DNA from: a virus
IMG/VR virus record: IMGVR_UViG_3300025646_000250
Span: 1 to 28,018 of that record
Length of the DNA stretch: 28,018 nucleotides
Strand: one strand, 5' to 3'
Within the stretch, counting starts at the first letter, position 1. Each line of letters begins with the position of its first letter. Made by a program: the position numbers and the translations under genes. Below, in pieces: positions 1-28,018 of the stretch. The notes under the pieces were generated by a model. The model was not told the DNA's origin. It ran no database searches and saw nothing but the letters and a program-made list of their open reading frames with translations.

Positions 1-56
1 ACAACAAGCACTTCCGTCACAATATTATTTTCGTTAAGTTTTGCAAAATGCGCCAT
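1..56 (-). CDS. Partial phage protein, N-terminus only
   Basis: An open frame starts at ATG (56-54) and runs off the window edge. It reads MAHFAKLNENNIVTEVLVV. The start lies one base beyond the stop of the glycine-rich adhesin, as expected for the next gene of the same operon. Proteins opening with MAHFAK and a short N..V..VIVV-type segment are frequent near tail fibre genes of marine phages and cyanophages, where they are unnamed small virion-associated proteins; that comparison is from memory. Only 18 codons are visible, so no function is assigned. Confidence 0.7.
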   Translation of the reverse strand, partial: MAHFAKLNENNIVTEVLV

Positions 57-57
57 A

Positions 58-927
58 TTAATGAGTATATGAACCGCTTCCGTTAAAAATTAAAATTGTG
101 TCACTTCCGTCAGTTGTAACAGTTGGGCTTCCGGTTGTCGTGCCTGAATAAACCGCAGTTGCCATTCTTAAAATAACAATACCACTTCCACCAAGACCAC
201 CAACTTGACTTGCAATCCCTTGCGCACCACCGCCTCCTCCGCCAGTATTTGCAGTTCCATTACTACCCCAATTAGCACCGCCACCAGTACCACCGGCAGC
301 AGCAAAAGAACCACCACCGCCTCCTCGTGTGACTGAAGAACCAGTAATTGAAGATGCTAATCCATTTCCTCCGGCAGTACCATTAGCGCCTGTTACATTA
401 GCAGCGGCGGCACCGGCACCACCTCCGCCGGCTGCATATCCAGTATTATTAAATGCACCGCTTCCATTACCACCTACAAAACCTTGATTCGCAGTAGGAT
501 TTCCGCCTGGTTGTGGATTACCACTTGCATTGCTTCCTCCACCACCTCCTGAACCACCATTTCCACCGGCAGCACTTGGATAATTTCCACCACCGCCTCC
601 AATACCTCCACCAGTACTTCTTATTTCGGTAAATCCTGAAGCTGAAATGTATGAATCAGTTCCTTTGTTGTTATTTCCACCACCACCAACGGATATAGTA
701 TATGTTGTTCCACTTACAAATGACGCTTGTGTTTCAGTTGATGAATTACCACCTGAAGATTCCGTTGAATAAGAATTTCTATATCCACCAGCACCACCGC
801 CACCAGTTTCATATCCATTGTATCCAACATTAGCACCCCCAGAACCACCACCTGCAACAACAAGATAAGAAACTAAATCACCACCCGCTGCTGCAATACC
901 ACCAAATAATAAACTTTGTCCAAACAT
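58..927 (-). CDS. Glycine-rich tail adhesin-like protein
   Basis: This is a 289-residue protein dominated by glycine runs (GGGGAGG, GGGGGG) spaced by Asn, Ser and Ala, beginning near residue 15 with SYLVVAGGGSGG and closing the Gly-rich part with GGSGIVILR. That opening and closing pattern is typical of the glycine-rich domain of phage tail proteins, in which polyglycine helices pack into a compact receptor-binding tip. A roughly 35-residue non-glycine C-terminus rich in Thr and Ser follows. I chose ATG at 927 because it lies one base after the fibre gene's stop; an upstream in-frame ATG at 975 would overlap that gene by 47 bases. The position directly after the fibre suggests it caps the fibre and helps set host range; this is inference. 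Glycine is coded here mostly by GGT and GGA, unlike the GGG runs in the head genes. Confidence 0.8.
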   Translation of the reverse strand: MFGQSLLFGGIAAAGGDLVSYLVVAGGGSGGANVGYNGYETGGGGAGGYRNSYSTESSGGNSSTETQASFVSGTTYTISVGGGGNNNKGTDSYISASGFTEIRSTGGGIGGGGGNYPSAAGGNGGSGGGGGSNASGNPQPGGNPTANQGFVGGNGSGAFNNTGYAAGGGGAGAAAANVTGANGTAGGNGLASSITGSSVTRGGGGGSFAAAGGTGGGANWGSNGTANTGGGGGGAQGIASQVGGLGGSGIVILRMATAVYSGTTTGSPTVTTDGSDTILIFNGSGSYTH

Positions 928-928
928 A

Positions 929-3175
929 TTAAGCGATTTGTGAAATTGAATACCAAAATTCAGTTGCAGAAACACAAATTATTTGAATAAAATTCTTTGT
1001 TGAACTTGTATCGTCGTAATCACCCGCAATTTTGTTGAATGTTCCACTTGAACCGCCAACTGTAAATGCTAATGTATAAGAACCACCCGCACCAGTTACA
1101 ATGATTACCTTTGTAATTCCAACTTTTGGATTAGTTATGTTTAATGTCGTGTTTTGATTTGGAGTTAAAGTAAATATTTGTGCGGCTGTAAAATCTACAT
1201 CTATACTCGAACCTGCTGTTAAAGCACTTGAAGTTGTATATTCATCAGATACAGCTAAAGTTATATTATCACCAGAAGGTGTAACAGTTAAAGATTCACC
1301 AGCTACTAATTTTACATCATCAGTAGTTCCAGCTGTACTACTTAATCTTATAATTGCATCATCACCGCTATCAATAGCACTTATAGAATAATCACCAGCT
1401 GGTAATAAATGAAGCACTTCTATTGCACTACCATTAGGAGGTGCTGTAGAAAATGTTATTGTAGTGCCACTTGTTGAATAATTGCTTTTAAATTGATAAA
1501 CCCCATCTATAAATACTTGAGTATTGTTTTCATTATTTATCGAAGTAGTTAAATCAAAAGTAGTATCTGTACCATCACCTGTAAAAGAATCTAATTGTAT
1601 AGAACCAGAAAAAGAAGTAATATGTATAACTTCAATATTAGCTGTACCTGTACTTGGCGCTGTTGTAAAAGTTAAAGTAGTGCCACTTACAGAGAAATTA
1701 TCTTTTGACTGATAAACCCCATCAATAAATACTTGTAAGTTATTTTCACTTGTACAAGTTAATGAAAGCGTGAAAGCTACTGTACTTCCATCTCCATTAA
1801 AGGTTTGCTGTTCAATAGTTAATGTTCCAGCACCTCCACCGCTTCCAGCTATTGCGCCCCATTCGGTTGTATAACCTTCAAACTGCCCATCTGTAGTATT
1901 ATATCTAAACATTCCAGCAGTAGGCGAAACTGGTCTTTGTGCTGTAGTTCCAGCTGGTATTCCTACGCTTTCCGTTCCAGCAAGTTGTATATTATCTTCA
2001 ATTTTTGCAGAAGTAACTGAATCATCAGCAAGCTGTAAAGTATCAACCCCCCCATCGGAAATTTGAACATCATTAGCATTTACTGTAATACCAGTTCCAG
2101 CACCGACAGCTAAAGTTGCCTCACCAGATGTAGCATCGCCAGTTAAACCAGCACCAGCTACTATTCCTGTAATATCTCCATCAAATTTTTCTTCCCAAGT
2201 AAATCCAGAAGTTGCTGAATCGTATGTAAGCACATAACCATCAGTAGGCGCATTAGTAACCTTTAAATTATCTTCATCTATTTTATCTGAACCGATTGAA
2301 GTAACCCCAGATGAATTTATAGTAATATCACCAGAAACTGTTACATTATCAAAATCAGTACCATTTGAAACTAAAATATCACCAGCTGTTGCAGCACTTA
2401 AATTATCATCAAATTGTGCCATTTTAACAGCTGTAACCGCATCAGCTTGAATTGCCCCTGTATCTACAAGGTTAGTTAAATCAGTTGAAATAATATTATT
2501 TGTTATATCAATACCATTTCCAGCGGTTAATGTATCTTGTTTGCCATCTATTTGAGTTTGTATTGCAGAACTAACTCCACTTAAATGACCTAATTCTGTT
2601 GAGGTTACAACGCTTACAGCTATTTTACCAGAAGCATTAGATACAACTGCTTTATCAGCTGTTAAATCAGAACTTGTAATTGTAGTCGCTGCCCCTGTTA
2701 TTGTAGCTTCTTTTCCGTTTATTAAGGTTGTAATTGTATTATAAAAATCAGGGTCATCGTTCAATGCAGCTGCAATTTCATTTAAAGTATCCAGCGTATT
2801 TGGTGCTGAATCAATTAAATTATTAATAGCTGTAGATACATAATTTTCAGAAGCAATCTGTTTAAATGTAGTATCATAATATTCTAATTTGCCAAGAGTA
2901 GAATTATAACGAATGATTCCAGCAGAACCAGTTGGTCGATTTGCAGTAGTACCTACTGGAAGTGCAACTCCATCAGTTGCCGAACTAATATCTAAAGTAA
3001 AACTTGCTGGTGCGCCAATACCAAAAACCCCATCAGTATCAACGTAAAGACCTAAATCATTTCCGTTACCATCAGATAGCTGTTTTGCGCTTGTTCCAGC
3101 TTCCCCAGAATCGCTTACTTTTATCAGCGATTTATAAGTATCTTTTATCTTATTTCCAGTAAGTGAACTGCCCAT
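929..3175 (-). CDS. Tail fibre protein
   Basis: A 748-residue, low-cysteine, Thr/Ser/Asp/Gly-rich protein with short beta-prone repeats, as in trimeric phage fibres. Two copies of a motif of the form PxGTTAxRPxxxxGxxRYN (about residues 73-100 and 407-435) match a module common in phage fibres. Residues 457-520 and 527-590 are a tandem duplicated domain sharing GDGS/T, QVFIDGVYQ, SGTT and F.TAP. The segment around residues 105-160 (IDSAPNTLDTLNEIAAALNDD) is also common in marine phage fibres. The last 90 residues look like a separate beta-rich tip. The gene is preceded by a TAAATTTG promoter-like box 13 bases before the ATG. Its role in host attachment is inferred from composition and from its place next to the Gly-rich adhesin. 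Confidence 0.8.
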   Translation of the reverse strand: MGSSLTGNKIKDTYKSLIKVSDSGEAGTSAKQLSDGNGNDLGLYVDTDGVFGIGAPASFTLDISSATDGVALPVGTTANRPTGSAGIIRYNSTLGKLEYYDTTFKQIASENYVSTAINNLIDSAPNTLDTLNEIAAALNDDPDFYNTITTLINGKEATITGAATTITSSDLTADKAVVSNASGKIAVSVVTSTELGHLSGVSSAIQTQIDGKQDTLTAGNGIDITNNIISTDLTNLVDTGAIQADAVTAVKMAQFDDNLSAATAGDILVSNGTDFDNVTVSGDITINSSGVTSIGSDKIDEDNLKVTNAPTDGYVLTYDSATSGFTWEEKFDGDITGIVAGAGLTGDATSGEATLAVGAGTGITVNANDVQISDGGVDTLQLADDSVTSAKIEDNIQLAGTESVGIPAGTTAQRPVSPTAGMFRYNTTDGQFEGYTTEWGAIAGSGGGAGTLTIEQQTFNGDGSTVAFTLSLTCTSENNLQVFIDGVYQSKDNFSVSGTTLTFTTAPSTGTANIEVIHITSFSGSIQLDSFTGDGTDTTFDLTTSINNENNTQVFIDGVYQFKSNYSTSGTTITFSTAPPNGSAIEVLHLLPAGDYSISAIDSGDDAIIRLSSTAGTTDDVKLVAGESLTVTPSGDNITLAVSDEYTTSSALTAGSSIDVDFTAAQIFTLTPNQNTTLNITNPKVGITKVIIVTGAGGSYTLAFTVGGSSGTFNKIAGDYDDTSSTKNFIQIICVSATEFWYSISQIA
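1406..1807 (-). repeat. Tandem duplicated domain inside the fibre gene
   Basis: Two consecutive coding units (about 1618-1807 and 1406-1597) encode similar 64-residue segments separated by seven residues. At DNA level the clearest blocks are ATAAACCCCATC.ATAAATACTTG (1497-1519 and 1711-1733) and GTAGTGCCACTT. The nucleotide identity is patchy, so the duplication is not recent or has been diversified. Boundaries are approximate. Confidence 0.7.
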
Positions 3176-3183
3176 AATTTATT

Positions 3184-3198
3184 TTTTACAAATTTAGT
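3184..3198 (-). promoter_or_regulatory. Promoter-like -7 box before the fibre gene
   Basis: TAAATTTG (3196-3189, minus strand) fits the Bacteroidetes -7 consensus TAnnTTTG and lies 13 bases before the fibre ATG, in the short gap after the 44-residue gene. No TTG sits at the usual 19-21 base spacing. The 15-base string ACTAAATTTGTAAAA is repeated exactly before the portal gene, which supports a shared function, possibly a late promoter. Confidence 0.45.
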
Positions 3199-3203
3199 GA
3201 ATT

Positions 3204-3338
3204 TTAACTTTCCCAGTTTTGGTCTGCATCTTCAAAGTCATCGTTTTTTTTATGCCAAAATAATTCTCTTGCTTTCTTGATTATATATTTACGAAAGCGC
3301 CCAGCTTGTTGTTTTATTGAACGTACAGCACCTATCAT
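3204..3338 (-). CDS. Hypothetical 44-residue basic protein
   Basis: A short frame from ATG 3338 to TAA 3204 encodes a protein beginning MIGAVRSIKQQAGRF, with a Lys/Arg-rich first half (RKYIIKKARELFWHKK) and an acidic end (DDFEDADQNWES). Its start overlaps the stop of the preceding gene as ATGA, a sign of translational coupling, and it fills a gap that would otherwise be empty. The first half could form an amphipathic helix. I do not recognise a family. It sits between virion genes and the fibre, so a structural or assembly role is possible. Confidence 0.6.
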   Translation of the reverse strand: MIGAVRSIKQQAGRFRKYIIKKARELFWHKKNDDFEDADQNWES

Positions 3339-3631
3339 TGTGGAACGTGGCGCAAATAGCAAATAATATGACCTTTACTTATTGATATGTCTGTAAAATT
3401 GCCATAAATAATTTGCCCATCAAGTAAATCATAATCCGTTAATCCAGAATCACCAGCTGGAGTATCATTAGTTAAAGAAATAGTTGCAGAAACAATACAT
3501 TCAATCATACAAAAATATTCACCAGAAGGAGTAGATAAATTTACATCTGAATGATTTAAGATACGAAATCCAAAATCTCCGAAACTCATTCTATGAAAAT
3601 TATTTGCTGAATATAAATCTCTTGTTGCCAT
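3335..3631 (-). CDS. Hypothetical 98-residue virion-associated protein
   Basis: The protein starts MATRDLYSANNFHRMSFGDFG and contains a central beta-prone stretch and a late segment LDGQIIYGNFTDISISKGHIICYLR. This pattern, a small all-beta protein with a G.I.G.FT.I motif near the end, is familiar from small proteins beside fibre genes in marine phages, but I cannot name a family. It lies two bases after the small basic 44-residue gene and overlaps the next gene by four bases, so it belongs to the holin-to-fibre run. A minor structural role is inferred from position only. Confidence 0.65.
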   Translation of the reverse strand: MATRDLYSANNFHRMSFGDFGFRILNHSDVNLSTPSGEYFCMIECIVSATISLTNDTPAGDSGLTDYDLLDGQIIYGNFTDISISKGHIICYLRHVPQ

Positions 3632-3633
3632 TT

Positions 3634-3768
3634 TTATCTCTTTTTACCTTGACCTCTGTATTTCTTTTTATAACCATTTTGACCTTTAGAAGCATTTTTA
3701 GTATGAACACCTGGTCTGCGTGTTTTAGGTTTTTTACGATACGTTATTGCTGCTTGTTTCTTTGCCAT
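3634..3768 (-). CDS. Small very basic phage protein (44 aa)
   Basis: ATG at 3768 overlaps the holin stop codon as TAATG, and the frame ends with TAA at 3634. The product begins MAKKQAAITYRKKPKTRRPG and ends GQNGYKKKYRGQGKKR. About 40 percent of residues are Lys or Arg, with no hydrophobic core. Such short MAKKQ...KPKTRRPGVH...YKK.YRGQG proteins recur in Bacteroidetes and marine phages next to lysis or fibre genes, as far as I recall. Nucleic acid binding or packing within the virion is plausible from charge alone; the real role is unknown. Confidence 0.7.
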   Translation of the reverse strand: MAKKQAAITYRKKPKTRRPGVHTKNASKGQNGYKKKYRGQGKKR

Positions 3769-4139
3769 TATTTAGTTTTATCTTTTAATTTCTCGTATGT
3801 TCTTAATCCACCTAAACCAAGCATTCCCATAAGAACTGTAAACAAACTATTGGTGTCAAACTCTACTATTTCAATATCAGTATAAGATTGTAATAATGGC
3901 ATAATAATATAATGGAATGCAAAAGCAAACCCACAAATCCAACCAATAAAAGGTCGCCATCCAGAAACAAATAAACTTCTATGCTGTGCTTCAATTTTAT
4001 TTATTTCAGCTTGTAGTTCTATAATCGTTTTAGGATCCAGTTCTTTGCCTTTTATAGCTTCTCGGATTTCCCAAGCTAACCCCCCTATTGGTGATTTTTC
4101 ACTACCCTTACCTAAAAGTGACATTAAGAATTTAAGCAT
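3768..4139 (-). CDS. Holin (3TM holin superfamily)
   Basis: A 123-residue membrane protein with a soluble N-terminal third (an amphipathic helix around residues 36-55), a transmembrane segment at about 63-84 (following SLFVSGWRPFIGWICGFAF) and a second at about 97-113 (SLFTVLMGMLGLGGLRTYEK). The SGWRPFIGW motif followed by a GLGGLRTYEK end is characteristic of the 3TM phage holin / GTA-holin family. Holins accumulate in the inner membrane and open it at a set time so that lysis proceeds. The gene overlaps the preceding endolysin by eight bases, giving the usual lysis pair. Confidence 0.85.
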   Translation of the reverse strand: MLKFLMSLLGKGSEKSPIGGLAWEIREAIKGKELDPKTIIELQAEINKIEAQHRSLFVSGWRPFIGWICGFAFAFHYIIMPLLQSYTDIEIVEFDTNSLFTVLMGMLGLGGLRTYEKLKDKTK

Positions 4140-4593
4140 ATATCTCGTATATAGTTTTTTTACCTTTTTTTACTGCTTTTAAAATTCTATTTCTATTGCC
4201 ATTAACACCTACATAAGAAATATGAACCCAATCTGGATTTTCATCATCTCCGTATTCCCAGATTAGTTGATCAAAATTTAAATTATTTTTTATGTAGTTA
4301 AATAAATCAGCATTAGTTTTTTCACCCATAGCATCAATATCTATAGCTTGACCTTTAGTATGCTGACTTGTTGCTTTAGATCCTATAGCTTCACAAAGTT
4401 CAGCACTACGATAAAAACTATTTACTCGTATTGGTTCACCAGCCCATTCTCTTAATGGCTCAAATATTTCTTTTGCAAGTTTTTTCATTGCCACAATTTC
4501 TACCTCGCTTGGCACATTGGCAATTTCTTTTTTTTCTGCTGTTGCGCTTTTTGTCGCTTCCTCCCAAGTTATATGTTTGCTGATAAATCTCAT
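4132..4593 (-). CDS. Endolysin, M15-family peptidase
   Basis: A 153-residue protein with the zinc-binding pattern of Peptidase M15 (D-Ala-D-Ala carboxypeptidase / L-Ala-D-Glu endopeptidase type): SFYRS at 59-63, SQHTKGQAIDID with H78 and D85, and WVHIS with H124 as the third metal ligand. It would cut peptide cross-links in peptidoglycan. There is no signal peptide, so release depends on the adjacent holin. The length is normal for a single-domain phage M15 endolysin without a separate cell-wall binding domain. It follows the tail completion gene by 11 bases. Confidence 0.9.
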   Translation of the reverse strand: MRFISKHITWEEATKSATAEKKEIANVPSEVEIVAMKKLAKEIFEPLREWAGEPIRVNSFYRSAELCEAIGSKATSQHTKGQAIDIDAMGEKTNADLFNYIKNNLNFDQLIWEYGDDENPDWVHISYVGVNGNRNRILKAVKKGKKTIYEIYA

Positions 4594-4604
4594 CTTTAAT
4601 CATT

Positions 4605-5045
4605 TTATGATGTTTGTTCTATTCTGTTTTCTATTGTCATAATAGCTCTAAAATAAGTTTTATCTAATTCTGTTTCCTCCATGTATCTTGTACTATCTAA
4701 AGTGCAAGTATAAACATTGAATCCATCAGCACTTAAATCAAAATATGATCCGCTTCTCGTTCTAAGGAGTGCTAGAGCTTCAGATGCTATTTGATTACAT
4801 AATAATTGCCCTCCATCATCTCCAATATAAGAAGTGACAACCTCAACTCTTGTAGAACAATTAAAAGTATAACTAGATCCATTTTGATCTATTTCATTAG
4901 TATCTACAGAATACACTCTAATAAATGGCTCAGAGGCATTATAAGGAACTTTGTTATAAACAGGCACTACAGATCCACTTACAGTTATTGCACTTGTTAG
5001 GCGTGTTATAATTGCTCTTCTAATAAAATGTATTGCCTCGTTCAT
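4605..5045 (-). CDS. Tail completion / terminator protein (DUF3168-like)
   Basis: A 146-residue protein beginning with an N-terminal helix (MNEAIHFIRRAIITRL) and a VPVYNKVP segment, then PFIRVYSVD and a strand-rich body (STRVEVVTSY, then YRAIMTIENRI near the end). This order, [helix]-V...VP....PFI.i, matches DUF3168-type tail completion proteins that cap the head-proximal end of siphovirus tails. It follows the gp10-like gene with a 4-base ATGA overlap, the classical order connector, closure, gp10, tail completion. Odd: the next gene is the endolysin, not the expected major tail protein. Confidence 0.75.
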   Translation of the reverse strand: MNEAIHFIRRAIITRLTSAITVSGSVVPVYNKVPYNASEPFIRVYSVDTNEIDQNGSSYTFNCSTRVEVVTSYIGDDGGQLLCNQIASEALALLRTRSGSYFDLSADGFNVYTCTLDSTRYMEETELDKTYFRAIMTIENRIEQTS

Positions 5046-5398
5046 TTAAGTAATTTTTTTATTCTAGCTTCTATACTAATAATCATTTTTGCAATTCCTT
5101 TATTTACAGTAGGATAAAAATATGGAATAATAGTGCCTTGTTTTTTAGGATTTCCTTTTCCAAATTCTACATGACCAGAGTAAGGAGCATCAGATCTTAT
5201 TTCAGCTACTTTGTCATTAACTACAGCTTTTATGTTTTTTCTAAGGTTTCCTGTTTCATATGGCGCTACTTTTTTCATATCTCTGGAAATATCTAAAGCG
5301 CCTTTTCCTATTTCAGAAGCTAAAATAGTTTTATTTATACCTTTTAATTTAGCTAATTTTAATTGCAATCGCTCGAAATCTTTTTTATCTAATTCCAT
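5042..5398 (-). CDS. HK97 gp10-like neck/tail component
   Basis: A 118-residue protein starting MELDKKDFERLQLKLAKL. The motif VAPYETGNLRKNI at about residues 45-56, then APYSGHVEFGKGN and IPYFYPTVNKG, is the signature of the HK97-gp10_like family (P..TG.LR.si, YA..vEfG, PFl.PA). These proteins act at the head-tail junction and are needed to finish the tail. I start at ATG 5398, two bases after the preceding stop; an in-frame TTG six bases upstream (5404) is possible but less likely. Confidence 0.85.
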   Translation of the reverse strand: MELDKKDFERLQLKLAKLKGINKTILASEIGKGALDISRDMKKVAPYETGNLRKNIKAVVNDKVAEIRSDAPYSGHVEFGKGNPKKQGTIIPYFYPTVNKGIAKMIISIEARIKKLLK

Positions 5399-5400
5399 GA

Positions 5401-5733
5401 TCAATCTCTTTTAGTAGCTGAAATTTTAACGAATTTGCCTTTAAAACCCTCATAAATCCCAGTGATTCTATAATCTCCAGTTTTATTTTGAATTTTTAAT
5501 ATTGTACCTTCATCGATATTGTTGTCATCTACAGTTTTTTCTCGCATTACAATTTCAACGTTCAAATAACGACCTCTAGTATAAGTATCTGTTTGAATAT
5601 CTCCTTTTACTTCTCTGACATACGCCCAAACAGTAGCAACTGTAGTTTCAGTAGAAGTAAATCCGCCATAACCATCAGATGTTTTAGTGAGTTCTTTCAA
5701 CTCTACTCTAGTATCTAATTTTCCTGCATCCAT
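5401..5733 (-). CDS. Head closure / head-tail joining protein
   Basis: A 110-residue protein, MDAGKLDTRVELKE at the start, then SDGYGGFTSTETTVATVWAYVRE and an all-beta body ending DYRITGIYEGFKGKFVKISATKRD. The pattern of N-terminal L..RVEl followed by D..Gg....t..TVWA is typical of the Phage_H_T_join family (SPP1 gp16, HK97 gp9-like), which plugs the portal-adaptor channel after packaging. It overlaps the connector gene by one base (TAATG). Confidence 0.85.
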   Translation of the reverse strand: MDAGKLDTRVELKELTKTSDGYGGFTSTETTVATVWAYVREVKGDIQTDTYTRGRYLNVEIVMREKTVDDNNIDEGTILKIQNKTGDYRITGIYEGFKGKFVKISATKRD

Positions 5734-6248
5734 TAAATGAATAAATTTTTATAAGGCGCTAAAATATGTTTTACATTTGCTGGAACCTCAACAAATGATA
5801 CTCCCTGCATTACAATGAAATCAGCTCTATTATCATAGTAAGTAGAAACAAGTTGTAAAATTGCCTGTTGTAATAATGCATCATCTAATCCAGCTGTAGT
5901 ATAGCTAACAATAACATCTTTTGCTATTGCATCATTTAAATCAATAACATTATCATGTAGTCCATAAGTATTATAGTCAACGCTTGATCCTTCAGCAGTT
6001 ACTCCACTAATAGCAGAAATTGGCGCAAATGGTATTTCAAATCTGCCATTTGTTTTCTCTAAATAATATTGTCTTGTTTTTGCCACTATATCTTTGCCAA
6101 TATAATTTTCACACCAGATTCTAGCTTGTTCGATCATATTAGTTAAAAGAGCATCATCATCACTAGTGTCAACTCTTATATAATTTTTAGCATCAGACAC
6201 TGTAACTATCTCGCTACCAGTTGTCGATATGATTTTAACTTGTGGCAT
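5733..6248 (-). CDS. Head-tail connector (gp6-like adaptor)
   Basis: A 171-residue protein with the layout of the gp6/gp15-like connector family: an opening VSDAKNYIRVDTSDDDALLTNMI (residues 18-40), a helix with ARIWCENYIGKDI, a central beta insertion, and a C-terminal helix ALLQQAILQLVSTYYDNRADFI. The adaptor ring binds beneath the portal after DNA filling. One-base overlaps tie it to the 65-residue gene upstream and the head closure gene downstream. It is consistent with its place as the first clear connector gene after the capsid region. Confidence 0.85.
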   Translation of the reverse strand: MPQVKIISTTGSEIVTVSDAKNYIRVDTSDDDALLTNMIEQARIWCENYIGKDIVAKTRQYYLEKTNGRFEIPFAPISAISGVTAEGSSVDYNTYGLHDNVIDLNDAIAKDVIVSYTTAGLDDALLQQAILQLVSTYYDNRADFIVMQGVSFVEVPANVKHILAPYKNLFI

Positions 6249-6445
6249 TATTTAGCTTTTTTAGTTACTCTTTTTTTTATTGATTTTTCTTCTTTAGTTT
6301 CTTTAATTGCTTTTTCTTCTTTGTACTCTACAGCAATACCTTTTTGCAAATAATGATTAGCAATTTTAGGATCCAAATCTAAAACATCACCTTCTTTACG
6401 CCATCCATTTGAAGAATAAACATCTTTAATTATTGTAACTTTCAT
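6248..6445 (-). CDS. Hypothetical 65-residue head-proximal protein
   Basis: The product starts MKVTIIKDVYSSNGWRKEGD, with a compact N-terminal part (residues 1-40) and a Lys/Glu-rich tail (KEEKAIKETKEEKSIKKRVTKK). Small proteins of the form K....F.....RKEGDVLDL....A..L..KGI.VEY followed by a charged tail are frequent beside capsid and connector genes, with no proven function. I reject the longer frame reaching 6511 because it would run through the terminator hairpin at 6478-6500; ATG 6445 lies 17 bases after a TATCTTTG box. It appears to be the first gene of the connector-lysis operon. Confidence 0.7.
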   Translation of the reverse strand: MKVTIIKDVYSSNGWRKEGDVLDLDPKIANHYLQKGIAVEYKEEKAIKETKEEKSIKKRVTKKAK

Positions 6446-6462
6446 AATGAAATAATTTATAG

Positions 6463-6470
6463 CAAAGATA
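6463..6470 (-). promoter_or_regulatory. Promoter-like -7 box for the connector operon
   Basis: TATCTTTG (6470-6463 on the minus strand) matches TAnnTTTG and begins inside the T-tract of the upstream terminator. It is 17 bases before ATG 6445. The position where a -33 TTG would sit falls in the terminator loop and reads AAT, so only the -7 element is present. Confidence 0.45.
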
Positions 6471-6500
6471 AAAAAAAAGCGCCACAGTAATTGTAGCGCT
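6470..6500 (-). terminator. Intrinsic terminator after the PD-(D/E)XK nuclease gene
   Basis: On the minus strand AGCGCTACA (6500-6492), a five-base loop ATTAC and TGTGGCGCT (6486-6478) form a nine-pair stem with one G-U pair, followed by a run of nine T. It lies 40 bases beyond the nuclease stop and marks the lower border of the accessory cassette. Confidence 0.85.
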
Positions 6501-6540
6501 CTTTCAGTCAAACTATACCAAACAAACTATGAATAAAATA

Positions 6541-6915
6541 TTATTCAAATGCAAAGTTATTGAAATATTTTTTATGTCTGCCTGTAATTGAAACTCTTAT
6601 TGACTGCATATTTCCATTGTTTTTAAAAATAAACCAACCATTAAAAAAATCACTCCAGACAGCAAAGAAGTCAACTTTTGTTTTTTCATAAGTGCATTTA
6701 TTGTTTTGTAAAGGTATTTGAACGTTTTTTATATATTCATTTTCTGGTGTTTTGGAAGATGATTTTATTTGAATTTTTAGGAGTCGATCACCTGTATCCA
6801 CTATACAGTCGTATATGGATGAATCTATAAGAGGCATGGACACCTGGTAATTTCTTTTCATGCACTCTGTGGCGAATAAATACTCCGCCAGACAACCTTT
6901 CTGGTTACTGTCCAC
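6541..6915 (-). CDS. Homing-type PD-(D/E)XK endonuclease, I-Ssp6803I-like
   Basis: From GTG 6915 the product is 124 residues and begins MDSNQKGCLAEYLFATECMK. The GxxAE motif at residues 7-11, an aspartate in SIYDCIVD and the QIKSS motif fit the PD-(D/E)XK fold with the third acidic position replaced by Gln (QxK), as in the cyanobacterial intron enzyme I-Ssp6803I and related PDDEXK_5 nucleases. It ends with a basic ITGRHKKYFNNF segment. A TTG at 7020 would give a longer frame, but that would read through the terminator at 6930-6958 and the 40-residue gene, so I prefer GTG 6915, which lies five bases after a TAATTTTG box. The gene has its own promoter-like box and terminator. Likely a free-standing mobile endonuclease, or a resolvase-like enzyme. 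Confidence 0.7.
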   Translation of the reverse strand: MDSNQKGCLAEYLFATECMKRNYQVSMPLIDSSIYDCIVDTGDRLLKIQIKSSSKTPENEYIKNVQIPLQNNKCTYEKTKVDFFAVWSDFFNGWFIFKNNGNMQSIRVSITGRHKKYFNNFAFE

Positions 6916-6920
6916 GAAAT

Positions 6921-6928
6921 CAAAATTA
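6921..6928 (-). promoter_or_regulatory. Promoter-like -7 box before the homing-type nuclease
   Basis: TAATTTTG (6928-6921, minus strand) fits TAnnTTTG. It directly follows the T-tract of the terminator at 6930-6958 and leaves only five bases to the GTG start, so a transcript from here would be leaderless or nearly so. No -33 TTG at 19 bases. Confidence 0.45.
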
Positions 6929-6929
6929 C

Positions 6930-6958
6930 AAAAAAAACCCCAGACATTATATCTAGGG
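6930..6958 (-). terminator. Intrinsic terminator after the four small genes
   Basis: On the minus strand CCCTAGA (6958-6952), loop TATAATG and TCTGGGG (6944-6938) make a seven-pair stem with one G-U pair, followed by eight T. It lies 26 bases after the stop of the 40-residue zinc-ribbon gene. Confidence 0.75.
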
Positions 6959-6983
6959 TAATTTAACAAATGAAAAACAAAAA

Positions 6984-7106
6984 TTACAGCATAAATGCCT
7001 CGAAGCAAGTAGAACTGCAAAACTCTTCGCCATAGCTTGGCTGATCACAAACTTTACAATAGCCCCCCTCGTAATTATCTGGTGGAGTATAATCTAAATG
7101 ATTCAT
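6984..7106 (-). CDS. Small zinc-ribbon-like protein (40 aa)
   Basis: A frame from ATG 7106 to TAA 6984 begins MNHLDYTPPDNYEGGYCKVC and contains CKVC at 18-21 (C18, C21) then FCSSTCF with C30 and C34. The CxxC...CxxxC arrangement would hold one zinc ion and resembles short zinc ribbons with an FCS..C second half. The start is one base after the preceding stop. It is the last of four tiny genes under one promoter. Function unknown; small treble-clef or ribbon proteins of phages often bind nucleic acid or host enzymes. Confidence 0.65.
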   Translation of the reverse strand: MNHLDYTPPDNYEGGYCKVCDQPSYGEEFCSSTCFEAFML

Positions 7107-7107
7107 A

Positions 7108-7266
7108 TTATCTTTTTTTAATTTCTTGTAACCTTTCTTGTATATCCCAGATCCTATCACTAAGATACAAATAATCCGCTGGATACATTTTACCAGTAAT
7201 TCCCTCGATGCTTTTTAAATAAAATTCAAATACATCTATTTCTCTTTGATCAATATTTTCATTCAT
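7108..7266 (-). CDS. Hypothetical 52-residue protein
   Basis: The frame begins MNENIDQREIDVFEFYLKSI and continues with MYPADYLYLSDRIWDIQERL, ending in a Lys-rich helix (QEIKKR). It is predicted soluble and helical with many charged residues. The start overlaps the preceding gene by eight bases, and the stop is followed after one base by the next ATG. I do not recognise a family. Its membership in the cassette at 6470-7682 suggests an accessory function. Confidence 0.6.
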   Translation of the reverse strand: MNENIDQREIDVFEFYLKSIEGITGKMYPADYLYLSDRIWDIQERLQEIKKR

Positions 7267-7405
7267 TTTGATAACGTATTAAAATAAAAGACAATAAAAA
7301 CATAATCAAAGCATCCCAAATAGCTTGGAATCTGTAGCCCAGAGAAAATCCCCAGGCAGCAAATCCCAAAATTAAAACAACCCTTACCTTTTGCTGAGTA
7401 TTCAT
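7259..7405 (-). CDS. Small membrane protein (48 aa)
   Basis: The product begins MNTQQKVRVVLILGFAAWGF and has two hydrophobic stretches, about residues 7-23 and 28-43, separated by a GYRFQ turn, then a short polar end (RYQNE). This is a plausible two-helix membrane hairpin. The start is two bases after the stop of the 54-residue gene. No family recognised. Small membrane proteins expressed from accessory phage cassettes are known for exclusion of other phages or for lysis control, but nothing here distinguishes these. Confidence 0.65.
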   Translation of the reverse strand: MNTQQKVRVVLILGFAAWGFSLGYRFQAIWDALIMFLLSFILIRYQNE

Positions 7406-7407
7406 TT

Positions 7408-7572
7408 CTAATATTCGTATTTATAAAATAAATATAAATTCAATACCATGTTCATAAATTCAAACGCTAATACATCAAATAAAATAGCGTATAAAATAAT
7501 TTTTGGTCTAGTCATTCCACAAATAACTTCCCATTCAACAGATTGTTTGATTTTTGAAATAATTTTATTCAT
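7408..7572 (-). CDS. Small hydrophobic protein (54 aa), first gene of cassette
   Basis: The frame opens MNKIISKIKQSVEWEVICGM and has a hydrophobic stretch at about 25-50 (LYAILFDVLAFEFMNMVLNL), so it may be membrane-bound, with a basic N-terminus expected in the cytoplasm. The ATG lies 20 bases after a perfect TTG-N19-TAATTTTG promoter, which makes this the first gene of a four-gene unit. No family recognised. A 60-codon open frame on the opposite strand here (7448-7630) is a shadow. Confidence 0.65.
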   Translation of the reverse strand: MNKIISKIKQSVEWEVICGMTRPKIILYAILFDVLAFEFMNMVLNLYLFYKYEY

Positions 7573-7592
7573 AATGTTTGTTTTAGTTTTAT

Positions 7593-7628
7593 CAAAATTA
7601 CAAATAGATTCGGAAATTCCAAATTTTT
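7593..7628 (-). promoter_or_regulatory. Host-type promoter of the accessory cassette
   Basis: Minus strand: TTG (7622-7620), 19 bases, TAATTTTG (7600-7593), a full match to the Bacteroidetes -33/-7 promoter. The -33 region is embedded in AAAAATTTGGAATTTCCG (7628-7611), which recurs with one change before the early genes at 22342-22325. The element contains a near-palindrome GGAATTTCC and could be an operator. Confidence 0.8.
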
Positions 7629-7651
7629 AAGGAAAAAAAATGTTAAACAAT

Positions 7652-7682
7652 AAAAAAGGGCATCCAATTAAGGACACCCTTT
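7652..7682 (-). terminator. Intrinsic terminator after the capsid gene
   Basis: Minus strand: AAAGGGTGTCC (7682-7672), loop TTAATT, GGATGCCCTTT (7665-7655), an 11-pair stem with two wobble pairs, then further T. It lies 40 bases after the major capsid stop and isolates the head genes from the cassette below. Confidence 0.85.
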
Positions 7683-7722
7683 AAATATAATTCTCATTAT
7701 GCTAATTTGCTATAAATACTGA

Positions 7723-8931
7723 TTATGCAGTTTCTAAAGCAGCTTTAGCAGTTGAGAAAGTACCTTGCACGATTGCATTTGGCTGGTAGTTAGTTAAAGC
7801 TACTCTTTCCATTGCACGCACAGTAACAAAATTCTTTTGGAAGTTATCGCTATCCTCTCTTGAGAACTCTACAGCTAGATTCTCACGAATCCAAAGCTGA
7901 GTAGCTTGGCGTAAATTTCCTACTAAGAATTTTCCAGCTGTAACAGCAGTATTTACTACGATTGGCACACCCATAATAGCTGGTTGTAAACCTTGGAAAA
8001 TTTGATTTCTCAAATATTCGTTAGCAGTAGATTTCAATAATACGATTTTGTGTAAATCTGTTGGGTTTAACAAAATAGTATCAGCTTGATAATTAGAAAG
8101 TGCTAATTGATTTAGAGCTACAGTAAGTACATCAAACTCATTAGCTGATTCAATGCCTAAAGCAAAAGATCCAGCTGCAAATGCAGTACCATCAGTAAAT
8201 AAACCATCAAGATTTGGTGATGATCCATCTCCATTTAAGATTTCATTATCCTCAACAGATAATACTTTTTGAGGGATACGAGCAGAAAGGTAAGATGAAA
8301 GTTGTTTTACATCATCTAACATTTCGCCAGTGATTCTTAAGTAAGTACCGATTTTCTCAACGTTTACTGAAGTAGCAACTAAATTGAAATCAGTTTGTCC
8401 AAATGCAGAAGTTTCAGCAGTTGCAGCAGCTCCATCAGAATAAGCTGATTCTTTAGGGAATCTAATTACTTGAGCATCAGTTGATCCAATAGGAATTAAT
8501 GAACGGATGTGGATAGATCTACTAGGATCATATTTAATTGAATCTACAACAGTTTCAGCAGCTACAACACCAGTTATATCAGCACCTAAACTCATATCAG
8601 CTTTAACTTCGAAACGAGCAGCATTAGCCATTCCTTTAGTCATTGACTCAATAGCGCCATTTTTTAACGCTTCATCAATAGCAGCTTTGAATGATTTAGT
8701 AGAAGCTCCAGAAAGAGTTTTCTTAGAAGCCATTTCCATTTCATCCATTCTTTTATTTAGAGCTTCGCTCTTAGACAGATAATCTTTAGAAAGGTTGTCG
8801 ATCTCAGATTTTAGAGATGATTCATATTCTCCCTTGGCGTTATCTTTTGCCTGGTTAAATGCCTTCTCGATTTTTTGGTCAACAATGTTTCCGATTTGAT
8901 CGAGTTGGTTTTTCAATTCTTCGTTCATCAT
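7723..8931 (-). CDS. Major capsid protein, HK97 fold
   Basis: A 402-residue protein beginning MMNEELKNQLDQIGNIVDQK. The first 75 or so residues are a charged coiled coil, the scaffolding-like delta domain that the prohead protease normally removes. The body has the order expected of Phage_capsid (HK97 gp5): an N-arm with SIHIRSLIPIGSTDAQVIRFPKE, then FNLVATSVNVEKIGTYLRIT, the NEILNGDGSSPNLDGLF loop, LLNPTDLHKIVLLK and a C-terminal NFVTVRAMERVALTNYQPNAI. I chose ATG 8931, one base after the protease stop, over ATG 8949, which would overlap the protease gene. A strong terminator follows. Confidence 0.93.
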   Translation of the reverse strand: MMNEELKNQLDQIGNIVDQKIEKAFNQAKDNAKGEYESSLKSEIDNLSKDYLSKSEALNKRMDEMEMASKKTLSGASTKSFKAAIDEALKNGAIESMTKGMANAARFEVKADMSLGADITGVVAAETVVDSIKYDPSRSIHIRSLIPIGSTDAQVIRFPKESAYSDGAAATAETSAFGQTDFNLVATSVNVEKIGTYLRITGEMLDDVKQLSSYLSARIPQKVLSVEDNEILNGDGSSPNLDGLFTDGTAFAAGSFALGIESANEFDVLTVALNQLALSNYQADTILLNPTDLHKIVLLKSTANEYLRNQIFQGLQPAIMGVPIVVNTAVTAGKFLVGNLRQATQLWIRENLAVEFSREDSDNFQKNFVTVRAMERVALTNYQPNAIVQGTFSTAKAALETA

Positions 8932-8932
8932 A

Positions 8933-9625
8933 TTATTTTTTAAGAACATTAAACAAATAGTTATAAATCTCGCTATTGTCTGCTTTTACCTCGATCGGCT
9001 CAGTGACTTCAATATTAGTCGGCTGAGTGACATTTACATAAATTGACTTTAGCTTTAATATTTCCGCCTCTAAGGCGAATCCCAAATCATCAGAGATTTC
9101 TCCCTTTCTGATTAATTGAGCAATTTTATCATAACGCTTAGCGATTTTCTCTGGATCGATATTTCCTTTTACATCCATAATCATCGCCTGATCGTTAGCA
9201 GCAAGAGTTACAGCTGACACTTCAAATAGTTTAACTTCATTAAGGTGTCTGTAGCCATCATGCCCCATCTCTTTTTGAATGGGTAATATTCCTACAGAGT
9301 TTTCTGTAATGACTCCAGCTTTCATCAATTCAATAACATCTTTTCCTAATTGTGTTTTAGGAATATGCGCCTCAAATATCAAACCTTTATCATCCTCTTC
9401 TAAGTGAACCATTTTTCCTAATGGTTTGTCCATATCATGCTGATATAGATATTTCACTCTTTGTCCATTTTCATGGATTGTCTTTTTATACGCCCCCTTG
9501 TTTATAATGTCGCCATCAGAGTCAACGTTTCCAAAAACAGATCCATAACCTTTTACAACTCCAGCAGCGGTATCAGCATCTAGTAGCTCACCGATCTGAG
9601 TTGATTTATAGATAATTGTATTCAT
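8933..9625 (-). CDS. Prohead protease, HK97 type (peptidase U35)
   Basis: A 230-residue protein with the U35 prohead protease signature: GYGSVFGNVDSDGDIINKGAY at 26-46, the catalytic histidine in YLYQHDMDKPLG (H63) and the catalytic serine in TENSVGILP (S110), then LFEVSAVTLAAND. It cleaves the capsid delta domain inside the prohead. The last 70 residues are a helical, charged extension. The gene directly precedes the capsid gene. It has a TAAATTTG box only four bases before its ATG. Confidence 0.92.
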   Translation of the reverse strand: MNTIIYKSTQIGELLDADTAAGVVKGYGSVFGNVDSDGDIINKGAYKKTIHENGQRVKYLYQHDMDKPLGKMVHLEEDDKGLIFEAHIPKTQLGKDVIELMKAGVITENSVGILPIQKEMGHDGYRHLNEVKLFEVSAVTLAANDQAMIMDVKGNIDPEKIAKRYDKIAQLIRKGEISDDLGFALEAEILKLKSIYVNVTQPTNIEVTEPIEVKADNSEIYNYLFNVLKK

Positions 9626-9629
9626 ATTG

Positions 9630-9637
9630 CAAATTTA
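9630..9637 (-). promoter_or_regulatory. Promoter-like -7 box before the prohead protease
   Basis: TAAATTTG (9637-9630, minus strand) fits TAnnTTTG and is followed by four bases and the protease ATG. No TTG at the usual upstream spacing. If used, it would give a leaderless or nearly leaderless message for protease and capsid. Confidence 0.4.
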
Positions 9638-9642
9638 ATTAA

Positions 9643-9831
9643 TTATAAATAAATGAGTGATCCATTATCATCTGCCTCTAACGGATCATCTTGGTATGCT
9701 ATTTCTCTACCATTAGCATTTTTTAAAAAATCAGTTACAAAATCAAAACCAAATTGATATGTAAAATTTAAAGGATCCTCTGCTTTTGGGTACCTTTCTA
9801 GATATTCGTTTCTTAATTTATCAAATTCCAT
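9643..9831 (-). CDS. Hypothetical 62-residue acidic protein
   Basis: The product starts MEFDKLRNEYLERYPKAEDP and is acidic (QDDPLEADDNGS near the end), with aromatic residues in the middle (FTYQFGFDFVTDFL). It overlaps the MuF gene by 11 bases and ends 17 bases before the protease ATG. I do not recognise a family. Being inside the head operon, it may be a minor head or assembly protein. Confidence 0.65.
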   Translation of the reverse strand: MEFDKLRNEYLERYPKAEDPLNFTYQFGFDFVTDFLKNANGREIAYQDDPLEADDNGSLIYL

Positions 9832-11539
9832 CTGTTTGTTTTAAAAGTTCTCTCATTAGCTCTTTAGTTTCCTCAAATATCTCTGGGAAATATTTTTTAA
9901 ATATTGGGTTTTCGTAATAATAATTTTCAAAAGTGTGAGCTAATACCTCAGCCACTTGCCCATAAACACCTCTCTTAGTATAATAACCAGTTGAGTGACC
10001 ATAACCTAATCTATTTTTAGTAAGTGCACCAAAGAAATCAGACATTGCACTATGAAACTCTTGAATTTCTCTTTGTGTTAATTTTGGAAATTCTTTTTTT
10101 AATCTGTCAAAATCCCAATACAATTTACCTGGAACATATTCTCTATAAACATCTAATTTTCTAGCACTAGATTGCCCATGACCAAGCATTTTTTGCCATT
10201 TATCAAAATATTTTTTTACTGTAGGATCTATGATAGGATTTCTTTTATTTCTACCCCACGATAGCCATTTTCTTTGTTCGTGTATGGCGTGTCCAAATTC
10301 ATGAGATAAAACACGATTAATCATTTTTTGCCCAGGTTTAAATCTATTTACATCTATTTTTATAGTATTATTTAATTGTGAGGATCCTGTTTTAGTTCTA
10401 ATCAAAGTGATTGGCTCAGTCAAAAGATTTAAATATTCTGTATTCTCAATTAAAAATCCATCTTCAATCATTCGATCTAATTCCTCTGGATAAAACTGTG
10501 GCTTCTTAGGTTTTACATCCTCAACAATTTCTCTAACTGGCTTTGGCGTTCTTAAAATATTCTGAGTAGATCCTCCTGGAGTTCTTACACCAAACTCCTC
10601 TATAATACCAGTAGCTTGTGCCTCTTCAACTGGAAATGGCGCTACAGTGCATCTACAATTAATTACTTCTTTAGCTCCTCCTGCTGGATCTCCTGGATGA
10701 TTCATAAGAGTAGCCCCCACATTAAACTTTTCATTAAAAGGAACTATTTGACCACTTGGCGGATTTATTCTGTGAGTTGGTCTTTCTAAACCATCTCCAG
10801 ATGATATCCATTCTTTCATTAAGTTTTCAGCGCCAAACATATCAGTGGCACTTTGTAATGTAGCAAAATTAGCAGCGTTTGTAGCTTCAGTTCTAACAAG
10901 TCGTTCTGCCTGGCTTTTAGAATATCCAGCAAATTTCTGTCGTAATATTCTAGCAGCTTCTCTTTCATTTAAAACCATGAACTCTGGATCTGAAGAAAGT
11001 TTTCTAAAAATGGTCTTTAATGTTTCTTTAGCAGTCCCCTGAACTAATACAACTTTTTCAACTGCATTTTTTTGAGCTATAGCATTAAATCGTTCTGCCC
11101 AAATATCAGTATATCCAGAAACATCAGATTGCTTTTCAATGACTTTATCAAAATTTGTAGAATACCATTTAGCAAATTTTAATCCTATGTTTACATAGAT
11201 ATTTGAATAGATATTATTAAAATCAGCTGTTTTAAAAAGATTATCAAAGCCAGTTGTTTTTTTAGATACAAGAAATTCAGTTATTGCCTGGTAATATTGA
11301 TCTTGGTAATATTTCTTGACATCATTAAACTCTTTAGATTCAGCACTTCTAAGTAAACTACCAAAACTAATTCTCCAATTCTCTTTTGCTCGCTTGAGTT
11401 GCTTGTTCTCATATAATGAATAACAAACAGCTACTCTTTGCTGTTGTGATCCATATTCTCTAATAATCTCTGGATCTACAATGCAGCGTGATACAAAATC
11501 ACTTTCATTTTCTCCTGTTCTGGGTTTTGGTAATGGCAT
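9821..11539 (-). CDS. MuF-like head protein fused to an HExxH metallopeptidase
   Basis: A 572-residue protein with three parts. Residues 8-43 (ESDFVSRC...QQQRVAVCYSLYE) are a small cysteine-containing module found on various phage proteins. Residues about 190-305 are the Mu gpF / SPP1 gp7 head morphogenesis domain: RLVRTEATNAANFA, then KEWISSGDGLERPTHR, GQIVPFNEKFNVG and the closing GGAKEVINCRCTVAPF. Residues about 340-572 carry a zinc peptidase-like domain with LSHEFGHAIH (H413, E414, H417), and AEVLAHTFENYY offers E531 as third ligand, as in gluzincins. MuF proteins enter the virion beside the portal, so the peptidase may be carried in the particle and delivered with DNA. The fusion resembles MuF-linked toxins; alternatively it processes phage proteins. 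The gene follows the portal with a one-base overlap. Confidence 0.85.
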   Translation of the reverse strand: MPLPKPRTGENESDFVSRCIVDPEIIREYGSQQQRVAVCYSLYENKQLKRAKENWRISFGSLLRSAESKEFNDVKKYYQDQYYQAITEFLVSKKTTGFDNLFKTADFNNIYSNIYVNIGLKFAKWYSTNFDKVIEKQSDVSGYTDIWAERFNAIAQKNAVEKVVLVQGTAKETLKTIFRKLSSDPEFMVLNEREAARILRQKFAGYSKSQAERLVRTEATNAANFATLQSATDMFGAENLMKEWISSGDGLERPTHRINPPSGQIVPFNEKFNVGATLMNHPGDPAGGAKEVINCRCTVAPFPVEEAQATGIIEEFGVRTPGGSTQNILRTPKPVREIVEDVKPKKPQFYPEELDRMIEDGFLIENTEYLNLLTEPITLIRTKTGSSQLNNTIKIDVNRFKPGQKMINRVLSHEFGHAIHEQRKWLSWGRNKRNPIIDPTVKKYFDKWQKMLGHGQSSARKLDVYREYVPGKLYWDFDRLKKEFPKLTQREIQEFHSAMSDFFGALTKNRLGYGHSTGYYTKRGVYGQVAEVLAHTFENYYYENPIFKKYFPEIFEETKELMRELLKQTDGI

Positions 11540-13488
11540 TATCCCTCATTTTCAGATATTCTTTTCGCCCACGCTACCATAGCAGCACCCCCCCAGAGAT
11601 TATAAGCTACATATCCAGCATCCTTCCAGGGTTCATCTTTATATTTAGGATCTATTTTAGCATTATCTTCATGGCGAGATAAAAAACTGTGAACACGCTT
11701 TACTACAGATAAACTCAATGGTCTACGAGCTGCTAAATCTGCAGCACGACCCCATCCAACTGAAGTTCCGCCTTTTACATCATCTCCATATTTTTCTCTC
11801 CATTCAATCATTCTACGAGCATTGTTTGTTGCGCCTTGTGGATAATCTTTATAAGTTTCTTCTTTAGTTTCAATAGAATTGTAATCAATAGGTTCGTTAA
11901 AACCTTGCTCTTGTCTTTGACTAGTATAATATTCTTCAAGTCGATTGTTCTTAGCAGCTTCATATTCTTCATGACTATCAAATGGCATAAAAACAGTAGA
12001 ACCATTGAATAAATGTGGATGATATCCAGATCCACCCATTTCAATAGCTCTTTGTTTTGCCTCTTCTATAGTTGTATAAGTGTCAGTAGTATTTAAAACT
12101 GCTGTTTTGAACAATTCAGTATAATTCAATTCAAAACTCTTTGGTTCTGGTATTGGAATTAGTTCATCTCCAACTGGAAGTAAATTAGATGGAACATAAT
12201 ATTTGTCCAAGTCAGCGTTATCTTCATCTCTACCATAATTCATAGCTTCACGCTTTTCATTTGGCGTAATCCACCACGCTTGTGACATTTGAGATACAAC
12301 CTTTTCTGTTTCTTCTTGAAGTTCTGGTATTACAGTATAATCAAAATCAATGAATAGTTTATCTCCAAATTTTGGAGCAAGCCATCTATTGAGTTCATCT
12401 CTAATTTTATTTAACTCTGGTATAACAGCGTTTTGATACAATGCTTTTTTCGCTTCTTTCATATTATTGTAAGTAGTCGAATCAGTATTATTTAAAAGCT
12501 GTACTGGAACATTGTAGATATTACAAAGATCCTTAATTGTTGCATTGTATTGTTCAATGAGTGATAAATCTGAAGCGTTTAATCCAAAATTAATCCAAGA
12601 TAATTTCTTTGGTGTGATAATTACATCTCCAGCATTGTCGCTTCCTTGATATTGCTGTCTAAATTTTTCTTTAAGCGCTCTAGCTTGTACTTCATTAATA
12701 TCGCCATCTTCAGACATAAGTACCCCCCTGGCTGTTTGATTTTGCAAATATTTAACTCCAGTAGTTAGAGCTTGATTATTTGCATCCATCACTCTTAATC
12801 CAGCTTTAAGTGGCGACATTCCATAAAGATGTGATCCTGTGCCATCATAATACAAATTTTGATCTTTAATATGACAAATAAATTCAGCTGGTATTTTTAT
12901 AGTTCCATTGTATTGTAATGAATACTCCTTTACTGGTTCCATTATGCCACCAGAATTGATTTCTACTTTTTGTGATGGCAATACATAAAGCTCTTGAAAT
13001 TTACCAGCTCCTAATCCTGTATTTGGCGCAATACCATAAATGTATCTGTTTCCAGTAAGTTTTCCGAAAGCTACAATTTCCTGGATCCAAGAATTATAAG
13101 ATTGTGATGGATTCGGTCTTTCTAAAAGTTCGTGAAGATCTGTATCATGTAATTCTACAAGCGCTTTTTTTTGAAGCATTTTTGCTTGCATTATTGTGTT
13201 TGAATTAAAATCTCCAGAAGTGAGTGCTTTATAACGTTTTAAATCATTGTCTTTTTGAACTTCATAAACCTGGAAAGGAACGTTTGTCGCTGATTTTGTT
13301 ATTAGGTTTATAATTGAATATATGGTCGCATTATATCTGTAACCTTTATCGATGTAAGTATCATCATTGTCTGGATTCCAAACTAAAGTATCGCCAAGAT
13401 AATTATAAATTGCACGATTGAAATCAAGATGAGTTTTTTGAGCATTTTTAGATACAAAGTTTTTGAATCTGTCGAGTAAACTAGCCAT
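11539..13488 (-). CDS. Portal protein with C-terminal accessory domains
   Basis: A 649-residue protein. Residues 1 to about 420 are an HK97-type portal (Phage_portal): IYSIINLITKSATNVPFQVY near 57-75, HELLERPNPSQSY, LTGNRYIYG, GMSPL and, near 315-350, YNATIKDLCNIYNVPVQLLN with TTYNNMKEAKKALYQ. The portal forms the dodecameric DNA channel at one vertex. Portals of this family usually end near 400-450 residues. Here about 180 residues follow: a segment at 470-512 (TTIEEAKQRAIEMGGSGYHP, MPFDSHEEYEA) and one at 545-645 (YPQGATNNARRMIEWREKYG, SVGWGRAADLAARRPLS, FLSRHED, AYNLWGGAAMVAWAKR). Both look like small modules seen on other phage virion proteins; their function is not known to me. Confidence 0.9.
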   Translation of the reverse strand: MASLLDRFKNFVSKNAQKTHLDFNRAIYNYLGDTLVWNPDNDDTYIDKGYRYNATIYSIINLITKSATNVPFQVYEVQKDNDLKRYKALTSGDFNSNTIMQAKMLQKKALVELHDTDLHELLERPNPSQSYNSWIQEIVAFGKLTGNRYIYGIAPNTGLGAGKFQELYVLPSQKVEINSGGIMEPVKEYSLQYNGTIKIPAEFICHIKDQNLYYDGTGSHLYGMSPLKAGLRVMDANNQALTTGVKYLQNQTARGVLMSEDGDINEVQARALKEKFRQQYQGSDNAGDVIITPKKLSWINFGLNASDLSLIEQYNATIKDLCNIYNVPVQLLNNTDSTTYNNMKEAKKALYQNAVIPELNKIRDELNRWLAPKFGDKLFIDFDYTVIPELQEETEKVVSQMSQAWWITPNEKREAMNYGRDEDNADLDKYYVPSNLLPVGDELIPIPEPKSFELNYTELFKTAVLNTTDTYTTIEEAKQRAIEMGGSGYHPHLFNGSTVFMPFDSHEEYEAAKNNRLEEYYTSQRQEQGFNEPIDYNSIETKEETYKDYPQGATNNARRMIEWREKYGDDVKGGTSVGWGRAADLAARRPLSLSVVKRVHSFLSRHEDNAKIDPKYKDEPWKDAGYVAYNLWGGAAMVAWAKRISENEG

Positions 13489-13512
13489 CCAAGTTAAATA
13501 TTTTTAATTTTA

Positions 13513-13520
13513 CAAATTTA
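13513..13520 (-). promoter_or_regulatory. Promoter-like -7 box before the portal gene
   Basis: TAAATTTG (13520-13513, minus strand) lies in the 36-base gap between terminase and portal, 24 bases before the portal ATG. It is part of ACTAAATTTGTAAAA, found identically before the fibre gene. No TTG at 19-21 bases; the nearest one gives only a 12-base spacer. Confidence 0.45.
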
Positions 13521-13524
13521 GTAA

Positions 13525-14724
13525 TTATATTACAAAGAAATCATTGTGCTTACTGTATTGCGAATAAACGCCATAACGAATGGAGTCCATAGCGTGATTA
13601 AACTTGTCAATCGGCTTGTTTATTATAGTTCCATCTTTGAGTTGCTCCCAATAGTAATTGTTATATTCTTTAAAAATGTTTTTTGATTCTTTACTAACGA
13701 TTATATCGTATTCTCTTAAAAGTGAGATTCCTGCATTAATTGATCCAGTTCCTTTTACAGCTGGTTTCACTCTAAGTCCAGCTCGTTTCATTTCCTCTCC
13801 AGATTTTGGTTCAGCAGCATCGTAGAAAATAAGGGTTTGATCATACCCACCCCCCCTGAGTTTATCAACAATGTCGCTATTTGTAAGACCAGTGGTATAA
13901 AATATTTCATGCAAATATATTTTATCTGATTTTCTAAAAATAAGTGTTGCAGCTGTTGGATCATTTGTAAAACCAAAATCAAGTCCTATGACTCCTTCAC
14001 TATCTTTATCAAATTCTGGGAACTCTTCAAATGGGATAAACTTCCAGTTACTGAATATCTGGCGTGCTGAGAAATGCGCTCTTTGTCCAAGCCCAAAAAC
14101 ATTAAAGTAATCTGGATCTCTTTCTCTGAGGCGTTCTATTTCTATTTTTATTTCTTCATCAAGGTAGAGGTTATCCTTATAAGTTGTTATCCAAGTATCA
14201 CAATCTTCTCTTGGAATTATTTCATCATAAATCCAGTGAACAGGATCTGATGGGTTAAAATCCATTATAATTGTTCCAGGATCAGAACAGCGCATTGCAA
14301 TTTGGCGCAAATCTTCAAGATCAAGTTCATTCGCCTCATTTAAAAATGCAATATTTCTGCGCCTTCCTCTGAGCTTTTGCGGCTGATCAACGGAAATAAA
14401 AGAAATTAAATGACCATTGTATTCAAAAGTGTTTTCTGCTTTGTTATGTATTCCTTTCCAGTAGATATCATATTTATCAAGCAAATAAATCATATCTCTC
14501 ATTACAGAACTCTTCAGAGCTGGTAGCGTTTTTCTAACAATATCTATTGTGAGTTTTTGTTCTGAATTAACAAGTAAATAACAGATATATTGGCAAATGG
14601 CATAAGTTTTACCACTTCTAGCCCCCCCCTGGTGAACTTTGTAACGTTTATCTGAATCTATAAGATCCCAGAATTGTTTGTTACATATTTCATCTATTAT
14701 TTTTTCTCCTCTGGCTGCTTCCAT
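13525..14724 (-). CDS. terL: Terminase large subunit (PBSX/Terminase_3 type)
   Basis: A 399-residue packaging motor with an N-terminal ATPase and C-terminal nuclease. The Walker A motif is GGARSGKT (33-40), Walker B NIAFLNEA (124-131, E130 catalytic), and the coupling motif is probably IIMDFNPSD near 152-160. The RNase H-like nuclease shows GLDFGFTNDPTA with D249, FYDAAEPKS with D302 and HAMDSIRYGV with D380. It cuts concatemers and drives DNA into the prohead. The start overlaps the small terminase by 28 bases. The Walker A glycines are coded by a run of eight G. Length and motif order are normal for the family. Confidence 0.95.
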   Translation of the reverse strand: MEAARGEKIIDEICNKQFWDLIDSDKRYKVHQGGARSGKTYAICQYICYLLVNSEQKLTIDIVRKTLPALKSSVMRDMIYLLDKYDIYWKGIHNKAENTFEYNGHLISFISVDQPQKLRGRRRNIAFLNEANELDLEDLRQIAMRCSDPGTIIMDFNPSDPVHWIYDEIIPREDCDTWITTYKDNLYLDEEIKIEIERLRERDPDYFNVFGLGQRAHFSARQIFSNWKFIPFEEFPEFDKDSEGVIGLDFGFTNDPTAATLIFRKSDKIYLHEIFYTTGLTNSDIVDKLRGGGYDQTLIFYDAAEPKSGEEMKRAGLRVKPAVKGTGSINAGISLLREYDIIVSKESKNIFKEYNNYYWEQLKDGTIINKPIDKFNHAMDSIRYGVYSQYSKHNDFFVI

Positions 14725-15059
14725 CTAATCAGCGTTGACTTGATTCCGCCATCATGTTTAATTTCCTGCTTAGTGCCATTTAGTCGATGTGCTTCATGCT
14801 CTTCTGATATCATTTTCATCGCTGCAATTTGCAATGATGGAACATCTGAATTAATCCAGTTTGATAGCATTTTAGTTTTCTTAGAAACTCTCATTTCCTC
14901 TACTGCTTTTTTAATGGAGTCAGATTCATGTAATTTATGGTTATAAAAAGTTTCTTTTGAACATGGCAAAAATGCCACAATATGCTCCATAAACATTAAT
15001 TTATGTTCTTCTATTGCTATGAGTGCTTTTTTTTCTAATTCTTTAGTATCGTATGCCAT
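14697..15059 (-). CDS. terS: Terminase small subunit-like DNA-binding protein
   Basis: A 120-residue protein starting MAYDTKELEKKALIAIEEHK, with an N-terminal helix-turn-helix (FMEHIVAFLPCSKETFYNHK, about residues 24-43), a central helical region and a charged C-terminus (KQEIKHDGGIKSTLIRWKQPEEKK). Position directly before the large subunit, size and HTH all fit a small terminase that recognises packaging sites. An in-frame TTG at 15080 would lengthen it by seven residues and overlap the preceding gene, so I use ATG 15059. The family assignment rests on position and the HTH, not on a diagnostic motif. Confidence 0.75.
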   Translation of the reverse strand: MAYDTKELEKKALIAIEEHKLMFMEHIVAFLPCSKETFYNHKLHESDSIKKAVEEMRVSKKTKMLSNWINSDVPSLQIAAMKMISEEHEAHRLNGTKQEIKHDGGIKSTLIRWKQPEEKK

Positions 15060-15061
15060 TT

Positions 15062-15226
15062 TTATCTTATTGTGTACCAATGAATATTTAAACCTAAAAT
15101 AAATAAAAAAAATTGTAGTGTATGTCTTTTATCATCTGCAATAATTTCTATTTGTTCAATATCTTCATTAGAATAATTGACTCCAATCATTACGCCATAA
15201 ACTGGGAAAAAGTCAATTTGTATCAT
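15062..15226 (-). CDS. Hypothetical 54-residue protein
   Basis: From ATG 15226 the product begins MIQIDFFPVYGVMIGVNYSN, has an acidic central stretch (EDIEQIEIIADDKRH) and ends hydrophobic (LQFFLFILGLNIHWYTIR). It overlaps the preceding gene by 14 bases and ends two bases before the small terminase ATG. A longer frame starting at 15322 exists, but its extension lies inside the 83-residue gene. The compact beta-prone pattern suggests a small soluble protein. No family recognised. Confidence 0.55.
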   Translation of the reverse strand: MIQIDFFPVYGVMIGVNYSNEDIEQIEIIADDKRHTLQFFLFILGLNIHWYTIR

Positions 15227-15464
15227 TATTAAATTTATTGTACAAAAATAGGTAAAAATCCCAGATCGCTTGTTGATAATCTTTTGGATCATGAAGTTTG
15301 CTACTTGTTTTGGCAACTCCATCTATAACATAAACTAAAATAAATTGACTTCCTCTTGGCTTAGGATAAATCTTAATGTCATGTTCATCACACCACTTGA
15401 ATGCTTTATAATGCTCATCTTGTGTGTATACTGATGGTTTTATGTATTTTTCTTTTTTAGGCAT
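15213..15464 (-). CDS. Hypothetical 83-residue protein
   Basis: A soluble basic protein beginning MPKKEKYIKPSVYTQDEHYK, with an aromatic-rich core (KAFKWCDEHDIKIYPKPRGS, FILVYVIDG) and a C-terminal helix (YQQAIWDFYLFLYNKF). Its start overlaps the primase-helicase stop by one base (TAATG), so it is expressed with the replication genes. I do not recognise a family; a replication or regulatory role is suggested only by position. Confidence 0.65.
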   Translation of the reverse strand: MPKKEKYIKPSVYTQDEHYKAFKWCDEHDIKIYPKPRGSQFILVYVIDGVAKTSSKLHDPKDYQQAIWDFYLFLYNKFNNDTN

Positions 15465-17146
15465 TAGAAAGGTATTTGATCGTTAACTACTGTAAATCGT
15501 TGTTTTTTTTCATTTATTGATTTATATATCCCCCCATCCTTAAAATCTGGAGCTATAGTAAATAAACCTTGTTGTCCATTTTCTTTTCGTTTTACTTTCT
15601 GAATATGCATTTGAACTGCATCAGATTTAAACATTGTAAGTTCACCAAGAGATCTATAAACAGTAACACAATTAAATGCCTTATTAAAAAAATCACTTGA
15701 TCCAGAAATATCATAAGGAGTTGGTATTTGATACCCCCCATCCTCTTTTAAAGCCATTTTTCTAGGATGCGCCACAAGAAATAAATGTGTTTTTGTTTGT
15801 TGACAGAATTGTGTTATTTTAGAAAGCATAACTCCTACATAACTATGATCACGTTGTGCTGAATGATCAAGCATATTCCATGGATCAATAACAAGTAAAT
15901 TAATACCCTTTTGAAAAACTAAATCTCGAAAAGCATCTAATATTCCATCAAGAGTTAAATTATCAAGATCTATTTTAACAAAATAAAAATGCTCCTCTAT
16001 AAATGCTTTTGTGTTGTTTAAATCATCATTTGTACAATTACGTTCATTTAGCTTATTTGCTAAACGTTTAATATGTCCCTCATAAGGAAATGACTCAGGG
16101 GCAAAAAAAGCAGTTCTATGACCATATTTAACAGCCATATTACAAGCTATTTGATCTACTACATCTGATTTACCAGAATTAGGTATGCCTGTAACAACAG
16201 TCCAGCTCCCTTCAAAATCAATTTTAAAATAATGGTCGCTATCGCCCAAGCCAATAGAATAATTTTTGATTCCATTTTGATTATAATTTAAAACATCATT
16301 CCAAATATCATGAACACTAACTACCCCCTCTAAAGGAAAGTGTTTTGCGCTCTTTAAATAATTCCGTAATACCTCAGCACCTTTTTCAACTAAAACCTCA
16401 TTAGCATCTTTAAAATCGCCAAATTCGACATACTTACATCTATATTGTCCGAATCTTCTAGCGAGTTCATTTCTAAGAGCTAATCCTGGTTGATCATTAT
16501 CTGTGCAAAGTATTATTTCTTTTTTATCTTTAAAATATTCCCAACAGTTGTCTAAATATTCTAATTTTTGATTTCCCTTTGAAGCTCCATTTGGCACAGA
16601 ACATACTGAATAAATTCCTGCTTCATGAAGCGATAAAGCATCCATCTCACCCTCTACAATGTAGATAGTGTCCATAGTGCCAATGTTATCCAACCCATAA
16701 AATATGAGTTCAGCACCAGAAACCATTTTAAAATTCTTTTCAGCATCTCGATACTTACAGTTTATTAAAACGCCTTCTCGAAAATAGTTAAAATTTATTG
16801 CCTTTCTTTTTTTCTGAACTTGAGGAAAAAATTCATTAGATTCTCCAACTTTCCAATGCGAAAGAGTTGCATCAGATATCCCCCTTTTATGGAACCAAGA
16901 TAAAGTACGCTCAGACAATTCTATTTTTATTTGAGCTGGTTTAATGTATTCTTTACGTTCTTTAAATTTTACATTGCCACTCCATCCACAATTATGACAA
17001 TTATAAACGCCTTTTTCTGTATTTATTGATAGGCATGGATCTTTTTTGTTTTTTCTATTGTGTGAGCATTTCGGACAAATCAGTTTTTGTTCCACAGAAT
17101 TTCCATTAGGAAATATGCCAATAGCTTCAAATTCATTTAGTATCAT
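15464..17146 (-). CDS. DNA primase-helicase (T7 gp4/Twinkle-like)
   Basis: A 560-residue bifunctional replication protein. The N-terminal zinc finger has CPKC (C24, C27) and CHNC (C50, C53). The TOPRIM primase domain shows IVEGEMDALSLHEAG with E165 and CTDNDQPG with D216 and D218. The C-terminal RecA-like DnaB-type helicase has Walker A GIPNSGKS (320-327), Walker B LLVIDPW (417-423) and the histidine in LVAHPRK (H460). It would unwind the fork and lay primers. It overlaps the upstream nuclease by four bases (ATGA). Together with the organiser gene two positions upstream it suggests self-loading of replication at the phage origin. No DNA polymerase is seen in the window, so the host replicase or a gene outside must supply synthesis. 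Confidence 0.92.
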   Translation of the reverse strand: MILNEFEAIGIFPNGNSVEQKLICPKCSHNRKNKKDPCLSINTEKGVYNCHNCGWSGNVKFKERKEYIKPAQIKIELSERTLSWFHKRGISDATLSHWKVGESNEFFPQVQKKRKAINFNYFREGVLINCKYRDAEKNFKMVSGAELIFYGLDNIGTMDTIYIVEGEMDALSLHEAGIYSVCSVPNGASKGNQKLEYLDNCWEYFKDKKEIILCTDNDQPGLALRNELARRFGQYRCKYVEFGDFKDANEVLVEKGAEVLRNYLKSAKHFPLEGVVSVHDIWNDVLNYNQNGIKNYSIGLGDSDHYFKIDFEGSWTVVTGIPNSGKSDVVDQIACNMAVKYGHRTAFFAPESFPYEGHIKRLANKLNERNCTNDDLNNTKAFIEEHFYFVKIDLDNLTLDGILDAFRDLVFQKGINLLVIDPWNMLDHSAQRDHSYVGVMLSKITQFCQQTKTHLFLVAHPRKMALKEDGGYQIPTPYDISGSSDFFNKAFNCVTVYRSLGELTMFKSDAVQMHIQKVKRKENGQQGLFTIAPDFKDGGIYKSINEKKQRFTVVNDQIPF

Positions 17147-17664
17147 AGTTCGTTTAGTTTGTGTAAAAATAAAAAACCATCAAGAGAAAGCAAATTTTTT
17201 AATTCTAATACATAAGATTTTACTTTTACATCTTTTAAATTTTCCTTATTAAATAATTGTTGGTTAGTTGCAAATCCTTTAAAAATATACATTGGATAAT
17301 TACAGTGAAAAAATGCAAATCCATCAACGTTAGATCTTGAATATTCTGGTGTCATTAAAGGCAAATCTTTTTCTGATGTTTTAACATCTATTGTGATTCC
17401 ATTCCAAGTAGCATCATAATTATCTGTACCTTGTATCTTTGAAGTATTTCCAATACTAAAATCTGGATGGATATTCATTTGCTTACAAAATATAAACTCA
17501 GCTCCGAATCCGATGATATTCCTGTAGAGGTGTTTATCATCATTGGCGACAGTACCTTTTCCATTTACGCCAGTTAGTTCTTTATTATCCTGTCTAGCTA
17601 ATGCTGTAAGTTCAACAATTTGTTGTTCTAATGGCTCCAGAAAGTATTTATCTCCTATATTCAT
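17143..17664 (-). CDS. PD-(D/E)XK-type phage nuclease
   Basis: A 173-residue protein with a plausible nuclease core: FGAEFIFCKQMN with E56, DNYDATWNGITIDVKTS with D84 and the D93-x-K95 motif. Spacing of E, D and DxK over about 40 residues suits the PD-(D/E)XK fold. The region 105-140 (PEYSRSNVDGFAFFHCNYPM) supplies further strands. It is tied by ATGA overlaps to the organiser gene before and the primase-helicase after, so it probably works in DNA metabolism at the fork or in processing recombination intermediates. The assignment is by motif, and substrate is unknown. Confidence 0.7.
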   Translation of the reverse strand: MNIGDKYFLEPLEQQIVELTALARQDNKELTGVNGKGTVANDDKHLYRNIIGFGAEFIFCKQMNIHPDFSIGNTSKIQGTDNYDATWNGITIDVKTSEKDLPLMTPEYSRSNVDGFAFFHCNYPMYIFKGFATNQQLFNKENLKDVKVKSYVLELKNLLSLDGFLFLHKLNEL

Positions 17665-18398
17665 TGAACCAATTTAAAATCTGTTTTTCCAAATTTCATT
17701 TTAAACTGATCGATTCTTCTTAGACCAGATTTTTTATTAGCAATTCTTAAAGTAGATAACGAGGTAGGTATTGTTTTCCAAAATGGATCTTTATTAGCTT
17801 GATTAATCAAAAACCATAATTGTCTAGGATTAACATCATCTTTTAAATCACACAGGCGAATTACATCAAGCCATTTTATTTTTTCATCAGTAGTTTTTGG
17901 TCTAAGATTTTCATCAAATAATTCCACAATATGCTCATAAGCATTTTGATACTTATCCTCAAAATCAGATACTTTTTTTCTTTGTTTTTTAGTTGTGACT
18001 ATATTATTATTTATATTATTATTAGAATATATATTACTATATATATTATCCTGGACATTTTTGTCCCCACCCCCCCCACAATTTTGTCCCCCCTGGACAT
18101 TTTTGTCCATAGGGTATTTTACTACAATATTTATACTTCTTTTAGTTACTTGTTTTGTCTTTTTATCATACTCAATAGCTACTTTTATAAACCCTAATTC
18201 ATGAAGCTGTTTGATCCACCTTGAAATAGTTTTAACATCTACATTGTATAATTCAGCAAAGTATTTGTTTTGCGCCCAGCACTTGCCTTCTTTGCCACTT
18301 AAAGCTGTAATTTCACCAAAAAGCAGCTTCGCATTAGGCGACAGTTCGTTATTATACCTAACCTGAGCTGGTATTATTGCATAGTAGTTTGGTTTCAT
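17661..18398 (-). CDS. Replisome organiser-like HTH protein
   Basis: A 245-residue protein with an N-terminal winged helix-turn-helix (residues about 18-75: LSPNAKLLFGEITALSG, NKYFAELYNVDVKTISRWIK, LHELGFIKV) of the HTH_36 type common in phage initiators. A low-complexity linker follows: residues 97-118 with the duplicated DKNVQ motif and Gly runs, then an Asn/Ile-rich stretch to 134. A conserved-looking C-terminal domain (about 143-245) includes IKWLDVIRLCDLK and QLWFLINQANKDPFWKTIPT. The layout of DNA-binding domain, repeat-coded linker and helicase-contact domain parallels lambda O and Gram-positive phage replisome organisers. The linker DNA contains inverted repeats and a very AT-rich stretch, which I annotate separately as a candidate origin. 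Confidence 0.8.
   Translation of the reverse strand: MKPNYYAIIPAQVRYNNELSPNAKLLFGEITALSGKEGKCWAQNKYFAELYNVDVKTISRWIKQLHELGFIKVAIEYDKKTKQVTKRSINIVVKYPMDKNVQGGQNCGGGGDKNVQDNIYSNIYSNNNINNNIVTTKKQRKKVSDFEDKYQNAYEHIVELFDENLRPKTTDEKIKWLDVIRLCDLKDDVNPRQLWFLINQANKDPFWKTIPTSLSTLRIANKKSGLRRIDQFKMKFGKTDFKLVQ
17999..18110 (-). other. Candidate phage replication origin (iterons plus AT-rich DNA)
   Basis: Within the organiser gene the 17-base string CCTGGACATTTTTGTCC occurs twice (18050-18066 and 18092-18108, plus strand) 42 bases apart. Its core GGACAAAAATGTCC is an inverted repeat (GGACA, four bases, TGTCC), and a degenerate third copy lies between (18076-18089, GGACAAAATTGTGG). Directly beside it, 18001-18049 has only two G/C bases in 49. 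Iterons next to an AT-rich unwinding element inside an initiator gene is the lambda ori design. Function is inferred. Confidence 0.65.
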
Positions 18399-18404
18399 AG
18401 TTTA

Positions 18405-18656
18405 CTAACTTTCTTCCACTAATTTCTTTAGTCGGTCACAAAAGGATCTAATGTCGCCAAATATCATCTGAAACTCTTCTAAAGTTATTTTAGAGTCATC
18501 AAATATTTCCCATAAAACTTCGATCAGTAAATCATATTCTGCCTCAGTCATCATTCCTATATATTCGTAGCGTATAGATATATCATCACGAGTTGTATTT
18601 GTGCGCCACATTCTTTGATCTATTTCGTTCCAATAAACATTTCTAAATTCAGCCAT
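18405..18656 (-). CDS. Hypothetical 83-residue acidic protein
   Basis: The product begins MAEFRNVYWNEIDQRMWRTN and is rich in Glu, Asp and aromatic residues, with likely helices at EAEYDLLIEVLWEIFDD and LEEFQMIFGDIRSFCDRLKK. It overlaps the VRR-NUC gene by eight bases and lies six bases before the organiser ATG. No family recognised. It is probably a soluble helical protein of the early operon. Confidence 0.65.
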   Translation of the reverse strand: MAEFRNVYWNEIDQRMWRTNTTRDDISIRYEYIGMMTEAEYDLLIEVLWEIFDDSKITLEEFQMIFGDIRSFCDRLKKLVEES

Positions 18657-19023
18657 TGTTCATGTAATTATCAATTATTTCTTTAGCAGTGTCAAAAGAA
18701 TTACACCACTTTGCATCCCAGGAAGCATTTTTAAGGCGTTCTAAGCAACTTAATTGATTTTCTGTTGGTTTATTATATCCAACTTTTAATTCGAGCGCTA
18801 AACCGCTTAAATTACCTTTTGATTTAAAAACTAAAATATCAGGCACTCCAGAAACTCCACCCAAGTATTTAAACTTGTAACGTTCAAATGGAGTTCTTTT
18901 ACCTTCATTTGGCACATGAATAGCAAAAGTTCCTGGATATTGCATTTGTATGTAATTCATTACAGAATTTTGTAATTTATCTTCTTTTGTTAAATATTTC
19001 TCGAATGGATTTTTTACTGCCAT
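18649..19023 (-). CDS. VRR-NUC domain nuclease
   Basis: From ATG 19023 the protein is 124 residues and consists of one VRR-NUC domain. Visible elements are an early helix EDKLQNSVMNYIQ with Q18, HVPNEGKR, then GGVSGVPDILVF with D62, LALELK with E78 and K80, and the late PTENQ with Q90. These form the PD...ExK catalytic set of the VRR-NUC branch of PD-(D/E)XK nucleases, which act on branched or recombination DNA. A start at 19062 would add 13 residues and lengthen the overlap with the DnaA-like gene from 47 to 86 bases, so I prefer the shorter form. Confidence 0.85.
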   Translation of the reverse strand: MAVKNPFEKYLTKEDKLQNSVMNYIQMQYPGTFAIHVPNEGKRTPFERYKFKYLGGVSGVPDILVFKSKGNLSGLALELKVGYNKPTENQLSCLERLKNASWDAKWCNSFDTAKEIIDNYMNNG

Positions 19024-19363
19024 ATATAAATCTGCCTGGATGTATTGTTTTAGGTAATTCATAACGCTTTAATGTCCAATTATTTAAGCGCATATCCTGT
19101 ACCTTTTTAAACAAAATTAGATATTTATTGTTAAAATCCTTATCTGTTCTACATAAATCAATGCAAGATCTAACGCCATGAAGCGCTGTAGCATGATCTC
19201 TGTCCATTGTTTTTCCAATAACAAATAAACTTCTATTAGTAAATTCTCTACATAATCTGTAATAAATTCTACGAGCATCTACAATATGGCGCATCCTTGA
19301 TTTTTGATTTAATTGATAACCAAAATAATTCTCCACTACTGTTTTTATAATTTGTAATTCCAT
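18977..19363 (-). CDS. Stand-alone DnaA domain IV-like protein
   Basis: A 128-residue protein whose first 70 residues match the DNA-binding domain IV of DnaA: VENYFGYQLNQKSRMRHIVD, ARRIYYRLCREFTNRSL, VIGKTMDRDHATALHGVRSC. The stretch DRDHATALHG is a close variant of the DnaA signature GRDHTTVLHA that contacts the DnaA box. There is no AAA+ ATPase domain, so it cannot be a complete initiator. The remaining 55 residues are basic and unrelated. It may recognise DnaA-box-like sites, compete with host DnaA, or recruit it to phage DNA. It lies two bases after the RecE-like gene. Confidence 0.85.
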   Translation of the reverse strand: MELQIIKTVVENYFGYQLNQKSRMRHIVDARRIYYRLCREFTNRSLFVIGKTMDRDHATALHGVRSCIDLCRTDKDFNNKYLILFKKVQDMRLNNWTLKRYELPKTIHPGRFIYGSKKSIREIFNKRR

Positions 19364-19365
19364 AG

Positions 19366-20130
19366 CTATAAAATTAAAGCGCCATCATCCATATAACCAG
19401 CAGCTGTATAACCTTTTTCTATTTTTGTTGTCAAATAGAATCGCCAATCATCTAATGCTTTTTGACACGCCTGTTTACCATGTTCAATTATTTCATCAGA
19501 CAAAGCATATACTTCAATACTAAAAGGATAATTTGTTTCTACTGCAATAAATCTGAAATTCTCTGGAGGAAATCCCAATACCAAAGAATAAAATACAGCT
19601 TGTAAATGATAGGCATATTTATAAATATCTCTTCTAAATGAAACTGGCGAATTATCTTGACAAGTTTTTACATCAGCAATCCAATCATTACCAAAAACAT
19701 CTGGTCTTACTCTTATAGGAATATTATTAAATTTTCCATAATGCGAAAGCTCAACAGTGCCTGTGCAATATTTTTTAGCTAAATTATGTTTCTCAAAATT
19801 TGCCATAATACCAGAAATGATGTCCATCTCGTTATCCCTTAATAATTTGCGATCCCCAGCAAGTTTTTCATGCTTTGCTTTTAATTGTTTACCTTCTGTA
19901 GTTCTTGCATCTAGTTTAGGCATTAAATAATATTGCTCATTAAATTTATCTTTTCCCTCAAGCATAATAGTATGTACTGCTGTGCCAAGAGCCATTGATG
20001 ATGTTTCATCATATCTTTGATTTAAATAATGATATACTGATTTTTTATAGATTATTTTTAATCCAGATGCTGAAATAGCATCACTTGAGTGATACTCTTG
20101 ATTAGTATCCTGTTTCTTTATTAATTCCAT
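19366..20130 (-). CDS. RecE-like PD-(D/E)XK exonuclease
   Basis: A 254-residue protein of the RecE C-terminal / DUF3799 exonuclease group. Visible motifs are ISASGLKIIYKKSVYHYL (19-36), LGTAVHTIMLE with H53, a candidate E127 in TVELS, RVRPDVF with D144, IADVKTC with D153 and K155, and YAYHLQAVFYS with Q177. Such enzymes degrade one strand from double-stranded ends and hand 3' single strands to an annealing protein. An annealase of the DUF1071 family and an SSB-like protein lie upstream in the same operon, which supports the pairing. Full length for the catalytic domain. Confidence 0.85.
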   Translation of the reverse strand: MELIKKQDTNQEYHSSDAISASGLKIIYKKSVYHYLNQRYDETSSMALGTAVHTIMLEGKDKFNEQYYLMPKLDARTTEGKQLKAKHEKLAGDRKLLRDNEMDIISGIMANFEKHNLAKKYCTGTVELSHYGKFNNIPIRVRPDVFGNDWIADVKTCQDNSPVSFRRDIYKYAYHLQAVFYSLVLGFPPENFRFIAVETNYPFSIEVYALSDEIIEHGKQACQKALDDWRFYLTTKIEKGYTAAGYMDDGALIL

Positions 20131-20317
20131 TATTTGCTAATATTTCTTCTAGTTTGTTTAGTTCACTTTTTAAATGTAGAATTTTACCTTTAAGCATGGT
20201 TATTTCATTTCTGCTATTAGCTAAATATTCTAATAACGCTATAATGCGCTCCTCCATAAATTTTTTGTCATCCTCTGGAGTGTTGTCGTATAGATCCGCT
20301 TGTGTAAAATCTTCCAT
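20102..20317 (-). CDS. Hypothetical 71-residue coiled-coil protein
   Basis: The product starts MEDFTQADLYDNTPEDDKKF and is highly charged. Residues about 22-62 (IALLEYLANSRNEITMLKGK, HLKSELNKLEEILANN) show a heptad-like leucine pattern and probably form a coiled coil. It overlaps the exonuclease gene by 28 bases and starts nine bases after the ParB-like stop. No family is recognised; a partner or regulator of the exonuclease is possible. Confidence 0.65.
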   Translation of the reverse strand: MEDFTQADLYDNTPEDDKKFMEERIIALLEYLANSRNEITMLKGKILHLKSELNKLEEILANNGINKETGY

Positions 20318-20326
20318 AACTTATTA

Positions 20327-21064
20327 TTATATTCTATTTTTTTCACTTAAATTGTAATTATATACTTCAATAATATTATCATAAGTATCTGTAAAGTTTG
20401 TGTAAACTCTTATTTTTTTTCTTTTAGCATTCTTAATAAGTTGTTTTATTTGAAAATTTTTATTTTCTAATTTAATTTTTCTAATAGCAATAATAAATTT
20501 AGCATGAAAACTAACATCTGTAACTTCTTTCATTAATAAACAATCACTCATAATCGAATTGCCAAAAGAAACATCAATTTTATAATTTCCAGTTTTAATT
20601 GTATGGGCATCAGATACTTTACTGTAACTTGAAATAATACTTGATAATGATGCGATATCTGACCATTTTTCTATAATTGTTTTTAATGTTACATAATTAA
20701 AATTATTTTCATTAGAATAAAAATTAATATAATCCATTAAAGACCAACCTCTTCTTGAATTATTTGATTCTAATACCATAAATCGATCAGCGCTTTTTGA
20801 AATTATATAATGTATTTGTTTATTTAATTTTTTTAGCACTTCAAAGCGATGCTGTCCATCCATTATATAACCTCTTGAAGTAACTATAATTGGTTGCAAT
20901 AAACCATATTTTTTTATTGACAATTCTATTTTTAATAAATTAGATTTATTTAATTGTCTATTTCCTTTTAAAAATCTAAAACGATTATAATCAAAAGTTG
21001 ATTCTAATATAAATTCTTTATTCTTAAAGTTTAAAGTGTTAATAGTTGATATATTGTATTTCAT
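20327..21064 (-). CDS. ParB/Srx-like domain protein
   Basis: From ATG 21064 the protein is 245 residues. Residues about 25-110 show the ParB N-terminal fold: RFLKGNRQLNKSNLLKIELS, IKKYGLLQPIIVT, then GYIMDGQHRFEVLKKLNK, where DGQHRF is the CTP/ATP-binding arginine-containing signature. The rest is Lys/Ile/Asn-rich without a clear ParB HTH or centromere-binding part. There is no ParA gene nearby, so plasmid-style partition is unlikely; ParB-like phage proteins can be regulators, nucleases or DNA clamps. A TTG start at 21085 would run into the leader hairpin. It is one of the most AT-rich genes in the window. Confidence 0.75.
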   Translation of the reverse strand: MKYNISTINTLNFKNKEFILESTFDYNRFRFLKGNRQLNKSNLLKIELSIKKYGLLQPIIVTSRGYIMDGQHRFEVLKKLNKQIHYIISKSADRFMVLESNNSRRGWSLMDYINFYSNENNFNYVTLKTIIEKWSDIASLSSIISSYSKVSDAHTIKTGNYKIDVSFGNSIMSDCLLMKEVTDVSFHAKFIIAIRKIKLENKNFQIKQLIKNAKRKKIRVYTNFTDTYDNIIEVYNYNLSEKNRI

Positions 21065-21072
21065 AGTTGTTA

Positions 21073-21111
21073 ATATTAAGGGCAACCCTTTCGAGCTGCC
21101 CTGGTTAATAT
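21073..21111 (-). promoter_or_regulatory. Long RNA hairpin between SSB-like and ParB-like genes
   Basis: On the minus strand ATATTA, a three-base bulge, AGGGCAGCTC, the tetraloop GAAA, GGGTTGCCCT and TAATAT form a stem of 16 pairs (two wobble pairs), with a GNRA loop. It fills the whole gap between the genes, ending nine bases before the ParB-like ATG. No T-run follows, so it is not a standard terminator; it may stabilise message or regulate translation. Confidence 0.6.
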
Positions 21112-21114
21112 AAA

Positions 21115-21387
21115 TTAAAAAGGTAAATCATCATCCTGAGCTACAGGATTAACTTGTTTTACTGTTTGTGTATTGTTAGTTTCTGGTTCCCACTGATTTA
21201 ATTCTACATAATGTTTACCAGTTTTACCAATCAAAATATCAAGATTTACCCAGCCATTTTTTGCATATTTCTTAATAAATGCAATAGCTTCATCTTCTTT
21301 AACATTAAGATTGCCTACAACAAAATCTGGAGCGCCTGCTCTACGTTTAAAGCTGAATCCATCAGCAAATACTTTTGTTTGACTCAT
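21115..21387 (-). CDS. SSB-like protein with acidic tail
   Basis: A 90-residue protein starting MSQTKVFADGFSFKRRAGAP. Residues 1-68 look like a small beta barrel (FVVGNLNVKEDEAIAFIKKY, WVNLDILIGKTGKHYVELNQ), then a disordered Asn/Gln/Pro linker leads to a terminal DDDLPF. That tip matches the conserved DDDIPF tail through which bacterial SSB recruits replication and repair partners. The core is shorter than a standard SSB OB-fold and lacks the usual SSB motifs, so this is a divergent phage SSB type. Its place between annealase and exonuclease genes fits. Confidence 0.7.
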   Translation of the reverse strand: MSQTKVFADGFSFKRRAGAPDFVVGNLNVKEDEAIAFIKKYAKNGWVNLDILIGKTGKHYVELNQWEPETNNTQTVKQVNPVAQDDDLPF

Positions 21388-21391
21388 AATT

Positions 21392-21913
21392 TTAATTTTT
21401 AAATTTATTTGTTATTATACTTTTGTACTCTTCACTTACTTCATACGAGGTGAGTACAGTTCTCGCATTTTCTATAGTTCCTTTTAATACAGCTTGTAGC
21501 TCTGATTCACTAAGTATTGGTTTTTGTGGTAAATCTTCTCCAGCGTATATATAATGACCTAAGCCATGCATTGCAAGATTCTTTGTCAAACAGCGCATTA
21601 GCGTTGTATTAATATCAAATACATTTGGTTTAATAAGAGGTTTGTTTCTATGGTCCAATATAGGTAGCCACATAGGATGCGATAAACCTTCAATAGTAAC
21701 TTCTGTATAACAAAATCCGCCAACTCCATCAATTATTGATGCTGGTAAATTAGTTTGTTGATCACGATAATAGCTATAACTAGCTGTTGGATAGCGTTTA
21801 GCTACCTCACCCCAAGCCCATGCCCAGGGTAAATAAGACAATGTGCCTTTTTTTTCTACTTTACTGCTTACATCTACAGCAGAAAGCGTTTCGAATACTG
21901 ATTTTTTATTCAT
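21392..21913 (-). CDS. Single-strand annealing protein (DUF1071, Rad52-like)
   Basis: A 173-residue protein with the DUF1071 signature near its start: TLSYLPWAWAWGEVAKRYPTAS (residues about 24-45), followed by VGGFCYTEVTIEGLSHPMWL, PILDHRN and DINTTLMRCLTKNLAMHGLG. Members of this group are phage single-strand annealing recombinases related to Rad52. It would anneal strands made by the RecE-like exonuclease encoded downstream, giving a Red-like recombination system. It overlaps the HTH gene by four bases and is separated by four bases from the SSB-like gene. Confidence 0.85.
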   Translation of the reverse strand: MNKKSVFETLSAVDVSSKVEKKGTLSYLPWAWAWGEVAKRYPTASYSYYRDQQTNLPASIIDGVGGFCYTEVTIEGLSHPMWLPILDHRNKPLIKPNVFDINTTLMRCLTKNLAMHGLGHYIYAGEDLPQKPILSESELQAVLKGTIENARTVLTSYEVSEEYKSIITNKFKN

Positions 21914-22101
21914 AATTTTAATTTTGATAGTTTGAAATTTAATTCTTTTAATTTTTGAATATCAGTGACTGTAAAACGACCTGGATATTGTAGTTTACGT
22001 TTTAACGTATCATAAGAATAGCCAAGTTTATTAGCTACATCTAATCTCCTTAATCCTAGGCGCTTTAAATCATTGATAAATTCGAGTTCAAATTGATTCA
22101 T
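21910..22101 (-). CDS. Small helix-turn-helix protein
   Basis: A 63-residue protein starting MNQFELEFINDLKRLGLRRL. A helix-turn-helix is seen at about residues 18-40 (LRRLDVANKLGYSYDTLKRK), then a short strand and helix (RFTVTDIQKLKELNFKL). Size and shape resemble Cro-like or phage early regulators. The ATG lies only four bases after the T-tract of the terminator-like hairpin at 22105-22133, so its expression and that of all genes downstream may depend on readthrough. It overlaps the annealase gene by four bases. Confidence 0.75.
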   Translation of the reverse strand: MNQFELEFINDLKRLGLRRLDVANKLGYSYDTLKRKLQYPGRFTVTDIQKLKELNFKLSKLKL

Positions 22102-22104
22102 ATT

Positions 22105-22133
22105 TAAAAAATAAAGGGAGGGTTCCCCCTCCC
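22105..22133 (-). terminator. Terminator/attenuator in the early operon
   Basis: On the minus strand GGGAGGG (22133-22127), loop GGAA and CCCTCCC (22122-22116) form a GC-rich seven-pair stem, followed by TTTATTTTTT. It lies eight bases after the stop of the leader gene and directly before the HTH ATG, with no full promoter in between, which suggests an attenuator that lets part of transcription continue. Confidence 0.85.
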
Positions 22134-22140
22134 AGGTTTA

Positions 22141-22278
22141 TTATTGATTATTACTTACAGAAGTAATTCTGTAAATCTCATTCTCAAGTGCATTGATTAA
22201 ATCTAAGTCAACTGCATATTCAGCATTTCCCCATAATTCATCTATTTGAGATTGTAATTTTTTAATTTGATTTTTCAT
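22141..22278 (-). CDS. Early leader gene, 45-residue protein
   Basis: The frame from ATG 22278 to TAA 22141 encodes a product beginning MKNQIKKLQSQIDELWGNAE and ending ALENEIYRITSVSNNQ. It looks entirely helical, with a heptad-like leucine/isoleucine pattern that could form a coiled coil. It is the first gene after the early promoter and is followed by a strong hairpin terminator, so it would be made in excess over the genes beyond it. No family is recognised. A very early host-directed or antitermination role is possible but unsupported by motifs. Confidence 0.7.
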   Translation of the reverse strand: MKNQIKKLQSQIDELWGNAEYAVDLDLINALENEIYRITSVSNNQ

Positions 22279-22306
22279 AATTTCTATTTGTTATTGTTTG
22301 ACTCTG

Positions 22307-22342
22307 CTAAATTACAAGTTTTTGCGGAAACTCCAAATTTTT
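22307..22342 (-). promoter_or_regulatory. Early promoter with shared upstream element
   Basis: Minus strand: TTG (22336-22334), 19 bases, TAATTTAG (22314-22307), one base from TAnnTTTG. The -33 lies in AAAAATTTGGAGTTTCCG (22342-22325), which matches 17 of 18 bases of the element at 7628-7611. Both promoters also share TTGTAATTT at the -7. The start codon of the leader gene lies 28 bases beyond the box. Confidence 0.75.
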
Positions 22343-22356
22343 TTGTAATTATTTTT

Positions 22357-22396
22357 TAAAAAAATCCCCAATTAAGTTTAAAACTATCATGGGGAT
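22357..22396 (-). terminator. Intrinsic terminator after the tail genes
   Basis: Minus strand: ATCCCCA (22396-22390), a 19-base loop that can itself pair (AGTTT with AAACT), TGGGGAT (22370-22364), then seven T. It lies 25 bases after the stop of the 425-residue tail gene and separates the late tail operon from the early promoter. Confidence 0.75.
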
Positions 22397-22421
22397 CAGC
22401 AAACAAAGGGAATTGTTTATT

Positions 22422-23699
22422 CTATTTTGCTACTACTTTATAGGTTGTTAATACATCATCATCTTGATTTGGTATGTGCATACGAATATCATATTGTGAT
22501 GCTTTAACATCAAATTTCATCGCATCAATGTAACAACTTACTGGTTCTTGTAGCGTATCAATACCAAAGTCAATCCAAATTTTATTATGAAGTCCTAAAT
22601 TAATATCACCACGATTTCTAAAAATACCTTCATATTTTGTCATATAATTTCTACTGTCATTAATTATTTCTTGAGTAATTATTTGCTCAATAGTTTTTAC
22701 AACAGAATCTCTTGGGCGTTCAAAATTTCCAGGTATTTTTCCAATATAAAATTCAGTTGATTTAGCTTGATTTGATAAAAAGTTATTATTTGATTCATAG
22801 ATCCCAGTAAATGTTCCAGCAAAACTTAATTGTTTTCTTTGTGCTACAATCTTTTTAAATGTAGCATCTACTGATTGTCCTATACCTAAATTATCTAAAT
22901 AAAGAGCAGTATATCCTCCAGCTTCACTATGCCCATCTTTACTTGGATAAAATATAATAACTCCTACATAAACTTGAGATACAGTTGAAGCACTTGGCTC
23001 ATAAGGTTTTATATCTAATTCGTGTGTTGCCCAGTTATTTGTTATTGCAGTAGATACTCTTGCTCCAGATCCGCCTATCAAAGCAGATGTATCAACCCAT
23101 TCTTCATTTTCAAAATGATAATATTTGGTTCCAGCAGCAAGAATATCTGCATTATAAGTTTCTTGAACAAAAAATCTAACATTAAAATTATAATTATTTC
23201 CTTCTGTACCATCTACATAATATCCAAAATGAAATTTATAAGGTACATTTGGTTTTAATAGACAATATTGATGATCATTTCTAATCATTTTATTATCCGA
23301 TAATTGATATGTTTCATCTACTGGAAAAGTACTTTTAAAGTATTTATTACCACTTACAGATTTAACATCCTGATCATCGTGTGAAATAATTTCATTATCG
23401 CCTAATCCTAAACTCTCTGTACTTCCTAAAATCCAATGGCGATTATCATATAAAAATTGAGCATTTTCATTTTTGAAATATACATAAGTCAAATCAGTAG
23501 AAAAATTAACTTCTTTTAGTGGCTTTTCATATAATTTTTGTAAACTACGATTTAATGGTACTACATCCTCTGGACAATTAATTAAAACATTAGCATCAAT
23601 AGTTTCTTGATATGTACCATCATAAGTAAAACGCTTATAACTAATTTGCTCTGTGCCTTGTCGTAAATAATCGGTTTGATATGTTCTTATTTGTCCCAT
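22422..23699 (-). CDS. Tail tip protein with carbohydrate-binding-like region
   Basis: A 425-residue protein without a known family signature. The region of about 150-275 is strand-rich (VPYKFHFGYYVDGTEGNNYN, VSQVYVGVIIFYPS) and closes with GYTALYLDNLGIG. The order 'strands ... Y.DN..I' resembles jelly-roll carbohydrate-binding modules. The C-terminal part (FTGIYESNNNF, FERPRDSVVKTIEQIITQE, PVSCYIDAMKFDVKASQYDI) seems to be a tail scaffold domain. It follows the 706-residue tail gene with a one-base overlap and ends the tail operon, where siphoviruses encode distal tail and receptor-binding parts. I infer a baseplate role; the glycan-binding idea rests on fold-like pattern only. Confidence 0.6.
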   Translation of the reverse strand: MGQIRTYQTDYLRQGTEQISYKRFTYDGTYQETIDANVLINCPEDVVPLNRSLQKLYEKPLKEVNFSTDLTYVYFKNENAQFLYDNRHWILGSTESLGLGDNEIISHDDQDVKSVSGNKYFKSTFPVDETYQLSDNKMIRNDHQYCLLKPNVPYKFHFGYYVDGTEGNNYNFNVRFFVQETYNADILAAGTKYYHFENEEWVDTSALIGGSGARVSTAITNNWATHELDIKPYEPSASTVSQVYVGVIIFYPSKDGHSEAGGYTALYLDNLGIGQSVDATFKKIVAQRKQLSFAGTFTGIYESNNNFLSNQAKSTEFYIGKIPGNFERPRDSVVKTIEQIITQEIINDSRNYMTKYEGIFRNRGDINLGLHNKIWIDFGIDTLQEPVSCYIDAMKFDVKASQYDIRMHIPNQDDDVLTTYKVVAK

Positions 23700-25819
23700 T
23701 ATGCTATACCATCTTGATTAAGTAATACCGAAGTTAATAAGTTATTTGTTGTTGCTTCATAAAAATTAACTTGTGCTTTTCTATTTCTTGTTCCTGTATT
23801 TGCATCAAAATATATTCTAATAAAACTTGTTGAAGCTGTACCTTCAGTCGTATTAAATCTAACCCAAGTTCTTGCAGTAGTTACATAAAAATTACCATTT
23901 GCTGTTGTATATAAATCAAAATAGCCATTATCACTACTGATATCTATTGTGCCTGTTGGTGATACAGAAATAGTTGTAGCATTATTTGCTGAAATAGCTG
24001 TACCACTAACTGTTATTGTTGCACTTTTATCATTCACTCCAATAGTTCCAGATATTGTAATTCTTAAAGTTGTATCTGATATTTTACTAACTGTTAATGA
24101 ATCATAAATAACACTTGAAGATATAACTGTAATATTACCAACTCCATTCCATTGATACCCACTATTTGCATTTACATCTATTGTTTTTGTATATGATTTT
24201 CCACTACCTCCTGTTGCTGTTACAGTACTTTCTACAACTGTTCCATTTGTTACACTATCTGAAGTAGTGAACGTATGTGTAAATTGTTGAACATCAGCAG
24301 CGCCTTTAACATAAATACTCCCTATATGTCCTCCATCTGGTAGCGTTCCAGTAACTGTTATTCTTATATAATCACCTTGAAGTGACTTAATTATTGAACC
24401 ATAAGTTGTAGTTAATTCAGTAATTTGTGAAGCACTTGTAAATTCTCCAGTTAATGATGTTACAATAAAAGACAATGAAAAACTATCACCTACTTCTTGA
24501 GGTGTGTAATTTCTCTCAACTCTTGTTTGAGAAATATATCCATTTGTAACAGAATCTGTAATATTTAAACGTAATACATAATTTGTTGGTATTTCTTCTG
24601 GTTCAGGTGGATCTACAGTTCTTTCTATTACATTTAAAGTAAAAGTATCTGAATCACTATCGCCATCAGCATCATAAACAATAACAGTATAAACAACTCC
24701 ATCATCTTGTAGTGCTACTTCGCCTAATGCCAAAGTTCCAAAATTTGCATCATTTTCTACATTTTGCGTTAAAACTGTTATTCCATCTTCTTGCCAAACT
24801 AAAGTAACAGCTTGAGATCCTCCAAGTTGTGCAATTAAAGAATAAATATTTCTTTCAACCATTTCAGACGCACCTTGAATAGCAACAGTTGGCGTTGTAT
24901 AAACTTGCTCTCCTGGAGGATTAACACTTACTTCAGTTGGTTCTGTACTTGTATCACCTCCACTTGCTACCTCTTCAAGTTCATTAATTTCATCATCAGA
25001 AGTAATACGATTGTCAATCAAAGAAGAATTATTTATTATATACCATTTTGCAAACGATTGAAATATTCTACTATTTGTAATTCTTAAAATTTGTTCTAAA
25101 GATTCTTTAGCATTTTTAAAAGTTAAATTATCATTAGAAAAAGCATATTTATCTACAACTATATCATGAAAAATAGTATCATTGGCGGCTCCATTTTCTA
25201 TTCTAATGTCATTTGCTATATAAATATCAAATTCGTGACCAGTTAATTTTAGAATTTCTTTTAAATAATAAAATAAATTTTCAGTTGTATCTGTATCTCC
25301 AATAGAATATGGAACATCAAAAGAATCTAAAGTACCTAATCCATCAATCGCTTCTAATGTAATTGGATATGGAGTTGTTATAACTGCCTCTTGATAACGA
25401 TCCGTTACTATAAAACCCTCCCAAATAGGATTATAAAATACAGCTGAACCAATTTTACCATCCCAATTTTGATCAATTAAATTCCAAGGCAAATCTTCAT
25501 CATCATAATCTTTTCCAAAAGATGTATATTCTAAAATCTTGACTTTATATTCTCGTTCATCAGCTTTATAGAAATCATCATAAATTGTTGTATCTGTAAC
25601 AAAAAAATTAAGAGTACATCTTGAACCTATAATGGGTGAATAAATATTATCTTCAGCATCCCATTGAATTAAACAAGGTTGATCCGTTCCTATAATTTGT
25701 GTCGGTTGTGTTCCTAATCCAAATGGATCAATAACAAAATCCTTTTGATATATTTCTATTTTAAAGGGTTTCTTTTCTATATCAGAAAAAAACAATTCGT
25801 ATTTTAATCCGTATGCCAT
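23699..25819 (-). CDS. Large tail tip protein with Ig-like and BACON-like domains
   Basis: A 706-residue protein. Residues 1 to about 290 are a baseplate-hub-like domain (MAYGLKYELFFSDIEKKPFK, EYKVKILEY, WEGFIVTDRYQEAVITTPYP, LEAIDGLGTL). A Pro/Thr linker near 295-315 leads to a PKD/Ig-like unit (about 315-400, ending YTVIVYDADGDSDSDTFTLN). Two related beta repeats follow, each opening with SDSVTNG-type sequence (about 420-520 and 525-612). The last 92 residues match the BACON pattern: ISVSPTGTIDISSDNGYFDL, TARTWVRF, IRIYFDANTGTRNRKAQVNF and a final LLNQDG. BACON domains are typical of Bacteroidetes and their phages and are thought to bind glycans or mucin. It shares TAATG with the tape measure stop. 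Confidence 0.75.
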   Translation of the reverse strand: MAYGLKYELFFSDIEKKPFKIEIYQKDFVIDPFGLGTQPTQIIGTDQPCLIQWDAEDNIYSPIIGSRCTLNFFVTDTTIYDDFYKADEREYKVKILEYTSFGKDYDDEDLPWNLIDQNWDGKIGSAVFYNPIWEGFIVTDRYQEAVITTPYPITLEAIDGLGTLDSFDVPYSIGDTDTTENLFYYLKEILKLTGHEFDIYIANDIRIENGAANDTIFHDIVVDKYAFSNDNLTFKNAKESLEQILRITNSRIFQSFAKWYIINNSSLIDNRITSDDEINELEEVASGGDTSTEPTEVSVNPPGEQVYTTPTVAIQGASEMVERNIYSLIAQLGGSQAVTLVWQEDGITVLTQNVENDANFGTLALGEVALQDDGVVYTVIVYDADGDSDSDTFTLNVIERTVDPPEPEEIPTNYVLRLNITDSVTNGYISQTRVERNYTPQEVGDSFSLSFIVTSLTGEFTSASQITELTTTYGSIIKSLQGDYIRITVTGTLPDGGHIGSIYVKGAADVQQFTHTFTTSDSVTNGTVVESTVTATGGSGKSYTKTIDVNANSGYQWNGVGNITVISSSVIYDSLTVSKISDTTLRITISGTIGVNDKSATITVSGTAISANNATTISVSPTGTIDISSDNGYFDLYTTANGNFYVTTARTWVRFNTTEGTASTSFIRIYFDANTGTRNRKAQVNFYEATTNNLLTSVLLNQDGIA

Positions 25820-27888
25820 TAGATAATTCTGCTTCGGTTTCTTTCAGCACGCTGTAAAGCGACTACTAAATCTTGACCTTGTATCCTAAATTCTCCACCT
25901 ACTGTTACATTTTGAGATCCTCCTCCCATCATTGCATTTAATTTATCTAAAGGAGCAATAACTTCTGGATTTGATTTTGCTCCAGCATATTCACCCATTA
26001 AACCTAAAGTTGGCCCAGATACAATACCTCCATTTGCAAATTCTGGGATTCCAGCTAAACCTGAAAATAATGTTTTAAAACCAGCAACGCCTCCAGCAGC
26101 AGCACCACCAGCTCCAATTCCTGGTAATAACGCATTTAATATTAAAGCAGCAGCAGCAGCAGCGGCAAGTTTTATTATTAATTTTTTCAATCCATCAATT
26201 AATGTTTTAAAGAAATCTTGTCCTTCAGCTAAAGCCATAAATGAATCCATTAAAATTCCTCCTATAGTTCCTGCCCAATAATTAGTTAATTCAGTAGCTT
26301 TAGCAGTTTTTTCATTATAATTTTCTATAAATGCATCAAAAGATTCTGCGACATCATCAAAAGTAGAACTCAAAACAAGAACACTATTAGGATCAAAAAT
26401 TTCAGAAATAGGATCTTGAAATGCTTCATTTACAGACATTGATAATCCACCAATTTCTGCTCCTATAGTTTCATTCCATTCTTTATTAAATGCTTTTGCT
26501 TCTTCATCTAAAGCCCATTTAATTTGTAATTTTTCAAGTTCTTCTTTTCTTAATTGTTCTAATGATTTTTTAACTCCACCAGTAGTTTTGCTAATATTAC
26601 TTAAACTATTTTCAAGACCTTTAATTGCTGTATCATAATTAGAAATAGTTTTTTCGTGTTTTTCTATTTCTGAATTAAGTGCTTTTACTTCATCATTTTC
26701 AATACCAAATAATTCAGCAATAGCGCCTTGTTTTAAATCACGATTTGCTTTGGCTATTTCTAATTTTTTTTCAATAAGTTTTTTTTCTGCTTGACGTAAT
26801 TTTAAAATTGATTCAACAGTTCCATCTTGTTCATCTTTAACTGTACCTAATATATTTTGTAAAGAAGTTAATTCAGTATTTAAATCATTTACAGTACTTT
26901 TTAATGCTTGATATTTAATTGTTGCACCTAATGCAGCTACTAATGCGCCAATAGCTAAAACAGTACCTCCAGATACTAATGTTAATCCAGCAAATGCAGT
27001 AACTAAAGCTGGAATTACAGTTCCTGCTAAATATAAAAGTGGTCCTGCAATAGCAGCTAAACCTGCAAATGCCAAAACAACTTTTTTAGTTGTAGGATCT
27101 AAATTTCCAAAACTTTTAATTATATCATTAGCATATTTTACTAAATCTGTAAATAATGGTAAAATAACTTGCCCAAATGATGCTCCTAATTGTTTTAATG
27201 ATTCTTGGAATATTCTCATTTGGTTTGCAGCGCCATCAGAAGTTCTGGAAAAATCTCCATGCGCATTAGAAGTTGCTTTCATCACAAATTGATATCTCAA
27301 CACAACTTTTTCAGCTTGTGTCATATCTTTAATTTGTGTTTTAATACCTTGATTTAAAGCAAATTGTTGCAAATTCGCTTCAGTCATTACAACTCCTAAT
27401 CTTTTTAAAGATTCTGTTTCTCCAGTAAACACAGCAGCCAAAGCAGTTGTCGCTTGATCTATATTTATATTTTTAAATGAAGCAAGATCGCCAGCTAAAC
27501 CTACCAACTGAGTTGACATTTTAGCAGCTTGATCGGTTGATAGTCCCATTGAGGTTGCCATATCCCCAAACAAAGCAGCCATATCAAGAGCAGATCCTTC
27601 AGCTATACCAAATGTTTCTAAAGTATTTTTTGCAAAATCTTTAACAGTACCAGAACTTTTTCCAAAAGCAACATCAACTTTATTTAATGATTCATTAAAA
27701 TCAGATGCCATTTTAATAGCAGCTCCGCCAGCAATTCCGAGAGGTAATGAAAGTCCAATAGATAATTTTTTACCAATGCCTGATACTTTGTTACCAAAAG
27801 TTTGTAACCTTCCAGATGCAGTAGTTAATGCCTTATTTAACTGACTTGCATCGCCTATTATATTAATTTTGAGTTTCTCTTCTTGCAT
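25819..27888 (-). CDS. Tail tape measure protein
   Basis: A 689-residue protein with the TP901-type tape measure core: residues 20-70 (LTTASGRLQTFGNKVSGIGK, LPLGIAGGAAIKMASDFNES), LETFGIAEGSALDMAALFGD, LVGLAGDLASFKNINIDQAT, FTGETESLKRLGVVMTEANL. Membrane-like hydrophobic segments lie at about 270-330 and 560-590, and a charged coiled coil lies between (about 330-460). The C-terminus FANGGIVSGPTLGLMGEYAG, then NPEVIAPLDKL, is typical. The tape measure sets tail length; at about 1.5 angstrom per residue 689 residues suggest a tail near 100 nm. It starts four bases after a TATTTTTG box. Confidence 0.9.
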   Translation of the reverse strand: MQEEKLKINIIGDASQLNKALTTASGRLQTFGNKVSGIGKKLSIGLSLPLGIAGGAAIKMASDFNESLNKVDVAFGKSSGTVKDFAKNTLETFGIAEGSALDMAALFGDMATSMGLSTDQAAKMSTQLVGLAGDLASFKNINIDQATTALAAVFTGETESLKRLGVVMTEANLQQFALNQGIKTQIKDMTQAEKVVLRYQFVMKATSNAHGDFSRTSDGAANQMRIFQESLKQLGASFGQVILPLFTDLVKYANDIIKSFGNLDPTTKKVVLAFAGLAAIAGPLLYLAGTVIPALVTAFAGLTLVSGGTVLAIGALVAALGATIKYQALKSTVNDLNTELTSLQNILGTVKDEQDGTVESILKLRQAEKKLIEKKLEIAKANRDLKQGAIAELFGIENDEVKALNSEIEKHEKTISNYDTAIKGLENSLSNISKTTGGVKKSLEQLRKEELEKLQIKWALDEEAKAFNKEWNETIGAEIGGLSMSVNEAFQDPISEIFDPNSVLVLSSTFDDVAESFDAFIENYNEKTAKATELTNYWAGTIGGILMDSFMALAEGQDFFKTLIDGLKKLIIKLAAAAAAALILNALLPGIGAGGAAAGGVAGFKTLFSGLAGIPEFANGGIVSGPTLGLMGEYAGAKSNPEVIAPLDKLNAMMGGGSQNVTVGGEFRIQGQDLVVALQRAERNRSRII

Positions 27889-27892
27889 AGTA

Positions 27893-27900
27893 CAAAAATA
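27893..27900 (-). promoter_or_regulatory. Promoter-like -7 box before the tape measure gene
   Basis: TATTTTTG (27900-27893, minus strand) fits TAnnTTTG. It follows the T-tract of the terminator at 27903-27930 after two bases, and leaves four bases to the ATG, so the message would be leaderless or nearly so. No -33 TTG at 19 bases. Confidence 0.4.
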
Positions 27901-27902
27901 CT

Positions 27903-27930
27903 AAAAAAAAAGGGGTTATATTTTAACCCC
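27903..27930 (-). terminator. Intrinsic terminator before the tape measure gene
   Basis: Minus strand: GGGGTTA (27930-27924), loop AAATA and TAACCCC (27918-27912), a perfect seven-pair stem, then nine T. The hairpin contains the stop codon of the upstream gene, so the gene ends inside its own terminator. Confidence 0.85.
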
Positions 27931-28018
27931 AGCTTGTTTGACTTTTTCTTTAAACCACTCAAATTGTTCTTTTGTACTTTTGGGTTTATCTTTTTTAACA
28001 TAACGATCTTGTGGAAGA
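27916..28018 (-). CDS. Partial CDS, C-terminal end of a tail-region gene
   Basis: The last 33 codons of a gene are visible, ending KEQFEWFKEKVKQAGVKI and TAA (27918-27916). The part seen is highly charged and helical. Directly upstream of a tape measure gene siphoviruses usually encode the tail assembly chaperones, so this may be the end of one, but the visible part has no diagnostic motif. The rest lies outside the window. Confidence 0.6.
   Translation of the reverse strand, partial: LPQDRYVKKDKPKSTKEQFEWFKEKVKQAGVKI

Follow-up and report, generated by a model that had tools for sequence, protein, structure and literature searches.

The DNA that encodes the linker of the replication initiator in this marine phage genome very probably contains the sites that the initiator binds in order to start copying the genome. 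Our whole explanation, which we regard as highly likely on the strength of sequence comparison, is that positions 17990-18110 of the window (the entire stretch of 28,018 nucleotides analysed here) form an origin inside the initiator gene, with dyads that the initiator would bind, an AT-rich tract that would open, and a primase-helicase that would be recruited. By computation we establish the layout of these elements, constraint at the level of DNA, the spacing of the repeats, the exchange of the DNA-binding domain along with the repeats, and a C-terminal domain homologous to that of lambda O.

Results

The initiator gene and its domains

The features on which the analysis turns are the following, all on the minus strand.

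15464..17146 (-): primase-helicase (Toprim and RecA-like; PHROG 239, E 2.4e-84), probable client of the initiator
17661..18398 (-): replication initiator gene, 245 aa (PF13730 HTH_36, E 1.1e-15; PHROG families)
18120..18386 (-): winged-helix DNA-binding domain, residues 5-93 (HTH_36 match at 18-71; AlphaFold2)
18198..18236 (-): predicted recognition helix, residues 55-67 (AlphaFold2 helix; its class tracks the repeat class)
17982..18119 (-): disordered linker, residues 94-139, encoded by the putative origin (AlphaFold2 pLDDT)
17664..17981 (-): helical C-terminal domain of lambda O type, residues 140-245 (lambda O homology; AlphaFold2)
18095..18108 (-): iteron 1, GGACAAAAATGTCC, exact dyad
18076..18089 (-): iteron 2, GGACAAAATTGTGG, degenerate (a 76% copy) and in a different reading frame
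18053..18066 (-): iteron 3, GGACAAAAATGTCC, exact dyad
18000..18049 (-): AT tract, putative unwinding element, the lowest-GC 49-bp stretch of the window

The PHROG matches of the initiator are replication-initiation and O-like families, and its HTH_36 domain (PF13730) scores 57.6 bits against a curated Pfam cut-off of 25. A preliminary description of this DNA, made from the sequence alone, had placed the repeats between a DNA-binding and a C-terminal domain, and the AlphaFold2 model agrees: it shows a winged helix up to residue 93, predicted with high confidence (H21-33, H44-51, H55-67, E71-77, E84-91), then disorder over residues 94-139 (pLDDT <50 at 94-118 and 120-139), then a helical C-terminus. 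The iterons together with the AT tract spell this disordered linker.

The C-terminal domain is homologous to residues 217-264 of lambda O (hmmsearch 33 bits, hhalign probability 95.7). The profile of the N-terminal domain does not report lambda O, and the initiator has no Pfam match to RepA_N (PF06970). In a fold search with the initiator, no match reaches E <0.001 and most are generic winged helices; there is also weak and non-significant similarity to 4pt7 and 5kbj, which are listed under the database titles ‘Structure of initiator’ and ‘Structure of Rep-DNA complex’ and which we take to be RepA_N proteins. Searching solved structures by sequence with the initiator gives no usable match.

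The helicase that the preliminary description placed two genes later is present as this primase-helicase, and the order of the initiator and primase-helicase genes is the same in relatives. Over 15464-18398, the initiator is 41-61% identical to its counterparts, and the adjacent primase-helicase, in the same relatives, 69-86%. Phages from many hosts have a terminase and a capsid similar to those encoded here, and the genome contigs scanned for relatives yielded none.

Repeats in the window gene

Two perfect copies of CCTGGACATTTTTGTCC, offset by 42 bp, occupy 18050-18066 and 18092-18108; a third copy, at 18073-18089, matches at 76%. All three copies announced in the preliminary description are thus located, and on the coding (minus) strand each exact 17-base copy does contain the proposed dyad core, reading GGACA-AAAA-TGTCC. 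The counterpart of the degenerate iteron 2 in one homologue, L012, is a perfect dyad, GGACAAAATTGTCC. When up to 3 mismatches are allowed, these three iterons are the only sites in the whole window, all inside 56 bp; since about 3 matches are expected by chance in such a search, the signal lies in the clustering and in the two exact copies, not in the count. The duplicated DKNVQ motif noticed earlier is indeed encoded by the outer copies, while the middle copy is read in another frame and encodes GQNC.

Several codons used in the iterons are rare in this genome (GAC 8%, GTC 3%, CAG 17%, GGG 7.5%), and the chance of the observed codon spelling of DKNVQ is 3.2e-4 per copy. When the window gene is recoded synonymously, a repeat of at least 17 arises in 172 of 5000 trials (3.4%), and the same dyad appears twice in 45 of 5000. 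Taken alone, the window gene gives a repeat signal of no more than moderate strength; it is the comparison with homologues that provides the strong evidence.

Next to the iterons, on their C-terminal side as in origins of the lambda type, lies the 49-base stretch with two G/C bases that had been pointed out beforehand. Positions 18000-18049 are the only place in the 28 kb where 49-bp windows hold at most 2 G/C, and they code for a linker of Asn, Ile, Tyr and Ser.

Two further observations concern the composition of this region. The iterons at 18053-18108 are separated by runs of 4-8 G on the coding strand, as are those in the linkers of L023, L042 and L092; such runs occur in two unrelated repeat classes and may belong to the site itself, act as a spacer or fold into a G-quadruplex. 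In addition, a 15-bp unit of the AT tract (e.g. AATAATACAAGTATT) is repeated in L108, L111, L114, L124, L138, L140 and L143. This unit yields an NNTSINNTS-like peptide, which is found in many homologues, those of Firmicute phages included.

Conservation and spacing across homologues

The comparative set comprises 99 homologous genes, of which the 38 that are <75% identical serve as representatives. We measure synonymous divergence as differing codon choice at shared residues, pairwise, over a set made up of the window gene plus ten close homologues. It is 0.371 in the N-terminus and 0.344 in the C-terminus, compared with 0.065 in the iterons and 0.006 in the AT tract. The iterons lie inside the initiator coding sequence and are constrained at the level of DNA, as in an origin of the lambda type. 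In 92% of the homologous genes, the stretch of lowest GC falls at the equivalent position. The layout of the window gene is shared by L139, from c5, a cultured dairy Lactobacillus phage.

Across the 99 homologues, the linker holds 1252 repeat pairs and the rest of the gene 78, against 281 expected in all. The commonest repeat spacings in this set are 22 and 23 bp, and none falls from 28 to 41. Among the 38 representatives there are 33 instances of a 22 or 23 bp spacing; synonymous shuffling predicts 1.1 and, in 200 shuffles, never gives more than 5. At such a spacing neighbouring copies fall in different reading frames, and repeats of the peptide therefore provide no explanation for them. The in-frame spacings (24, 42 and 45), which are partly explained by the peptide, are left out of the evidence. 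Some homologues, namely L049, L052, L088 and L095, give no clear repeats in the search we used, a point against the origin reading.

We also looked for homologues that lack the repeats. Close homologues retain the iterons while the remaining gene diverges; distant ones mostly carry different repeats at the same place, and these match a changed recognition helix. The comparison of homologues thus supports the earlier proposal of an origin within the gene.

Recognition helix and repeat class

Among the homologues, a recognition helix of T-x-S-R-W type often goes with GACAAAAATGTC-type repeats, and an S-x-S-K-W helix goes with TTAAAGAAAAGTTTAA-type repeats. No crossed combination of helix and repeat is seen among the homologues, a good number of which belong to neither class. 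With the T-x-S-R-W type, the arms vary symmetrically round a fixed A-tract: GGACA/TGTCC, TGACA/TGTCA, CGACA-type and TTAACA/TGTTAA.

Three pairs of genes serve as natural experiments. Between L018 and L041, flanking windows are mostly 80-100% identical, and the segment from the recognition helix to the last iteron is 33-66% identical; L088 and L089 show a weaker form of the same pattern. L042 and L023 have the helix and iterons in common and differ in the C-terminus. In a phylogeny built from the C-terminal domain, every supported independent pair (4 of 4) combines a switch of repeat class with a switch of the helix residue R/K, a covariation that is not significant alone (p = 0.125). Moreover, because the helix domain is adjacent to the repeats, chance joint transfer is easy, and co-exchange by itself is less telling than it might seem. 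These comparisons support the view that the part of the protein that would read the DNA and its matching sites are exchanged together between phages.

Alternative explanations

The dyads might instead serve as operators for autorepression of the initiator gene or its operon. A winged-helix protein bound to its own gene could autoregulate, and both the constraint on the DNA and the covariation with the helix are compatible with any binding site. The sites, however, lie some 290-345 bp inside the gene rather than at a promoter; the AT tract beside the dyads is conserved as well; and the precedents at the same place, in lambda, pSK41 and Tuc2009, are origins. We thus judge operators improbable.

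It is also quite unlikely that the origin lies elsewhere and that the linker sites are accessory, for instance because replication starts via the stand-alone DnaA domain IV protein encoded at 18977-19363 (minus strand; PF08299 E 1.6e-12, without an AAA+ domain). The gene for this protein is upstream of the initiator gene, in an order conserved in 20 relatives. But the window has 3 DnaA boxes where 6 would be expected, which is no enrichment, and the two gaps examined, 6400-7800 and 22050-22500, contain no other tight iteron array. The genome is a linear contig and probably incomplete, and so another origin could lie outside it. Composition skew, which had been suggested as a check, speaks neither for nor against an origin here, being inconsistent among the window and ten relatives: a shift at four-fold sites occurs near the gene in the window, and the ten relatives show no consistent switch. 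As a separate matter, the first gap includes some 700 bp before the capsid gene (7021-7722) that lack a long coding-strand ORF, contain no tight repeats and match no Rfam family; the Rfam search as a whole returned no match.

Nor do we put much weight on the idea that the dyads are mRNA hairpins, with a 5-bp stem and an AAAA loop, that govern translation or decay. GGACA-AAAA-UGUCC can fold, and symmetric changes in the arms preserve a stem too. Yet the phasing of 22-23 bp has no reason in RNA, it is unchanged in the TTAAAGAAAAGTTTAA class, which forms no strong stem, and the repeat tracks a DNA-recognition helix; hairpins are accordingly a very remote prospect. Finally, selection on the protein for a flexible linker, with the DKNVQ duplication and the Asn/Gly stretch as its object and the DNA repeats as a by-product, could draw on the equally long repeats obtained by recoding this single gene, but it is barely credible given that the copies lie in different frames, that rare codons are fixed among homologues, and that spacings of 22 and 23 are impossible from peptide repeats.

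Discussion

Relation to known systems

An origin inside the gene of its initiator is a kind of system already known, with precedents in lambda O, in RepA_N plasmids (pSK41, pPR9) and in PLE satellites. In ori-lambda, iterons with dyads around an A-tract are followed by an AT tract, all inside gene O (PMC5043065, PMC7466680), and the annotated spacings of the iterons, 20, 24 and 23 bp, place them in several frames. The likeness to lambda proposed in the preliminary description is real, both in layout (iterons at about 20-24 bp in several frames within the initiator gene, the AT tract after them) and in the homologous C-terminal domain. The differences are that an HTH_36 winged helix here replaces the N-terminus of lambda O, that a primase-helicase lies nearby and no P-type loader is found, and that lambda has four iterons and the window gene three. 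By this sequence comparison, the lambda arrangement recurs here in another family.

In RepA_N plasmids such as pSK41, the origin is central in rep, the linker is dispensable and the N-terminus is a winged helix; in the Rep of the hybrid pPR9, a PF13730 N-terminus replaces the RepA_N domain and origin of pSK41, and the mini-replicon works (PMC5703833). The central origin (putative in our case), the winged-helix N-terminus and, for pPR9, the PF13730 family are shared with our initiator, which unlike these plasmid proteins has no RepA_N match and a C-terminus of lambda O rather than DnaD type, and belongs to a phage. Plasmid searches for a pPR9-like gene gave no recognised one among the matches. 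In PLE satellites, the DNA-binding domain and the origin have been exchanged together at least twice while the C-terminus was kept (PMC8263062). This joint exchange resembles what we describe, although the PLE origin is intergenic and RepA has a RepA_N domain. The rep gene of the lactococcal P335 phage Tuc2009 is annotated ‘contains origin of replication’, again an origin within rep; neither domain of our initiator, however, significantly matches Tuc2009 or TP901-1, the only link being a marginal N-terminal match to TP901-1. In TP901-1 rep, taken as a control for spacing, the method we used finds no 22-23 bp array.

Proposed mechanism

We infer that replication starts here in infected cells through dyad binding, AT melting and helicase recruitment, most likely in the manner of lambda. 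The N-terminal winged helix of the initiator would bind the three dyad iterons, probably as one dimer on each, and, the iterons being about two helical turns apart, the bound copies would line up. Together they would strain and open the neighbouring AT tract, and the C-terminal domain of lambda O type would bring in the phage primase-helicase, whose gene lies just downstream. The linker peptide, on this mechanism, would be mostly a by-product of the DNA it must spell.

We are somewhat inclined to extend this reading to HTH_36 phage initiators jointly, from marine to Firmicute phages: an origin made of iterons that are out of frame and in phase with the DNA helix would dictate the linker, and the recognition helix and its iterons would form a single portable cassette of specificity, passed between phages.

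Implications

The analysis gives uncultured marine phages a testable replication origin, and it provides a clear case of a DNA function dictating a protein linker. It also suggests a reason why initiators diversify faster than their helicases. The pairs L018/L041 and L042/L023 are natural domain swaps which, along with the symmetric half-site variants, could yield a recognition code for HTH_36. If the cassette reading is true, origin sequences would be predictable from protein sequence in hundreds of unstudied phages.
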